Shown: piece by piece, positions 1 through 64,000 of the stretch
Layout: each line of letters starts with the position of its first letter
How positions within the stretch are numbered: position 1 is the stretch's first letter
Origin: Geobacteraceae bacterium
Lineage (GTDB): Bacteria; Desulfobacterota; Desulfuromonadia; Desulfuromonadales; BM103
Reading direction: 5' to 3'
Length of the DNA: 64,000 bases
Assembly (NCBI GenBank): GCA_024641085.1
Contig: JAHEDT010000001.1
Span: 1 to 64,000 of the forward strand
Notes under the pieces: model-generated
The model's input: only the letters and a program-made list of their open reading frames with translations
What the model was told of the DNA's origin: nothing
Database searches by the model: none
Program-made: the position numbers and the translations under genes

Positions 1-146
<146 letters not shown>

Positions 147-160
147 TTATGCGTTCTTGA

Positions 161-1033
161 TTACTTGATAGATTCAGCGCCGGAGATGATCTCCATCAAT
201 TCCTTGGTGATGGCGGCCTGACGTGCACGGTTATACTGCAGGGTCAGTTTACCGATCATTTCCGAGGCATTCTTGCTGGCACTGTCCATAGCCGTCATGC
301 GGGCCCCGTGCTCCGATGCTGCCGATTCCAGCATAGAACGGAAGATCTGCACCTCGATGTGTTTTGGCAACAACTGTCCAAGCACTTCACCGGTGCTCGG
401 TTCGTAAATGTAATCTGTTACGTAAGCACCCTCGGGCATTTCCTTGGGCAAGACCGGCAGCAGCTGGGTCACCGTCTGCACCTGGGTCATGGCACTCTGA
501 AAAGCATTGTAAATCAGGAAGACTGCGTCGTAGTCATCGCTGCTGTAGAGATCGACAACTTCCTGACCAAGCAGTGCCCCGACCGGGTAGGTCACCTGAC
601 CGGTCCCGATCAAGTGCTCATGCACCTTGGTGATCTTCATACCGGCCCGACGCTTGAGATAGTCGTTCCCCTTGCGGCCGACAATCAACAGCTCATAGCT
701 CTCGAAGCCTTCCTTGTTCTGACGAATGAAACGCTCGGCGGCCTTGGCAATGTTGGTGTTAAAACCGCCGCAGAGACCGCGGTCTCCGGTGATCAAGACC
801 ACCAGAGCCTTGCCCTTGTCGCGCTTGGCCAACAACGGATGGCTGTCGGCATCCTCACGCAGCGCCAGACTGGACAACACATCGTGCATCTTGTCCGCAT
901 ACGGACGGGCAGCAACGACAGCCTCCTGCGCACGCCGCAGCTTGGCCGCCGAAACCATCTTCATGGCTTTGGTGATCTGCTGGGTGTTCTTGACCGTGCC
1001 GATTCGTTTTTTGATGTCCTTTAGACTTGGCAT
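161..1033 (-). CDS. atpG: ATP synthase subunit gamma
   Basis: Central rotor stalk of F1, which couples proton flow through Fo to rotation inside the alpha3beta3 head. The 290-residue product has the usual family length. It shows the conserved N-terminal helix ([20 protein letters not shown]), the internal [10 protein letters not shown] motif and the conserved C-terminal helix ([19 protein letters not shown]). It lies between atpA and atpD in one operon, 25 bases after the atpA stop. No anomalies seen. Confidence 0.97.
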
Positions 1034-1058
1034 CTGTTCCTACCCGATCATTGCGCCG

Positions 1059-3119
<2,061 letters not shown>

Positions 3120-3123
<4 letters not shown>

Positions 3124-3719
3124 TGGATTTCTCCCACTTTTTGCATATAGTCATTGACCAGGCGCTTCTGGTCATCGGCAGAGACCTGCTTTTTAAGCAG
3201 CTCTTCCGCAAGCTCAACGGCCAGTCGGGCCGCTTCCGCGCGCAGTTCCGCACGCGCCTTGGTCACCACCCCAGTGGCTTTGTTGTCGGCTTCCCGCTCA
3301 ATTTTGACTGCCATCTCCTTGGCGGCGGCCAGGATCTTGTCTCGCTCCAGTTCACCCTCGCGACGAATCGCCTCGGTGATACCGTCAATCTCCTCCGTTG
3401 CCTTGGCAAGTTTATCGCTGTACTCGCGATACTTGGCTTCGGCCGCTTCTTGGGCGGCCTGGGCGTCAGCCAGGGTCTTCTCGATCTCTGTGCGGCGATC
3501 TCTCAGCCCCTTGCGAACCGGCTTGGTCACAAAGTACACGAGCAAACCGACCATCAGGGCGAAATTAAAACAACGGTAAAGAAAATCCTTGAGTAACGCT
3601 CCGCTATCGGCATGGCCACCACCTTCGGAGGCCATGGCAACGACCGGGACCAATACAAGCAGGGCCAAAACGGTCATCTTGAGCAGTGCGGACTTAAGGT
3701 TTGCGTGGCCTTTCGTCAT
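3120..3719 (-). CDS. atpF: ATP synthase subunit b
   Basis: Stator subunit of Fo: a membrane anchor plus a long charged helix. The 199-residue protein has two hydrophobic stretches. The first (residues about 10-30, ending VVAMASEGGG) looks like a cleavable signal peptide. The second (FNFALMVGLLVYFVTKPV) is the family's membrane helix and is followed by a coiled coil rich in Ala, Glu and Arg. The signal-like extension makes it longer than Escherichia coli b. It overlaps both neighbours (atpH by 4 bases, atpF' by 1). Confidence 0.93.
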
Positions 3720-4144
3720 CAGACCGCCCTCCCCAGTACCTTGCCGGCAATCTCTTTCGCCAGCGTCTCGGTTTCCTTGCGCAGCGCCTGGCGGGCAGCC
3801 TCGGCCTCAGTCTGAATCTGCTCCTTGATGCTCTGCAGTTTCACGCCAGCCGTCTCTTTGGCAGCACCGAGAATGCGGGTCTCTTCTTCCTGAGCCGTCT
3901 TGCGCAGGGCCGCACGTGCCAGGGCGCCCTGCTGACGGGCTTCCTGAAGCTGGGTTTCATAGCGGGAAATTTGTGCCTGCACCTGCTCGTCGATATCCTG
4001 CACTTTCGCTCGGGAGCCTTCAATGGTCGCCTTGCGCGCCTGCAAAGCGGCCCGCAACGGCTTGAAGAGCAGCGCATTGAGCACCGCCATCAAAATCATG
4101 AAGTTGACAAACTGCAGGAACAGTGTCCAATCAATCTTGATCAC
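3719..4144 (-). CDS. atpF': ATP synthase subunit b' (second b-type stator subunit)
   Basis: Second stator chain, pairing with b to make a heterodimeric peripheral stalk. I chose the GTG at 4144 because GAGG sits 7 bases upstream and the protein then begins with the family-like IKIDWTLFLQFVNFMIL membrane helix. An ATG at 4180 would add 12 unconserved residues. The product is 141 residues: one membrane helix, then a coiled coil. It is the first atp gene here and is expected to head the operon. The a and c subunit genes (atpB, atpE) do not precede it. Confidence 0.9.
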   Translation of the reverse strand: MIKIDWTLFLQFVNFMILMAVLNALLFKPLRAALQARKATIEGSRAKVQDIDEQVQAQISRYETQLQEARQQGALARAALRKTAQEEETRILGAAKETAGVKLQSIKEQIQTEAEAARQALRKETETLAKEIAGKVLGRAV

Positions 4145-4247
4145 CGTCTTACCTCGTTTAGGTTCGCGCCGCGAGGGCACATCGGTATACTGTATACAGC
4201 CTTGGGGGTGCCGATTGTCCGCTTTAACCTGGGGTCAAAGCGGAAGA

Positions 4248-4276
4248 TTACTATCATAGCACCCTGGTTATGTCAA
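4248..4276 (-). promoter_or_regulatory. Putative promoter of the atp operon
   Basis: On the minus strand a perfect -35 hexamer TTGACA (4271-4276) lies in the 198-base gap before atpF'. A -10 is less clear: TAGTAA at 17 bases or GATAGT at 15. A 7-bp hairpin (CCGCTTT/AAAGCGG) lies in the resulting leader. The position fits initiation of the whole atp operon. Confidence 0.45.
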
Positions 4277-4342
4277 GGCTCTTTTCGTAAAAAAACGCCA
4301 ACCAAAGAGACCCCGCGGCTGATGTACAGACCCGCGTAATGG

Positions 4343-4762
4343 TTACTTTTTAGCGGCAATCGCGACCGGCTTGGCGCCAGCTGCGCTGTCGCCGAGGGTC
4401 ATGGTGACCGTACCGTTCAGGGTGACACCATCCTCGACCGAAAGTGCCGGCGTTTCGATGGTCCCATCAACCTGGGCCGGCGCACGCAGTTCGACGCGGG
4501 TCTTGGCCTTGACGTTGCCCTTGAAGCGGCCACTCATGATCAGCGTGCCCACCTGCACGTCGGCCTGAATTTCAGCACTCTCGCCAACAATCAAGGTGTC
4601 GTGGGAGGTTATTTCACCACGAAAAGCGCCGTCCAGGCGAACGATCTCGTTAAATACCAGCTTGCCTTCAAATTGGCTGCCGGGGCCTAGAAATGCCTTG
4701 ATTTCACTCTTCTCGATCGGAGTCTCTTTGCGCATGGCGTCTCTTTCCTTCTTATTGAACAT
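4343..4762 (-). CDS. Bactofilin family cytoskeletal protein
   Basis: Bactofilins (DUF583) polymerise without nucleotides into filaments that scaffold cell-shape, chromosome-segregation or motility proteins. The 139-residue product is a right-handed beta-helix: repeated short strands of the type GSQFEGKLVF, RLDGAFRGEI, MSGRFKGNVKA and VDGTIETPALS. Disordered termini flank it, the usual bactofilin layout. It lies directly downstream of parB on the same strand. In Myxococcus, bactofilins act with ParABC, so a link to segregation is plausible, but this is inference. An internal ATG (4735) is an alternative start. Confidence 0.9.
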   Translation of the reverse strand: MFNKKERDAMRKETPIEKSEIKAFLGPGSQFEGKLVFNEIVRLDGAFRGEITSHDTLIVGESAEIQADVQVGTLIMSGRFKGNVKAKTRVELRAPAQVDGTIETPALSVEDGVTLNGTVTMTLGDSAAGAKPVAIAAKK

Positions 4763-4967
4763 TGGTTACGTCCTGGCTAGCGTTATCGGTTGGCAGGGAG
4801 CTTCGAGCAAAGAATTTGTTGGACGATGCACCGCAGCGCACGCAGGCATGTTTACAAACAGATTTCAGCTCGTTTACGGATTTACTACTATCACGATGGG
4901 TTCAAAAGGAGCTTGCCGGGCCATATGGCCGAAGTGACAGCCGGCTCCTGGGTGGCCTGACCCTTGG

Positions 4968-5825
4968 CTAACGTCGCTCGAAGAGCTCGAGCAGCCGCTC
5001 AAGTTCTTCCGGTGAGTAATAACTGATCTCTATCTTGCCACCCTTCCCGCCGCGGGCCTGAGGTTGAATGTTGACCTTGGTGCCGAGGCTGCGCTGCAGG
5101 CGCGCGGCCAGGTCGGCAAGTTCCGGATCGACGCGGGTTTTGCGCGGGGCGGTCTTGCCGGCGCTTCCTTTGAGCTTCTTGACCAAGGCTTCGGTCTGGC
5201 GCACGGAATACTGCTTTTTGACCACTTGGTCACGCACATCCTTGATCCGCGCGGCACTCTCTAGGGTCAGCATCGCCCGGGCATGCCCCATGGAGAGCAG
5301 ACCACTGACCACATCCTGCTGAATGGCCATCGGCAGACGCAGGAGGCGTAAAGCATTGGCCACCGTCGGCCGTTCCCGGCCAACCCGCCGAGCCACTTCC
5401 TCCTGGGACAGGTCGAAAGAGCTCATCAGGTTACGGTATGCTTCGGCTTCTTCGATCGGATTGAGGTCTTCACGCTGGATGTTCTCAATCAGAGCCATCT
5501 CCAGCGCCCAATCTTCAGACACGTCCTGGATAACAACCGGAACTTCCTTGAGACCAGCTTTCTGGGCCGCCCTCCAGCGTCGTTCGCCGGCGATAATCTG
5601 ATAATAATCCCCCGTGTGGCGAACAACCAGCGGCTGAATCACACCTTTTTCGCGGATCGACGCGACCAGCTCAGCCATCTTGGCATCATTGAAGGTCTTG
5701 CGCGGCTGCTGATGATGGGGCTTGAGGTCTTCGACCGGACAGACGAAATACTTGTGCCGGCCATCCTGAGATGCTGATGTCAGAAGGGCGCCGATTCCCT
5801 TGCCTAAAGCGGGACGCTTGACCAT
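4968..5825 (-). CDS. parB: Chromosome partitioning protein ParB
   Basis: CTP-dependent clamp that loads at parS and spreads to form the partition complex. The 285-residue protein contains the N-terminal CTP-binding/ParB box (GERRWRAAQKAG; ENIQREDLNPIEEA). A helix-turn-helix segment (LSQEEVARRVGRERPTVANALRLL) follows, then a C-terminal dimerisation domain. It lies 8 bases after parA, and two parS sites are about 3.5 kb away at 9277-9329. All core motifs are intact. Confidence 0.97.
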   Translation of the reverse strand: MVKRPALGKGIGALLTSASQDGRHKYFVCPVEDLKPHHQQPRKTFNDAKMAELVASIREKGVIQPLVVRHTGDYYQIIAGERRWRAAQKAGLKEVPVVIQDVSEDWALEMALIENIQREDLNPIEEAEAYRNLMSSFDLSQEEVARRVGRERPTVANALRLLRLPMAIQQDVVSGLLSMGHARAMLTLESAARIKDVRDQVVKKQYSVRQTEALVKKLKGSAGKTAPRKTRVDPELADLAARLQRSLGTKVNIQPQARGGKGGKIEISYYSPEELERLLELFERR

Positions 5826-5833
5826 GCTAGTGA

Positions 5834-6595
5834 CTACTCCATGCGAATGATTTCGCGCGCCAGGTCCAGGTAAGCCGTAGCTCCACGCGACGAAATATCA
5901 TAGAGCAGGGCCGGCAGGCCATGGCTGGGCGCTTCAGAAAGGCGCACGTTGCGCGGAATCATGGTATCAAAAACCTGGGTGGTAAAATGTCTGCGAATCT
6001 CCTCGCTGACCTGATGCGAAAGATTGTTGCGGGCATCAAACATGGTCAACAGGATGCCGCGGATAACCAAACCGGGATTCAGTTCACGCTGAATGAGACG
6101 CACCGTGTTGATCAGCTGGCTCAGCCCCTCCATGGCATAGTATTCACACTGCAGGGGGATCAGCACACTGTGAGCGGCCGTCAGGGCGTTGATTGTCAGC
6201 AAGCCGAGAGAAGGCGGGCAGTCGATCAGAATGTAGTCGTACTCTGCAGACACCTCGGCCAGGGCGGTCTTTAACTTGTTCTCCCGAGCCAGGGCGGAGA
6301 TCAGCTCGACCTCGGCACCGATCAGGTCGGGATTGGCGGGAAGCAGGTGGAGAGGCTCGAGGCCGGTGGTCTGTAGCAGTTCGCTGGCCGGCACCGCACC
6401 GAGCAGGGCATGATAAACCGTCTGCACCATGCTGTTCGGGTCGACGCCAACACCACTGGTGGCATTGGCCTGGGGATCCAGATCGACCAGCAGGGTGCGT
6501 TTCTCGGCGGCAGCCAGAGACGCGGCAAGGTTGACTGCGGTCGTGGTCTTGCCGACGCCGCCCTTTTGATTGGCGATGGCGATGATCTGGGCCAT
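5834..6595 (-). CDS. parA: Chromosome partitioning ATPase ParA
   Basis: Deviant Walker-A ATPase that moves ParB-parS complexes over the nucleoid. I start it at 6595 (MAQIIAIANQKGGVGKTTT) because AAGGAG lies 9 bases upstream and soj/ParA proteins begin there. The frame is open further upstream to 6712, but that extension is unconserved. The product is 253 residues. The Walker motif KGGVGKTT is at residues 11-18, and LIDCPPSLGLLT and the DLDPQANAT region are present. It is the first gene of the parA-parB pair. Confidence 0.97.
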   Translation of the reverse strand: MAQIIAIANQKGGVGKTTTAVNLAASLAAAEKRTLLVDLDPQANATSGVGVDPNSMVQTVYHALLGAVPASELLQTTGLEPLHLLPANPDLIGAEVELISALARENKLKTALAEVSAEYDYILIDCPPSLGLLTINALTAAHSVLIPLQCEYYAMEGLSQLINTVRLIQRELNPGLVIRGILLTMFDARNNLSHQVSEEIRRHFTTQVFDTMIPRNVRLSEAPSHGLPALLYDISSRGATAYLDLAREIIRME

Positions 6596-6742
6596 GCCGC
6601 TTCTCCTTACAAGGTGAGTTTTTCGGTCGCTCAGACTAACATAAGCACTTGGATCTGCAAAGGAAATTTGCCAGACCGCGATAAACCACCAGATATTGAT
6701 ATCGACCGGCAAACAAACACTACATATGGGGGAATTATCCCT

Positions 6743-7378
6743 TTAACGACACAATTCAACCAGGCAGCGTTCAGCCCCCGAAAGGGGTAGTTTCAGGCTG
6801 TGCAGCGAGGCTGACCAGCCTTCTTCCTGCAACCGTTCACGCAGCGCGGTAAACTCCTGGCGCCCCTCGGGTCCCTTCATGGCGACCAGGCGTCCACCAC
6901 TGGCCAGGAACGGCTCGGCTAGTGGCAACAAGTCCGCCAGTCCGCAGAGCGCACGGGCGGTCACCAGGTCGAAGCCTGCCCGGTAACCGGGCTGCTCCTG
7001 CAACTGTTCTATGCGCCCATGCAATGCCGTGAAGCCCTGCAACTCCAGGATCCGCACGATGTGACGCTGAAAATCGATCTTTTTGCCGACCGCGTCAACC
7101 GAGACGACGGCCAGTTCGGGACAGGCGATCTTCAGTGGCAGGGCAGGGAACCCGGCGCCAGAGCCGATATCCAGCAGACGCCTGGCCTGGCGGGCAAAGG
7201 GCAACAGGGTCAGAGAGTCGACCAGGTGCTTCTCCAGGACCTCGTCGTGGTCGGTAATCGCAGTCAGGTTGCGGCTTCGATTCCAGCGCAACAGTTCGTT
7301 GACCAAGCGTTCGAGCAGCGGAATCGCTTCCGGGTTGACCTTCAGGCCCAGTCCGCTCAACAGCTCAAGTAAAACCAT
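6743..7378 (-). CDS. rsmG: 16S rRNA (guanine-527-N7) methyltransferase
   Basis: Methylates G527 of 16S rRNA using S-adenosylmethionine. Loss in other bacteria gives low-level streptomycin resistance. The 211-residue protein carries the SAM motif LLDIGSGAGFPALPLKI near residue 67 and the downstream LVTARALCGLADLL motif typical of GidB/RsmG. It follows mnmG by 9 bases, keeping the classic mnmE-mnmG-rsmG-parA-parB order. Confidence 0.96.
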   Translation of the reverse strand: MVLLELLSGLGLKVNPEAIPLLERLVNELLRWNRSRNLTAITDHDEVLEKHLVDSLTLLPFARQARRLLDIGSGAGFPALPLKIACPELAVVSVDAVGKKIDFQRHIVRILELQGFTALHGRIEQLQEQPGYRAGFDLVTARALCGLADLLPLAEPFLASGGRLVAMKGPEGRQEFTALRERLQEEGWSASLHSLKLPLSGAERCLVELCR

Positions 7379-7387
7379 GAGCTCCCC

Positions 7388-9235
7388 TCAACGCCTCAGG
7401 ATAACGGCAAGGATGGCGATCGCCGCGGGCGTGACCCCGGGAATACGGCCGGCCTGGCCGAGGGTGCGCGGCGCAACCAGGCTGAGTTTTTCGCGCACCT
7501 CAGCAGACAGGCCCTGGACGGCCGCAAAATCGAACCCCGCCGGGATCACAAGCTCTTCAAGCCGTCGGAACCGTTCAACCTGCTCTTGTTGGCGTCGGAT
7601 ATAACCAGCATATTTGACTCCGGTCTCCAGTTCATTGAGGACTTCCTCCGACAGGCCGGCCAACTCCGGGTCAACAAAAACGAGGTCGCCGATAGTGATT
7701 TCCGGGCGGCGCAGCAACTCCTCTAGGGACGCGCCGTTTTTCAGGTCCTGCAGTCCCAGGCGCCCCAGGACGTCGTGGTTGCCCGGTGTAATACGCACCT
7801 CGCGCAAACGCCGGTTGCCAAGCTCTAGATCGTCGAGCTTGCGGGAAAACGTCTCCCAGCGGGCATCGCTCAGCAAACCAGCCTTGCGCCCAATGGGACT
7901 GAGGCGCTGATCAGCATTGTCTTCACGCAGCAGGAGACGGTATTCGGCGCGCGAAGTAAACATCCGGTACGGCTCTCTGGCGCCGAGATTTACCAGGTCA
8001 TCCACCAATACGCCGAGATACCCCTGATCCCGGCCGATGAGCAGGGGCTCGCGGCCCATGACCTGCAGTGCCGCATTCATCCCAGCCAGCAGCCCCTGGC
8101 CGGCGGCCTCCTCGTAACCAGACGTGCCATTGATCTGGCCGGCATGATAAAGCCCGGCCACAGGCTTGCTTTCGAGGGTCGGGAGCAGCTGAATCGGATC
8201 GACATAGTCATATTCAATCGCATAACCAGGACGCATGATCTCGACCCGCTCAAGGCCCTTCATGGTCCTCAGGTACGCCAACTGGACATCGACCGGCAAC
8301 GATGTCGAGACGCCATTCGGATAGATTTCGCGGCTGGCAAGGCCTTCCGGCTCGAGAAAAATCTGATGTTGATCCTTGTCCGGAAACCGCACCACCTTAT
8401 CTTCGATAGAAGGGCAATAGCGCGGGCCGACACCCTCTATCACCCCGGAATACAAGGGGGAGCGGTCCAGACCACTGCGAATCACCTCGTGGGTGCGTTG
8501 ATTGGTATAAGTGATATAACAGGAGACTTGCGGACGATCGATACACAGGGTGTCGGCAGAGAAGGGCCTGGGCGTGGGGTCCCCTGGCTGCTCTTCGAGA
8601 GCAGAAAAATCTATCGTCGCCGCCGACAGGCGGGGCGGGGTCCCGGTTTTCAGGCGGCCGACGGCGAAACCCAGTTCACGCAGGTGGTCGGAAAGCCCTT
8701 CAGAGGGCGGCTCCCCGGCACGACCCCCCGGATAGTGAACCAACCCCACATGAATCAAGCCGCGCATAAAGGTCCCGGTTGTCAATATGACCGCCGGTGC
8801 CAAAAAACGCAGGCCATCTCGGGTCACCACGCCGCCGACCCGGCCCGCCTCGACCACCAAACTGACAACCTGCCCCTGCTTGAGGTCAAGCCCCGCCTGG
8901 GACTCTATCACCTGCTTCATGCGGGCACGGTAAAGGTCACGATCCGCCTGGGCTCGCGAGGCTCTTACCGCAGGGCCCTTTTTGGTGTTGAGGACGCGAA
9001 ACTGGATCCCGGTGGCGTCGATATTGCGCGCCATTTCTCCACCCAAAGCGTCGATCTCGCGCACCAGGTGCCCCTTGGCCAAACCACCGATCGCCGGATT
9101 GCACGACATCTGCGCGACGGCATCCAGGTTAAGGGTCAACAGCAGGGCACGGCACCCCATACGTGCGGCCGCAAGGGCCGCTTCGCAGCCGGCATGGCCG
9201 GCACCAACCACAATAACATCGTAGCTTTGCGGCAT
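7388..9235 (-). CDS. mnmG: tRNA uridine-34 5-carboxymethylaminomethyl modification enzyme MnmG
   Basis: FAD-dependent partner of MnmE in making cmnm5U34 at the wobble position of several tRNAs. The 615-residue product starts [20 protein letters not shown], with the FAD-binding GxGxxG at residues 12-17. It also has the [21 protein letters not shown] signature and the C-terminal helical domain (KYAGYIRRQ) used to bind MnmE. I place the start at 9235, 9 bases after GGGAG. ATGs at 9241 and 9274 are alternatives. The upstream gap to mnmE carries two parS sites. Confidence 0.97.
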
Positions 9236-9276
9236 AAACATGCACTCCCAGAGCAAAAAACCTCTACGACCCACCC

Positions 9277-9292
9277 TGTTCCACGTGGAACA
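9277..9292. promoter_or_regulatory. parS: parS centromere site 1
   Basis: TGTTCCACGTGGAACA is a perfect 16-bp palindrome. It is the form of the parS consensus known for Myxococcus-type ParB and is very close to the Bacillus consensus (TTTCACGTGAAA core). It lies in the 99-bp gap between mnmE and mnmG, about 3.5 kb from parAB. It is expected to be the ParB loading site. Confidence 0.92.
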
Positions 9293-9313
9293 TTCACCAT
9301 GCGCGAAACCGGT

Positions 9314-9329
9314 TGTTCCACGTGGAACG
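9314..9329. promoter_or_regulatory. parS: parS centromere site 2
   Basis: TGTTCCACGTGGAACG differs from site 1 only in its last base, and the 14-bp core GTTCCACGTGGAAC is intact. Its centre is 37 bp from the centre of site 1. Two copies this close in a short intergenic gap make chance very unlikely. Confidence 0.9.
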
Positions 9330-9334
9330 TTTGG

Positions 9335-10705
9335 CTACTTGCCGACACAGAACCGGGAAAAGATCTGCTCGAGGATCTCGTCCGGGGTGGTTTCTCCCGT
9401 GACCTGGCCAAGTGCGGCCAGGGCTTCGCGCAAGTCCATGGCGAGAAATTCGAGGTGCTCGGACGCGGCGCTCGTCCGCTGAAAGGCTTCCAGGGCCGTG
9501 ATGGCCCTCAACAGCGCGTCGCGATGGCGGCGTTCGGTGATGACCACGCCCTCCCCGCCGGACAAGGCAGCGTCCCTGCACAGGTGATCGACAATCGCCG
9601 AGCGAAGAGCGGTGAGCCCCGGGCCGTATTTGGCCGATATGGCGACTTGCCTGGTGAACGCAGCCAGCTTGCCAAGATCGCAGATCTGTGCCTGGTCGCT
9701 TTTATTGATAACCAGGAGCGTTTTCTCGCTTTGACACAACTGTAATGCCAGCGCATCCTCTTCTGTCAGGGGCGCGGAGCCATCGACGACCAGCAAAACC
9801 AGGTCTGCGGCTGCGGCCTTGTCTTTTGCTCGCTGCACACCCTCTCTCTCGATCGGGTCGTCGGTGTCGCGCACCCCGGCCGCATCAACCAGGCGCACCG
9901 GGAACCCGGCCAGGACCAGCTGTTCCTCCAGGGTATCACGGGTCGTCCCGGCAAACTCGGTTACGATCGCCCTTGATTCGCCGAGAATGGCGTTCATTAA
10001 CGAACTTTTGCCGACATTCGGTCGGCCGAGGATCAGGATACTGATCCCCTCGCGCAGGGCGCGGCCGACATCGAAACTGTTCGCCAGGACCGACATATCC
10101 CGTGCGAGTTCCCGGATCGGGGCAGCGAGCTCGCCAAGGTCGAGGGTGCCGACTTCGTCATCAGGAAAATCGATATGGGCTTCGACCAGGGCGAGGGCTT
10201 CTTTGATCTGATCGGAAAAGCGGTATATTTGGCGTGAAAGCTGGCCTTCCAGCTGATCAAGGGCTACACGGCTGGCGCGTTCAGAGCGTGCTCTGATGAC
10301 CTCGATAACCGCTTCCGCCTGAGCCAGGTCGAGACGGCCATTCAGAAAAGCCCGCAGTGTAAACTCCCCGGGGTCGGCAATGCGGGCACCGGCTTCGAGG
10401 AAGAGGTCGAGCACGCTGCGCAGGATCTGGACCCCGCCATGACAGTGCACCTCGACCACATCTTCTCCGGTATATGAGCGCGGCGCGCGCATGAGCACGG
10501 CCAACACTTCATCGACCCGTTGATGGTCTCGATTCAACAGGTGGCCGAGGTAGAGGTGGTGCGAAACCATGTCGGCGGGGTGAGTCTTGCCTCGGAACAC
10601 GACGGCCAGCAGGTCTGTGGCAGACGGCCCGGACACCCGAACAATACCGATCCCACCCTCGCCGGGCGGTGTGGCCGGTGCAACGATGGTATCAAGCAAC
10701 CGCAT
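9335..10705 (-). CDS. mnmE: tRNA uridine-5-carboxymethylaminomethyl synthesis GTPase MnmE
   Basis: K+-activated GTPase acting with MnmG at U34. The 456-residue protein has an N-terminal tetrahydrofolate-binding domain (VAPATPPGEGGIGIVRVSG). An inserted G domain follows, with GRPNVGKSS (G1), DAAGVRDT (G3) and NKSD (G4). The catalytic C-terminal CVGK is at the extreme end, matching the family's C[IVL]GK. An in-frame stop lies just 5' of the ATG, so 10705 is the furthest possible ATG start. No jag gene separates it from yidC. Confidence 0.97.
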   Translation of the reverse strand: MRLLDTIVAPATPPGEGGIGIVRVSGPSATDLLAVVFRGKTHPADMVSHHLYLGHLLNRDHQRVDEVLAVLMRAPRSYTGEDVVEVHCHGGVQILRSVLDLFLEAGARIADPGEFTLRAFLNGRLDLAQAEAVIEVIRARSERASRVALDQLEGQLSRQIYRFSDQIKEALALVEAHIDFPDDEVGTLDLGELAAPIRELARDMSVLANSFDVGRALREGISILILGRPNVGKSSLMNAILGESRAIVTEFAGTTRDTLEEQLVLAGFPVRLVDAAGVRDTDDPIEREGVQRAKDKAAAADLVLLVVDGSAPLTEEDALALQLCQSEKTLLVINKSDQAQICDLGKLAAFTRQVAISAKYGPGLTALRSAIVDHLCRDAALSGGEGVVITERRHRDALLRAITALEAFQRTSAASEHLEFLAMDLREALAALGQVTGETTPDEILEQIFSRFCVGK

Positions 10706-10757
10706 TATCTAACTCTGTGGCTGGAGCAACATCGACACGCAGGTTCTGCTGGGTCAT
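10692..10757 (-). CDS. Possible 21-codon leader ORF between yidC and mnmE
   Basis: A tiny frame (MTQQNLRVDVAPATELDNAVA) has GAGG close upstream and ends 14 bases inside mnmE, so it could couple mnmE translation. It occupies the place where related genomes carry jag/khpB, but I see no KH or R3H sequence in it. It may be meaningless. I list it because mnmE itself has only a weak ribosome site. Confidence 0.25.
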   Translation of the reverse strand: MTQQNLRVDVAPATELDNAVA

Positions 10758-10766
10758 GATCCTCGA

Positions 10767-12410
10767 TCAGGCGGCTTTGCGGTGGATGAAGTACTGCTGC
10801 AAAATGGTCAGCAGGTTGTTGACCAGCCAGTAAATGACCAGGCCGGAAGGAAAGTTCAGGAACATGAAGGTAAAGATCAGCGGCATCGCCATAAAGATCT
10901 TGGCCTGCATCGGGTCAGCCGTGGTCGGCGTCATTTTCTGCTGCACGAACATACTCGCGCCCATAAGGAGCGGCGTGATGTAATAGGGGTCTTTGGCGGA
11001 AAGGTCGGTCAGCCAGAAGGCAAACGGCGCATGTCGCAGGGCGATCGAATTAAGCAGCACCTGGTAGAGGGCAAAAAAGACCGGGATCTGCACAATCATT
11101 GGCAGACACCCTCCGAGCGGGTTGACGCTGTGGGTCTTGTAAAGGCCCATCATCTCCTTGTTCAGGCGCTCCTTATCGTTTTTGAACTTGTCACGCAGCT
11201 TCTGCATCTCAGGCTGAAGCTTTTGCATTGACTTCATCGACGCGTAGCTCTTGTGGGTCAGGGGCCAGAACAGTAGCTTGATCAGCACGGTCAGCAGGAT
11301 AATGGAGATCCCGTAATTCTTAATAAAGCCGTAGAAGAAGGTCAGAACCATGAAGAGTGGCTGTGCCAGGATGTTGAAGAAGCCGAAATGCACGACCTGG
11401 TCAAGCTGGTGCCCCGCGGCCTTGAGTTGCTCAGGATCTTTCGGACCGATATACACCAGGTAGCTTAATTGACGTTGTTCACCGCTCTGCAGGGTGATGT
11501 CCGGCGATTCCATCAGGTTCTCGATGGCGTCCCCGTTACGCTGTATCTGCACCCTTTCCGACGTCTTGTCTCCAGGAACCACCACGGAAAGAAAATATTT
11601 ATTCTGGAAGGATGTCCAGCCGATGTCCTGGCTGTAGGTGACCGCCCCCTCTTTCAGGCTGTCGATCTTAACTTCTTCTATTTTGCCTTTAACCAGCGAG
11701 GCCGGCCCGGTGAAGGTATAACTGTCGGTCTTCGAAGAATCATCCCAGTGCTGTACCATGGCGAGGTTGATGGTCCCGCGTTGGGTGGTTGGGCTGTTAT
11801 TACGCATCTCAAGGGTGGTATCGATCGTATATTGATTGCCGTGCAGAACATAGCTTTTGACATACTGCATGCCATTGGCCGCAACATGCACGAAACTGAG
11901 TTTAACCATGTCGTTGGCAGCAACCTCGACCACCTCTGGTGCGGAGCTCTCAAAGGGGGTGTCGCCACTCAGGGCAAATCCCTCCGAACCGGTTGTGCGT
12001 AAGGTTGCGTAACGCTCCGGGCCCGCGGTGTACATGTGCACGGGTGGTGAGTCCGCAGCGGCCGTCTCTCGATAATCCTTCAAATTGAAAGAGACCAGTC
12101 GAGCGCCCCGGGTGGTAAATACCGCCTTATATTTAGCGGTTTCAACGACGATCTCCCGCGCGGGTGCAGTACTTTCGGTTGCGGGAACGCTCGCTGACTC
12201 GCTTGCTACGCTGTCCTTGACCATGGTCGCAGACGACTCTGCCGCGGGTTGTACTTTAACATCCTTGACGTCGCCCTGCTGTACGCTTTCCGTTGCGACA
12301 GGTTGCTGCTGATCCTTGGGGACAGGTGGAAACAGAAAGGAAAAGCCCAACCAGACAGCGAGCATGAGGACCATGGCCAGGATGAGGTTTTTATTTTCAG
12401 ATGCATTCAT
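10767..12410 (-). CDS. yidC: Membrane protein insertase YidC
   Basis: Inserts and folds inner-membrane proteins, alone or with SecYEG. The 547-residue protein is the long Gram-negative form. It has an N-terminal membrane helix (LILAMVLMLAVWLGFSFLF), a large periplasmic beta-sandwich domain (about residues 60-335) and the 60KD_IMP core with five helices. The core includes LKLLFWPLTHKSYASMKSM and GGCLPMIVQIPVFFALYQVL. It lies 38 bases after yidD in the rpmH-rnpA-yidD-yidC run. Confidence 0.97.
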   Translation of the reverse strand: MNASENKNLILAMVLMLAVWLGFSFLFPPVPKDQQQPVATESVQQGDVKDVKVQPAAESSATMVKDSVASESASVPATESTAPAREIVVETAKYKAVFTTRGARLVSFNLKDYRETAAADSPPVHMYTAGPERYATLRTTGSEGFALSGDTPFESSAPEVVEVAANDMVKLSFVHVAANGMQYVKSYVLHGNQYTIDTTLEMRNNSPTTQRGTINLAMVQHWDDSSKTDSYTFTGPASLVKGKIEEVKIDSLKEGAVTYSQDIGWTSFQNKYFLSVVVPGDKTSERVQIQRNGDAIENLMESPDITLQSGEQRQLSYLVYIGPKDPEQLKAAGHQLDQVVHFGFFNILAQPLFMVLTFFYGFIKNYGISIILLTVLIKLLFWPLTHKSYASMKSMQKLQPEMQKLRDKFKNDKERLNKEMMGLYKTHSVNPLGGCLPMIVQIPVFFALYQVLLNSIALRHAPFAFWLTDLSAKDPYYITPLLMGASMFVQQKMTPTTADPMQAKIFMAMPLIFTFMFLNFPSGLVIYWLVNNLLTILQQYFIHRKAA

Positions 12411-12448
12411 GGTTAAGAAAAACTCCTAAAATTTTTAATAACGATCCT

Positions 12449-12661
12449 TCAGTCGAGCGGATCATAGCCCCCGGGATGCCAGGGATGACAGCGGGCCAGG
12501 CGTTTGAGACCCAACCAGAGACCGCTCATAACACCGTGCCGATTGACAGCTTCAAGGGTATACGCTGAGCAGGAAGGATAAAATCGACAGGTTGGCGGCT
12601 TCAACGGAGAAAGAAAGGCCCTGTAAAAGCGAATGCCCGCTATGGCTAACCGTTTAGGCAT
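12449..12661 (-). CDS. yidD: Membrane protein insertion efficiency factor YidD
   Basis: Small membrane-associated protein that helps YidC-dependent insertion. The 70-residue product contains the signature RFYPSCSAYTLEA, with its conserved cysteines, and the C-terminal RCHPWHPGGYDPLD. I start it at 12661 (MPKRLAIAGIRFYRAFLSP), overlapping rnpA by 8 bases with GAGG just upstream. An ATG at 12685 is possible but adds unconserved residues. Confidence 0.93.
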   Translation of the reverse strand: MPKRLAIAGIRFYRAFLSPLKPPTCRFYPSCSAYTLEAVNRHGVMSGLWLGLKRLARCHPWHPGGYDPLD

Positions 12662-13010
12662 GATCCTCGGTCTCCAGGCGGGCAAAGACTGTAGTGATTT
12701 CCTGATCCACTTGCAAATGACTCAGGCTTCCAGCGTGGCGCTTGGCTATGATCGAAATATCCACAACCCGGCCGAACTGTTTGTAATGTTGTCTGAATAA
12801 CTCGCGCAGCCAGCGTTTAAAGCGATTGCGACACACTGCATTACCGACTTTACGACTCACGGTTATGCCGAGACGAGAGACCTCCCGTCCCGGATTTACA
12901 ATCACAACAAAATGGGCTGTGTGATAACGTTGTCCCTCTTGCCAGGTTCGTTGATACTCGCTGGAACTGCGAATACGGCGAGCCTTCTGGAGAGTTTGTT
13001 CACCCTTCAC
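12654..13010 (-). CDS. rnpA: Ribonuclease P protein component
   Basis: Protein subunit of the ribozyme that trims tRNA 5' ends. The 118-residue basic protein has the conserved substrate-binding segment RLGITVSRKVGNAVCRNRFKR, with the RNR motif. It lies 14 bases after rpmH and overlaps yidD, as in most bacteria. Length and composition are normal. Confidence 0.95.
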   Translation of the reverse strand: MKGEQTLQKARRIRSSSEYQRTWQEGQRYHTAHFVVIVNPGREVSRLGITVSRKVGNAVCRNRFKRWLRELFRQHYKQFGRVVDISIIAKRHAGSLSHLQVDQEITTVFARLETEDHA

Positions 13011-13024
13011 CCGATGGTTGAACG

Positions 13025-13174
13025 TTACTTGGTCGGGATCGTTACGGCCAAACGTCTGCGACCCCTGGCACGACGACGCTTGATAACATTCACACCACCC
13101 TTGGTGCGCATCCGCTTGCGGAAGCCGTGGGTGCGTTTGCGGCTGACTTTACTGGGCTGATAAGTACGCTTCAT
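13025..13174 (-). CDS. rpmH: 50S ribosomal protein L34
   Basis: A 49-residue highly basic protein beginning [20 protein letters not shown] and ending [11 protein letters not shown], the unmistakable L34 sequence. It opens the rpmH-rnpA-yidD-yidC run on the minus strand, divergent from dnaA across the origin. AGGAG lies 12 bases before the ATG, a slightly long spacing. Confidence 0.96.
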
Positions 13175-13229
13175 GACAGTTCACATCTCCTGTGTATGGC
13201 ATAGGTCTGCTGATTTTTGTAAAAGGCAG

Positions 13230-13258
13230 TTTTAAGCATAGTTGCCAATTAATGTCAA
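13230..13258 (-). promoter_or_regulatory. Putative rpmH promoter
   Basis: On the minus strand a perfect -35 TTGACA (13253-13258) is followed after 17 bases by TTAAAA (or after 18 by TAAAAC) as a weak -10. The start would lie about 50 bases before rpmH. A strong -35 here fits a growth-related operon next to the origin. Confidence 0.5.
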
Positions 13259-13401
13259 GAACGAAAACTCTAGCGTATTTTCAGGCTTTCCTCTTAAAGC
13301 AGTTTTCCCTTGCAATAAAAAACATCCTCTGATAATCTCTAACGTCAAGTTTTCCACTGTTATATATTTATCTAAACCCCTGATTTTAGAATCTTTTTAG
13401 G

Positions 13402-13433
13402 TTATCCACAGTTGTTTAAAAGTTTGTGGATAA
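13402..13433. promoter_or_regulatory. Inverted pair of perfect DnaA boxes upstream of dnaA
   Basis: TTATCCACA at 13402-13410 and its reverse complement TGTGGATAA at 13425-13433 face each other across 14 bases. Both match the high-affinity DnaA consensus exactly. They lie 50-85 bases before the dnaA start, so they could serve origin binding and autoregulation of dnaA. Confidence 0.88.
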
Positions 13434-13485
13434 CCCTGTTTTCACAACAACCCTCTGAATGATTTGAGTCAAGACTGAAACTGGT

Positions 13486-14841
13486 ATGAGCAAACTCTGG
13501 GATGACACCCTTGCGCACCTGGAACTGAATCTCAGTCCACAGCACTTTTCGACCTGGATAAAACCTTTAAAGCTCGTCAAAATAGAGCAGGATATGGTTT
13601 ACCTCGAAGTGCCGAACCGGTTTGTGCTCGACTGGGTCAAGGAGAACTACAGTAAACTCATACAAAAAATTCTCTCAGAGCTCTCCGCGGTCTCCTATCG
13701 CCTGCAATTCAGCGTTACCGGCCAAGCCAGAGACCACCTACCGAAACGTAATAATGTAACGGAAGCAGACGAAAACCCGGTAACCAGCAAACCCAAAATT
13801 CTGACGAACAACCATACTGCCGACTTAAACCTGAATCGCAAGTACACCTTTGAAGAGTTCGTCTCCGGTTCATCGAACCAGTTTGCCTATGCTGCGGCCA
13901 TGGCAGTCGCTAACAACCCCGCAACCACCTACAATCCGCTCTTTGTCTATGGCGGTGTCGGACTTGGTAAAACCCACCTGGTAAACGCAATCGGCAACGC
14001 TATTCTGAAAAAATCTCCGCAGATGCGAATCTGTTACTATACCTCTGAAAAATTCATGAACGAATTAATCAATTCTCTGCGCTACAACCGTATGGACGAG
14101 TTTCGCAACAAGTTTCGTTCCATGGATGTGCTCCTGATTGATGATATTCAGTTTATAGCCGGTAAAGAACGGACTCAGGAGGAGTTTTTCCATACCTTCA
14201 ACGCCCTGTATGAATCGCACAAGCAGATCATCGTCACCTCGGACAAGTTTCCCAAGGACATTCCAGGGCTCGAAGAGCGACTCCGCTCTCGCTTTGAATG
14301 GGGCCTGATTGCCGACATACAACCACCGGATGTAGAGACTAAACTGGCGATTCTCAAAATGAAAGCCGAACAAAACAGCATCAAACTTCCTGAAGACGTT
14401 GCTCTCTTTCTAGCCAACTCGGTCTGTAACAACGTCCGCGAATTGGAAGGTTACCTGATAAGAATTGGCGCTTATGCGAGTCTGACCGCCATTCCGGTTT
14501 CACTGGAGATGACCCGTGACGTTCTCAAAGATATCCTTATCGAACGCAATCGCGAACTGTCTGTGGAAGAAATACTCAAAAGGGTCAGCAGTCATTTCAA
14601 TATCAAAATATCCGACATAAAATCAGCCAAACGGCTTAAGGCGGTGGTTCTGCCCAGACAGATAGCCATGTACCTTTCCAGGCAACTGACGTCATCTTCC
14701 TATCCGGAAATTGGAGAGCGTTTCGGTGGCAAGGATCATTCGACGATCATCCATGCCATACGCAAAATAGACAAACTGATGGAGGAGGACTTTCAACTGC
14801 GCAGCACGATTGAAAACCTGAAAAGTGAGTTGACCGGCTGA
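13486..14841 (+). CDS. dnaA: Chromosomal replication initiator DnaA
   Basis: AAA+ initiator that binds DnaA boxes and melts the origin. The 451-residue protein has domain I (LWDDTLAHLELNLSPQHFSTW), a short variable domain II (about 85-115), the AAA+ core with Walker A GGVGLGKTHL and Walker B VLLIDDIQFIAGKE, and domain IV. Domain IV ends in the DNA-binding signature GERFGGKDHSTIIHA. It is flanked on both sides by origin-like DNA. Confidence 0.98.
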   Translation: MSKLWDDTLAHLELNLSPQHFSTWIKPLKLVKIEQDMVYLEVPNRFVLDWVKENYSKLIQKILSELSAVSYRLQFSVTGQARDHLPKRNNVTEADENPVTSKPKILTNNHTADLNLNRKYTFEEFVSGSSNQFAYAAAMAVANNPATTYNPLFVYGGVGLGKTHLVNAIGNAILKKSPQMRICYYTSEKFMNELINSLRYNRMDEFRNKFRSMDVLLIDDIQFIAGKERTQEEFFHTFNALYESHKQIIVTSDKFPKDIPGLEERLRSRFEWGLIADIQPPDVETKLAILKMKAEQNSIKLPEDVALFLANSVCNNVRELEGYLIRIGAYASLTAIPVSLEMTRDVLKDILIERNRELSVEEILKRVSSHFNIKISDIKSAKRLKAVVLPRQIAMYLSRQLTSSSYPEIGERFGGKDHSTIIHAIRKIDKLMEEDFQLRSTIENLKSELTG

Positions 14842-15074
14842 TAAGTTGTGTAAAAGTGCGTGGGGAACCTGGGGATAAAAAACCTGAACCGTTAAAACCG
14901 TTTTTATCCCTGATTTCCCAACAGCTTGTACCAGAACTTTTCAGTCTAGTAACTAACTGGTATCAAATGAGAATGACAGTTTATAAACGTTTCAACAGCC
15001 CTTACTACTACTACTAAGTTATTTATTTATAAGATACTAAGTATTAAGTAAAACCTGTTGATGGGGAGGCCATT
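14842..15074. other. oriC: Origin region, part 2: dnaA-dnaN intergenic with unwinding element
   Basis: This 233-bp gap has near-match DnaA boxes: TGTGTAAAA at 14847-14855 and TGGGGATAA at 14870-14878, each one mismatch from consensus. A GC cluster, CTA triplets and an almost pure A/T stretch (15019-15059) follow. The order box - GC cluster - triplets - AT-rich DNA is that of the bacterial basal unwinding system. With 13175-13485 it would make a bipartite origin with dnaA inside, as in Bacillus. Confidence 0.75.
15002..15018 (+). promoter_or_regulatory. DnaA-trio element
   Basis: TTACTACTACTACTAAG contains four consecutive CTA triplets, which read 3'-GAT-5' on the opposite strand: the DnaA-trio repeat that guides a DnaA filament onto single-stranded DNA. 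It follows a CCC cluster (14999-15001) and runs into the AT-rich stretch, the expected polarity toward dnaN. Confidence 0.75.
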
Positions 15075-16187
15075 ATGAATTTCACCATAGAAAAAGAGGT
15101 TTTTCTCAAGGGCCTGGCCAGGGTCCAGGGGATCGTCGAAAAACGCAATACCATCCCTGTGCTTTCCAATGTGCTTCTGGAGGGTGCGGATGGTGAGTTG
15201 CGCCTGACTGCAACAGATCTTGAAGTAGGTATGCAGTCAACATATCCGGCCAATATCCGTAAACCCGGAAAGGTGACGGTCTCTGCCAAGAAACTTTATG
15301 AAATAATCAAGGAACTGCCGGACAATCAGGTCAGTTTCAATGCCAAGGAAAACTGCTGGATTGAGGTCGAGTGTGGTAAGGCTCAGTTCAACATCGTCGG
15401 CCTGTCGGCTGATGAATTTCCCAATTTTCCCAAGTCCGATAAAGGTCAATTTGTCACCCTGGCCAGTTCCCTGTGCAAGGAGATGATCGAAAAGACTTTT
15501 TTTGCCGTTTCCCAGGATGAGAGCAAATACAATCTTAACGGAATCTTCTGTCAACTCCAGGAGAATACCGGGCATCTGCGTCTGGTGGCGACCGACGGTC
15601 ATCGTCTTTCGATGATCGATAAAAGTATCGCGAGTACGGCAAGTCCACAATTGTCGAAAGGGTTTATCTTGCCTCGCAAAGGTATTCTCGAATTGAAAAA
15701 ACTCGCTGAAGAGGGCGAGGGTGAACTGCAACTCCACTTCATGGACAACAATGCCGTGGTCAGTAAGGATCGTACGGTTATTATCATGCGTCTGGTTGAT
15801 GGAGAGTTTCCTGATTACAGCCGTGTTATACCAAAGACCAACGAGCAACAGGCAACGATTGCCGTTGGTTCATTACTGCATGCCCTGCGGCGCATGATTA
15901 TCCTTTCCAGTGAAAAATCACGGGGCGTGAAGTTGAATTTCAAAAATAACCTACTGGAACTGTCTTCTTCCAATCCTGAATTGGGTGATGCCAGAGAGGA
16001 ACTCGATATTGAATATCAGGGCCTGGATCTTTCTGTCGGATTCAACGCCCGCTACCTGCTCGATATATTGCAGGTGCAGGACCAGGACAAAATCTGCATG
16101 ATTCTTAAAGATAACCTTTCACCGGGGTTGGTCAAGCCGATCAAAGAGGACGGTTATCTCGCGGTGATCATGCCAATGCGACTCTAA
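15075..16187 (+). CDS. dnaN: DNA polymerase III sliding clamp (beta subunit)
   Basis: Ring-shaped clamp that tethers polymerases and other DNA enzymes. The 370-residue length is normal for three clamp domains. It begins MNFTIEKEVFLKGLARVQGI, contains the VATDGHRLSMI motif at the end of domain II, and ends with the conserved VIMPMRL. GGGAGG lies 5 bases before the ATG. A rho-independent terminator follows it. Confidence 0.97.
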   Translation: MNFTIEKEVFLKGLARVQGIVEKRNTIPVLSNVLLEGADGELRLTATDLEVGMQSTYPANIRKPGKVTVSAKKLYEIIKELPDNQVSFNAKENCWIEVECGKAQFNIVGLSADEFPNFPKSDKGQFVTLASSLCKEMIEKTFFAVSQDESKYNLNGIFCQLQENTGHLRLVATDGHRLSMIDKSIASTASPQLSKGFILPRKGILELKKLAEEGEGELQLHFMDNNAVVSKDRTVIIMRLVDGEFPDYSRVIPKTNEQQATIAVGSLLHALRRMIILSSEKSRGVKLNFKNNLLELSSSNPELGDAREELDIEYQGLDLSVGFNARYLLDILQVQDQDKICMILKDNLSPGLVKPIKEDGYLAVIMPMRL

Positions 16188-16202
16188 ACAGCGCGTAATA
16201 AG

Positions 16203-16231
16203 AAAAAGCCTTTGCTAATTAAGGCTTTTTT
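16203..16231 (+). terminator. Rho-independent terminator after dnaN
   Basis: A perfect 10-bp stem (AAAAAGCCTT / AAGGCTTTTT) with an 8-base loop, ending in six T. It lies 15 bases after the dnaN stop and ends 13 bases before recF. It should reduce read-through from dnaN into recF or act in both directions because of the A-rich 5' side. Confidence 0.8.
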
Positions 16232-16244
16232 CTTGATAGGCAGT

Positions 16245-19737
<3,493 letters not shown>

Positions 19738-19833
19738 AACCGCAGCGATAAGCGAGCAGCGGGAGACGATAGCAGTATTCGCACCTCACGCTTCGCACTT
19801 CGCGCCTTATGATTTTCCGGAGGAAAATCTCTG

Positions 19834-22338
19834 ATGCTTACAGAACAGAACCGTATCACCGTCAATATTGAAGACGAAATGCGCAAGTCCTACATGGACT
19901 ACGCCATGAGTGTCATCGTCGGTCGCGCCCTGCCGGACGTGCGCGACGGCCTTAAGCCGGTCCATCGCCGCGTGCTCTTCGCCATGAACGAGCTCAGCAA
20001 CGACTACAACAAGCCGTACAAGAAGTCGGCGCGCGTGGTCGGCGACGTCATCGGTAAATACCATCCCCATGGCGACTCCGCGGTCTACGATACCATCGTC
20101 CGCATGGCGCAGGATTTTTCCATGCGCTACCCCCTGGTGGACGGCCAGGGGAACTTCGGTTCGATCGACGGCGATTCGGCCGCGGCGATGCGTTATACCG
20201 AGGTGCGCATGGACCGCCTGGCTCACGAACTGCTCAATGACATCGACAAGGAGACCGTCGAATTCGGGCCGAATTACGACGACTCCCTCGCAGAGCCGCT
20301 GGTGCTGCCCTGCAAGTTCCCCAACCTGCTGGTCAATGGCTCTGAGGGGATTGCAGTCGGCATGGCCACCAAGATTCCACCGCACAATCTCGGCGAGGTG
20401 ATCGACGGCCTGGTGGCGATGATCGACAACCCAAAACTCGACGAACAGACCCTGCTGGAGCTGATCCCCGGACCGGATTTTCCCACCGCCGGCTTTATTC
20501 TCGGCCGCGAGGGCATCCGTGAAGCTTATCGCACCGGGCGCGGCATCATCCAGATGCGCGCCAAGGCAATGGTCGAGCAGAACCGCCGCACCGGTCGGGA
20601 AAGCGTGATCGTCAACGAGATCCCCTTCCAGGTCAACAAGGCCCGCCTGATCGAAAAGATCGCCGACCTGGTCAAGGACAAGAAGATCGAAGGTATCGCC
20701 GACCTGCGGGACGAGTCGGACCGGGACGGCATGCGCATCGTCATCGAACTCAAGAAAGATACGATTCCGCAGGTCATCATCAACCAGCTTTACAAGATGA
20801 CGCCGATGCAGTCATCCTTCGGTATCATCATGCTGGCGATCGTCGGCGGGCAGCCCAAGGTGCTGGCCCTGCGTGATGTCCTTGGCCACTTCATCGAGCA
20901 TCGCAAGGAAATCGTCACCCGCCGGACCTTGTTCGAGCTGAAAAAGGCCGAGGCCCGCGCCCATATCCTGGAAGGACTCAAGATTGCCCTGGACAACCTC
21001 GATGAAGTGATCCAGGTGATCAAGACCAGCGCCACCCCGGCGGAAGCCAAGGAACGCCTGGTTGCGCGCTTCGAGCTCTCCGAGATCCAGGCTCAGGCGA
21101 TTCTCGACATGCGCCTGCATCGCCTGACCGGTCTGGAGCGGGACAAGATTATCGAGGAGTACAACCAGGTGCTGGCGCTGATCCGGCGGCTCAAAGAGAT
21201 CCTCGGCAGCGAAAGCGAAGTTCTCAAGATCATCAAGGCAGAGCTGAGCGAAATCCGCGAACGCTACGCGGATGCCCGGCGCACCGAAATCATCGAAATG
21301 GCGGCAGACCTCTCCATCGAGGACCTGATCGTCGAAGAAGATATGGTGGTTACGGTGTCCCATTCCGGCTATATCAAGCGCAACGCGGTCTCACTCTATC
21401 GTGCGCAGCGACGCGGCGGCAAGGGCGCGACTGGCATGCGTCCGAAAGAGGAAGACTTCGTCGAAAACCTGTTTATCGCCTCGACCCACAGCTACGTATT
21501 GATCTTTACCAACCGTGGCAAGGTCTACTGGCTCAAGGTCCATGAAATACCGCAGGGTGGCCGCGCGGCCCGCGGCAAGGCGATCGTCAACCTGCTGAAC
21601 CTGGCCGCCGATGAAAAAGTGATGACGATCCTGCCGGTCAAGGAGTTCAGCGAAGGGCGCTACATCATCACCGCCACCAGGAAAGGCACGGTCAAGAAAA
21701 CCGACCTGATGGCCTATTCCAACCCGCGCCAGGGGGGCATCATTGCCCTGACCATCGACGAGGGTGACAGCCTGATCGCCGCCCGCCTGACGGATGGTTC
21801 CATGGATATTCTCCTGGCCAGCCGCAATGGCAAGTCGATCCGCTTCCCCGAAACCGGCGCCCGGCCCATGGGTCGGACGGCCCGCGGGGTGCGCGGCATG
21901 ATGCTTGAGGGAAAGGATGTCATCATCGGCATGGAGGTTGTTTCCGACGCTACCGCGTCAACCCTGGTGTCCGTAACGGAGACCGGCTACGGCAAGCGCA
22001 CCAGCCTCTCCGAGTACCGTGTTCAGAGCCGCGGCGGCAAGGGCATCATTACCATCAAGACCGGTGGCCGTAACGGCCAGGTGATCGATGTCAAGCTGGT
22101 CGACAACGAGTCTGACCTGATGTTTATAACTGACCGCGGCAAGGTGCTGCGCACCCGGGTCGGCGCACTGTCGATCATCGGCCGAAACACTATGGGGGTG
22201 CGCCTGATGGTGCTTGAAACAGAAGAGCGAATTGTGGCGGTCGCCAAACTGGCAGAGAAAGAAGACGATGAAGGACATCCAGAAGTTGAAGAGACAACTC
22301 CTGAAGGAGGAGTTGAAGCGCCAGGGGAAGGCGCCTAA
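19834..22338 (+). CDS. gyrA: DNA gyrase subunit A
   Basis: Breakage-reunion subunit of gyrase, 834 residues. It starts with the conserved [20 protein letters not shown] block. The quinolone-determining segment reads [20 protein letters not shown], so the usual sensitive Ser and Asp are present. The active-site RYTEVRMD follows, and the C-terminal pinwheel has its GyrA box (QRRGGKG). GGAGG is 10 bases upstream. The last 24 codons, an acidic tail, overlap the next gene in another frame. Confidence 0.98.
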
Positions 22339-23149
22339 AAAACGACTCTGGGGTGTCCTCGGACTGGTTCTGGTCCTGCTGTGCGCGGCCCTGGGGTCCC
22401 TGTATTACACCAACCAGAAGTCAAGGTTTGAAGAGACGTTCCAGAAAGGCATGGCCCTTAGGGACGCGGGCAAATACGAGGCCGCAGTTGAAGTTTTTAT
22501 CAAGCTGCACGACGAACATCCCGCTTTTGTGCGGGCTCCCCAGGCGCTTTTCCTGGCCGCTGAAATTCAGGATCTGCGCCTTGGCCGCTATTCGGATGCT
22601 CTGCTGACCTATCTCCTGCTGGAACGGGATTATCCCGACGCGCCAGAGGTCGCTCCGGCCAGAAGAGAAGTTGCCATAGTGTACAAGTACCGGCTCAACG
22701 ACTGCAGCCAGGCGATCGCGGTTTATCAGAAGGTGCTCGATCAGTCGGGCAACGATCATGACCAGTTGCAGTATGAAGTCGCAGATTGTTATTTCAGGCT
22801 GAACAACTTCGAGCAGGCCCGGATTGAATTCGAGAGTCTGCTGAAAAATTACCCCGAGAGCGGTCTGATTGCCGAAGTGCAGTACCGAATCGCCGTGACT
22901 TACGCCCTTGAGGGACAGCTTCCCGAAGCTGTCGGGGCCTATCGTCTGGTGATAGAGCGCTGGAAGGACAGCCCTTATGCCCTTGAAGCGAGCTTCGGCC
23001 TGGCAACGGTACTGGAAGAGCAGGAAAAGCTGGTAGAGGCCTTGAAGATACTTGAGGGGCTGGATGGAATTTATCCGAAACAGGATATACTTGAACACAA
23101 AACAGAGCAGGTGCGCGAACGGATAGAAAAGAAAAAGAAGGCGATCTGA
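22268..23149 (+). CDS. Membrane-anchored tetratricopeptide repeat protein
   Basis: A 293-residue protein with a basic, charged N-terminus, one membrane helix (residues about 28-47) and several TPR-like repeats ([53 protein letters not shown]). The repeats should face the periplasm and scaffold other proteins. Its start lies 71 bases inside gyrA in another frame; I chose it because the helix and charged tail fit, but no strong ribosome site is visible. It sits between gyrA and gpsA, as in Geobacter-type genomes. Exact role unknown. Confidence 0.82.
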
Positions 23150-23158
23150 GGTTTAGCC

Positions 23159-24163
23159 ATGATCAAAATCGGAGTCATTGGGGCCGGAAGCTGGGGGACG
23201 ACCCTGGCCAACCTGTTGGCCAAGAAGGGTCTCGACGTCACCCTCTGGGCCTATGAATCGGACCTCGCTGCCCGTATGACACAGACCCGCAGCAACGATC
23301 TTTACCTCCCCGAGGTTGAGCTTGACCAGCGCCTCGGAGTGACCAGCGACCTGATCGCCGCTGCCAGTAACCGTGAGCTGCTGTTGCTGGTCTGTCCTTC
23401 GCAGGTGATGCGGCGGGTGCTCGAACAATGTCGGATCGCACTTCGCCCCGACAGTCTGCTGGTTTCGGCGGCCAAGGGGATTGAAAACGACTCTCTTCTG
23501 ACCATGTCGGAGGTGCTGGAAGAGGTCCTCGGTACCGGTGTCGCAGAACGCTGCGCCTTTCTTTCCGGGCCCTCCTTTGCCAAGGAGGTCGCCGCCGAAC
23601 TACCGACCGCGGTGGCCGTGGCGTCCACCAACGAGAGCGTGGCGTCCACTGTCCAGGAGCTGTTCAGCACCGACTATTTCCGTGTCTATACCAATGCCGA
23701 TGTGATGGGCGTCGAATTTGGCGGTGCCCTCAAGAACGTGATCGCGCTGGCGGCCGGGGTCAGCGACGGCCTCGGTTTCGGCTACAATACCCGGGCAGCC
23801 CTGATTACCCGGGGACTGGCAGAAATTGCCCGGCTCGGTGAGGCCAAGGGAGCACAGGCGGCAACCTTTGCCGGGCTGGCCGGCATGGGAGACCTGGTCC
23901 TGACTTGTACCGGCGACCTGTCGCGAAACCGCACGGTCGGCATGGAACTCGGCAGGGGCCGCAAGCTCAATGACATTCTGGGCTCCATGCGCATGGTTGC
24001 CGAAGGGGTCAAGACGACCCTCTCCGCTTTTCAACTGGCACAGAAACTTGGTATTGACATGCCGATAACCGAACAGATGTACCAGATCCTCTATGCTGAC
24101 AAGTCGCCGCGGCAGGCGGTCACCGACCTCATGCTGCGCGTCCTCAAGGCTGAATCAGTCTGA
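23159..24163 (+). CDS. gpsA: Glycerol-3-phosphate dehydrogenase [NAD(P)+]
   Basis: Reduces dihydroxyacetone phosphate to sn-glycerol-3-phosphate for phospholipid synthesis. The 334-residue protein has the N-terminal dinucleotide site [14 protein letters not shown], the [10 protein letters not shown] motif, the catalytic lysine in [16 protein letters not shown] and the signature [14 protein letters not shown]. It lies 9 bases after the TPR gene. Family length is normal. Confidence 0.97.
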
Positions 24164-24188
24164 GTGGCTGCGAGAAAAGGACGTCAAG

Positions 24189-24755
24189 ATGAAACGATTT
24201 ATTCTGACAATGATTACTATGGCACTGTTTCAGGCCGTTCCGGCCCTGGCCGTCGAGCAGGTTGTTATCGCAACCAACCTTGGCAAAATCACCCTGGAGC
24301 TCGATGACAATAAGGCGCCGCAGACGGTAGCCAACTTCCTGGCCTATGTTGATGCCGGGCATTACAAAGACACGATCTTCCACCGGGTCATCAAGAACTT
24401 CATGATCCAGGGGGGCAACTTTAGTGCCGAAATGGCGCCGAAAAAAAACCGCACGCCGATCAAGAACGAAGCCGGCAATGGTCTGCGCAACCTGCGCGGC
24501 ACCATCGCCATGGCCCGGACCGGTGTGGTGGACAGTGCCACCAGCCAGTTCTTTATCAACCTCAAAGACAACGCTTTTCTCGACCACAAGGATGAATCCC
24601 CCGCCGGGTTTGGCTACGCCGTGTTCGGCAAGGTCACCCAGGGAATGGATGTGGTCGACCAGATCGGCAACAGCTCAACGCAAGCATACCAACAATTTCG
24701 AGACGTTCCGGTCGCCCCCGTCGTGATTCTCGACATCAAGCGCGGCGCGCAATAA
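24189..24755 (+). CDS. Secreted peptidyl-prolyl cis-trans isomerase, cyclophilin type
   Basis: Cyclophilin predicted to help fold periplasmic proteins. The 188-residue product begins with a signal peptide ([21 protein letters not shown], likely cut after ALA). The cyclophilin core follows: [28 protein letters not shown] and ATSQFFINL. Like Escherichia coli PpiA it is a compact form. I chose the ATG at 24189 because it gives the signal peptide; upstream frame belongs to gpsA read in another frame. A second, cytoplasmic copy lies at 57931-58443. Confidence 0.93.
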
Positions 24756-24800
24756 AAGAACCGGCCGCACCCATGGGGCGGCAGAGGCAGCGAGGCAGGC

Positions 24801-25535
24801 ATGAGCACCGCCCGCATCATGACCTATAACATTCAACGCTGCTGCGGCAGTGACGGCCAGGTCATCCCGGACCGGGTTCTGAATGTGATCGCCGACGCCG
24901 CTCCCGATATCGTTGTCCTCCAGGAGCTCGGCCCCGTTCAGCATGCCGATATTCTCCCCTACCTTGCGGAGCGCCTCGGCCTCGACGCTTTTCGTGACGT
25001 CACCGGCGGACCGCTTGCTTTTCTCTCTTTTTTTCCACTCAAAGCGGTACAGAAATTCGAGCTTGGCTACGGCGGCCATTGCCTGCGTGCCGATCTGGAA
25101 CTTGGCGGCAAGCGCCTGCATCTGCTCAACGTCTGCCTCGACAGCTTCCCGCGGTTTCGCAGCCTCCAGGTGGCACAGCTGCTCGGTCCGGAACTGCTCG
25201 GCAACCCGTCCCTGGTCTGTCCGGCGCTGATTCTGGGTGATTTTGCCGATTATTTCTGGGGGGCCGGCAACTTGGAGTTGGCATCTGTCCTGCGCCGCAC
25301 CCGTCAACCGCTCTGGCGAGGCACTTATCCCTCACGCTGCCCGGTTTTCGGTCGAGACCGCGCCTACCTGCGCGGCGCAGTGCGGGTCCTCGATGCTTCA
25401 ATCAATCGAAGTTTTCTGGCGCGCCAGGCGTCCACCCACCTGCCGTTGACCCTGACGGTGCAGGTCACAGATACGCGCCGGTCGGTGCGCCTGCGCCAGT
25501 TGGCCGGCGGTCGCATGGAAGCCGCCCCCGGATGA
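24801..25535 (+). CDS. Divergent endonuclease/exonuclease/phosphatase-fold protein
   Basis: The 244-residue product has the EEP order of motifs: RIMTYNIQ near the start, IVVLQELG, LNVCLD, LILGDFADYF and STHLPLTL near the end. It is cytoplasmic by sequence. Several catalytic positions differ from the family pattern: the Asn of GDFN is Ala, the Asp of SDH is Thr, and the IDYI-type motif reads RAYLRG. It may therefore have altered activity or none. It lies 45 bases after the cyclophilin gene; a short GC-rich hairpin sits in that gap. Substrate unknown. Confidence 0.75.
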   Translation: MSTARIMTYNIQRCCGSDGQVIPDRVLNVIADAAPDIVVLQELGPVQHADILPYLAERLGLDAFRDVTGGPLAFLSFFPLKAVQKFELGYGGHCLRADLELGGKRLHLLNVCLDSFPRFRSLQVAQLLGPELLGNPSLVCPALILGDFADYFWGAGNLELASVLRRTRQPLWRGTYPSRCPVFGRDRAYLRGAVRVLDASINRSFLARQASTHLPLTLTVQVTDTRRSVRLRQLAGGRMEAAPG

Positions 25536-25539
25536 TCCG

Positions 25540-25573
25540 GTTGTGGAAAAGTCTGTGGACAAGGTTGATAACT
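25540..25573 (+). promoter_or_regulatory. DnaA-box-like cluster upstream of nth
   Basis: Within 34 bases lie TGTGGAAAA (25542-25550), TGTGGACAA (25554-25562) and GGTTGATAA (25563-25571), each one or two mismatches from the DnaA consensus TGTGGATAA and all in one orientation. The same 34-base segment recurs at 32475-32508 with 28 of 34 identical bases. It could bind DnaA and regulate nth. Confidence 0.45.
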
Positions 25574-25608
25574 GATTTTCCCTTGAGCCGAATCCCATTG
25601 TTGACACG

Positions 25609-26262
25609 ATGAAAACTTCCCGCATTACGCCCGCTCATGCGTTGCACACACTCGAATGTCTTGAGACAACCTACCCCGAGGCACACTGCGCTCTTGTCCA
25701 TCAGAACCCTTGGCAACTGCTGATTGCGACGATTCTCTCAGCCCAATGTACGGATACTCGGGTGAACCAGGTCACCCCGCTGTTGTTTGCGCGCTATCCG
25801 GATCCTGCCGAAATGGCAGCGGCTGATTCGGCTGAGCTGGAAGACCTGATTCGTTCCACCGGGTTCTTCCGCAACAAAGCGAAAAATATCATCGCCTGCG
25901 CCACCGAGCTGGTCAGCAGGTACGAGGGCAAGGTGCCGCGCGAGATGGCAGCGTTGGTCGCCCTGCCGGGCGTTGGCCGCAAAACGGCCAACGTGATTCT
26001 GGGGAACGCGTTTGGTGTGCCGGGGATGGTCGTGGATACCCATGTTGGTCGTATCGCCCGGCGCTTGGGGTGGGCAAGCACACAAACCCCAGAGGGGGTC
26101 GAAGCACAGCTCTGTTGTCTGCTGCCCGCCGAGCGCTGGACGCAGGCCGCCCACGTGCTGATTTTTCACGGCCGGCAATGCTGCCGGGCTCAGACCGCTT
26201 GGTGCTCGCGCTGTCCGGTCGTGGACCGGTGTCCGCAAGTCGGGGTTGGCAGGCAGAAGTAA
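25609..26262 (+). CDS. nth: Endonuclease III
   Basis: Bifunctional DNA glycosylase/AP lyase that removes oxidised pyrimidines. The 217-residue protein has the catalytic-lysine region SAQCTDTRVNQVTP, the helix-hairpin-helix LPGVGRKTANVIL and the catalytic Asp in VVDTHVGRI. The C-terminal [4Fe-4S] cysteines are spaced C-x6-C-x2-C-x5-C (from CRAQTAWCSRC to DRC). Its promoter region contains the DnaA-box-like cluster. Confidence 0.96.
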   Translation: MKTSRITPAHALHTLECLETTYPEAHCALVHQNPWQLLIATILSAQCTDTRVNQVTPLLFARYPDPAEMAAADSAELEDLIRSTGFFRNKAKNIIACATELVSRYEGKVPREMAALVALPGVGRKTANVILGNAFGVPGMVVDTHVGRIARRLGWASTQTPEGVEAQLCCLLPAERWTQAAHVLIFHGRQCCRAQTAWCSRCPVVDRCPQVGVGRQK

Positions 26263-26434
26263 CGTCACGGGTTTTCGCTTGCTACACAGCAAACCGGCGG
26301 CAGTTCATTAACAAAGGCCATGATGTTGAATCCTTGAATAGTCTCTCCTGCTTCAATCCTCCCTGCCCCGGACAGCCTGCCCATCCAATGTTTGGATTCG
26401 GCACACAAAAAACACGATCAAAAAGTCGCTTCAG
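26263..26434. other. Intergenic stretch after nth, nothing recognised
   Basis: Between nth and the structured element I see no credible gene, tRNA or terminator. There are short frames only, without ribosome sites or family likeness. Confidence 0.4.
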
Positions 26435-26712
26435 GATGGGTTAGGTTTCTCGGACGGCGTACTGGGTAAGCGGCTGAAAGGTTGATCTCACCGGCGGTAT
26501 CACCTTCGGAGACCCCGGTGGCCCGGTCAAATAGGGCCCCGTAGTGCTACTAAAGGAAGTGACCTGGTCACTGGCTTTGATGACGATTGATCCGTAGAAT
26601 GATCGCGCAAGACATGCCCACCGCGAGGTGACGGCACTTTTGCATACTTTTGCTGCCGGGCAAAAGTATGGCGGCTGGCGGGACGCAACCCGCCGGATGT
26701 AAAGTCTTTGAA
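26435..26712. repeat. Highly structured intergenic element of unknown identity
   Basis: This segment is packed with inverted repeats: CACCGG/CCGGTG (26489-26494, 26515-26520), GGCCC/GGGCC (26520-26524, 26534-26538) and AGTGACC/GGTCACT with a 1-base loop (26558-26572). CATACTTTTG/CAAAAGTATG (26643-26670) and GGCGGG/CCCGCC (26677-26694) follow. A 102-codon minus-strand frame spans it but resembles no protein family. It could be a structured RNA or a dispersed REP-like repeat; the sequence alone does not decide. Confidence 0.5.
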
Positions 26713-26751
26713 GTGAGTATTGCGAAGTAAGAAAAGGCAGAACCATCATTA

Positions 26752-26785
26752 AAACAGGGCTTCGATATTAGTCGAAGCCCTGTTT
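26752..26785. terminator. Strong hairpin terminator at the 3' end of mrcA
   Basis: A perfect 14-bp stem (AAACAGGGCTTCGA / TCGAAGCCCTGTTT) with a 6-base loop lies 27 bases after the mrcA stop. Read on the minus strand it is followed by a short T run, so it should terminate mrcA. It may also stop plus-strand transcripts. Confidence 0.82.
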
Positions 26786-26812
26786 ATGCTTTTGCTGCTG
26801 GATTAAAGAAAC

Positions 26813-29248
26813 TCACTGGTCGTTCATATCCAACCGGAAAAAATCCTTGGCCTGCGGTGTCTTCTCTTCGATGGCATAGCGTACTGGCGCCGTGTTGGGA
26901 GCGAACGCCTCGATCACGATATCGGGGCTGTCCTCTGGCGCCAGCAGGCCGGTCAGGGGGTCGATCGGCCGGAATTCGATGCTGTCGGGGACCGGGAACT
27001 GCTCGATCGGCATCCCCTCGGTGGCCTTCTCCATGAAGGCGACCCAGGCCGGTGCGGCCGCTTGCGAGCCGGTTTCCCGTTTGCCGAGAGGCCGTTCCTG
27101 GTCATAGCCGACCCAGGTGGCCGCAAGCAGCTGCTGGGTGAAGCCGATGAACCAGGCGTCCTTGAGATCGTTCGTGGTCCCGGTCTTGCCGGCAACCGGG
27201 CGCTTTAGGGTTTTGGCGCGCCAGCCGGTGCCCTGCTGCACCACGCTTTCCATGAGGTTGGTGGTCAGGTAGGCCGTTTCCGGGCTGATCACCCGGTTGC
27301 GTGATTGGCCGATCAGTTTCTGCCCGGCCTTTGGCCCTGCGGGGAAGTCGGCAGGGTCGTTCGATTCGATGATCTTGCCATCGCGATCGAGAATCTTGTT
27401 GATATAGGTCGGTACCACTCGGACACCACCGTTGGCCAGCACGGCATAACTGCGTGCCAGTTCCATCGGCGTCAGCGCCGATGAGCCGAGGCCGAGGGTC
27501 AGGTCTTCGTCCAGATGGGATTCAACGCCGAGCTTGCGCGCATAATTGGCGGCATAGCGCACACCGATGTCCTCGAGAATCTTGATCGTGATGACATTGT
27601 ACGACTTGGCCAGGGCAGTGCGGAGTGGTACCGGTCCGTAGAAGCGCTTGGAATAGTTTTTCGGTTTCCACTCTTTAATCTCGCCGGTCTCCAGGCGCTC
27701 CTTGAAAATCAGAGGCGTATCAAGGATCACGGTGGCCGGGGTGTAGCCTTTGTCGAGTGCCGCCGCATAGATGAGCGGCTTCATCGCCGAGCCGGGCAGG
27801 CGGCGGGCCTGAAGGACCCGGTTGAACTGGCTGGTGCGGAAATCGTAGCCGCCGACCATTGCCTTGATCTGGCCGTTGTGCGGGTCCATGGCCAGGAGAG
27901 CGCCCTGCGCTTCCGGTTCCTGTTCGAGGGCCAATTGCCAGGCCCCCTTCTCCGGCATCGCCACGATGCGCACCTGAACCTTGGCGCCGACCGGCAGGCG
28001 CGTGCTTCCCTCAGAGGCGTTGCCGGAGGCCGTACTGGTCCGTGAGACCAACTTTGGCGGCCCGGCCCACTTGGCAGTGTCCAGCTCGATGCGGCCTTCC
28101 CGGTCCGCGATACGCACACGCAGCCTCTTCTGGTCGGCGCCGCTGATTACTCCCTCGATGATGTCGTCAACCTTTGGCAATTGTGCGGCAAAGGCCTCGG
28201 TCTGCAGGCGCAGGAACTCGGTCTCTTCCTCGGGGCTCAAAACCGCCAGAGGGCCACGATAGCCCCGACGTTTGTCATGGTCACGCAGGTTCGCCTGAAC
28301 AGCGGCCTGGGCGGCCAACTGCATATTGAGGTTCATGCTGGTCTGGACTTCGAGGCCGCCATGATACAATTGGTCCTTGCCGTAAGTTTCTTCGAGGTAG
28401 CGACGGACCTGTTCGGTAAAATATGCGGCGTCGTTGATGTGCTGGTTGATGCGCGGCCGGACTTCGAGCTCCTCGGCCTTGGCCTGGTCGGCTTCTTCCT
28501 GGTTAATGTAGCCCTCGTTGACCATCCGGCCAAGGACATAGACCTGGCGCTCTTTGGCGCGGTCGTAATGGCTGTAGGGGGAATAACGGCTTGGCGCCTT
28601 CGGCAGGCCGGCCAGCATGCTGCACTCGGCCAGGGTCAGCTGATCGACATCCTTGTCGAAGTAGTTCTCTGCTGCGGCCTGCACGCCGTAAGCGCCGTGA
28701 CCGAGGAAGATCTGGTTGAGATAAAGGTAGAGTATCTCCTCTTTGGAGAGGCGTTTTTCCATGCGGTAGGCAAGAATGGCCTCTTTGAACTTACGCTTGA
28801 ACTTGCGCTCCGGGGTCAGCAGCAGACTCTTCGCCACCTGCTGGGTGATGGTGCTCCCCCCCTGGACAATGCCGCCTGCTTCTATGTTTCTGAGCGCCGC
28901 CCTGAAGATCGAGACGATGTCGATTCCCTTATGTTTGAAAAAATTGGAATCTTCGGCGGCAACGAAAGCCTGGATCAACTGCTTCGGCATTCGCGACACC
29001 GGCACGACGATGCGGCGCTCCTCGAAAAGCTCGGCAATGACCTCCCCTTCGTCGCTGAGCACCCGGGTAATAATCGGCGGCCGGTAATCGGCCAGGGTAT
29101 CGACGCGCGGCAGCGATTTGGAGAGATAAAAATAGGTGCCGATGGGTACGATGATGGCGAGCAGCAATCCCACAACGCCAAGTCCGAGCAGCACCCGGAT
29201 CGAGATCGGCAGCAGAGATTTTTTCGGTTGATTCTTCGGTTTCGGCAT
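26813..29248 (-). CDS. mrcA: Penicillin-binding protein 1A (bifunctional transglycosylase/transpeptidase)
   Basis: Polymerises and cross-links peptidoglycan. The 811-residue protein has a basic cytoplasmic tail, a membrane helix (about residues 16-40) and the GT51 motifs AAEDSNFFKHKG, GGSTITQQVAKSLLL and KEEILYLYLNQIFLGHGAYG. An inserted OB-like domain precedes the transpeptidase, with SAMK (active serine), SYN and KTGTT. It is the only large gene on the minus strand right of the origin, so it runs against replication. GAGGGG precedes the ATG. Confidence 0.96.
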   Translation of the reverse strand: MPKPKNQPKKSLLPISIRVLLGLGVVGLLLAIIVPIGTYFYLSKSLPRVDTLADYRPPIITRVLSDEGEVIAELFEERRIVVPVSRMPKQLIQAFVAAEDSNFFKHKGIDIVSIFRAALRNIEAGGIVQGGSTITQQVAKSLLLTPERKFKRKFKEAILAYRMEKRLSKEEILYLYLNQIFLGHGAYGVQAAAENYFDKDVDQLTLAECSMLAGLPKAPSRYSPYSHYDRAKERQVYVLGRMVNEGYINQEEADQAKAEELEVRPRINQHINDAAYFTEQVRRYLEETYGKDQLYHGGLEVQTSMNLNMQLAAQAAVQANLRDHDKRRGYRGPLAVLSPEEETEFLRLQTEAFAAQLPKVDDIIEGVISGADQKRLRVRIADREGRIELDTAKWAGPPKLVSRTSTASGNASEGSTRLPVGAKVQVRIVAMPEKGAWQLALEQEPEAQGALLAMDPHNGQIKAMVGGYDFRTSQFNRVLQARRLPGSAMKPLIYAAALDKGYTPATVILDTPLIFKERLETGEIKEWKPKNYSKRFYGPVPLRTALAKSYNVITIKILEDIGVRYAANYARKLGVESHLDEDLTLGLGSSALTPMELARSYAVLANGGVRVVPTYINKILDRDGKIIESNDPADFPAGPKAGQKLIGQSRNRVISPETAYLTTNLMESVVQQGTGWRAKTLKRPVAGKTGTTNDLKDAWFIGFTQQLLAATWVGYDQERPLGKRETGSQAAAPAWVAFMEKATEGMPIEQFPVPDSIEFRPIDPLTGLLAPEDSPDIVIEAFAPNTAPVRYAIEEKTPQAKDFFRLDMNDQ

Positions 29249-29313
29249 AAACCCCTCAATTGAGCGAATACTTCTACCATAGCCTTTCCCTCTTCGGCAA
29301 CTGTTTTGCCGGT

Positions 29314-29341
29314 TTGATCGGGGTGCGCGCTATGCTATAGT
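29314..29341 (+). promoter_or_regulatory. Putative pyk promoter
   Basis: TTGATC (29314-29319) and TATAGT (29336-29341) are separated by 16 bases. Transcription from about 29348 would leave a 70-base leader before the TTG start at 29418. It would exclude the earlier in-frame GTG at 29340. Confidence 0.6.
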
Positions 29342-29417
29342 GCTTTGCTGTGCTGCTCTGTCTTCTGGTCGAGGAGACACAAAATCTGCCACGCGTGACC
29401 CGAGAAGGGGCCTAAAA

Positions 29418-30878
29418 TTGCCTAGCAAAGAATTTCGTCGAAATAAAATAGTCGCCACGGTCGGCCCGGCCAGCTCTTCTCGCGAAATGCTGCTGGCCCT
29501 GATGGAAGCCGGTGCCGATGTCTTTCGTCTCAACTTCTCCCACGGAGAGCATGCGGAACTTGTGGAGACGGTTGCCCTGATCCGCGAACTTTCCCGCAAC
29601 CGACGTCGGGCGGTGGCCATTCTCGGTGACCTGCAGGGGCCGAAGATTCGAACCGGCATCATGCGGGGCGATGTCATGACCCTGCGCGCCGGACAGGCCG
29701 TGGTCATAACCACGAAGGAGGTGCTCGGCGAAAACGGTTTGATCCCGACCACCTATCAGGCCCTGCCTCACGATGTGCGGGCTGGGGACCGGGTTCTGCT
29801 CGATGACGGCCTGCTTGAACTGCTGGTTGAAAAGGTCACAGGCCAGGAGGTGCATTGCCGGGTGGTGGTCGGGGGCGAACTGAAGAACCGCAAGGGGATC
29901 AACCTGCCGGGGGTTGCGGTCTCTGCCCCGGCGCTGACCGAGAAAGACCTGGTAGACCTGGAGTTCTGCGTGGCGCAGGAATTCGATTATCTGGCGCTCT
30001 CCTTCGTGCGTTCTGCGGCCGACGTGGTCCAGCTCAAGGAGCGACTCTACCAGCACCAGTCACCAATCAAGGTGATTGCCAAGATCGAAAAGCCACAGGC
30101 GGTCGAAGCCTTTGCCGAGATCCTCGAGGTTGCCGACGGCATCATGGTGGCGCGCGGCGATCTCGGCGTTGAGATGAACCCAGAAAAAGTGCCGTTGATC
30201 CAGAAACACATCATCCGCCAGTGCAACCTGGCTGGCAAGCCGGTCATCACGGCGACCCAGATGCTGGAGAGCATGGTGCACAGCCCGCGCCCGACCCGCG
30301 CCGAGACCTCGGATGTGGCCAACGCCATCCTCGACGGTACCGATGCGGTCATGCTCTCGGCTGAAACCGCTTCCGGTAAATACCCGTGCGAAGCCGTGGC
30401 GATGATGGTGCGGGTTGCCGAAGACGTCGAGCGCGATCCTCAGCTCAAGGAGCACGTCTTTTACCCCATTTCCGAGCAGGTCGGCTACCGCCGCCTGCCT
30501 GAAGCAATCGGCCAGGCGGCCTGCCGGGTCGCCGAGAGCGTCGGGGCCGCCGCGATCCTGGCCTTTACCCAGACCGGCAGCACGGCGGCGCTGGTTGCCA
30601 AGTACCGCCCACCGGTTCCGGTCTACGCGGTCACGCCCTCCCAGGCCGTTCGGCGGCGCATGGTGCTCTATGCCGGGGTGCGCTCGCTCCGGGTCGATAT
30701 CGAAGGCGATACGGAAGCGCAGATCCGCTCGGTGGAAGCGGCGGTGCTCGAAGCCGGTGTGCTGGACAAAGGTGACGTGGTGGTGATCACCATGGGCAGC
30801 CCGGTGTCCGATCCTGGAACCACCAACCTGCTCAAGATTCACCGACTCGGGATTGGACCGTTTTTCGAGGTCCATTAG
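29418..30878 (+). CDS. pyk: Pyruvate kinase
   Basis: Converts phosphoenolpyruvate and ADP to pyruvate and ATP. I use the TTG at 29418, with AAGGGG 7 bases upstream, giving 486 residues beginning with the family-like KEFRRNKIVATVGPASS. The signature VIAKIEKPQAVE (catalytic Lys) is present, as are VARGDLGVEMN, the ATQMLESM region and the C-terminal regulatory domain. A frame open to 29340 would add 26 unconserved residues and lies upstream of the predicted transcription start. Confidence 0.95.
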   Translation: MPSKEFRRNKIVATVGPASSSREMLLALMEAGADVFRLNFSHGEHAELVETVALIRELSRNRRRAVAILGDLQGPKIRTGIMRGDVMTLRAGQAVVITTKEVLGENGLIPTTYQALPHDVRAGDRVLLDDGLLELLVEKVTGQEVHCRVVVGGELKNRKGINLPGVAVSAPALTEKDLVDLEFCVAQEFDYLALSFVRSAADVVQLKERLYQHQSPIKVIAKIEKPQAVEAFAEILEVADGIMVARGDLGVEMNPEKVPLIQKHIIRQCNLAGKPVITATQMLESMVHSPRPTRAETSDVANAILDGTDAVMLSAETASGKYPCEAVAMMVRVAEDVERDPQLKEHVFYPISEQVGYRRLPEAIGQAACRVAESVGAAAILAFTQTGSTAALVAKYRPPVPVYAVTPSQAVRRRMVLYAGVRSLRVDIEGDTEAQIRSVEAAVLEAGVLDKGDVVVITMGSPVSDPGTTNLLKIHRLGIGPFFEVH

Positions 30879-30919
30879 ACTTCGGGGCTTTGGCTCCGTA
30901 ACGAGTGGCAAGGAAAAGC

Positions 30920-31612
30920 ATGAAAAAGAAAGCGGTGGTTCTCTACAGTGGCGGTCTCGATTCAACGACCTGTATGGCGATTGCCCGGGCTGATGGTTTC
31001 GAGGCGTATGCCATGAGCTTTGCCTATGGGCAGCGCCACTCCGTGGAGCTTGAGAAGGCTCGTGAATATGCACCTAAAATCGGAGCGGTCAGCCATCAGG
31101 TGGTGCAGATCGACCTGCGCCAGTTTGGCGGCAGTGCCCTGACCGCCGATCTGGACGTGCCGAAGGACCAGGCCGCCAATGGCGGCATCCCGATCACTTA
31201 CGTCCCGGCGCGCAACACGATCTTTCTGAGCTTCGCACTTGGCTGGGCCGAGGTCCTCGGCGCATTTGACATTTTCATCGGTGTCAACGCGCTCGACTAC
31301 TCCGGCTACCCCGACTGCCGACCTGAGTTCATCAGCGCCTTCGAAAACATGGCCAACCTGGCCACCAGGGCCGGGGTCGAGGGGGATCGTCCATACACGA
31401 TCCACTCGCCATTGATTCAGCTCAGCAAGGCGGAAATCATTCGCACCGGCCTGGATCTTGGCGTCGATTACAGTTTAACGCACTCCTGTTATGACCCGAC
31501 ACCGGCGGGAATCTCCTGCGGCCGCTGCGATTCCTGCCGCCTGCGCCTGAAAGGCTTCCGCGAAGCCGGGGTTGCAGACCCGATAGAATACGTGACGCGA
31601 AGCGTGAAGTGA
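30920..31612 (+). CDS. queC: 7-cyano-7-deazaguanine synthase
   Basis: ATP-dependent enzyme converting 7-carboxy-7-deazaguanine to preQ0 in queuosine synthesis. The 230-residue protein has the PP-loop [11 protein letters not shown] near the N-terminus and the [18 protein letters not shown] motif. The zinc cysteines are in [25 protein letters not shown] precedes the ATG. The last codons (VTRSVK) fall in a GCGAAGCGTGAAG-type repeat. It is followed after 39 bases by folE2, another queuosine-pathway gene. Confidence 0.96.
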
Positions 31613-31651
31613 GAAACGCGACCAACCAAATCCGCAACCAGGTAAACGCTC

Positions 31652-32485
31652 ATGAATAACAAAAAAAACTTTTCGCACCTCGCCAGCGGAGCTGGCGTTG
31701 GGATGCCCGATATGCAGAAATCCCGCGATGATCGCAAGATCGCCATCGACAAGGTCGGTGTCAAGGATATCAGCTACCCGATCGTCGTGCTCGACAAGAA
31801 CAAGGAGCAGCAGCAGACGGTGGCCCGCATCAACATGTACGTTGACCTGCCCCACCATTTCAAGGGAACGCACATGAGCCGCTTCATCGAGATTCTCAAC
31901 CAGTACCATGGTCAGGTCAGTGTTGAACGAATGAACACCATGCTGCGTGACATGAAGGAGCACCTCGAGGCCAGCTCCGCGCACCTCGAGTTGGAATTCC
32001 CCTATTTCATCGAGAAGCAGGCTCCGGTTTCCGGAGCGCGCAGCCTGATGGAGTATCATTGCCGGATGCAGGGAAGTCTCGGCACGGACTACGACTTTGT
32101 CCTCGGGGTCACCGTGCCGATGACCTCGCTCTGCCCCTGTTCCAGAGAGATCAGTGCCCGGGGCGCGCATAACCAGCGCAGCGCAGTGAAGGTCGAGATT
32201 CGCTATACCGAGCATATCTGGCTCGAGGACCTGATTGCCTGGGTCGAGGAGTGCGGTAGCGCGCCGGTGTTTGCGCTGCTCAAGCGCGAGGACGAAAAGG
32301 CCTTGACCGAGCAGGCCTACGACAACCCGATGTTCGTCGAGGACGTGGTGCGGGCCGTGACCCAGCGCCTGCTCAAGGTTCCAGAGGTGACCTGGTTCCG
32401 GGTTGCCTGCGAAAATTTCGAATCGATTCACAACCATTCCGCCTATGCCATGGTGGAATGGTCGGGCGTGGATGGTCGTGGATAA
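31652..32485 (+). CDS. folE2: GTP cyclohydrolase FolE2 (type IB)
   Basis: Makes 7,8-dihydroneopterin triphosphate from GTP for folate and queuosine, using a metal that can be other than zinc. The core carries KVGVKDISYPI, YVDLPHHFKGTHMSRF and the active-site cysteine in TSLCPCSREIS. From 31652 it is 277 residues. Most relatives start at the equivalent of 31703 (MPDMQ), which would give 260. A 7-bp hairpin (31681-31697) precedes that second start. Pairing with queC supports a role in queuosine. Confidence 0.93.
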   Translation: MNNKKNFSHLASGAGVGMPDMQKSRDDRKIAIDKVGVKDISYPIVVLDKNKEQQQTVARINMYVDLPHHFKGTHMSRFIEILNQYHGQVSVERMNTMLRDMKEHLEASSAHLELEFPYFIEKQAPVSGARSLMEYHCRMQGSLGTDYDFVLGVTVPMTSLCPCSREISARGAHNQRSAVKVEIRYTEHIWLEDLIAWVEECGSAPVFALLKREDEKALTEQAYDNPMFVEDVVRAVTQRLLKVPEVTWFRVACENFESIHNHSAYAMVEWSGVDGRG

Positions 32486-33176
32486 ACCTGTTGACAAGGT
32501 GGATAACTCTGCAAACCGCAATATTTTTACTCATAACGGTGCGGTCATCGGTGTGTTTGCCAAGCAACCGGTCCCCGGCCAGGTCAAGACCCGTCTGACC
32601 CCGACGCTGACCGCCGAACAGGCTTGTCGGCTCTATGACGTCGTGCTGCGGGAGACGGTCGCGCATCTGCGTACTGCCGGATTGCCACTAATGATCTGCT
32701 ATTCCGGCCAGCGGGAGTGGTTCCGCACCATCTTTCCCGACCTGCCGCTGCTTGCCCAGTCCGGAAAGGACCTGGGCGACCGCATGCGCCATGCCGTAAA
32801 GTCGCTTTTTGCTGTTGGCTACGGACCGGTCCTGCTGGCGGGTTCCGACAGCCCGGACCTGCCCATTGCCCTGCTCAAGCAGGCCGTGGAGCGACTGCGC
32901 GACCAGGATGTCGCCGTGGTTCCCTGCCATGATGGCGGCTATACCCTGGTCGGCATGCGGCGACCGTTCACGGAGCTGTTTGAAGGGATTCCCTGGAGCA
33001 CCGCCCAGGTTCTGGCGGTGACCCGTCAGCGCAGCCGCGAACTTGGCCTGACTCTACATGAAACGGAGGCCTGGCACGACCTGGACGAGCTTGCCGACCT
33101 GCGACAGCTGGTGGCGCGGGCTCCGGACTCCAAGACCGCGCGCCATATTCTGACAACCTTGAATGAACTGTTCTAA
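32472..33176 (+). CDS. DUF2064 / TIGR04282-type glycosyltransferase-like protein
   Basis: A 234-residue nucleotidyl/glycosyltransferase-fold protein with the family start VIGVFAKQPVPGQVKTRL, the GDRMRHAV motif, LLAGSDSPDLP (metal-binding DSD) and the CHDGGYTLVGMR block. Members resemble MobA and CofC; the substrate is unknown. The ATG at 32472 overlaps folE2 by 14 bases. The first 20 or so residues are encoded by the DnaA-box-like repeat, so the true start may lie downstream. Confidence 0.85.
   Translation: MVVDKPVDKVDNSANRNIFTHNGAVIGVFAKQPVPGQVKTRLTPTLTAEQACRLYDVVLRETVAHLRTAGLPLMICYSGQREWFRTIFPDLPLLAQSGKDLGDRMRHAVKSLFAVGYGPVLLAGSDSPDLPIALLKQAVERLRDQDVAVVPCHDGGYTLVGMRRPFTELFEGIPWSTAQVLAVTRQRSRELGLTLHETEAWHDLDELADLRQLVARAPDSKTARHILTTLNELF
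32475..32508 (+). promoter_or_regulatory. Second copy of the DnaA-box-like cluster
   Basis: CGTGGATAA (32477-32485), TGTTGACAA (32489-32497) and GGTGGATAA (32498-32506) have the same spacing and orientation as the cluster before nth, with 28 of 34 bases identical. It overlaps the end of folE2 and the first codons of the DUF2064 gene, and includes a TTGACA hexamer that could be a -35. Confidence 0.45.
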
Positions 33177-33205
33177 ACCACAGACAGAAAAGCGGGTCGA
33201 GCCGG

Positions 33206-33234
33206 TTGACTTGCCGCCGACACTGCCCGATAAT
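33206..33234 (+). promoter_or_regulatory. Promoter of the tol-pal cluster
   Basis: TTGACT (33206-33211) and GATAAT (33229-33234) are separated by exactly 17 bases, 69 bases before tolQ. Both hexamers match sigma-70 at five of six positions. It is the only good promoter seen before tolQ. Confidence 0.75.
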
Positions 33235-33302
33235 CAAGCAATGCTCTCTGCTGGCGGCGGCGTAAAACGACCGAGTCGTCCAACTTTTTAAGGAGAATCC
33301 TC

Positions 33303-33977
33303 TTGGAACTGGTACTCAATGCCGGACCGGTGGTTAAACTGGTCCTGCTGATTCTGGTCTACTTTTCAGTGGTCTCATGGGCCATCATTTTCTACAAGCA
33401 GCTGGTGATTTTTAGGGCGATGCGCGATTCGGAGCGCTTTCTCGATTTTTTCTGGTCGAAGAAACGCTTCGATGCCATCGGCCAGGGGCTCGACCACTAT
33501 CGGCACTCCCCACTGACCGTGCTGTTTCGTGAAGTCTACCGCGAGCTGGCCCAGAACCGACGCCAGACCGAAGGCCAGGAGGCTGACAACCTGGTGGCCG
33601 ACCTCGGTGAGCAAGAGCGGGTCGCCAGGGTGCTGCGTCGCTCGACCACATCGGAAAGCCACCGTCTCGAGAAATACCTCTCTTTTCTCGCCACCACCGG
33701 TTCGGCCGCCCCATTCATCGGTCTGTTCGGCACGGTCTGGGGGATCATGGATGCCTTCCATGGCATCGGCACCAGTGGCAGTGCCTCGCTGGCCGTGGTT
33801 GCTCCGGGAATTTCCGAAGCTCTGGTCGCGACCGCAATCGGCCTGGTCGCGGCGATCCCCGCGGTCATCGGCTACAACCACTTTGTCAACAAGATCAATG
33901 TCCTGACGGGCGAAATGGATAATTTCAGCCAGGAGATGCTGAATATCGTCCAGCGCATGAGCAGCCGGGTGCACTGA
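33303..33977 (+). CDS. tolQ: Tol-Pal system proton channel subunit TolQ
   Basis: Inner-membrane ion-channel protein of the Tol-Pal envelope machine, homologous to ExbB and MotA. The 224-residue product starts at a TTG with AAGGAG 7 bases upstream. It has a first helix (KLVLLILVYFSVVSWAIIFY) and two later helices within TTGSAAPFIGLFGTVWGIM and ISEALVATAIGLVAAIPAVI, the conserved MotA/TolQ/ExbB region. tolR follows by one base. Confidence 0.96.
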   Translation: MELVLNAGPVVKLVLLILVYFSVVSWAIIFYKQLVIFRAMRDSERFLDFFWSKKRFDAIGQGLDHYRHSPLTVLFREVYRELAQNRRQTEGQEADNLVADLGEQERVARVLRRSTTSESHRLEKYLSFLATTGSAAPFIGLFGTVWGIMDAFHGIGTSGSASLAVVAPGISEALVATAIGLVAAIPAVIGYNHFVNKINVLTGEMDNFSQEMLNIVQRMSSRVH

Positions 33978-33978
33978 A

Positions 33979-34401
33979 ATGGAAGTGGGTCAGAACAGCA
34001 ACCGCCGGCGCACTGTGTTGGCACAGATCAACGTGACGCCCTTTGTCGACGTCATGCTGGTCTTGCTGATCATTTTCATGATTACCGCACCGATGATGGA
34101 AAAAGGGGTCGACGTCGCCCTGCCGGAAGTGGAAAACGCCCCGAATCTCTCGGCCGTCAAGGAGCCTCTGATCATCACCGTGACCCAAAAGGGGCAGATC
34201 ATGGTCGGCAGCAGCCGGGTCGACAGCCCGACCAAGCTGACTCCGGTTCTTCAGCAGGTTTTGAGTGAACGGGATGACAAGACCGTCTTCCTTGAAGCGG
34301 ACAAGGCCGTGCCCTACGGGCACGTGGTTCAGGTTATGGCTGCCATCAAGCGAGCCGGGGTCTCCAAGCTCGGCATGGTTGCCCAGGAGCCGGAAAAATA
34401 G
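33979..34401 (+). CDS. tolR: Tol-Pal system protein TolR
   Basis: ExbD-family partner of TolQ. The 140-residue protein has a short cytoplasmic tail, one membrane helix with the key channel aspartate (INVTPFVDVMLVLLIIFMIT) and a periplasmic domain ending in the D/E-rich YGHVVQVMAAIKRAGVSKLG motif. It lies immediately after tolQ. Length is normal for the family. Confidence 0.96.
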   Translation: MEVGQNSNRRRTVLAQINVTPFVDVMLVLLIIFMITAPMMEKGVDVALPEVENAPNLSAVKEPLIITVTQKGQIMVGSSRVDSPTKLTPVLQQVLSERDDKTVFLEADKAVPYGHVVQVMAAIKRAGVSKLGMVAQEPEK

Positions 34402-34452
34402 CCGGATTATGAGAGTTCGTCGCGAACCCGGATCAAGCAAGCGAGCCGTCTG

Positions 34453-35331
34453 ATGTCCGTTGTGCCTTTGCACTCCAACAATGCGTTTCACCAGGACCCG
34501 AAATTTGGTCGTCTGCTGCTGCTTTCACTGATCGTCCACGTCGTGGTCTGGGCAGTGTTCACCGGTGGCTGGTTCGGCGTCAGTCAGCGCCCCAAACCGC
34601 CAGTCTACTATGTCGATCTGATTCACAAACCGGTCCTCAACCCACAGGCGGGCCGGCCCGAGCCACGTCCGGCCAGCAAGCCGAAGCCGGAACCCGTCAA
34701 GAGTGCGGCCGTGACTCCGAGTGCACCCAAGGAGCCGGCCAAGCCGGTCGCCAAGATCCCTCCCAAGCCGCCCGAGGTTGTCGTTCCGAAACCGACACCG
34801 AAACCGGAACCGAAACCAGCAGCCAAGCCAGTACCAAAGCCGGCCGCGGAGCCGGACCGGCGGACCGAGCAGAAACTGCAGAACGCCCTCGACGAGATTC
34901 GTGAGCGGCAGAAACACGAGGCGGAGCGGGATGCACTCAAGGAGCGATTGGCCAAGCTGAGCGAATCGGTCAATGCCGCCGCGACCGTGCCAGCCGATGT
35001 GCCGGTCGGCATGCCGGATGGCCAGGGCAATGAGGTGGGAGTCAGCGCGTTGGCTTTCGTACAGGCCTTCATTCAGCAAAACTGGGTGCTGTCACCCTAC
35101 CTGCTTGACCAGTCGCGGATCGCCAATATCGAGGCCAAGGCGACCCTGGCTTATTCTGCTTCCGGGAAGCTGGTGCGCTTCCGGATCAATAGTCCTTCGG
35201 GAAACCAGCAGTTCGACGACTCGTTGAAACGCGCCATCACCAAGTCTGACCAGTTGCCCCAAGGCCTGCCGAAGGACCTGGAGCTGGTCGTGACTTTCAA
35301 CCTCAAAGACATCGCTGCGGCGAGGAGATAA
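34453..35331 (+). CDS. tolA: TolA-like protein (TonB C-terminal domain)
   Basis: Links TolQR to TolB/Pal and the outer membrane. The 292-residue protein has one N-terminal membrane helix (LLLLSLIVHVVVWAVFTGGW) and a long Pro/Lys-rich region of KP, EP and KPEPK repeats (about residues 60-135). A charged helix follows, then a TonB-type C-terminal domain (VQAFIQQNWVLSP to VVTFNLKD). It is shorter than Escherichia coli TolA. Position between tolR and tolB fixes the call. Confidence 0.88.
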   Translation: MSVVPLHSNNAFHQDPKFGRLLLLSLIVHVVVWAVFTGGWFGVSQRPKPPVYYVDLIHKPVLNPQAGRPEPRPASKPKPEPVKSAAVTPSAPKEPAKPVAKIPPKPPEVVVPKPTPKPEPKPAAKPVPKPAAEPDRRTEQKLQNALDEIRERQKHEAERDALKERLAKLSESVNAAATVPADVPVGMPDGQGNEVGVSALAFVQAFIQQNWVLSPYLLDQSRIANIEAKATLAYSASGKLVRFRINSPSGNQQFDDSLKRAITKSDQLPQGLPKDLELVVTFNLKDIAAARR

Positions 35332-35333
35332 AC

Positions 35334-36632
35334 ATGTTTGTGCGTTGGATTGTTCTGCTTGTGGCCTGCTGTGCCCTGCCCTGGTCGGTCAGGGCGGCCA
35401 CGGAAATCGAAATTTCAGCACCCGGTGAGCAGTCGATCCCGCTGGCCCTCACGCAATTTCTGCCGGACCAGGGTCCGCAATCGGCCCGGGTCGCCGCAGA
35501 GATCAACGAGGTGCTTAACGCCGACCTCGACCTTTCGGGGCTGTTCCGCTTCGTCGACCCGGCCGCTTTTCTCGATGACGCCGGGCGCATCAGCCTGCTC
35601 AGCAACCAGGTCAATTTTCCGCAATGGCGGATGCTCGGCGCGGAAACCCTGATCAAGGGCAGTTATTCCCTGACCGGGGAGCAGCTGGTCGTCGAGGCGC
35701 GCCTCTTTGATATCGTCAACCGCCGCCTGTTGACCGGACGCCGCTACGTCGGCGAGGTCAAGGATGTCCGGCGGATGGCGCATGCTTTTGCCGACCTCGT
35801 GCTCAAGGCGCTGACCGGTGAGGAGGGTCCGTTCAGTTCCCGCATCGCATACATATCCAACCAGACCGGTCACCCTGAGCTCTGGTTGATGGACGTCGAC
35901 GGCAAGCGCCCGATCCGGCTGACCGATCATCGCTCGATCGTGCTCAACCCGGATTTTTCACCACGCGGCAAGGAGATCCTCTTTACCTCTTACCGGGCCA
36001 ACAATCCCGACCTTTACCGCAAGGAGATCTATTCCGGCAAGGAGGCCAGGTTGTCCTACCGGCCGGGGCTCAACGTCGCCGGCCGCATGGCGCCGAACGA
36101 ACGCGAGATCGCCCTGACCCTTTCCAAGGACGGCAATCCGGAAATCTACCTGGTCGATATCAGCGGCCGGGTCCTCAAGCGGATTACCGACAACTGGGGG
36201 ATTGACAGTGACCCCAGCTGGAGCCCCGACGGCAGCCGGATGGCTTTTGTCTCCAATCGTCAGGGCAACCCGCACATCTTTATCGCCGATATCTTTACCG
36301 GCAAGGCGGAGAGGTTGACAACCCAGGGCAAGTACAATGCCACGCCGGCCTGGAACCCGAAAGGCGACCGTATCGCTTTTACCCGCCAGGAGGGTGGTCG
36401 TTTTGACATCTATACGATCAAAACCGACGGCACCGACGAGCGTCGCCTGACGTTCGGACCGGGCAACAGCGAGCATCCCCGTTGGAGCCCCGACAGCCGC
36501 TTCATCGTCTATTCGTCAGATAAAAGCGGCAACCGGGCAATCTACGTCATGCGTGCCGACGGCACCGGGGCGCGGCGCCTGACGACCCTCGAAAGCGACA
36601 GCCGCCATCCGGCCTGGTCCACCCGTTGGTAG
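35334..36632 (+). CDS. tolB: Tol-Pal system periplasmic protein TolB
   Basis: Periplasmic beta-propeller that binds Pal and TolA. The 432-residue product has a signal peptide (FVRWIVLLVACCALPWSVRA), an N-terminal alpha/beta domain and WD40-like PD40 repeats such as DPSWSPDGSRMAFVSNRQG and HPRWSPDSRFIVYSSD. GAGGAG overlaps the tolA end. Family length and motif count are normal. Confidence 0.96.
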   Translation: MFVRWIVLLVACCALPWSVRAATEIEISAPGEQSIPLALTQFLPDQGPQSARVAAEINEVLNADLDLSGLFRFVDPAAFLDDAGRISLLSNQVNFPQWRMLGAETLIKGSYSLTGEQLVVEARLFDIVNRRLLTGRRYVGEVKDVRRMAHAFADLVLKALTGEEGPFSSRIAYISNQTGHPELWLMDVDGKRPIRLTDHRSIVLNPDFSPRGKEILFTSYRANNPDLYRKEIYSGKEARLSYRPGLNVAGRMAPNEREIALTLSKDGNPEIYLVDISGRVLKRITDNWGIDSDPSWSPDGSRMAFVSNRQGNPHIFIADIFTGKAERLTTQGKYNATPAWNPKGDRIAFTRQEGGRFDIYTIKTDGTDERRLTFGPGNSEHPRWSPDSRFIVYSSDKSGNRAIYVMRADGTGARRLTTLESDSRHPAWSTRW

Positions 36633-36639
36633 CAGATGG

Positions 36640-36668
36640 TTGTTATTTCTGTAAGAGCTCGTTATAAT
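36640..36668 (+). promoter_or_regulatory. Putative pal promoter
   Basis: TTGTTA (36640-36645) and a perfect TATAAT (36663-36668) lie 17 bases apart in the tolB-pal gap. It would start an RNA near 36675 and allow pal and cpoB to be made apart from tolQRAB. Confidence 0.7.
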
Positions 36669-36691
36669 GCGCCCTCAAAAGATTATATGTG

Positions 36692-36714
36692 CTCCTCTGC
36701 CGATGTCAGAGGAG
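36692..36714 (+). promoter_or_regulatory. Hairpin in the pal leader
   Basis: An 8-bp stem (CTCCTCTG / CAGAGGAG) with a 7-base loop lies in the leader, upstream of the pal ribosome site. A 17-codon frame beginning at 36688 runs through it and stops one base before the GGAG of pal. It could stabilise the message or tune translation. Confidence 0.4.
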
Positions 36715-36750
36715 ATGCTATGAACCCCTGCCAAATGTAAGGAGTCTAAA

Positions 36751-37287
36751 ATGAAAGTAATGCAGATGCTCAAGGTTTCCATGGTCGTTCTTTTTCTCTG
36801 CGGTGGTCTGATCGGCTGTTCTACCACTCCGCCGGTCACCCAGATGGATGATCAGGCCAAGGTCACCCAAGCCGACATGAGCCAGCAGGCCGAAGCCAAG
36901 GGTGTCGATGAGGGGGCGGTGAAGAGCGAAGCCGTGCCGAGCCATGATGCTGTCGCCGGTCTGGAGCGTATATATTTCGATTTCGACCAGTTCACTCTCT
37001 CTGCCGACGCCCGCCGCATCCTCGGTGAAAATGCCAAGTACCTGAATGCCAACAATGGCCTCCAGGTGGTGATCGAAGGGCACTGCGACGAGCGCGGTTC
37101 CGATGAATACAACCTGGCCCTCGGCGAAAGTCGTGCCCTGGCGGCGAAGAACTACCTGGTTTCCCTGGGAATCGACGCCAAGCGCATTTCCGTGATCTCC
37201 TACGGTGAAGAGAAGCCCCTGGTCAGTGGCTCCAGCGAAGAAGCCTGGGCACAAAATCGCCGTGCAGAATTCAAGGCCGTTCACTAA
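36751..37287 (+). CDS. pal: Peptidoglycan-associated lipoprotein Pal
   Basis: Outer-membrane lipoprotein that binds peptidoglycan and is recruited by Tol during division. The 178-residue product has a lipoprotein signal ending LIGC (Cys about residue 24), a linker and an OmpA-C domain. That domain carries IYFDFDQFTLSADARRIL and the peptidoglycan-binding IEGHCDERGSDEYNLALGE. TAAGGAG precedes the ATG. Confidence 0.97.
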   Translation: MKVMQMLKVSMVVLFLCGGLIGCSTTPPVTQMDDQAKVTQADMSQQAEAKGVDEGAVKSEAVPSHDAVAGLERIYFDFDQFTLSADARRILGENAKYLNANNGLQVVIEGHCDERGSDEYNLALGESRALAAKNYLVSLGIDAKRISVISYGEEKPLVSGSSEEAWAQNRRAEFKAVH

Positions 37288-37334
37288 AAGGATGATCGCA
37301 GCGCAGCATGCAGCGCTGCTCTGGGAGTAACGAC

Positions 37335-38198
37335 ATGTCTCGAATTGGTCTCTTGTGCCTACTGCTTGTCACCCTGCTGTTGAGTGGTTGCATGGTCACC
37401 CAGCAGGATCTTCAGATGCAGCGTGATCTTCTGGAAATGAAGCGCCGCCTGGGCGATGCAGAACGGGCTCTCAAGGAACTGCAGGACGATTCGGCCGGCG
37501 GGGTCCGGGCCCATGTCGAAACCCTGGCGCGCAACCAGGCCGACTTCCAGGCTGAACTTGACAACGTGCGTGTTGACCTGCAATCGATGCAGGGGCGCAC
37601 CGGTGACCAGTCGCGAATCAACGATGAACTGCGTCAGGACCTTACCCTGTTGCGCGATGAGTTGAGCCTGCAGGTTGCCGATCAAGAGAAGCGCCTGGCT
37701 CAGCTGGAGAGCGGTGCGCCGATGGTCAAGACTCCGGCGGCTCAACCCGCTCCGGTGGCTGGCCCACCGGTTGTTCCAAGCGCGCCTCCGGTCGCGTCCG
37801 CACCCCAGTCGACCCCATCGGGGGAGAGTGCGGCGGAGCTCTATGATCGGGCACTGAAACAAATCCGCCAGGACCAGCAGTATGCTGCCGGCCGCGAATT
37901 GATGGAAACGTTTCTCAAGCGTTACCCGGGGGATGCCCTGGCCGTCAACGCCGCTTACTGGGTCGGTGAAACCTATTACGCCGAGAAAAACTACGAGAAG
38001 GCGATCCTGCAGTTTGAAGACATCATTCAGAAACAGGGCGATCATCCCAAGGTTGCCTCGGCAATGCTCAAGGAGGCCCTGGCATTCGAAGCCAGCGGTG
38101 ATATGGCGACCGGCAAGCTGCTGCTGCAGCGGGTGATCGAACGCTTTCCGCTCTCCTCCGAGGCGGCCAAGGCCAAGGAAAAGTTGCGGGGCCAGTGA
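37335..38198 (+). CDS. cpoB: Cell division coordinator CpoB / YbgF
   Basis: Periplasmic TPR protein that coordinates peptidoglycan synthesis with Tol constriction. The start at 37335 (MSRIGLLCLLLVTLLLSGC) has GGGAG upstream and gives a 287-residue protein. The signal carries a lipobox (LSGC), so unlike Escherichia coli CpoB it is probably lipidated. A coiled coil (about 25-130), a Pro-rich linker and TPRs follow (AAELYDRALKQIRQDQQYAAG; NYEKAILQFEDIIQK). It ends the tol-pal cluster. Confidence 0.94.
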   Translation: MSRIGLLCLLLVTLLLSGCMVTQQDLQMQRDLLEMKRRLGDAERALKELQDDSAGGVRAHVETLARNQADFQAELDNVRVDLQSMQGRTGDQSRINDELRQDLTLLRDELSLQVADQEKRLAQLESGAPMVKTPAAQPAPVAGPPVVPSAPPVASAPQSTPSGESAAELYDRALKQIRQDQQYAAGRELMETFLKRYPGDALAVNAAYWVGETYYAEKNYEKAILQFEDIIQKQGDHPKVASAMLKEALAFEASGDMATGKLLLQRVIERFPLSSEAAKAKEKLRGQ

Positions 38199-38233
38199 AA
38201 CCGAGGTGCAATAGCCGGCTTAGTAAAAAAGGG

Positions 38234-38263
38234 TTGACAAGGTGGTCTTGGTCAGTTTATAAG
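38234..38263 (+). promoter_or_regulatory. tRNA promoter
   Basis: A perfect TTGACA (38234-38239) and TATAAG (38258-38263), 18 bases apart, end 11 bases before tRNA-Lys. The strength fits a stable-RNA promoter driving both tRNAs. Confidence 0.8.
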
Positions 38264-38274
38264 ACGCCTTCTGT

Positions 38275-38350
38275 GTGCCGCTAGCTCAGTAGGTAGAGCA
38301 TCTGACTTTTAATCAGATGGTCGTAGGTTCGATCCCTACGCGGCACACCA
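38275..38350 (+). tRNA. tRNA-Lys (anticodon TTT)
   Basis: A 76-base tRNA with a 7-bp acceptor stem (GTGCCGC/GCGGCAC), an anticodon stem ATCTGA/TCAGAT enclosing CTTTTAA (anticodon TTT), the T-loop GGTTCGATCC and an encoded CCA. It shares a promoter with tRNA-Glu 55 bases downstream. Confidence 0.97.
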
Positions 38351-38405
38351 TTTTCAAACCCGTACGTTGCAGGAACCTTTCCTGCTAGGTACTTAGAAGT
38401 CTTAA

Positions 38406-38483
38406 GTCCCTATCGTCTAGCCTGGCCCAGGACACCGGCCTTTCACGCCGGCGACGGGGGTTCGAATCCCCCTGGGGACGCCA
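38406..38483 (+). tRNA. tRNA-Glu (anticodon TTC)
   Basis: A 78-base tRNA with acceptor GTCCCTA/TGGGGAC and an anticodon stem CCGGC/GCCGG enclosing CTTTCAC (anticodon TTC). The T arm is GGGGGTTCGAATCCCCC and CCA is encoded. It is followed by a terminator. Confidence 0.97.
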
Positions 38484-38492
38484 CAAAAAGTC

Positions 38493-38526
38493 AAAAGCCC
38501 TTCCGTTTCATGCGGAGGGGCTTTTT
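38493..38526 (+). terminator. Rho-independent terminator after the tRNA pair
   Basis: A 12-bp stem (AAAGCCCTTCCG / CGGAGGGGCTTT, one G-T pair) with a 7-base loop and a T run lies 10 bases after tRNA-Glu. Confidence 0.88.
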
Positions 38527-38660
38527 GCGTTGGTGGAGGTGTTTGCTGGTGCGAGGGCAAGGGTCGCAATTACAATCCGGGTTTGATTTGTGGCTTCTTC
38601 TGAAAGACTTTTTGCCTGGCAGAGGCCTTTCAGACGTTGCGTAGCCTAAAATTCACGTTT

Positions 38661-38689
38661 TTTTCACAATTTTTCCACGCTTCTATAAC
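38661..38689 (+). promoter_or_regulatory. Putative promoter of a small RNA
   Basis: TTTTCA (38661-38666) and TATAAC (38684-38689) are separated by 17 bases in an AT-rich stretch. The predicted start is near 38696, about 200 bases before a strong terminator and with no gene between. Confidence 0.5.
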
Positions 38690-38695
38690 ACTCGG

Positions 38696-38901
38696 TCCTT
38701 TAATATGCAGACCATATAAGAACTTCAACCACTGGCGTGTCGCTGTCCCAGAGCCATTGAGCGGAATCCTGACCGCTTCAAATGGCACTACCACTCTGGA
38801 ACGAAACAAGTGGTCGAGGTTTCGAAAAGAACCAGCGCTGTTTCATCATCCACAATCATTTGCCTCCAGGGTCTCAATTAGTTTTTTGAGACCCTTTTTT
38901 T
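38696..38901 (+). ncRNA. Candidate ~200-nt small RNA
   Basis: A promoter-like signal and a strong terminator bracket about 206 bases with no credible frame. The segment folds into a long rod: an outer stem (AACTTCAACCACT with AGTGGTCGAGGTT), an internal loop, then CCAGAG/CTCTGG and CCATT-GAGCGG/CCGCTTC-A-AATGG around an apical loop. Length and rod shape resemble 6S RNA, but I cannot confirm conserved 6S positions. It may be another family or a new one. Confidence 0.5.
38869..38901 (+). terminator. Strong rho-independent terminator
   Basis: A perfect 9-bp stem (GGGTCTCAA / TTGAGACCC) with an 8-base loop is followed by seven T. No protein gene lies upstream as far as the tRNA terminator, so it should end a non-coding transcript. 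Confidence 0.88.
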
Positions 38902-39116
38902 GCGCTTGTTGTGCAACCGATTGATCAAAATTGATCGGGATGCCCGGATTGACCCTGTCCAAAAGGGTTCACGACGACGGGAGGCCCCCAGGAACGTCTC
39001 ACAGTCAAAAGGTCTTACACAGCACAATTGGCGGAGCTTTATGCGTAGCAGGTTCTTCCCGGGCCACCGCCAAGGGACTTCTCGCAAAAATCTGACAAAA
39101 GCGCGATGGAGCCGGC
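38902..39116. other. Intergenic stretch before mscL, nothing recognised
   Basis: About 215 bases between the small-RNA terminator and the mscL promoter. Short frames exist but have no ribosome site or family likeness. I see no further RNA or repeat signal. Confidence 0.4.
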
Positions 39117-39143
39117 TTGATTCTCGCTACGAGCTGTTATAAT
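39117..39143 (+). promoter_or_regulatory. Putative mscL promoter
   Basis: TTGATT (39117-39122) and a perfect TATAAT (39138-39143) lie 15 bases apart, a short spacing. The perfect -10 about 95 bases before mscL makes it the best promoter candidate. Confidence 0.5.
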
Positions 39144-39238
39144 TCTCATCAGCAAGATTATAGTGCATGCGCGTTCAAGCCTGCTTCAGCAGGGGCTGGA
39201 CTCGCCTGGTCCGTTACTTTTGAAAGGAGAATTGAGTC

Positions 39239-39697
39239 ATGGGGATGGTCAAAGAGTTTAAAGAGTTCGCCGTCAAGGGGAATGTGGTCGACATGGCGGT
39301 CGGTATCATCATCGGCGGTGCCTTCGGGACGATCGTCAAGTCCCTGGTCGCCGATGTCATCATGCCGCCCATCGGCATGTTGCTCGGCAATGTCGATTTT
39401 TCAGAGCTTTTCCTGGTTCTCAACAACGGCAGTACGCCAGGGCCCTACGTCACCCTTGCAGATGCGCAGAAGGCTGGCGCCGTGACCATCAACTATGGCC
39501 TTTTCATCAACTCCGTGATCAGTTTCTTGATCGTAGCCTTCGCCGTATTCCTGCTGATCAGGGCGGTCAACAAAATGAAGCGCGAGGAAGTGGCTCCAGC
39601 GGTGGAGCCGACGACCCGCGACTGTCCGTACTGCTACTCGACGATTTCTTTGAAGGCTTCACGCTGCCCTCACTGCACTTCTGAAATCAGCTCCTAG
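39239..39697 (+). CDS. mscL: Large-conductance mechanosensitive channel with C-terminal zinc ribbon
   Basis: Opens under membrane tension to release solutes during osmotic downshock. The 152-residue protein has the N-terminal amphipathic helix, first helix [20 protein letters not shown], a periplasmic loop, the second helix (about 88-110) and the conserved basic cluster NKMKREE. Beyond it lies an added CPYC-x10-CPHC motif (Cys 129, 132, 143, 146), a likely zinc ribbon absent from Escherichia coli MscL. AAAGGAG precedes the ATG. Confidence 0.96.
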
Positions 39698-39763
39698 TCG
39701 TCGCCCTCGACGTGCTGCCTGCTTGGGTTCTGTGGCGCGTCATGGATGACAAGCGGAACCCGC

Positions 39764-39791
39764 GGCCCGTGGCAAAGCTTTGCCGCGGGCC
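39764..39791. terminator. Long palindrome between mscL and rnhA
   Basis: GGCCCGTGGCAAAG and CTTTGCCGCGGGCC form a 14-bp stem with one T-G pair and no free loop. It lies 66 bases after mscL but has no T run, so it could be a weak or factor-dependent terminator, or a mobile-element scar. Confidence 0.4.
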
Positions 39792-39973
39792 ATTGGTTAT
39801 GCTCCTCCAGAACGGGAGCGTCCACTTGCTGACTCGCATATAGGACAACCCTGGCTGGCCGGTTGAAAAGAATTTAATCTGTCTCCGCCTTTATCGGGGC
39901 TGAATTACGAAAAGAGCTGTGTTAGGATATTCTCAGTTTTATGCCTTGGGTTCTCTGCGGGTAATTATAACGA

Positions 39974-40432
39974 ATGATTCAATCATCAGCCCCATTGGTG
40001 GAAATATTTTCCGACGGGGCCTGCTCCGGCAACCCCGGACCGGGTGGCTGGGGGACGATACTGCGTTGCGGGGAGCATGAGAAGGAGCTCTCCGGCTATG
40101 ATGCAGAGACCACTAACAACCGCATGGAGCTGATCGGTGCCATTGCCGGTTTCGAGGCGTTGACCCGCCCTTGCCACGTGCGATTGACCACGGACTCGGA
40201 ATATGTCAAAAAAGGCATGACCGAGTGGATTGAGGGCTGGGTCAGGCGCGACTGGAAGAATTCCCAGAAAAAACCGGTTGCCAACCGTGACCTCTGGGAG
40301 CGACTGCTGGAGCTGGCCGGTCAGCATCAGGTCGAATGGCACTGGGTGCGTGGCCATGATGGCCACGCCGAAAACGAGCGCTGCGACGCCCTGGCCAGGG
40401 CGGCCATCGAGGCGGGCAGGGCGGCTAACTGA
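39974..40432 (+). CDS. rnhA: Ribonuclease HI
   Basis: Cleaves RNA in RNA-DNA hybrids. The 152-residue length is typical. The start block [17 protein letters not shown] and the four catalytic acids are visible: Asp in FSDGAC, Glu in [10 protein letters not shown], Asp in TTDSEYV and Asp in ERCDALAR. The basic protrusion ([13 protein letters not shown]) is present. It stands alone between mscL and the nuo operon. Confidence 0.96.
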
Positions 40433-40446
40433 ACCGCCTCGGCGGA

Positions 40447-40474
40447 TGGACTTGGCCAGCTTTTATGCTAGGAT
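40447..40474 (+). promoter_or_regulatory. Putative nuo operon promoter
   Basis: TGGACT (40447-40452) and TAGGAT (40469-40474), 16 bases apart, each match sigma-70 at four of six positions. They lie 67 bases before nuoA in the rnhA-nuoA gap. Confidence 0.4.
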
Positions 40475-40541
40475 GTTTCGACCATTGAGGGTGTTTTGAC
40501 CCCGTTTGACGGAACCTTGTGAAAGAGCGGTTTACGTACCT

Positions 40542-40988
40542 ATGTCCCCTGCGGCCAACCCTTCACAACTGATGGCGACACCACCGGATTTCGAGTCATA
40601 TCTGGCCCTGGGGATCTACATCGGCATCGCAATTTTCCTGATTGCCTTCCTCCTCCTGCTCTCCTGGGGGCTCGGCCAGAAGACCCGCTCACGGCAGAAG
40701 CAGGAACCGTACGAGTCGGGCATCTACCCGCTTGACAACGCTCGCCTCAAGGGGCCGGTGCCCTTCTACCTGGTCGCCATTTTCTTTATCATTTTCGATG
40801 TCGAGGTGATCTTCGTGGCCTCCTGGGCGGTGGCCTCCGATCGCCTCGGCTGGGCCGGTTTCGCCCACGTCTGCTTCTTTATCTTCATTCTCTTTCTCGG
40901 GCTGGTGCATCTCTGGAAGACCGGTGGTCTCGACTGGGGTCCACGGGGGCAGCGCGAGGGCCGTAGGGCGGAACGGAGCTTCCTGTGA
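40542..40988 (+). CDS. nuoA: NADH-quinone oxidoreductase subunit A
   Basis: Small membrane subunit of complex I next to the quinone site. I start it at 40542 ([17 protein letters not shown]); an ATG at 40572 is equally possible because neither has a strong ribosome site. The 148-residue protein has three helices, with the conserved [34 protein letters not shown] region split over helices 1-2. It overlaps the next gene by 4 bases. Confidence 0.94.
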
Positions 40989-43375
40989 GCGAACAGCTGC
41001 CGCCCAATGTCATCCTGACGACCCTGGACGACGCCATCAACTGGGGCCGCAAGAACAGCCTATGGCCGATGTTCTTCGGACTCTCGTGCTGCTTCGTCGA
41101 GATGATGACCAGCATGACACCGCGCTTCGACCTGGCTCGCTTCGGCGCCGAGGTGCTGCGCAGCACGCCTCGTGAAGCCGACTTGATGATCATTTCCGGC
41201 ACACCTTTCAAGAAGATGGGCGCCAGCATGCTGCGCGTCTACGAACAGATGGCCAACCCCAAGTGGGTCATGGCGATGGGCAGCTGCGCCAACTCCGGGG
41301 GCATGTACGATGTCTACAGCGTTATGCAGGGAGTCAACCAGGTGCTGCCCGTCGATGTCTACGTCCCCGGCTGTCCACCGCGACCGGAAGCGTTCATGCA
41401 GGGGTTGATCCTGCTCCAGGAGAAGATCGCCAGTGATGAGCGGCCGGCCCGCAAGGTCCTCGGCCTGGAGGGCGGCTGCGAGGGGACCACATGTCCCCTG
41501 CTGGTCGACGGCGTCAGCAAGAGCCGCGATACGCGCGGGCCCGGCTTCGGCAACAGCCTGAACCGCGGCAGTTCCGCCCAGGCGCCGAAGTTCTGGGGAA
41601 GCCGTGCCGCGGAAATCTGGCGGCCTGCGCAGCCGCGCGTCGAATTCGTTGCCTCGACACCCGGTCTGCGCAAAGCCCTGCACGACCATTTCGGCGACCG
41701 GGTCCGGGAAGATGCCAAGGGTGTCGATATGCCGACCTTCTGGACAGACCCGGAAACGGCCCCCAAGCTGCTGCGTTTCCTCAAGGAGCAGGCGCCGACC
41801 AAGTACCGTCGCCTCGAAGATCTGACGGCAATCGACGAACGTGAGCGACAAAAACGCCCCGGCCACGACTTCACTCTCGTCTACCACCTCTTGTCCTATG
41901 AAGACCCAGGCTATCTGCGGGTCAAGGTGCCGCTGCGCGGCGAGATGCCTTCCGCGCCGACGCTGACCAGCGTCTGGAGTACCGCCAATTGGTACGAGCG
42001 TGAAGTCTTCGACATGTTCGGCATCGATTTCAAGGGGCATCCCGACCTGCGTCGTATCCTCATGGCCCACGACTGGCAGGGGCACCCGCTGCGCAAGGAA
42101 CACGTCTGCCGGGCCACGGAGATGGCGCCCTTCACTCCGGAGGCGGCCATGGCCATGGTGCCGCGTGACGCCGAGAGCTTCTTTGGCGGCAAGGAGATGG
42201 AGCGCATCGACGACGAAACCATGGTCCTCAACCTGGGGCCGCACCACCCGGGGACCCATGGCGTTCTGAGGCTGGTCGCCAAGCTCAACGGCGAGGAGGT
42301 CGAAGATGTCGATGTCGATCTCGGATACCACCATCGCGGTGCCGAAAAGATCGCCGAGCGCCAGCACTGGAATCAATATATTCCCTACACCGACCGCATC
42401 GACTATCTCTCGGGTGTTCAGAACAACCTGGCTTACCTGCTGCCGCTGGAGACCATGCTCGGCGTCGAAGTTCCGGAGCGCGCCCAGGTCATTCGCGTGA
42501 TGCTCTGCGAACTGTTCCGTATCGCCAGCCACCTGGTCTGGCTGGGAACTTTCGCCCACGACGTCGGCGCCATGACCCCGGTCTTCTATGCGTTCGAGTC
42601 GCGGGAAAAGATCTTTGACATCATCGAACAGATCACCGGCGGCCGTATGCACCCCTCCTGGTTCCGCATCGGCGGATTGCCCATGGACCTGCCGGAAGGG
42701 TGGAAGGAGACGGTGGACGTTTTCACCCGCGACTTCGACAAGCGTGTCGACGAATTTGATCGCATGCTCACCGACGGCCCGATCTTCAAGGCGCGCACCG
42801 CGGGGATCGGCGTCACCACCCTCGACGAGGCCATTGACTGGGGGATGTCCGGACCCAACCTGAGGGCCTGCGGTCTCGAGTGGGATCTGCGCAAGAAGAT
42901 GCCCTACTCGGGTTACGAGCGGTTCGATTTCAAGATTCCCACGGCGGGTACCGGCTGCAGCTATGCCCGCTACCTGGTGCGCCTCGAGGAAATGCGCCAG
43001 AGCCTGCGCATCGTCAAGCAGGCTGCGGCCGACATGCCGGACGGTCCTTATGTCACCAGGGATTTGCGCTACGCCTACCCGGAGCGCAATGCCGGCAAAC
43101 AGGATATCGAGACACTGATCCACCATTTCATGAACGTGGCGCGCGGCATGACGCCGCCGCGCGGCGAGTGTTACCGGGGGATTGAGTCGAGCAAGGGGGA
43201 ATACGGCTACTACGTGGTCAGCGACGGCGGCAATACCCCGTACCGGCTGCGCATCCGCACGCCGAGCTTCGCCCACATGCAGGTGTTTCCGAGGATGACC
43301 AAGGGATGGATGATCTCCGACCTGATCATGGTGCTGGGGGCGATCGATTTCATCCTGGCGGACCTGGACAGATAA
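40985..43375 (+). CDS. nuoBCD: NADH-quinone oxidoreductase subunits B, C and D fused in one chain
   Basis: A 796-residue triple fusion of the three quinone-module subunits. Residues 1-185 are NuoB, with all cluster-N2 ligands: the CC pair (35-36, [10 protein letters not shown]), MGSCANSGG and [10 protein letters not shown] basic linker follows. Residues about 225-390 are NuoC ([20 protein letters not shown]). The rest is Nuo[36 protein letters not shown] and the C-terminal APSFAHMQ-like [10 protein letters not shown]. The frame is open throughout with no stop at either junction. NuoCD fusions are common; BCD fusions are less so. Confidence 0.97.
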
Positions 43376-43377
43376 TA

Positions 43378-43474
43378 TTTCAACGCAGAGACACGGGGAC
43401 GCGGAGAATTTTTTAGGGTTTGACAAGGAAAAGAAGGTTTTGCTGCTCGGCACCACTGTGCCTCAGTGTCAAAT
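43378..43474. repeat. Dispersed-repeat-like segment inside the nuo operon
   Basis: The 113-base gap between nuoBCD and nuoE contains CAACGCAGAGACACGGGGAC and, near its end, a CACTG/CAGTG hairpin (from CACTGTGCCTCAGTG). Segments of the type ACGCAGAGACGCGGAG recur between genes in many environmental bacterial genomes. It separates two otherwise tightly packed genes and has no coding likeness. Confidence 0.5.
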
Positions 43475-43488
43475 AAAGAACAGGTGAT

Positions 43489-43989
43489 ATGAAAGTGCTT
43501 CTGCCAGAGGAACAGATCGACAGCTTCAAGGCCAGGGCGGCGGCGATTGCTCATCCCCATGAGCTGATCGTTGACCTGCTGCGGGCGATCCAGTCGCACC
43601 ATGGCTGGGTCCCCGATGACGGCGTGTTGTTGACGGCCGAGACCCTGGGCGTCCTGCCGATCGAGGTGGAAGAGGTGGCGACTTTCTACGACAAGATTTT
43701 CCGGCGTGCGGTGGGCCGCCGGGTGATCCACGTCTGCGACTCGATCTGCTGCTGGTCGACCGGCGCCGAGATGATCATCGCGCACCTGCAGCAGAGCCTC
43801 GGCATCGGCCTGGGCGAGACCACTGCTGACGACGCCTTCACCCTGCTGCCGACCTGCTGCCTCGGGGCCTGCGGAGACGCTCCGGCGATGATGATCGGCC
43901 TGACCACGCACGGCCGCCTGACCCCGGAGAAGATCGACGAAACTCTGCAGAGGGAGCGTGCCGCGATCGCGGCCGAATTTGCGAAGTGA
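43489..43989 (+). CDS. nuoE: NADH-quinone oxidoreductase subunit E
   Basis: 24-kDa [2Fe-2S] subunit of the NADH-oxidising arm. The 166-residue protein has the thioredoxin-like fold with cluster cysteines in VCDSICCWSTG and LPTCCLGACGDAP, matching the C-x4-C and C-x3-C pattern of NuoE. The N-terminal helical region (LRAIQSHHGWVPDD; GVLPIEVEEVATFYD) is typical. Its stop overlaps the nuoF start (GTGA). Confidence 0.96.
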   Translation: MKVLLPEEQIDSFKARAAAIAHPHELIVDLLRAIQSHHGWVPDDGVLLTAETLGVLPIEVEEVATFYDKIFRRAVGRRVIHVCDSICCWSTGAEMIIAHLQQSLGIGLGETTADDAFTLLPTCCLGACGDAPAMMIGLTTHGRLTPEKIDETLQRERAAIAAEFAK

Positions 43990-45260
43990 ACGCTTATCCA
44001 CAGGTGCTATTCAAAAACCGCCGGCCCGGGGAGACGGTTCTGCTCCCCGAGTACGAGAAGAACGGCGGCTACCAGGGGCTGCGTGCGGCCTTGCAGATGA
44101 CGCCTGCGGAAGTTTGTGAACTGGTCAAAGATTCCGGCCTGCGCGGGCGGGGCGGGGCCGGGTTCCCGACCGGCATCAAGTGGTCGTTTTTCCCGGCCGA
44201 ACAGCCTGGGGACAAGTACCTGGTCTGCAACGGCGACGAGATGGAGCCCGGCACCTACAAGGATCGCCAGCTGCTGCTCGCCGATCCGCACCAACTGGTG
44301 GAGGGAATGGCGATCGCCGCCTATGCTCTGCAGGCCGGGGTCGGCTATATTTTCCTGCGCTACGCTTATGAAGACTGCTCGCAGCGGGTCGAGCGGGCCA
44401 TCGAAGAAGCGCTCGCGGCCGGTTTCCTGGGGGAAAATATCCTCGGCTCCGGGTTCGATGTCGAATTGCATGTGCATCGCAGCGCCGGGCGCTACATTCT
44501 CGGCGAAGAGACCTCGCTGCTCAACGGCCTCGAAGGGCGCCGGCCCAACCCACGCTCCAAACCACCTTTCCCTGCCCAGCGAGGCCTGTTCGGGCGGCCG
44601 ACCAACGTCAACAACGTCGAGACCCTGGCCACCGTGCCGCATATCCTGGTGAACGGTTCGCTGTGGTTTCATAGCCTGGCCCTGAACCCGGAAAGTGCCG
44701 GCACCAAGCTGTTCGGCCTTTCGGGGCACCTCAACCGTACCGAGTGCTTCGAGCTGCCGCTTGGCATCACCTTGCGCGAAGTAGTGGAAGATTTCGGCGC
44801 CGGCGTGCGCGGCGGCAAAAAGTTCAAGGCCTGTCTCCCCGGCGGGGCGTCGACCCCCTACCTGACCGCTGAGCACATGGACCTGATGTTGGATTTCAAC
44901 CCGCTTGAAGAGGTCAAGAGCCGTCTTGGGACCGCAGGTGTCACGGTGTTCGACGAAAACACCTGTATGGTGGCGGTGACGCGCAACCTCAACCAGTTCT
45001 TCGCCCGGGAAAGCTGCGGCTGGTGCACGCCGTGCCGCGACGGTCTGGCGACCATCTCCTGGCTGCTCGACCGGATCGAATGCGGCCAGGGCACCGACCA
45101 GGATCTGGCCATGCTCAAAGACCAGGTCCGCAACATCAGGGGCCGCTCCTTCTGTGCCCTGGCAGAAGGCGCCATGGGCCCGGTTGAGGCCCTGCTGCGC
45201 CTCTTCGAACACGAAATTGTTGATCATATCAAGCAGGGAGGTTGCCCCTTTAAACGGTAG
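43986..45260 (+). CDS. nuoF: NADH-quinone oxidoreductase subunit F
   Basis: 51-kDa subunit that binds NADH, FMN and a [4Fe-4S] cluster. The 424-residue protein starts at GTG 43986, overlapping nuoE by 4 bases. It shows the FMN/NADH glycine loops SGLRGRGGAGFPTGIKW and GAGRYILGEE-like SAGRYILGEETSL, and the cluster motif ESCGWCTPCRDG with the downstream Cys in RSFCALAEGA. Family length is normal. Confidence 0.97.
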   Translation: MNAYPQVLFKNRRPGETVLLPEYEKNGGYQGLRAALQMTPAEVCELVKDSGLRGRGGAGFPTGIKWSFFPAEQPGDKYLVCNGDEMEPGTYKDRQLLLADPHQLVEGMAIAAYALQAGVGYIFLRYAYEDCSQRVERAIEEALAAGFLGENILGSGFDVELHVHRSAGRYILGEETSLLNGLEGRRPNPRSKPPFPAQRGLFGRPTNVNNVETLATVPHILVNGSLWFHSLALNPESAGTKLFGLSGHLNRTECFELPLGITLREVVEDFGAGVRGGKKFKACLPGGASTPYLTAEHMDLMLDFNPLEEVKSRLGTAGVTVFDENTCMVAVTRNLNQFFARESCGWCTPCRDGLATISWLLDRIECGQGTDQDLAMLKDQVRNIRGRSFCALAEGAMGPVEALLRLFEHEIVDHIKQGGCPFKR

Positions 45261-45266
45261 TTGGTC

Positions 45267-45303
45267 GCTGGAGACCACGCTCCAGCCCCCAGCCCCCAGC
45301 AAC
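45267..45303 (+). repeat. Hairpin and CCAGCCC tandem in the nuoF-nuoG gap
   Basis: A 7-bp stem (GCTGGAG / CTCCAGC, 45267-45286) runs into three tandem copies of a CCAGCCC-type unit (from 45282). The 51-base gap otherwise holds no clear ribosome site for nuoG. It may be a short dispersed repeat like the one before nuoE. Confidence 0.45.
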
Positions 45304-45311
45304 TGAACGTT

Positions 45312-47714
45312 ATGCCGAAACTGACGATAGACAACCTGGAAGTGACCGTGCCCGAAGGGACCAACGTCCTCGAGGCCGCGCGCATCCTCGATATTGTCAT
45401 TCCCCACTTCTGTTACCACGAAGCGCTGGGAGCCGTCGGCTCATGCCGTCTCTGCGCCATGATGTTCCTCGAGGGCCCGGTCAAGGGCGTGCAGATGTCC
45501 TGCATGATCAAGGCCCAGGATGGCATGGTGGTCTCTTCGACCGACCCGACCGCCGTGGAGCTGCGCGAGCATGTCATCGAATGGGCGATGACCAATCATC
45601 CCCACGATTGCCCGGTCTGCGACGAAGGCGGCGAGTGCCAACTGCAGGAGATGACCGTGGCCGGCGGCCACGGCAACCGCCGCTACCGCGGCAAGAAGGC
45701 CACCTTCACCAATCAGGACCTCGGTCCGTTCGTTCAGCAGGAGATGAACCGCTGCATTACCTGTTACCGCTGTGTGCGGACCTATCGCGATTACTGCGGC
45801 GGGACCGACTACGGCGTGCTCGGGTCGCGCAACCGGATTTTTTATGGTCGCTTCCAGGAAGGCAAGTTAGAGAGCCCCTTCTCCGGCAACATCATCGACG
45901 CCTGTCCGACCGGGGTGCTGACCAGCAAGCCGTTCCGCTACAAAACGCGGCTCTGGGATCTGCAGGAAGCGCCGTCGATCTGCCCGCATTGCAGCCTCGG
46001 CTGCGCCATCGTCCCCGGCGGCCGCTATCGTGAAGTACAGCGGGTCAGGGCCGGCATCAACCGTGAAACCAACGGCTTCTTCATCTGCGATCGGGGACGC
46101 TTCGGCTATGACCACGTCAATCACCCCGAACGGCCCCGCGAGCCGCGCATCGACGGCCAGCAGGCGACATTAGAAGCGGCGCTGGCCGCGGCACGGGAGC
46201 GGCTTGCCGCGCTGGTCGAGGCGCATGGCCCGGACAGCGTTGCCTTTCTCGGTTCCTCTCGCGCCAGCCTGGAAGCTAATGCCCTGCTGCGTGACTGGGC
46301 CAGCGCTTACGGTTCCACGCAGCTGGTTTACGAAGCCCACCAGGGTCGCGATTATGCCGCCCGGACCCTTGCTGCCCAGGTCGGTGGGCACGCCCGCAGC
46401 CTTGGCGACCTGCGCCAGAGTGACCTGATCCTCCTGTTCGGTGCCGACCCGCTGGCGGAAGGACCGATGCTGGCCCTCGCTATCCGTCAGGCGGTGCGCG
46501 ACGGCGCCAAGGTTGTGACCATTGATCCCCGGCCGGTGGTGCTGCCCTGTGCTGCACGCCATCTGCCCCTGATGCCGGGGCGGTTGCCGGTGCTCCTGGC
46601 GGCGCTCGGCCAGGGGGATCTCTCTGCTTTTGATGCCGAGGAGCGCGCACTGTTCGCGCCCCTGCTTGACCAGATCAAGGCCGCCCGGCGCCCCGTTTTG
46701 GTCGGTGGCGCCGACCTGCTTGGCGGCAAGGGGGTAGCGGCCCTCTGCTCGGCGGCCTCAGCCTTGTCCACAACGGAACGCGCGGTCGGCGTGATGGCGC
46801 TGCTCGGTGGACCGAACAGCTACGGCGGCGCCCTGCTTGCGGGAGACGGCCCCGGTTTCGACACGCTGCTCGACGCGATCCAGGAAAGGACCGTGCGTGC
46901 CCTAGTCTGCCTGGAGAGCGACCCCTTCTGCGAAGCCATGGACCCGGCGCGGGCCCAGGCTGCACTCGGCCACCTGGAAATGCTGGTGTGCATCGACGCC
47001 ACGCCGAGCCTGGCTGCCCAGCGCGCCGACATTTTCCTGCCGGTGCGCGCCAACGTCGAGATGGCCGGCAGCTATATCAACAACGAAGGGCGGCTACAGG
47101 AGTTCCTCCCCGTCATCGCTCCGGGCCTGCCGATCAAGGAGACCGGAGCCGGGAACCATCCGCCGCGCGAATTTTTCCAGACGACGCCAGGCTCCGCTCC
47201 CGTCGCCGACTGGTGGCTTCTGGCAAAGCTGCTCGAGCGTGCGGCGGACCTTGCCGCGCTGCGCAGGACGATGGCCAAGTACGATGAGCGGTTTTCCATG
47301 CTATCGGTCCTCGCCGCCGAAACCTCAGGTTTGCGCCTCCCCGTAAAGGTGGTGTTGCCACCGGTGGCGGACCGGGAATTGCCCCATGCCGACGGTTCTG
47401 ACAACCAGGTGCTGCTGGCGACCACCGGACCGCTGGGCTCGCACTGGCTGGCGCACCTGTCGTCGCCGCTGGCCGCCACGGAGCCGCGGCCTTACGTCTG
47501 CCTGCATCCCGAATCCGCCGCGGCACTCGGCCTGGCCCCCGGTGACCGTGCACGGCTGACCACCCGCTTCGGCCATTGCCACGTCGAGGTCCGGCTCTCC
47601 GCGCAGATGGTTAACGGCCTGGTGCTGGCCCCGCAGCTCTGGGATACCGCCCTCGAAGGACTGGCGCCGGGGAGCATGCACGACTGCCGGCTGGAAAAGG
47701 AGACCAAGGCATGA
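45312..47714 (+). CDS. nuoG: NADH-quinone oxidoreductase subunit G
   Basis: Largest subunit of the peripheral arm, carrying several Fe-S clusters. I start it at 45312 (MPKLTIDNLEVTVPEGTNVLEAAR), giving 800 residues. It has the [2Fe-2S] ferredoxin domain (GSCRLCAMM), the HPHDCPVCDEGGECQLQ block, the [4Fe-4S] CITCYRCVRTYRDYC and the extra cluster CPHCSLGCAI. A molybdopterin-oxidoreductase-like domain follows. No strong ribosome site is visible. It overlaps nuoH by 4 bases. Confidence 0.95.
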   Translation: MPKLTIDNLEVTVPEGTNVLEAARILDIVIPHFCYHEALGAVGSCRLCAMMFLEGPVKGVQMSCMIKAQDGMVVSSTDPTAVELREHVIEWAMTNHPHDCPVCDEGGECQLQEMTVAGGHGNRRYRGKKATFTNQDLGPFVQQEMNRCITCYRCVRTYRDYCGGTDYGVLGSRNRIFYGRFQEGKLESPFSGNIIDACPTGVLTSKPFRYKTRLWDLQEAPSICPHCSLGCAIVPGGRYREVQRVRAGINRETNGFFICDRGRFGYDHVNHPERPREPRIDGQQATLEAALAAARERLAALVEAHGPDSVAFLGSSRASLEANALLRDWASAYGSTQLVYEAHQGRDYAARTLAAQVGGHARSLGDLRQSDLILLFGADPLAEGPMLALAIRQAVRDGAKVVTIDPRPVVLPCAARHLPLMPGRLPVLLAALGQGDLSAFDAEERALFAPLLDQIKAARRPVLVGGADLLGGKGVAALCSAASALSTTERAVGVMALLGGPNSYGGALLAGDGPGFDTLLDAIQERTVRALVCLESDPFCEAMDPARAQAALGHLEMLVCIDATPSLAAQRADIFLPVRANVEMAGSYINNEGRLQEFLPVIAPGLPIKETGAGNHPPREFFQTTPGSAPVADWWLLAKLLERAADLAALRRTMAKYDERFSMLSVLAAETSGLRLPVKVVLPPVADRELPHADGSDNQVLLATTGPLGSHWLAHLSSPLAATEPRPYVCLHPESAAALGLAPGDRARLTTRFGHCHVEVRLSAQMVNGLVLAPQLWDTALEGLAPGSMHDCRLEKETKA

Positions 47715-48706
47715 ATGATCTGCTGATCAGCCTGGTGCTCATCCTGGTCAAGCTCGGTCTGATCCTGGGCGTGGTCCTGACCATGGCCGCTTACCTGGTG
47801 CTCGCCGAGCGCAAGATTCTCGGGCGCATGCAGCTGCGCTACGGGCCGAACCGGATCGGCCCCGGCGGCATGTTGCAGCCGTTGTGCGACGTGATCAAGC
47901 TGCTCACCAAGGAGGACTTTGTCCCGGGCCGGGCCGACAAGTGGATCTTCCTCTTTGCTCCGGGGCTGACCGCCCTGGCCGCACTGCTCAGCTTTGCCGT
48001 GGTGCCCTTCTCGCCGCCGCTGGCCCTGTTCGGCCGCGAGATCCCGATGGTGGTCTGCGATCTGAATATCGGCCTGCTCTACATCTTCGGCCTCTCTTCG
48101 CTGGCCGTCTACGGCGTGGTGCTCGGCGGCTGGGCCTCCAACTCCAAGTACTCCCTGCTCGGCGCCATGCGTGGCCTGGCGCAGCTGGTGTCCTACGAGC
48201 TCGCCCTCGGCCTGGCGCTGGTGCCGGTGGTGATGAGCGCCAAGTCCTTCTCGCTCAATGCGATCGTCATGGCCCAGGCCGACTGGCCCAACCTGCTGCG
48301 CCATCCTCTGGCCTTCATCATCTTCATGATCAGCATCACCGCTGAATCGAAGCGTACCCCCTTCGACATGCCGGAGGCGGAGAACGAGATTGTTGCCGGC
48401 TACCACACCGAGTATTCGGGGATGCGCTTCGGCTTGTTTTTCGTCGGTGAATATATCAACCTGGTCGTCATTGGCGCCATGACCACGGTGTTCTTCCTCG
48501 GCGGCTGGCACGGGCCGTTTCTGCCGCCAGTGGTCTGGTTCATTCTCAAGGTGCTGTTCGTGGCGTTTCTCTTTATCTGGGCGCGCGGCAGCATGCCGCG
48601 CCCGCGTTATGACCAGCTCATGCACTTCGGTTGGAAGGTGCTGATTCCGCTGGCGCTGTTGAACGTGGTGGTGAGTGGGGCCATCTCGTTGGCGATGAAC
48701 TCATGA
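47711..48706 (+). CDS. nuoH: NADH-quinone oxidoreductase subunit H
   Basis: Membrane subunit linking the quinone site to the proton-pumping arm. The 331-residue protein is multi-helical and carries the conserved loops ERKILGRMQLRYGPNRIGP, LLTKEDFVPGRAD, ESKRTPFDMPEAENEIVAGY and WARGSMPRPRYDQLM. It overlaps nuoG (ATGA). Length is normal. Confidence 0.97.
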   Translation: MNDLLISLVLILVKLGLILGVVLTMAAYLVLAERKILGRMQLRYGPNRIGPGGMLQPLCDVIKLLTKEDFVPGRADKWIFLFAPGLTALAALLSFAVVPFSPPLALFGREIPMVVCDLNIGLLYIFGLSSLAVYGVVLGGWASNSKYSLLGAMRGLAQLVSYELALGLALVPVVMSAKSFSLNAIVMAQADWPNLLRHPLAFIIFMISITAESKRTPFDMPEAENEIVAGYHTEYSGMRFGLFFVGEYINLVVIGAMTTVFFLGGWHGPFLPPVVWFILKVLFVAFLFIWARGSMPRPRYDQLMHFGWKVLIPLALLNVVVSGAISLAMNS

Positions 48707-48778
48707 AGGCAACACAGAAGACAGCATGTAGAAGAAGTTTCGGCTTCCGGTCTGCTGACGACTGAATAGTGGTTTATT

Positions 48779-49309
48779 ATGAATCTTTGGCGTGACATAA
48801 AAGGGACTCTGCAGCCGTTCTGGATCACCCTCGGCTACCTGTTCAAGAAGCCGGTGACCATCCAGTACCCGGAGGAAAAGCGTACGCCGCCGCCACGCTA
48901 CCGGGCGCGCATCGTGCTGACGCGCAACCCCGATGGCAGCGAGCGATGCGTCGCCTGTCAGCTGTGCAGCGCCGCCTGTCCGGTCAACTGCATCTCGATG
49001 CAGGCCGCCGAGGATGCTGATGGCCGTCGCTACGCGGCCTGGTTCCGGATCAACTTTTCGCGTTGCATCTTCTGCGGCCTCTGCACCGAGGCCTGTCCGA
49101 CCATGGCGATCCAGACCACCCCGGATTACGAGATCTGCAACCGCGACGTGCTCAAACTGGTGCACGAGAAGGACGATCTGCTGGTCGATGGCTGCGGCAA
49201 GGATACGGAATACAATTTCTACGAGCACTCGGGGATCGGCGTGGTCAACGGGCGCGGTGGCAATGAAGATGAGTACGGGCCGGTGGATCCGAAATCATTG
49301 ATGCCCTAG
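48779..49309 (+). CDS. nuoI: NADH-quinone oxidoreductase subunit I
   Basis: Ferredoxin-like subunit carrying two [4Fe-4S] clusters that pass electrons toward N2. The 176-residue protein has the motifs CVACQLCSAACPVNC and CIFCGLCTEACPTMA, the normal bacterial pattern, after an N-terminal amphipathic region. It begins 72 bases after nuoH; the gap has no good promoter but holds no other gene. Confidence 0.97.
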   Translation: MNLWRDIKGTLQPFWITLGYLFKKPVTIQYPEEKRTPPPRYRARIVLTRNPDGSERCVACQLCSAACPVNCISMQAAEDADGRRYAAWFRINFSRCIFCGLCTEACPTMAIQTTPDYEICNRDVLKLVHEKDDLLVDGCGKDTEYNFYEHSGIGVVNGRGGNEDEYGPVDPKSLMP

Positions 49310-49376
49310 GAATCCAGGAGACAGAACAACACCTTTTGTATTATGGATATTTGATGCGGGATACGCGGTTTTTCTT

Positions 49377-49883
49377 ATGACAACAGCATTATTCTACATA
49401 CTCGGCATCATTCTGCTCGCGGCGACCCTGATGTGCATCACGCGGCGCAACCCGGTGCATGCGGTGATCTACCTGGTGGCGGGCTTCTTTGCCCTGGCGC
49501 TGATGTTCTACCTGCTCGGCGCACCCCTGGTGGCGGCCTGGGAGGTGATCGTCTACGCCGGGGCGATCATGGTGCTATTCCTCTTCATTATCATGATGCT
49601 CGGCCTGGCGCCCCAGGAGGTCCCGGAGGGCCCGGGCTGGCAGCGATGGCTGCCGTTGGCCCTGCTATCGGCAAGCCTGATGGCCTGTACCCTTCTGCTG
49701 ATCCTGGAGGATCCGGCGGCGGGCCAGAAGGTCGGCGGTTTCTACCTGGCGCCGCAGGCGCTCGGCGAGGCGTTGTTCGGCCGTTATGCCATGGCGGTTG
49801 AAATGGTCTCCTTCCAGTTGCTTTTTGCCACAATCGGGGCCTATCTGCTCGGGCGCCCCCTGCCGAAGGGGGAGGACCAATGA
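49377..49883 (+). CDS. nuoJ: NADH-quinone oxidoreductase subunit J
   Basis: Membrane subunit of complex I with about five helices. The 168-residue protein has the conserved RRNPVHAVIYLVAGFFALA and the pi-bulge region EVIVYAGAIMVLFLFIIMM. It overlaps nuoK by 4 bases. The C-terminal helix is VSFQLLFATIGAYLLGRP. Length is normal for NuoJ. Confidence 0.96.
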   Translation: MTTALFYILGIILLAATLMCITRRNPVHAVIYLVAGFFALALMFYLLGAPLVAAWEVIVYAGAIMVLFLFIIMMLGLAPQEVPEGPGWQRWLPLALLSASLMACTLLLILEDPAAGQKVGGFYLAPQALGEALFGRYAMAVEMVSFQLLFATIGAYLLGRPLPKGEDQ

Positions 49884-50185
49884 TGATCCCCTTTGGTCAT
49901 GCCCTGGCTTTTGCCGCAGCACTCTTCATCCTCGGTCTGACCTGCGTGCTGCTGCGGCGCCAGATCCTGATGATCCTGATCGGCGTCGAGATCATGCTCA
50001 ATGCCGCATCGCTGGTCTTTGTCGCGGCCTCGGCTTACTGGCGCCAGGTAGACGGACAGGTTTTTGTCATTCTCCTCATGGCGATCACTGCGGCCGAAGT
50101 CGCCGTGGCCCTGGCCATGGTGGTTTACCTGTGGCGGCGCAAGCGCACGCTGGTCGCCGATGAATTCAACGGAATGCACGGATGA
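49880..50185 (+). CDS. nuoK: NADH-quinone oxidoreductase subunit K
   Basis: Three-helix subunit homologous to MrpC. The 101-residue length is typical. The second helix carries the conserved MLIGVEIMLNAASLVFVAAS-like segment with its buried Glu, and the third AITAAEVAVALAMVVYL carries the other. It overlaps nuoJ and nuoL by 4 bases each, the tightest part of the operon. Confidence 0.97.
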   Translation: MMIPFGHALAFAAALFILGLTCVLLRRQILMILIGVEIMLNAASLVFVAASAYWRQVDGQVFVILLMAITAAEVAVALAMVVYLWRRKRTLVADEFNGMHG

Positions 50186-52062
50186 ACGACAGTCTGCTTT
50201 TCCTCATCCCCCTGCTGCCGCTCTTCTGTGCGGTGATCAACCTGCTCTTCGGCATGCGCCTGCCGCGGTTGTTTGCCGAGGTCATGGCGGTCACCGGTGT
50301 GGCCGGCGCGTTTGCCCTGACCCTGCTCTTCTGGGGTCATGCCGAAGGCGACGGCTCCCGGGCCGTGCTCTTTACCTGGCTCAACAGCGGCACCGTGGAC
50401 ATCTCCTTCGCGCTCAACTTCGATCGCCTGGCGGCGCCGATGACGCTGATGGTGACCGGGGTCGCAACGCTGATTCACCTCTACGCTGTCGGTTACATGC
50501 ACGAAGATGACGACTACGCCCGTTTCTTCGCGCTGCTCAACCTGTTCGTCTTTGCCATGCTGGCGATCGTGCTCGCCGACAACCTGCTGGTGCTCTTCCT
50601 CGGCTGGGAGGGGGTGGGCCTCTGTTCCTACGGCCTGATCGGCTTCTGGTACCGCAAGCTGGAGAACGCCAAGGCCGGCACCAAGGCTTTCCTGGTCACC
50701 CGGGTCGGCGACGTATTCCTCGGCATCGCCCTGCTCTGGCTCTTCGCCCTGACCGGGACCCTGTCGATCAACGCGATCAACGCCCAGGCTGCCGCAATCT
50801 CACCCGGGGTGGTCATCGTCCTGAGTCTCCTGCTGCTGCTCGGGGCCTGTGGCAAGTCTGCCCAGGTGCCGCTGATGACCTGGCTGGCCGACGCCATGGC
50901 CGGCCCGACCCCGGTTTCGGCGTTGATTCATGCCGCGACCATGGTCACCGCCGGCGTTTACCTGCTCTGCCGGTTTTTCCCGCTGGTTTCCCTGTCGGCC
51001 GTCGCCATGACTGCGATCACCGCGATCGGCGCGGTGACGGCGATCTACGCCGCGACCTGTGCCATGGCCCAGCGTGAGATCAAGCGGGTGCTGGCCTATT
51101 CGACCATGAGCCAGGTCGGTTACATGTTCATGGCGGTGGGCGCCGGCACGGTGGCCGGGGCAATGTTCCACCTGCTGACCCATGCCTTTTTCAAGGCCCT
51201 GCTCTTCATGGCAGCCGGCTGTGTCATCCACCTGGCTGGCGACGAGAACGACATCTTCAAGATGGGCGGCCTGGCTCGGCGTGGCCCGGTCGAGCTTTTC
51301 TGGGCCTTCCTGGCCGGAGCCGTCTGCCTGGCCGGACTCCCCCTGACCGGAGGCTTCTTCTCCAAGGACGGCATCCTGCTGGCGCTCTTCACTCATCCCG
51401 ACCCGCTGTACCGGGTGTTCTGGCTGATTGGTGTGGTCACCGCCCTGCTGACCGCCTTTTACACCTTCCGCCTGGTTTATCTGGTATTTGCCGGCGACTA
51501 CCGTGGGACCGGTCATCCCCATGCCCTCCCGCTGCTGATGCGCTGGCCGCTCTGGCCGCTGGCCCTGCTTGGCCTTGCCGGCGGCCTGTTCAATCTGCCG
51601 GTTTTCGTCGGTGGCGGAGAAGCTCTGCACCACTGGTACGGCACCATGGCCGGGCGCGAAGTCGCCGCCAGCCACGATGTGGAATGGATGCTGATCGGCC
51701 TGGCCGCGGCGATCGCTGCTGCTGGCTGGTTGGCCGCCCATTGGCGCTATCGCGGCTATCGGCCGCCTTTGGAAAACCCGGTCAGCCGCTTCCTGTTGAG
51801 TGGGTGGCAGGCTGATGCACTGGTCGATCGCCTCTTTGTCCGGCCGTTCACGAGCATGGCGCGTTTCTGTTCCGCGGGCTGTGACCGTGCCCTGCTCGAC
51901 GGCACACTCGATGGACTTGCACGGCTGGTCTCCAGTTGGGGACGCATGCTTGTGCAGCTGACCACCGGCCGCCTCACTACTTACCTGTCGGCCTTTGCCT
52001 GGGGTTTCCTGGTCCTGCTCGGCTGGTTCCTGCTCAAGCTGGTCAACGGGGGGGGGCACTGA
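50182..52062 (+). CDS. nuoL: NADH-quinone oxidoreductase subunit L
   Basis: Distal antiporter-like proton-pumping subunit with the long lateral helix. The 626-residue protein has NuoL signatures FLGWEGVGLCSYGLIGFWY, GACGKSAQVPLMTWLADAM and GPTPVSALIHAATMVTAGVY, plus the conserved lysine region IKRVLAYSTMSQVGYMF. The C-terminal part (about 500-626) is the lateral helix and anchor. It overlaps nuoK and nuoM. Confidence 0.97.
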   Translation: MNDSLLFLIPLLPLFCAVINLLFGMRLPRLFAEVMAVTGVAGAFALTLLFWGHAEGDGSRAVLFTWLNSGTVDISFALNFDRLAAPMTLMVTGVATLIHLYAVGYMHEDDDYARFFALLNLFVFAMLAIVLADNLLVLFLGWEGVGLCSYGLIGFWYRKLENAKAGTKAFLVTRVGDVFLGIALLWLFALTGTLSINAINAQAAAISPGVVIVLSLLLLLGACGKSAQVPLMTWLADAMAGPTPVSALIHAATMVTAGVYLLCRFFPLVSLSAVAMTAITAIGAVTAIYAATCAMAQREIKRVLAYSTMSQVGYMFMAVGAGTVAGAMFHLLTHAFFKALLFMAAGCVIHLAGDENDIFKMGGLARRGPVELFWAFLAGAVCLAGLPLTGGFFSKDGILLALFTHPDPLYRVFWLIGVVTALLTAFYTFRLVYLVFAGDYRGTGHPHALPLLMRWPLWPLALLGLAGGLFNLPVFVGGGEALHHWYGTMAGREVAASHDVEWMLIGLAAAIAAAGWLAAHWRYRGYRPPLENPVSRFLLSGWQADALVDRLFVRPFTSMARFCSAGCDRALLDGTLDGLARLVSSWGRMLVQLTTGRLTTYLSAFAWGFLVLLGWFLLKLVNGGGH

Positions 52063-53552
52063 TGAGTACGCTGGCCACTCTTCCGCAATTTCCCTGGTTA
52101 TCCCTGCTGGTGCTCCTGCCCCTGGCCGGTGCCCTGCTGTGCCTGCTGCACAGTGGCCGCCCTGCGGAGTGCCGGGCCCTGGCCCTGGCGACCTCGCTGG
52201 CCGTGTTCGGCGTTGCTCTGTACCTGTTTATCTACCATGGCCAGGGAGACGGCCGCTGGTTGCTCTACGAGGACAGCGCCTGGATCAGTCGCTACGGCAT
52301 CCGCTACGTGCTGGCGATGGACGGTATCGCCCTGTTGATGGTGCTGCTGACCGCATTCATGCAGCTGGCCGCAATCCTTCTCGCCTGGCGGGTCGAGCGT
52401 CAGGTCGCCGGTTTTTTCGCCTTGCTGCTCCTCTTGGAAGCCGGCCTGATGGGGATCTTTCTCGCCTATGACCTGGTGTTCTTCTACCTGTTCTGGGAAG
52501 TTGCACTGATCCCGATGTTCTTCCTGATCAGTGTCTGGGGGGGCGCCAACCGGCGCCGCGCAGCACTCAAATTCTTCCTCTACACCCTGGTCGGAAGCTT
52601 CTGCATGCTGGTTGCCATGATCGCGCTCTACCAGATCCATGGCGCACAGACCGGGGTCTACACCTTCGTTATCGGCGAACTGCTGCACACGCAGCTGACC
52701 GCTGCCCAGGAGGGCTGGCTGTTCGCCGGGTTCCTGGCGGCTTTCATCGTCAAATCGCCGCTGGTCCCCTTCCACACCTGGCTGACTGACGCCCTGACCG
52801 AGGCGCCGGCGGCAGGCTCCCTGGACCTGACCGGTCTGTTGCTGAAGACCGGCATCTACGGCCTGATCCGCCTGGCTTTCCCCCTTTTCCCCAATGCCAC
52901 GGCGCATTTCCTGCCGATCCTCGGCGTGCTGGCGCTGGTCGGCCTGTTTCATGCCGCCTGGAGCGCTTACCACCAGGACGACATCAAGCGCTTGCTCGCC
53001 TACTCTTCGATCTCCCATCTCGGGCTGGTGGTGCTCGGCCTGGCCGCCTGGCAATTGACCGCCTGGGAGGGGAGTCTCCTGCTGATGGTGACCCACGGCA
53101 TTACCACCGGCGCGCTTTTTATCCTCGTCGCCCTGATCCGCGAACGCACCGCAACGCGCAGCATGCAGGAACTCGGCGGTCTCTGGGGGCAGGTGCCCTG
53201 TCTAGCCTTTTTCTTCCTGTTCTTCTCCCTGGCGTCCCTGGGGCTGCCGGGCCTGGCCAATTTCGCCGGCGAGATCCTCGTCCTGCTTGGCACCTTCCGG
53301 GCCCATCCGGTCTGGGCTGTGGCGGCCCTGCTCGGCGTGGTGTTTGCGGCGGCCTATATGCTGCGTCTCGTCCAGGGTGTCATCTGGGGGCCGGCCCGCT
53401 CGGAGCGGACCCTCCCTGACCTGACGCTGCGCGAGTGGCTGATGCTGTTGCCGATGGCGCTGCTGGTGGTCTGGCTCGGCCTCTACCCCGCGCCCTTCCT
53501 GGCGCCTTTGCACGGAACCGTTGCGGTCCTGCTGGCGGGAGGTCTGCCATGA
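52062..53552 (+). CDS. nuoM: NADH-quinone oxidoreductase subunit M
   Basis: Second antiporter-like subunit. I start it at 52062 (MSTLATLPQFPWLSLLVLLP), overlapping the nuoL stop by 1 base; the upstream frame is nuoL read otherwise. The 496-residue protein has VFFYLFWEVALIPMFFLISVWGG, TWLTDALTEAPAAGSLDLTGLLLK-type sequence and IKRLLAYSSISHLGLVVLG. Motifs and length are normal. Confidence 0.96.
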   Translation: MSTLATLPQFPWLSLLVLLPLAGALLCLLHSGRPAECRALALATSLAVFGVALYLFIYHGQGDGRWLLYEDSAWISRYGIRYVLAMDGIALLMVLLTAFMQLAAILLAWRVERQVAGFFALLLLLEAGLMGIFLAYDLVFFYLFWEVALIPMFFLISVWGGANRRRAALKFFLYTLVGSFCMLVAMIALYQIHGAQTGVYTFVIGELLHTQLTAAQEGWLFAGFLAAFIVKSPLVPFHTWLTDALTEAPAAGSLDLTGLLLKTGIYGLIRLAFPLFPNATAHFLPILGVLALVGLFHAAWSAYHQDDIKRLLAYSSISHLGLVVLGLAAWQLTAWEGSLLLMVTHGITTGALFILVALIRERTATRSMQELGGLWGQVPCLAFFFLFFSLASLGLPGLANFAGEILVLLGTFRAHPVWAVAALLGVVFAAAYMLRLVQGVIWGPARSERTLPDLTLREWLMLLPMALLVVWLGLYPAPFLAPLHGTVAVLLAGGLP

Positions 53553-54967
53553 GTCTGATTGACCTGCTCGCCCTGCTGCCGGTCCTGATTCTTGCTTTTG
53601 GCGGGACGGCGATTCTCATGGTGGGGGCCTGGTACCGTGAGCCGCGGCCTCTGCTGGCCGGTGGAATTGCTACCGCACTGATCGGCGCTGTTGCCGCCGG
53701 GATGGTGCCGCCTCCGAGCTTAGAGATCGCCGGCCTGTTCAGCGCCGGCGGCTATGCCCGTTTCTTTACCATCCTCTGGGCGTTGCTGGCCGCGGCCGGA
53801 CTGATGGTCGCGACTCGTTATATCATGGAAAAAAGGCTTGGCGCCGGGGAATATGTCTCACTGGTTCTCTATGCTGCCGCCGGCATGGCGCTGCTCTCCT
53901 CGGCGACTCACCTGCTCGGACTCTTCCTGGCTTTGGAAACCTTTACCCTGGCATTCTACATCTTGATCGCCAGTAATCGGCGTTGTGAGATGGCCGCCGA
54001 GGCCGGTCTCAAGTACCTGCTGATGGGGGCTGTCGCAACCGGATTCATGGCTTTCGGCATCGCCCTGATCTATGCTTCATCCGGAACCCTGGCGCTGCCG
54101 GATGCCGCACTCCGGATGACCGCGGCGGCCGGCGGGCTGCAACCCTGGGGGTTGCTCGGTTGGGGCCTGGTGCTGATCGCGGTCGGTTTCAAGATCTCCC
54201 TGGCGCCTTTCCATCTCTGGACTCCCGATGTCTACCAGGGCGCTCCCGCGCCGGTCGGCGGCCTGCTGGCCACCGGCTCCAAGGGTGCGGTGGTGGCCGC
54301 CCTGGTCGGCATGCTGTCGCTGGCCGGTCCGGTGTGGCATGACCTGGTGGATCTGCTCTGGCTCCTTGCCGCAGTGACCATGCTGGCAGGGGCCCTCGGT
54401 GCCCTTGGTCAGAAAAACCTCAAGCGACTGCTGGCCTACTCTTCAGTGACGCACATGGGTACGTTGCTGGTCGGCCTGCTCTGCCAGAATACTGAGGGGC
54501 TGGCCGCAACGACCTTTTACGTGGTGGTTTATGCAATCACCAGCCTGGGCGCCTTCGCCGTGATCGCCTCTCTGGCCGACCAACGCGGCGAACCGATGGC
54601 CTTCGACGAATGGCGCGGCCTCGGCTATCGGCACCCGGTACGCAGCGCAGTCCTCGTCCTGATTCTGCTGTCGCTGGCCGGTCTGCCCGGAACCGCCGGG
54701 TTCATGGCCAAGTTCGCGGTTTTCCAGGCGGCTCTGCAGTCTGGTTACCTCGGCCTGGTCCTGATCGGGGTCTTCGCGTCGGTGGTCTCGTTTGCGTTCT
54801 ACCTGCGCGTCGCGATGCTGCTCTTCCAGCCGGAGGCTCCGGCGGTTCAACGGCATGCCGGCACCGCTCCCGAACATGCTGTTGTTGCCGTCTGCACCGC
54901 GGCTGTCCTCGTATTCGGCCTCTTCCCCGGAATTTTGTTTGACCTGATCGGCCGCCTCTTACCCTGA
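53549..54967 (+). CDS. nuoN: NADH-quinone oxidoreductase subunit N
   Basis: Third antiporter-like subunit and last gene of the operon. I start it at 53549 (MSLIDLLALLPVLILAFGG), overlapping nuoM by 4 bases. The 472-residue protein has YLLMGAVATGFMAFGIALIY, FHLWTPDVYQGAPAPVGGLL and LKRLLAYSSVTHMGTLLVGL, all typical of NuoN. No terminator is obvious downstream, where a CoA-binding protein gene begins 89 bases later. Confidence 0.96.
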   Translation: MSLIDLLALLPVLILAFGGTAILMVGAWYREPRPLLAGGIATALIGAVAAGMVPPPSLEIAGLFSAGGYARFFTILWALLAAAGLMVATRYIMEKRLGAGEYVSLVLYAAAGMALLSSATHLLGLFLALETFTLAFYILIASNRRCEMAAEAGLKYLLMGAVATGFMAFGIALIYASSGTLALPDAALRMTAAAGGLQPWGLLGWGLVLIAVGFKISLAPFHLWTPDVYQGAPAPVGGLLATGSKGAVVAALVGMLSLAGPVWHDLVDLLWLLAAVTMLAGALGALGQKNLKRLLAYSSVTHMGTLLVGLLCQNTEGLAATTFYVVVYAITSLGAFAVIASLADQRGEPMAFDEWRGLGYRHPVRSAVLVLILLSLAGLPGTAGFMAKFAVFQAALQSGYLGLVLIGVFASVVSFAFYLRVAMLLFQPEAPAVQRHAGTAPEHAVVAVCTAAVLVFGLFPGILFDLIGRLLP

Positions 54968-55056
54968 GACAAGCACTTGGGTTAAAATGGATGAAACTCA
55001 CCCTTCCGGGCTGTGTTTTGTCCTGCGTGTTCAGAATATTATCAAGGAGCTTGTCT

Positions 55057-55461
55057 ATGACCATTGCAGATCGGATTGATACTTTTCTGGGGGCGCCCGC
55101 TTTCGGCGTGGTCGGTGCCTCGTCCAACCGGCACAAGTACGGGAACAAGGTGCTGCGCTGCTACCTGCAGAATCAACGTCGGGTCATGCCGGTAAACCCG
55201 GTTGCCAAGGAGATCGAGGGGCTTGAATGTGTGCCATCGGTCACAGACCTGTACAATGAGGTCAGCAGCATCTCAATTATCACCCCTCCGCAAGTGACGG
55301 AAAAGGTAGTGGAACAGGCGATTGCCAGGGGGATCAAGAACATTTGGATGCAGCCGGGGTCCGAAAGCCCCCAGGCGGTTGCAGCGTGCGAGCGGGCCGG
55401 GGTCAACGTGATTGCCGACGGCAGCTGTGTACTGGTGGTCATGGGTTACCATGAGCATTGA
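55057..55461 (+). CDS. CoA-binding domain protein (YccU-like)
   Basis: A 134-residue single-domain Rossmann protein of the CoA-binding family (like Escherichia coli YccU and the N-terminus of acyl-CoA synthetases). It shows FGVVGASSNRHKYGNKVL, PVNPVAKEIEGLECVPSV, the Asp-x-x-x-Ile strand SSISIITPPQ and the conserved NIWMQPGSES. AAGGAG lies 7 bases before the ATG. It is cytoplasmic. Its cellular role is not established. Confidence 0.9.
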   Translation: MTIADRIDTFLGAPAFGVVGASSNRHKYGNKVLRCYLQNQRRVMPVNPVAKEIEGLECVPSVTDLYNEVSSISIITPPQVTEKVVEQAIARGIKNIWMQPGSESPQAVAACERAGVNVIADGSCVLVVMGYHEH

Positions 55462-55619
55462 GCGGTTACCGACAGCGATAAGAGGTGGCGCGGGGAAGGG
55501 GCCCCCGAATTCCGTGGGGGGCGGCGGTGGCGAGGATTGTTCCGGGGACACAGCCCCTGTTCGGCAAAGCGTTGCCAGCCCGAACAAGGTCATGTCTCCC
55601 GGCGCCTATAAGATGTGGG
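55462..55619. other. Convergent intergenic region with GC-rich hairpins
   Basis: The gap between two convergent genes contains GCCCCC/GGGGGC and GGGG-ACACA-CCCC type hairpins but no T run. They may act as weak terminators. No gene is seen. Confidence 0.4.
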
Positions 55620-55832
55620 TTATGCCGCGCAGCAGTAATCGTCGCCCTCGACGCACTCGGTGAGGGCCTCCAGGAACGATGCCTGTTGAGTGTCCCGGAC
55701 GACTTCTGTCAGCCCGTGGTTGACAGACCAGCTGCTGCCGCAGGCGGCGCACTCGAAGAGGTCTTCGTAAAACCCTTCGGTGTGCAGATCAATTCCACTG
55801 TTTTTGAAGCTTTTGCAGACGGGGCATTGCAT
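55620..55832 (-). CDS. Small zinc-ribbon protein of unknown function
   Basis: A 70-residue acidic protein with an N-terminal CPVC (residues 3-6) and CAAC (about 28-31), the two knuckles of a zinc ribbon, followed by WSVNHGLTEVV. AAGGAG stands 7 bases before the ATG and a good promoter lies upstream, so it is a real gene despite its size. The C-terminus ends ECVEGDDYCCAA, with an extra Cys pair. Nothing in the sequence fixes a function. Confidence 0.85.
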   Translation of the reverse strand: MQCPVCKSFKNSGIDLHTEGFYEDLFECAACGSSWSVNHGLTEVVRDTQQASFLEALTECVEGDDYCCAA

Positions 55833-55888
55833 GGGAATTCTCCTTGTCCAAATGTGGTTAAAATTAACCGATAGCGATTAACACGCTA

Positions 55889-55917
55889 AAGATAGAAGAT
55901 AATAACCAGACTTGCAA
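55889..55917 (-). promoter_or_regulatory. Promoter of the zinc-ribbon gene
   Basis: On the minus strand TTGCAA (55912-55917) and TATCTT (55889-55894) are 17 bases apart, about 57 bases before the ATG. Both hexamers match sigma-70 at four of six positions. Confidence 0.6.
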
Positions 55918-56274
55918 GCATATTATTTTTAAAAATTGATATAAAACAGTATGTTATGGGTTTCGTTGTTTTACTGGCCAGACTGGCGTTTCAATAGTTT
56001 CAAGGGGTTGGGAGGAATTCCCCGGGGATTGCTTGGTAATTGCTCTAAGGACCTGTAATTTAGAGTTTTATTGGTGCAACCACGATTCTGTTTTGAAACT
56101 GTTTGTGGTCGACTTGTTACGCCTGGCCGGAAAAGAAAAATTATAAGTATTCTGTTCGGGTGGTTTTCAAAAAAAGTTTATCTGCTGATCGTCTGGAAAT
56201 TTCGCCGGCGGATAAGCCGGATGACAATGTCGTTAAAGCGAGCAATCTTCTACTGAACCGCTACCGAGGTGCCC
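55918..56274. other. AT-rich intergenic region, no gene recognised
   Basis: This stretch of about 360 bases is much more AT-rich than the surroundings, especially 55918-55960 and 56135-56180. Two overlapping plus-strand frames (from 56071 and 56103) have no ribosome site or family likeness. It may hold promoters for the flanking divergent genes or be foreign or decayed DNA. Confidence 0.4.
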
Positions 56275-56508
56275 ATGAAAAAAATCCTGGTCTTCGCTGT
56301 CGGACTGCTTGCGACCCTCTACATCCTCAACCCGACAGCCGGGGTCTTTGAAATCCTTCCCGACAACCTCCCCCTGGTCGGCAACCTCGATGAGGCCGCG
56401 GCCGTCGCCCTGCTGCTGATGTGCCTGAAATATTTCGGCATCGATCTGCCGAACCTGTTCCGGCGCGGTTCGCCAGACGGCAGGACCCTCGAGAGCGACA
56501 CCAAGTGA
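56275..56508 (+). CDS. Small DUF1232-type membrane protein
   Basis: A 77-residue protein with an N-terminal membrane helix (KKILVFAVGLLATLYILNP) and the DUF1232 core ILPDNLPLVGNLDEAAAVALL, then a second helix and a polar tail. GAGG lies 5 bases before the ATG at 56275; a GTG at 56269 is in frame. DUF1232 (YkvA-like) proteins are small membrane proteins without an assigned role. Confidence 0.82.
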   Translation: MKKILVFAVGLLATLYILNPTAGVFEILPDNLPLVGNLDEAAAVALLLMCLKYFGIDLPNLFRRGSPDGRTLESDTK

Positions 56509-56670
56509 CGCGTCGCCCCGCTGTGCTTTTAAGTTGGCAGGCAGGGGCGCCCACGCAAAGCTCGCAACCAGATCTTTATATCACCTGGAAAGCTAAACAA
56601 AAGCGGCTCCAACACAGGGAGAGCGCTTTTGTTGTCTTTCGGGCGGACTTATATCCAAAACAAAGGTTGG

Positions 56671-56800
56671 CCACTAAGACACCAAGACACCAGGATACGA
56701 AACAATCAATGGTATGGTTTTGAACAGCACCTTTGCTTATCCTGATCACTCGATCTTGACCTGAAATAAAGCACGATTTGGTGTCTTCGTGTCTTCGTGG
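56671..56800. repeat. Inverted repeat with 22-base arms around ~86 bases
   Basis: CCACTAAGACACCAAGACAC-type sequence at 56671-56692 is repeated inverted at 56779-56800 with 20 of 22 bases matching. Each arm contains a tandem AAGACACnAAGACACCA. Such CCACGAAGACACGAAGACACC units are common between genes in environmental bacteria. The whole 338-base gap (56509-56846) has no credible gene; it may be a miniature mobile element or a hairpin-forming repeat. Confidence 0.6.
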
Positions 56801-56846
56801 CAAGCATCACGTTTTTATGGGCGATCGAACCGCTTACGGCAGGTGA

Positions 56847-57341
56847 TTACTTGACGGGGCCGATAAAGAGCCAGTCGTTATTCTTCACGGCAGCATGGCA
56901 GCCGATGCACCCGCCGACCTTGCCTTCTTCCTGAATCGTCCCGTCCGGAAGGGCTTTGAGCCAGAACCAGTCACCGCCATTGGGATTGTAACCGGCCTGC
57001 TTGTACATCACGGTAATCTCGACGAGCTGCTTGTCCGAGGTGTAGTTCTCCTTGACGACAAACTCCCCGGAGGGGATACTGCCCGCTTTCCCTCGGACCG
57101 CCAGGTAGGCCCCTTTGCTGATATAGGTTGTCAACAGGGAACCGTGGGGGAATCTCCCCTGGTAGAACTTTGGCTTGCCGGGCCAGAGCTGCCAGCCCTG
57201 GTAGCCCGACTTATTCAGGAAGGCGATGACCGCCTTGCCGTCAGTGTCAGGTGGCTTGTCACCGGATGGCGGCTGCGCGGCTGATACGTAACCGGACAGC
57301 GCGATGAGCAGCAGAAGGGCGAGTACCAGGAAACGGGACAT
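56847..57341 (-). CDS. Periplasmic monohaem cytochrome, cytochrome P460 family
   Basis: A 164-residue secreted protein: signal peptide (MSRFLVLALLLLIALSGYVSA), then a P460-type beta domain (YQGWQLWPGKPKFYQGRFPHG; FVVKENYTSDKQLVEITVMY) and a single haem c site CIGCH near the C-terminus. AGGAGG precedes the ATG at 57341; an in-frame ATG at 57383 would spoil the signal peptide. Likely an electron carrier or small-molecule redox protein; substrate unknown. Confidence 0.87.
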   Translation of the reverse strand: MSRFLVLALLLLIALSGYVSAAQPPSGDKPPDTDGKAVIAFLNKSGYQGWQLWPGKPKFYQGRFPHGSLLTTYISKGAYLAVRGKAGSIPSGEFVVKENYTSDKQLVEITVMYKQAGYNPNGGDWFWLKALPDGTIQEEGKVGGCIGCHAAVKNNDWLFIGPVK

Positions 57342-57472
57342 GGCGACCTCCTCCAGGCTGAGCGTGAGGGAATCTACTATCATTCAAACAGGGGAATGGG
57401 CCTTGTCAATTGCCCTGGGGCCAGATCGTTATTCGTTGCGCTGGTGTGGAGCGGAGATTCTGGTGCCTGTGG

Positions 57473-57886
57473 TCAGGAATGTGCCCAGAAGCTCTGCCAG
57501 CTCTGCAATGCCGTCAGGGTCGAGCCTTCCGGTTGCAGCTGACAGCGAATCTCGCCGTCGATCAGCGTGTCGAGCGAGGGCTCCAGCGCCAGGCACTGCT
57601 CGGGGCGTTTGCTTTCCGGCAACTGGCAACCGTCGATATCCAGAAAGATGCAACCGTCAACCTGCTTCTGCGGCGCCGGAATGGCGACGCCGTCGATGTC
57701 CCGCAAGACCAGTTCAACGGGGAGAGTCCTGCCCAGCGCCTGTGGTGATGCTGGTTTCGGCAGGTTGAAAACGCGCAGAAAGCGCAGCGGATCGACCCAG
57801 ACGCCCGGGTGCCCCTGGCAGCAGAGCCCGCGGCACTGGCGGCAGATCAGCGGATCGGCATGGTTGAATGGGGCTGGTGAAGTCAT
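57473..57886 (-). CDS. YkgJ-like cysteine-cluster protein
   Basis: A 137-residue cytoplasmic protein with the N-terminal cluster CRQCRGLCC and later CIFLDIDGCQLPESKRPEQC, the pattern of YkgJ-type zinc/iron-chelating proteins (CxxCxxCC ... RPxxC). No enzyme activity can be inferred. It lies between the cytochrome gene and a cyclophilin gene, all on the minus strand, with gaps of 131 and 44 bases. Confidence 0.78.
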   Translation of the reverse strand: MTSPAPFNHADPLICRQCRGLCCQGHPGVWVDPLRFLRVFNLPKPASPQALGRTLPVELVLRDIDGVAIPAPQKQVDGCIFLDIDGCQLPESKRPEQCLALEPSLDTLIDGEIRCQLQPEGSTLTALQSWQSFWAHS

Positions 57887-57930
57887 GGTCTCATGTTGAT
57901 GGCACCGCAGTCGACAATGGGGCTCTCCGG

Positions 57931-58443
57931 CTAGTCGAGAACGGTCACGGCCTGGATGACCACCGGTTCCCGGGGGACATCGTCGTATCCGGCGAGGCTC
58001 GCCGTCGCCTGCTGCTCGATAGTGTAGACAACGGCCATGCCGTCGACCACCTGGCCGAACACCGCGTAGCCGTACATCTCCGGCTTGAGACCGCCATGGT
58101 CAAGGAACTTGTTGTCGTCGGTATTGATGAAGAACTGGGCGGTGGCACTGTCGATTTCTGCGGTGCGCGCCATGGCCACGGTTCCGGTTTTGTTCCTGAG
58201 CTTGTTGGGCGCCTCGTTGACGATCGGCGCGCCGGCCGGCTTCTCCTGCATGTCCGGTGTCAAGCCGCCGCCCTGGATCATGAACCCCTTGATCACACGG
58301 TGGAAGATGGTGCCGTCGTAGTGGCCGGATTTGGCGTAGGCGATGAAATTCGCGACGCTGACCGGGGCCTTGTCTCGGTCGAGTTCCAGGAGGATCTCGC
58401 CATGGGTGGTTTCAATCTGAACCAAAGGTGTTCTATCGCTCAT
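57931..58443 (-). CDS. Peptidyl-prolyl cis-trans isomerase, cyclophilin type (cytoplasmic)
   Basis: Second cyclophilin of the window, without a signal peptide. The 170-residue protein starts MSDRTPLVQIETTHGEILLEL with AGAGGA 7 bases upstream. It has ANFIAYAKSGHYDGTIFHRV, FMIQGGG, ATAQFFINT and the GYAVFGQVVDGMAVV motif. A frame open to 58506 lacks a better start. It resembles PpiB. Operon links to its neighbours are loose. Confidence 0.94.
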   Translation of the reverse strand: MSDRTPLVQIETTHGEILLELDRDKAPVSVANFIAYAKSGHYDGTIFHRVIKGFMIQGGGLTPDMQEKPAGAPIVNEAPNKLRNKTGTVAMARTAEIDSATAQFFINTDDNKFLDHGGLKPEMYGYAVFGQVVDGMAVVYTIEQQATASLAGYDDVPREPVVIQAVTVLD

Positions 58444-58669
58444 GGCAGTTCCTCTTGGGGGTAATAACGCTGTCCTGATTATAGGCAGTGCGGGCGACGA
58501 TGGCAACCCGTCTGCGGGTCCGCAGTCACGGCAAGTGTCATAATTTTCACGGTTAACTCCTTAATAATATTGCCAAGCGCTATTGAGCCGTTAAACTGCA
58601 TAGGAAATGAGCCGGCCCAGAACCTGTGGCTGGATGCCGATTCCCCGGTTCGCTGAAGGTGCTGCAACG

Positions 58670-59440
58670 ATGAATATGTTCTTGCTTGCCATAAGCGTGC
58701 TGCTGATTTTCATGACCATGGTCTTTGCCTTGGCCATGTTTCTCAAGGACAATAGCATCGTTGATGTTGCCTATGGCCTGGCCTTTGTGCTGGTCTGCTG
58801 TGTTGCCTATCTCGGCAGCGGCATTGGACATCCGAGGCAGCTTCTCGCTTTAGGCATGACAACTCTCTGGGGAGTACGCCTGGCAACCCACATCTTCCTG
58901 CGCAAACGCGGTGAAGGTGAAGACTTCCGCTATCGACGCTGGCGTGAAGAATGGGGGGGCGCCTTTATCTGGCGCAGTTATCTGCAGATTTTTATCTTGC
59001 AGGCTGCCGTGGTCTTCGTTGTGGCCCTGCCGATCTTGTTAATAATTAACCATTCCGGACCTGAGCTGGGGTCGCTCGACTTGGCTGGCTGCCTGGTCTG
59101 GCTGTTCGGCTTCGGCTTCGAGGCTGTGGGTGACTGGCAATTACTGAAGTTCAAGAAGAATGATGTAAATCGTGGGCACATTATCCAGTCAGGTCTGTGG
59201 CGCTTCACCCGGCATCCGAATTATTTCGGCGAGGCCACACTCTGGTGGGGGCTGTTTCTAGTCGCCTTGAATGTGCCATACGGGGTCGTCGCCGTGCTCA
59301 GCCCGGTATTGATCGGTTTCCTGCTGCTCAAGGTCTCCGGCATACCGATGCTGGAAATCAAATACCGGGGACATCCGGAGTTTGAAGCATATAAAGAGAG
59401 GACCAACGCATTCTTCCCATGGTTCCCGAAGCACGGATAA
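58670..59440 (+). CDS. DUF1295 membrane protein (steroid 5-alpha-reductase-like)
   Basis: A 256-residue protein with about six membrane helices and the signature block GLWRFTRHPNYFGEATLWWG, the NAD(P)H-binding-like end of the DUF1295/ICMT fold. AAGG precedes the ATG at 58670; an upstream in-frame ATG (58607) adds 21 unconserved residues. It is 4 bases before the FAD protein gene, so it is probably co-transcribed with the lipid genes. It may reduce a lipid double bond, by analogy only. Confidence 0.88.
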   Translation: MNMFLLAISVLLIFMTMVFALAMFLKDNSIVDVAYGLAFVLVCCVAYLGSGIGHPRQLLALGMTTLWGVRLATHIFLRKRGEGEDFRYRRWREEWGGAFIWRSYLQIFILQAAVVFVVALPILLIINHSGPELGSLDLAGCLVWLFGFGFEAVGDWQLLKFKKNDVNRGHIIQSGLWRFTRHPNYFGEATLWWGLFLVALNVPYGVVAVLSPVLIGFLLLKVSGIPMLEIKYRGHPEFEAYKERTNAFFPWFPKHG

Positions 59441-59444
59441 GAGA

Positions 59445-60734
59445 ATGAGTGTCACAATGGCGGCTCATGACCAAGGACAGAAGATCGCGGTGATCGGGGG
59501 CGGGGTTGCCGGCATTGTTGCTGCCTTCCTGCTTCAGCAACGGCATGACGTCAGTCTGTTTGAGCAGCACGACTATCTCGGCGGCCATACGCATACCATT
59601 GAGATCAAAGATGGGCCTGATGCCGGTCTTGCGGTCGATACTGGTTTTATCGTTCTCAATGAGGCCACCTATCCACTTTTTAAAAAATTTCTCTCCCGGC
59701 TCGGTGTTACGACCCGGGCCTCCGAAATGTCCTTTGGTTTTCAGTGCCTGCAGAGTGGTCTGGTCTATGCCGGGACCGATCTCAATGGCCTGTTTGCCCA
59801 GCGGCGCAACCTGTTCAACCCAAACTTTTTCCGGTTTCTGTTCGAGATCAAGCGCTTTTGCCAAAAGGCTCGTCAGGATCTCCACCAAGGAAACTTCCCG
59901 GCGGTCACCCTGGGCAAGTACCTGGCTGAAGGGCGTTTCACGCCTTTCATGGTTGACAATTACCTGGTACCGATGGCCGCGGCGATCTGGTCGACGCCGG
60001 CGCTGCAGATCGCCAATTTCCCTGCGGAGCCGTTCCTGCGTTTCTTCTACAACCACGGCCTGTTGTCTTTAAAAAATCGCCCGCAGTGGCGAACAGTGGT
60101 CGGAGGCAGCCATACTTATGTCAAAGCGTTCAGCCGAGAATTCCGTGGGCGACTGCACCTCGAGGTGGCAGCCCAAGGCATACAGCGCGAACGCGACGGC
60201 GTCAGAATTTCTCTTGCTGGCGGGGAGACCTTGTTGTTCGATCAGGTCGTCATCGCCACTCATGCCGACCAGGCCCTTCGTCTGCTCAGCGATCCATGCC
60301 CTCTGGAACAGCAGCTGCTGGAGCCCTGGCGCTATCAGTTGAACCACACGGTGCTGCACACGGACAGCTCTCTTCTGCCAGAGCAAAAAAGGGCCTGGGC
60401 TGCGTGGAATTTTACCCGCGCGGCCAAAGACGACTTTGAGCGACCGGTCTTCGTGACCTACTACATGAACCGGCTCCAGGGTCTTGCGGCACACCGGGAA
60501 TACTGCGTGACTCTCAATCGCCAGGAGCCTTTCCGGGCAGAAACTGTGATCGTCGAAATGGATTATCTTCATCCCCTCTTCACCTTCGAATCGATGGCGA
60601 CCCAGGCTCAGCTACCGCAACTCAACGGCCAGCAAAGAACCTATTATTGCGGCAGCTACTTCGGCTACGGTTTTCATGAAGACGCGGTCAGGGCCGGGCT
60701 GGCCGTGGCGCAGGCCTTCGGGATCGATCTATGA
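59445..60734 (+). CDS. FAD-dependent amine-oxidase-like protein
   Basis: A 429-residue flavoprotein with the FAD site IAVIGGGVAGIVAAFLLQ near residue 17, the block DTGFIVLNEATYPLF and the family ending YYCGSYFGYGFHEDAVRAG. Its relatives are encoded beside Cfa-like methyltransferases and DUF1365 proteins. The plant cyclopropane synthase carries a similar FAD domain. It overlaps the DUF1365::CFA gene by 4 bases (ATGA). A role in oxidising or desaturating a membrane-lipid acyl chain is inference. Confidence 0.88.
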   Translation: MSVTMAAHDQGQKIAVIGGGVAGIVAAFLLQQRHDVSLFEQHDYLGGHTHTIEIKDGPDAGLAVDTGFIVLNEATYPLFKKFLSRLGVTTRASEMSFGFQCLQSGLVYAGTDLNGLFAQRRNLFNPNFFRFLFEIKRFCQKARQDLHQGNFPAVTLGKYLAEGRFTPFMVDNYLVPMAAAIWSTPALQIANFPAEPFLRFFYNHGLLSLKNRPQWRTVVGGSHTYVKAFSREFRGRLHLEVAAQGIQRERDGVRISLAGGETLLFDQVVIATHADQALRLLSDPCPLEQQLLEPWRYQLNHTVLHTDSSLLPEQKRAWAAWNFTRAAKDDFERPVFVTYYMNRLQGLAAHREYCVTLNRQEPFRAETVIVEMDYLHPLFTFESMATQAQLPQLNGQQRTYYCGSYFGYGFHEDAVRAGLAVAQAFGIDL

Positions 60735-62704
60735 ATTCCAAGATTTATCTCGGCGAGGTCAGCCATACCCGCCTGGCGCAGCAAAGGCACAGTTTCCGCT
60801 ACCCGGTTTATTTCTACGCCTTCGACCTGGAGGAGCTGCCAAAGTTCGCCCGGCAGACCGCCCTGTTCGGCTACAACCAGCTGCGGCCGGTGGCCATCCA
60901 TGACAAGGACTACCTGGGTCACGGGGCGGAGCCGCTTCGCGAAAAGCTCGCAAAGGTTATGGCCCGTGCCGGCAGAACAGTGAACCTGGGGCAGGTTGTT
61001 CTGGTCACGGCCGCGCGCTACTGCAACTATATTTTTAACCCGATCAGCTTTTTCTACTGCTACGACCCAGGCGGTCGACTGGTTTGCGTGGTAGTACAGG
61101 TCAGAAATACCTTCGGAGAGATGCATCTCTATCTGCTGGATGTAGAGGGCGCCGAAGGTGTTCATGGCAGGTTGAGATTCCGGACCGATAAACAGTTCCA
61201 TGTTTCGCCATTCTTCCCCCGCAAGGGGCATTATGAGTTTCGTTTGACCGAGCCGGTTGGCACGGTCGACAATACCATCATGTATTCTGTCGACGGCCAG
61301 CTCGCGCTGGTGGCCCGGATCCACGGCCAGGCATTCGACCTGACACCTGGCCGTCTGACTCGCACCATCATCACGCACCCGATCTGCGCCAGCCTGACCA
61401 TGCCGAGAATTCTTTGGCAGGCGGCAAGGCTCTATTGGCAGAGGAGGCTCCCCGTGTACCGGAAGCCGGTTCCCGAAAGCGCCATGACTGTTCGTGGGGT
61501 TCCCCCGACCTGGCTCGATCGGCTGGGCATGTGTTTGACCCTTAAATTCCTGGCCCGATTGCCGCAGGGCGCACTGCTGTTGACCACCCCGGATGGCAGA
61601 CAACACCACTTCGGGCAACCTGGGGCTGAGTCATCCGTGGCCTTGGCTGTAAGAGAACAACGCTTCTTTCGACGGGTGATGTTTTCGGGCGACATTGGTT
61701 TCGGTGAAGCCTTCACTGCAGGCGAATGGACGACTTCCGATCTGCCGGGGCTGCTGACCTTGCTGGCCGCCAACGAGGCCGCCATGAATGATCGCAGTAT
61801 TGCCTCTGCGGCAATTGGACGTCTGGTCAATTACCTTCACCACCTGGTGAGACCGAACACGGTGAAAGGCAGTTCACGCAACATCCGTGAACATTACGAC
61901 CTGAGCAACGATTTCTTCGCGACCTTCCTCGACCCGAGCATGACTTATTCTTGTGCGTTGTTCGACACCGGGACCGAAACCCTGGAGCAGGCGCAGCGTC
62001 ACAAGCTGCGGGCCATTATCAATAAGGCGCAGATTACCGCGGACGACCATGTGGTCGAGATCGGCTGCGGGTGGGGCAGTTTTGCCATCGAGGCGGTACG
62101 GCAGACCGGCTGCCGGGTTACCGGGATCACCGTATCCCAGGAACAACTGGCCCTGGCCCGGAAAAGGGTTCGCGATGCCGGTCTCGACGGGCAAATCGAG
62201 ATTAGATTCTGCGACTATCGACACATTGAGGGACGCTACTCGAAAGTTGTGTCGATCGAAATGCTCGAAGCCGTAGGTCACGCTGGATTGAAGCACTTCT
62301 TCGCTGCTTGCGACCGTGCCCTCGAGCCCGGAGGCCTCGCCGTGATCCAGGTCATCACCATCCCGGACCGCAAATATAAAGCCTACCGCTACAGCTCCGA
62401 CTGGATCCGCAAACATATCTTCCCCGGAGGTCATCTGCCATCAATCGGTGCCATGACGGCGGCCATGGCGCAGGTTTCGACGCTGCACATGGCAGAGTTC
62501 GAACAATACGGCCTTGATTATGCGAAGACCCTCGCGTGCTGGCGCAAAACCCTGCTTTCCCGCCGGCGGGACATTCTTCAGCTTGGCTACGATGACGTAT
62601 TTCTGCGTAAATGGGAGTACTATTTTGCCTATTGCCAGGCCGGATTTTCCGCGCAGATTATCGATCTGGCGCAGATGGTCCTGATCAAGCCGGCGCGTTC
62701 GTGA
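60731..62704 (+). CDS. DUF1365 domain fused to cyclopropane-fatty-acid synthase
   Basis: A 657-residue fusion. Residues 1-230 are DUF1365: YLGEVSHTRL, the YPVYFYAFDLEEL motif, NYIFNPISFFYCYD and VRNTFGEMHLYLL. After a linker, about 265-655 are a Cfa-type SAM methyltransferase with EHYDLSNDFFATFLDPSMTY (387 on), the SAM motif VVEIGCGWGSFAIEA (441 on), VSIEMLEAVGH and the C-terminal YFAYCQAGF. The frame is unbroken. Elsewhere these are usually separate adjacent genes. It should methylate unsaturated acyl chains; the product could be cyclopropane or methyl-branched. Confidence 0.95.
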   Translation: MNSKIYLGEVSHTRLAQQRHSFRYPVYFYAFDLEELPKFARQTALFGYNQLRPVAIHDKDYLGHGAEPLREKLAKVMARAGRTVNLGQVVLVTAARYCNYIFNPISFFYCYDPGGRLVCVVVQVRNTFGEMHLYLLDVEGAEGVHGRLRFRTDKQFHVSPFFPRKGHYEFRLTEPVGTVDNTIMYSVDGQLALVARIHGQAFDLTPGRLTRTIITHPICASLTMPRILWQAARLYWQRRLPVYRKPVPESAMTVRGVPPTWLDRLGMCLTLKFLARLPQGALLLTTPDGRQHHFGQPGAESSVALAVREQRFFRRVMFSGDIGFGEAFTAGEWTTSDLPGLLTLLAANEAAMNDRSIASAAIGRLVNYLHHLVRPNTVKGSSRNIREHYDLSNDFFATFLDPSMTYSCALFDTGTETLEQAQRHKLRAIINKAQITADDHVVEIGCGWGSFAIEAVRQTGCRVTGITVSQEQLALARKRVRDAGLDGQIEIRFCDYRHIEGRYSKVVSIEMLEAVGHAGLKHFFAACDRALEPGGLAVIQVITIPDRKYKAYRYSSDWIRKHIFPGGHLPSIGAMTAAMAQVSTLHMAEFEQYGLDYAKTLACWRKTLLSRRRDILQLGYDDVFLRKWEYYFAYCQAGFSAQIIDLAQMVLIKPARS

Positions 62705-62721
62705 TTGTGCAGCGGGGCTCG

Positions 62722-63276
62722 ATGTCATCATTCGCGACCAAACTGCTCAATGTTGGTCTTTATCAGCTCGGCTGGTTATGTTGTGTGGTTGGGGCCGCAT
62801 GGGACTTCCCGGTCATCGGTGCCATGATAGCCCTTGGACTGACCGGTATCCACCTCCTCCTGGCAGATTCGCGCAAGGCCGAAAGCACCCTGATGATTGG
62901 CTCCTGCCTGATCGGGGTTATGGTGGACAGCATCCAGCAGGAACTTGGTGTCTTCACCTTCAAGATGCAACCAGACTGGCCGTTATGGTTGCCGCTCTGG
63001 GTACTGGTCGTCTGGGCGCAGTTCGCCACCCTCTTCCACTATGCCCTCGCTTGGCTGTCCGGCCGCTATCTGCTGGCTGCAATCCTCGGTGCGTTAGGTG
63101 GTCCGCTGGCTTACTGGGGAGGGGTCAGCCTGGGCGCCGCCGTGTTCGGCGCAAACCCTGGGTTGAGTCTGATGACCCTGGCGATGACCTGGGTGCTGGT
63201 CATGCCCGCGCTGCTCTGGTTGAGCGATCAAGGACCAAGCGGAGAAGGCTGTTATCGTTGGAAAGGCTCGCAATGA
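62722..63276 (+). CDS. DUF2878 membrane protein
   Basis: A 184-residue protein with about five membrane helices and the family pattern LLNVGLYQLGWLCCVVGAAW at the start and VDSIQQELGVF mid-protein. I start it at ATG 62722; GTG 62701 overlaps the preceding stop (GTGA) and is a fair alternative. DUF2878 genes recur beside Cfa/DUF1365/FAD genes in proteobacteria. No activity is known. It ends 3 bases from the convergent DUF2177 gene. Confidence 0.85.
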   Translation: MSSFATKLLNVGLYQLGWLCCVVGAAWDFPVIGAMIALGLTGIHLLLADSRKAESTLMIGSCLIGVMVDSIQQELGVFTFKMQPDWPLWLPLWVLVVWAQFATLFHYALAWLSGRYLLAAILGALGGPLAYWGGVSLGAAVFGANPGLSLMTLAMTWVLVMPALLWLSDQGPSGEGCYRWKGSQ

Positions 63277-63279
63277 GGC

Positions 63280-63687
63280 TCAGTTGAGCCAACGCCCGAT
63301 CAGGTAGCTGCCGGAGGCTACCAGGGCACAGAGCAGGGTGCCCCAGGCGATGTCGACCACGACAATTTTGAGTGGCCATTCCTTGAGCGTCGCCAGGTTG
63401 GTAAGATCGTAGGTCGCGTAGGTAAAGAAACCGAACAGGGCCCCCCAGATTGCGGCTTTGGCCAAACTTTGGTCGGCCAGCGCCGGCTTGACGGCAAACA
63501 GAATGATCCCGGCGATATAGATCAGGTAGAAGGCGAAAGCGGCCGGCCAGTTGACCGAAGGGCTCAAGAGATGGGCGAGGTTCTTCTGGTAGAGATCCTT
63601 GGCGATGACCCCCAGCCAGAGCAGGTCAATCGCGAAAAACAATGGGATCGTCAGCAGGTACAGCTTCAGGTAAAATGGGGCATTCAT
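63280..63687 (-). CDS. DUF2177 membrane protein
   Basis: A 135-residue protein with about four membrane helices and the family features IDLLWLGVIAKDLYQKNLAHLL and FFTYATYDLTNLATLKEWP. I start it at 63687 (MNAPFYLKLY), with GGAGG 6 bases upstream; an ATG at 63711 adds 8 residues. It belongs by family to the same lipid-linked gene set, although it faces the DUF2878 gene. Function unknown. Confidence 0.87.
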   Translation of the reverse strand: MNAPFYLKLYLLTIPLFFAIDLLWLGVIAKDLYQKNLAHLLSPSVNWPAAFAFYLIYIAGIILFAVKPALADQSLAKAAIWGALFGFFTYATYDLTNLATLKEWPLKIVVVDIAWGTLLCALVASGSYLIGRWLN

Positions 63688-63711
63688 CAAGAACCTCCAT
63701 TTCTTCTCCAC

Positions 63712-63926
63712 TTAACTTTTATCATGTCGGGAAGTGGGCGCAAGCTAAGAGTCTCAAGCGTGAGTTTAGAGCAGCGGTTTGTTCGGGCTTGCAACCGGCC
63801 ACTCTTTAATGGTTTAACGGCACATTTGCCAGTCGGGGGACGATGCCCGCTGCGAGGAATCCCTGGGAAAAGTCCGGTTTTGGTCATTGTTCTGGTATAT
63901 TGACTTAAGTGACGAAAGGAGCTGAC
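63712..63926. other. Intergenic region between two divergent genes
   Basis: About 215 bases with no credible gene. TATATT near 63895 could be a -10 for the rightward gene, but I see no matching -35. Nothing else is recognised. Confidence 0.4.
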
Positions 63927-64000
63927 ATGAATCAACATCATCCTGCCGATCCAGCGGTTGCAACCTCGCCTGGCGTCGAGCTCAAGATCGGTGATCGGGC
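63927..64000 (+). CDS. Unidentified protein, N-terminus only (cut by window edge)
   Basis: AAAGGAG lies 6 bases before an ATG that opens 24 codons (MNQHHPADPAVATSPGVELK and on) to the window end. The good ribosome site makes it a likely gene. The fragment is too short to assign a family. Confidence 0.5.
   Translation, partial: MNQHHPADPAVATSPGVELKIGDR

Follow-up and report, generated by a model that had tools for sequence, protein, structure and literature searches.

The segment at positions 38713–38901 (+ strand) of the window, the whole 64,000-nucleotide stretch of Geobacteraceae DNA that was analyzed, looks like a free-standing small RNA (sRNA) gene of about 190 nt, and from its sequence features there is very little doubt that the gene is real. 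Judged on sequence, the RNA represents a new, previously unnamed sRNA family of a known kind and is not 6S RNA. It probably belongs to an sRNA pair that is activated by a ColR-type regulator, depends on Hfq, and covers Shine-Dalgarno sequences. The comparison of genomes supports the gene itself and its conservation, the operator, the −10 element, the terminator, the siblings, the linkage to colS, and the presence of Hfq, and as read from these parts the regulatory logic is unusually clear. If true, this would add to the known sRNAs a family whose regulator and working parts are both predicted; no such sRNA was found for Desulfuromonadales in the literature searched (sRNAs and Hfq in Geobacter and Desulfuromonadales, and ColR or ColRS together with small RNAs), coverage of which was partial, so that a description could exist.

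The gene lies between tRNA-Lys (38275–38350) and tRNA-Glu (38406–38483), the latter with its own terminator-like hairpin on the 3' side, and mscL (39239–39697), which is on the same strand as the sRNA, in a genome of 3,506,176 bases and 151 contigs. The original prediction of a free-standing sRNA of about 206 nt at 38661–38901 stands as to the kind of gene but not as to its length: because the conserved −10 element is TAATAT at 38701–38706, transcription would start near 38713 and, with the end set by the terminator, would give an RNA of about 190 nt. The earlier start at 38661 also falls within the operator, which begins 9 bases upstream of it at 38652. The absence of a reading frame was borne out, as start and stop columns are common to at most two of the 13 homologues, and a small protein was rejected for this reason. 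A covariance model of the family (R1) scores 181.7 bits at 38703–38904.

The sigma-70-like promoter proposed originally is not supported, and a sigma-70 scan of the + strand reports none there. Alignment of the homologues (A3), together with the published consensus, instead places an operator of four TTCAC-like half-sites with 11-bp spacing at 38652–38689 (+ strand; half-sites at 38652–38656, 38663–38667, 38674–38678, and 38685–38689), followed by the predicted −10 hexamer, which is the TANNNT at operator offset 50–55. The TATAAC at 38685–38690, formerly read as the −10, occupies the position of the fourth regulator half-site, where relatives have (G/A)TCAC. The first two half-sites, TTCACGTTTTTTTCAC (38652–38667), agree at 16/16 positions with the published 16-bp ColR-binding consensus, YYNASNNYTTTTTSAC (PMC2689224), as do all 13 long loci, and all seven short loci agree at 15–16 of 16. 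TANNNT is found at operator offset 50 in 22/22 operator loci, and a conserved −35 is absent from the homologue promoters, with activator repeats in its place.

On its own, the 16-bp consensus is not enriched in this genome (8 matches vs. 10 for the reversed control). The extended operator TTCACNNTNNNTTCACNNTNNNNNNAC has 22 matches, in 14 of the 22 family genomes, with none for the control; every match is a promoter of this RNA family, only two are in this genome, and none occurs in the eight family genomes without the RNA. Downstream, 20 of these 22 loci carry CCTCCnGGG and a T tail, and the other two, both in genome G020, carry TTGCCTCC and a degenerate terminator. These G020 loci (L198 and L199) are extra copies of the RNA in which the operator, −10, and TTGCCTCC are kept and the terminators have decayed, and L198 runs toward a reading frame. 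It is highly likely that this ColR-like regulator controls the RNA, with ColR presumably binding at the predicted operator and expression depending on it.

The conserved parts of the RNA are a hairpin carrying a ACUACCAC bulge, an exposed UUGCCUCC, and the terminator, and mean pairwise identity forms a mosaic (operator 0.91, hairpin 0.78, CCUCC block 0.87, linkers 0.30–0.39). The hairpin, found in the long form only and defined by alignment and pair counts in A3, spans 38747–38800 (+ strand), and its unpaired bulge, ACTACCAC at 38787–38794, contains an ACCAC that is invariant in 13/13 members, with an unpaired probability of 0.65–0.96 in the predicted folds of these 13. As the seed, we propose TTTGCCTCC at 38859–38867 (+ strand), which both the long and the short siblings have and whose exposed CCUCC is complementary to the Shine-Dalgarno GGAGG. 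The predicted unpaired probability of CCUCC is 0.56–1.0, with a mean of ∼0.85 vs. ∼0.49 for the whole RNAs, and is above the mean of its own RNA in 20/20 members. The motif occurs once in the RNA of the window and two or three times in several other members. The strong terminator that had been noted was recovered by a terminator scan at 38868–38901 (+ strand), with a stem at 38868–38895 followed by a T-run to 38901, and in four of its nine pairs both bases vary with pairing retained.

The segment folds at −58.5 kcal/mol (z −3.05), surpassing 200/200 dinucleotide shuffles. The long rod described earlier is indeed predicted for the segment, but only the inner hairpin (38747–38800) and the terminator are conserved; the pairing of these two is kept across A3. 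Over the 13 sequences of A3 and the 26 pairs of hairpin and terminator, 94.9% of cells are paired vs. 89.8 in shuffles, and double changes affect 8 pairs and 21 cells vs. 4.4 and 7.3, counts reached by 0 of 500 shuffles. Further pair types are not above shuffles (145/500 reach the observed count), and slid controls are at most 53% paired. These statistics favor the structure as support rather than proof, since the same alignment gave the structure and the sequences are related.

The distribution of the RNA is narrow. BLAST with 246 bases against 58 relatives matched six genomes, the genome's own included, and R1 was built from these six. With R1, 14 of the 22 family genomes match; 13 of the 22 have the long form, at 92–203 bits, namely both members of this genome's genus and 11 of a second genus, and genome G008 has short forms only. 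The promoter, hairpin, exposed motif, and terminator found in these 13 genomes favor the new small RNA that the original prediction had offered as an alternative. At the level of the order, matches at E up to 0.1 come from 17 of 136 genomes, the 14 of the family plus three others with weak matches, and in a draw from the phylum only this genome matches out of 395 at E up to 0.01, under strict filters that lose weak matches. In a named collection of genome contigs, 7 of 16 loci with the hairpin pattern carry the RNA by the model, all under the titles Desulfuromonadales, Geobacteraceae, or Deltaproteobacteria, and the remaining nine look like chance matches (best 10.7 bits). The weak R1 matches within the family are short RNAs that share the promoter and the TGCCTCCGGGG-terminator end of the long form but have no hairpin. 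This genome has one such sibling, at C78:4549-4732, directly behind a ColS-like kinase gene.

Of the 20 RNA loci, 14 have a gene for a ColS-like kinase immediately 5' of them, one per genome in 14/14 genomes; one of these 14 kinases can be seen solely through its final 34 residues, at the end of a contig. The response regulator and histidine kinase at C78 are 70.9 and 46.8% identical to colRS of a locus in G024, where the gene order is eptA-colS-colR. From this order, we take the G024 locus to be the Pelobacter carbinolicus locus with predicted ColR sites. In the available part of its description, the P. carbinolicus ColR is 65% identical to a P. putida homologue, overlapping ColR sites followed by inverted repeats lie 5' of an atp operon, and the sequence on the atp side aligns with sequence 5' of eptA (PMC3543383). 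Because the first-ranked NCBIfam match of the regulator, PmrA, is below its cut-off, with no ColR model among the 25 families listed, the designation ColR-type rests on locus, identity, and operator. In P. putida, ColRS is described in the accessible portion of one report as responding to excess zinc, iron, manganese, and cadmium (PMC4074579), so metal or envelope stress would be the likely signal.

The ColR-type promoter that follows colS in G024 and in G036 leads into an eptA-like gene (identified by eye in G036). Within the family, eptA is present in four of the 22 genomes, and in the three of these that bear the RNA it is on a different contig from that of colS. This distribution hints at a replacement of eptA by the RNA, an evolutionary swap in which the protein-gene target of a regulator gave way to an RNA. 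A wider account, which we put forward tentatively and which falls somewhat short of being probable, is that the ColRS-like system of this lineage has had its eptA target replaced by an RNA output and acts chiefly as an sRNA switch that reshapes translation through the masking of Shine-Dalgarno sequences, the kinase-linked sRNA having been duplicated into a long and a short form that are the sole full-operator places in the genome. Some further observations concern eptA. In G014 (L200, contig C129), an eptA gene is preceded by a degenerate short-RNA copy whose operator is TTCACGTTTTACTGAC-like. Between the ColR-type promoter behind colS and eptA in G024, an extended inverted repeat together with T-rich sequence (L070, G024:C1:2018420-2018494) is perhaps an attenuator. 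The eptA homologue of this genome (L208, G000:C70:52017-52469) has an open frame of only 278 aa surrounding its domain match vs. 546–579 aa in three relatives and may be interrupted.

The original prediction compared the segment with 6S RNA, which mimics an open promoter and holds sigma-70 RNA polymerase, and similar length and a rod-like predicted fold do speak for this. A scan with all Rfam models, the check proposed with that comparison, matched only tRNAs in the window, with no RF00013 match at the gathering score, and in 38480–39245 no RF00013 match was found with permissive filters up to E = 10; the permissive scan of this region gave three implausible Rfam matches, none of them 6S. At the gathering score, 19 homologous loci likewise match no Rfam family but tRNA. 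The genome has RF00013 matches above cut-off elsewhere, at C26:90361-90541 and C61:17929-18108 (101.7 and 61.2 bits), which suggest two 6S paralogues, and what is conserved in the segment is an inner hairpin, CCUCC, and an intrinsic terminator beside a tandem-repeat operator. There is next to no chance that the segment is 6S RNA, an identity that is refuted as far as sequence can do so. It is also very improbable that the segment is the 5' leader of mscL: this gene is next on the same strand, at 39239, yet the terminator closes the segment ∼340 bases before it, and what comes after the RNA in the sister genome G001 is not mscL but a gene for a solute-binding protein of the transporter type, so this candidate was rejected.

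The RNA could also be a ColR-activated leader or premature-termination product, in which a terminator made the ancestral eptA promoter yield a dead-end transcript. The promoters behind colS that enter eptA-like genes in G024 and G036, and the degenerate copy upstream of eptA in G014, are in keeping with this; however, the RNA also occurs away from colS, for example behind tRNA-Glu here and in G001, the downstream genes differ, and internal segments are conserved beyond promoter and terminator, which makes such an origin of the transcript unlikely. A regulated sRNA that acts mainly by binding a protein through its hairpin (e.g., by titration of CsrA or of a different RNA-binding protein), with CCUCC secondary, is a more serious contender and is still rather doubtful. 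Conservation is among the highest at the hairpin and its ACCAC bulge, and a search with the bulge complement gives no target signal, with 10 matches in four genomes vs. 82 for the reversed control. Against this, the short siblings lack the hairpin and keep the operator, CCUCC, and terminator, and GGA motifs, examined by eye on A3, are few and not kept in all members; CsrA titration through GGA motifs was rejected on the latter ground.

Pairing with Shine-Dalgarno sequences is somewhat favored as the main mode of action. In the mechanism proposed, a ColS-like kinase would sense envelope or metal stress and phosphorylate ColR, which would bind the four tandem half-sites that stand in place of a −35 and switch on the long RNA together with its short sibling, the latter from the second locus right behind colS. 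The RNA would end in a Rho-independent terminator with a U tail and be held by Hfq, and the exposed UUGCCUCC would pair with GGAGG-type Shine-Dalgarno sequences and keep a group of mRNAs, probably those encoding envelope or transport proteins, from being translated. In the long form, the hairpin with its ACUACCAC bulge may make a second specific contact, with RNA or protein. The genome encodes Hfq (PF17209 at C116:40205-40384, 82.3 bits against a cut-off of 27), and the promoter, terminator with U tail, lack of a conserved frame, and single-stranded seed predicted here are features of trans-acting Hfq-dependent sRNAs. Hfq binding, Shine-Dalgarno blocking, and the mRNA targets are presumed accordingly from the predicted parts.

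Candidate targets were sought as GGAGGCAA followed by ATG within 1–11 bases in this genome, G001, and G008, which gave 23, 25, and 27 rows; after removal of overlapping rows and of two rows in this genome antisense to the RNAs, 70 places were kept (21, 24, and 25). Seven of the 21 in this genome precede frames >150 aa. In this limited motif search of 70 places, two motif pairs before long proteins are shared between genomes, one at HemE (by eye; this genome and G008) and one at a LivF-like ABC protein (this genome and G001).

Comparable arrangements are found in other bacteria. The E. coli sRNA MgrR is under PhoPQ control. It is described, in the part of the source available, as an Hfq-dependent sRNA acting on eptB (PMC6239178), and the RNA here resembles it in that a two-component system of the envelope would have an sRNA as its output, the host has Hfq, and the eptA/eptB theme recurs, but differs in showing no sequence relation by Rfam, in having a ColR-like regulator, and in the kinase linkage of one RNA copy. 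The predicted ColR sites and inverted repeats of P. carbinolicus (Pcar_R0094/R0095) are also alike in that the sites overlap and precede the repeats, with one copy beside colRS and eptA; in the available part of the report they are described as features on the 5' side of operons and not as sRNAs (PMC3543383), and no CCUCC-terminator module like that of the sRNA here is present in what is presumably the R0095 region (L070). Two further systems deserve mention, in E. coli and in the alphaproteobacteria. OmrA and OmrB of E. coli are OmpR-controlled sibling sRNAs, and here too there are two siblings, one OmpR-family regulator, and a common conserved module, although this module is the 3' CCUCC and terminator, the loci are unlinked, and the siblings differ by a whole hairpin. 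The CcsR "cuckoo" RNAs of alphaproteobacteria carry an anti-Shine-Dalgarno motif. AbcR1/2 are likewise alphaproteobacterial anti-Shine-Dalgarno sRNAs, as stated in the accessible section of one source (PMC8844928), and both groups share with the present family exposed CCUCC-like motifs, several in some members, but have other regulators and no homology detectable by Rfam, the present family being confined to one family of Desulfuromonadales. For relatives of Geobacter, the family would connect metal or envelope stress to post-transcriptional control in a way that can be tested directly.

Several other loci were set aside. A second R1 match in the window (26755–26781, 15 bits) covers a terminator hairpin only. 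Among the weak matches, L060, L066, L070, and L072 outside the family and L067 inside it are kinase-linked promoters of the ColR type that lack the RNA module, and L063 (G040) has ColR-type repeats at two promoters with the module absent; L064, L065, L069, and L071 were judged non-homologous by eye. The loci of family f6 (L030, L031, and L059; L061 and L062 coincide with L030 and L031) have the end only, TTGCCTC(C/T)GGGG plus a terminator, with no ColR box by eye. Upstream of L030 and L031 lies TTGGCAGACAT-TTGCTT, which we take to be sigma-54-like, and the f6 loci are possibly the same anti-Shine-Dalgarno module under another regulator.

Follow-up and report, generated by a model that had tools for sequence, protein, structure and literature searches.

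A predicted furan-fatty-acid-type operon with a fused UfaO::UfaM protein in a Desulfuromonadales bacterium

Organization of the gene cluster

The DNA analyzed in the current study (the window) is a stretch of 64,000 nucleotides, the first 64 kb of a 226 kb contig. A block of five genes lies towards its right end, with the following features (positions are those of the window):

57931-58440, minus strand: cyclophilin-type isomerase, divergent, upstream of the cluster
58570-58597, plus strand: putative sigma70-like promoter, TTGCCA-N16-TAAACT, upstream of the operon (consensus scan)
58670-59440, plus strand: DUF1295 membrane protein, 256 aa, steroid-5-alpha-reductase/ICMT-like, a candidate membrane reductase (Pfam DUF1295, E=3.6e-70; Steroid_dh, E=4e-8)
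59445-60734, plus strand: FAD-dependent oxidoreductase, UfaD-like, 429 aa (Pfam Amino_oxidase, E=2.1e-20; NAD_binding_8)
60731-62704, plus strand: UfaO::UfaM fusion, 657 aa, with DUF1365 (Pfam E=7.4e-72) at residues 1-247 and a CFA-like methyltransferase (CMAS, E=1.5e-83) from about residue 269, in one frame
62722-63276 from ATG, with an alternative GTG start at 62707, plus strand: DUF2878 membrane protein (Pfam E=5.2e-34)
63280-63687, minus strand: DUF2177 membrane protein, convergent (Pfam E=2.8e-49)

The genes are all intact and closely packed. Only 4 nt separate the DUF1295 and FAD genes, the start of the fusion overlaps the stop of the FAD gene (ATGA), and the DUF2177 gene lies 3 nt past the stop of DUF2878 on the opposite strand. 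The tight series DUF1295 - FAD - DUF1365::CFA - DUF2878 with convergent DUF2177, as described in the initial annotation, was confirmed by the coordinates and by Pfam.

The same five-gene order with convergent DUF2177 was found in six further genomes of the family, indicating that the cluster is not a chance arrangement; in other family genomes the order was interrupted solely by contig ends, and in a few related loci the position of DUF2177 differed. Gene order and overlaps were kept across several genera of the family (DUF1365 identity 62-73%), and the nearest named relatives listed were a Desulfuromonadales MAG (71% identity in DUF1365) and Desulfuromonas sp. BM509 (66%). Presence in the family is patchy, with DUF1365 in 11 of 22 genomes.

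Correspondence to the furan fatty acid pathway

The pathway of R. sphaeroides and R. palustris begins with UfaM, a CFA-like enzyme that uses SAM and produces 11-methyl-12t-18:1; UfaD then produces the 10t,12t diene, and the DUF1365 protein UfaO forms the furan with oxygen taken from O2; both UfaD and UfaO require O2 (PMC7380195). In R. sphaeroides, the three R. palustris genes RPA2571-2570-2569 (ufaD-ufaO-ufaM) were enough to give the furan product (PMC7380195). The three genes are consecutive in Halomonas, whose UfaM yields 11-methyl-octadec-12-enoate in E. coli (PMC12089945), and in Pseudomonas syringae PSPTO_1116, which matches R. sphaeroides UfaM best, is numbered beside homologues of UfaO (PSPTO_1117) and UfaD (PSPTO_1118) (PMC5507510).

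All three families are present in the window. According to Pfam, the FAD enzyme belongs to the amine-oxidase/desaturase family, as expected for UfaD; it is 43% identical to an Azospirillum FAD enzyme whose gene precedes DUF1365 and neighbours ECF-ChrR, and its nearest solved structure is LkcE (E=1e-35). The following gene carries the DUF1365 domain of UfaO, and its CMAS half has Ala and Gln replacing two His residues, a signature that the current analysis found in putative UfaM proteins. The order FAD-DUF1365-CFA is the D-O-M order of the adjacent genes in R. palustris. Among the nearest 80 named loci listed, which include no Rhodobacter or Rhodopseudomonas, the FAD gene immediately preceded DUF1365 in 75 of the 79 loci that could be scored, and CFA was fused to DUF1365 or directly downstream of it in 67 of 79.

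The cluster is predicted with good confidence to be a furan-fatty-acid-type operon; the most likely product of its five genes is a membrane fatty acid that is methylated and probably contains a furan. The three chemical steps have been shown in the relatives, and by analogy the same product would be formed here. Some observations count against this assignment: the DUF1365 domain shares no more than about 32% identity with one beside ECF-ChrR in an alphaproteobacterium, and DUF1295, DUF2878 and DUF2177 do not belong to the three-gene set that sufficed in R. sphaeroides. The initial annotation had proposed an uncharacterised pathway for acyl-chain modification. The modification part of that proposal stands, but the pathway is not uncharacterised at its core, which consists of UfaD, UfaO and UfaM, enzymes of demonstrated chemistry (PMC7380195). 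Its association of similar gene sets with furan or methylated fatty acids and with singlet oxygen is likewise borne out.

Compared with the R. palustris (RPA2571-2569) and R. sphaeroides (RSP1091, RSP1090, RSP2144) pathway, the window cluster has the same three families, in the order seen in R. palustris, and the predicted substrate class (cis-vaccenoyl phospholipid) is common to both. Here, in contrast, UfaO and UfaM form one protein, sigmaE-ChrR is lacking, DUF1295, DUF2878 and DUF2177 are part of the block, and the host is a Desulfuromonadales MAG. The core FAD/DUF1365/CFA route is known from relatives, and the predicted operon would place it in a new architecture (UfaO::UfaM) and a new regulatory setting.

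The UfaO::UfaM fusion and the DUF1365 domain

Most of the DUF1365-carrying genomes of the family have the fusion; in one (G019) DUF1365 and CFA are separate frames, and in another (G008) parts of the gene lie on different contigs. A tree of DUF1365 with 82 rows placed each of the 32 fused rows within a single supported clade (100/99) of 40 rows, with 5 changes between fused and unfused labels against 25.6 in shuffles; these labels include one fused locus scored as unfused (L034) and one cut by a contig end (L080). The fused clade spans Desulfobacterota, Omnitrophota, Poribacteria, Kiritimatiellota, Lentisphaerota and a Bacillota, and consists mostly of Desulfobacterota and other anoxic lineages.

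The model of the full-length fusion (pLDDT 87, pTM 0.78) is consistent with two folded domains. With the first and last enzymes of the pathway in one chain, the two may be held together at the membrane, and intermediates may be channelled between them. Homologues of the same three functions occur in Arabidopsis as AtUFAMD1 (AT3G23510) and AtUFAO1 (AT1G30130), and a fusion is found there too; the Arabidopsis fused protein matches UfaD plus UfaM, whereas the window fusion joins UfaO and UfaM (PMC10940516).

Nine invariant DUF1365 residues (H12, R14, F102, P104, T127, Y134, K154, S159 and P160) are common to fused and unfused forms. The domain was modelled with a pLDDT of 94.7, and a Foldseek comparison of the model with the PDB gave no match at E<=0.001. 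The best VIA-align Z values were 7.4 (3bdr) and 7.0 (nitrobindin), both of them values that models with no clear match commonly reach. The leading weak PDB matches were mostly calycin-type barrels (Ycf58, the haem protein nitrobindin, the spirocyclase OlmO and FABP), so that a calycin-type barrel is only suggested as the fold, and no haem or other cofactor is claimed. A candidate metal site (H12, D60, H157) was dropped, as H157 was conserved at <85% in a wider alignment.

Oxygen and the host

Two haem-copper oxidase genes were found in the host genome, a search for cytochrome bd in this genome gave no match, and at least one haem-copper oxidase was present in 21 of 22 genomes of the family. 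The host can probably use oxygen, and with these oxidases in its family O2-dependent chemistry is possible. In a sample of 297 genomes of the phylum, 24 of which have DUF1365, haem-copper oxidases were detected in 2 of 9 fused and 12 of 15 unfused genomes (p=0.01), with 5 of the 9 fused genomes belonging to one family; the association of the fusion with a lack of oxidase is phylogenetically non-independent and is regarded only as a lead. The fused cluster is also carried by Desulfospira joergensenii, a strict anaerobe.

The concentration of the fused clade in anoxic lineages counts against a furan product, given the O2-requiring chemistry of UfaD and UfaO. It is conceivable, if rather unlikely, that the fused clusters represent a pathway branch adapted to anoxic bacteria and uncoupled from light and ChrR control, the product either differing from known furans (e.g. 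a methyl-branched chain completed by DUF1295) or being made only during brief exposure to O2.

A fairly improbable alternative to the furan product is a methyl-branched chain that is no furan: UfaM would methylate with a shift of the double bond, DUF1295 and/or the FAD enzyme would reduce or rearrange the product, and the DUF1365 half would have another role or act independently of O2. Such a product would suit a clade of mostly anoxic lineages that mostly lack haem-copper oxidases in the phylum sample and include D. joergensenii, as well as the position of the steroid-5-alpha-reductase-like DUF1295 as first gene of the operon. However, the invariant DUF1365 residues are alike in fused and unfused forms, the FAD enzyme belongs to the amine-oxidase/desaturase family and resembles the enzyme of an ECF-ChrR locus, and oxidases are present in the host family.

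Residues of the methyltransferase half

The C-terminal half of the fusion shares its family and SAM chemistry with E. coli CFA synthase, in which Glu239, His266 and Tyr317 are the ligands of the catalytic bicarbonate (PMC11387697). In the window enzyme the Glu and Tyr ligands are kept, but His266 is replaced by Gln, so that the Glu-His-Tyr ligand set is not present, and the His following Glu239 is replaced by Ala. The Ala-Gln pair was found in 25/25 intact fused proteins (the window is counted in this set, and one genome enters it twice), the sole exception in the fused set being a row (L066) with a frame shift in the signature region. Separate DUF1365-adjacent enzymes had the pair in 49 of the 50 cases with data at the Gln position. 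His-His was found in all 19 CFAs that directly follow DUF1295, and also in the ordinary CFA paralogue of the host (contig C151, 208 kb). An altered deprotonation site would be in keeping with an enzyme that moves the double bond and closes no ring.

These residues make it improbable that the cluster is an ordinary cyclopropane fatty acid operon carrying passenger genes. The C-terminal half does match CFA synthases of known structure (5z9o, 7qos and 6bqc), but both His replacements extend across the subclass, and the separate CFA of this genome has the canonical residues.

Genes of the accessory membrane proteins

In the 297 genomes of the phylum sample, the three remaining families were associated with DUF1365 (Fisher tests, which ignore phylogeny): co-occurrence was 13/18 for DUF2177 (p = 1e-12), 12/20 for DUF2878 (p = 3e-10) and 16/27 for full-length DUF1295 (p = 6e-14). 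On a Shinella plasmid, FAD, ECF, ChrR, DUF1295, CFA, DUF2177 and DUF1365 genes lie in one locus, and the window proteins are 32% (DUF1295) and 47% (DUF2177) identical to those encoded there next to ECF/ChrR. No solved relative of DUF1295 was found by sequence, and in the titles and excerpts covered by the literature search no function was found for DUF1295, DUF2878 or DUF2177 in such a setting.

In Aeromonas, an operon of cfa, SDR, FAD, DUF1365 and DUF2878 genes is riboflavin-responsive (PMC10012899). In R. sphaeroides, RSP1087-1089 encode an SDR, a hypothetical protein and a GPH symporter (PMC7074977) and are dispensable for the furan product (PMC7380195), so operon partners need not be catalytic. 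According to the text consulted of a study of Chlamydomonas, induction of CFA1, CFA2, DUF1365, DUF2177 and DUF1295 genes by singlet oxygen needs SAK1 (PMC4067076). The co-induced CFA1, DUF1365, DUF2177 and DUF1295 belong to the same families as the window genes; the algal set differs in consisting of scattered eukaryotic genes under SAK1, and that text reports no lipid product (PMC4067076).

Regulation of the cluster

The lipid genes of the sigmaE-ChrR (ECF11) singlet-oxygen regulon are shared by the window cluster, and loci of Shinella, Azospirillum and Brevundimonas combine ECF-ChrR with the families of the window. The host family differs in this respect: ChrR (TIGR02451) was found in 0 of 22 genomes, while the Caulobacter control was detected. 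Among the nearest 80 loci listed, none of the 18 named fused loci had ECF, ChrR, MerR or photolyase genes nearby, as against 9, 7, 3 and 8, respectively, of 62 separate loci. The initial annotation had seen no sigma factor or ChrR-like gene in the window, which still holds, and had pointed to the region just past 64000 as a place for regulators of the cluster. None was found there: the neighbouring genes include no sigma factor, ChrR or MerR, and those present (an exo/endonuclease-phosphatase-type protein, a DpiA-type response regulator with a cache-domain kinase, and a Tct transporter) are unrelated to the cluster. The usual singlet-oxygen (light-stress) switch is missing at the window cluster.

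A pattern TTGnnn-N16/17-TAnAnT was present upstream of DUF1295 in 9 of 10 loci of the family, against 0.59 expected from shuffles, a count in which independence is overstated as some loci are near-identical. The motif TGATC-N17-19-TA(A/T), which we take to be the ECF11-type promoter pattern, was not found upstream of the window operon. The conserved sigma70-like promoter, together with the intact genes and the order and overlaps kept across several genera, makes it very improbable that the block was acquired horizontally and is now dormant or decaying without function, as its patchy presence in the family might suggest.

Proposed pathway and implications

In the proposed furan pathway, the UfaM half would use SAM to methylate a cis-unsaturated acyl chain in a membrane phospholipid, the double bond shifting to give a methyl-branched trans-olefin without closure of a cyclopropane ring. 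The FAD enzyme (UfaD) would desaturate this olefin to a conjugated methyl-diene, and the UfaO half would insert one O atom from O2 and close the furan ring. DUF1295, DUF2878 and DUF2177 are presumed to be membrane accessory proteins of the module, of which DUF1295 may be a reductase. Transcription would probably start from the sigma70-type promoter, without ChrR.

The fusion supports successive action of UfaO and UfaM on one acyl chain, and the Ala/Gln signature may serve as an easy check on sequences by which many enzymes now labelled 'cyclopropane synthases' could be renamed. DUF1295, DUF2878 and DUF2177 can now be tested as parts of one module, a membership supported for DUF1295 and DUF2177 by their co-induction with CFA and DUF1365 genes under singlet oxygen in the alga. 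With the predicted operon, an O2-dependent protective-lipid pathway known from studies of phototrophs and their aerobic relatives would extend to Desulfuromonadales of sediments and to related anoxic lineages, outside the control of ChrR.

An additional DUF2177 gene was found at locus L006 (4748-5155; genome G000, contig C85), with 78% nucleotide identity to the window copy over 386 bases. It is preceded by an ADP-ribosylglycohydrolase-like gene and followed by a gene for the UvdE UV-damage endonuclease, and upstream lie one gene for a renalase-like FAD protein and another whose product is lipid-transport/cyclase-like. This neighbourhood is possibly a UV/light-stress island.

An additional DUF2878 gene, followed by a chalcone isomerase-like (Chalcone_3) gene, lies close to a contig end (L007:6538-7648; G000:C65). 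Chalcone isomerase-like genes also adjoin the furan-type clusters in Cupriavidus and at loci L031 and L032.

The DUF1365::CFA open frame at locus L063 (6001-9300) encodes 1100 aa, of which about 440 C-terminal residues had no match to any Pfam family.

In the window, G+C content was 46-50% at 12001-16000 vs about 59% in the surroundings, and this stretch may be a foreign insert. One further feature was noted:

56847-57383, - strand, small secreted-looking protein with a Cytochrome_P460 match

The window DUF1295 gene occurs without a paired CFA-like gene carrying the canonical His-His active-site residues. Among the named loci L086-L138, a second CFA-like gene with His-His is often paired with DUF1295, and this frequent pairing suggests that DUF1295-CFA is a separate two-gene unit travelling with the Ufa genes.
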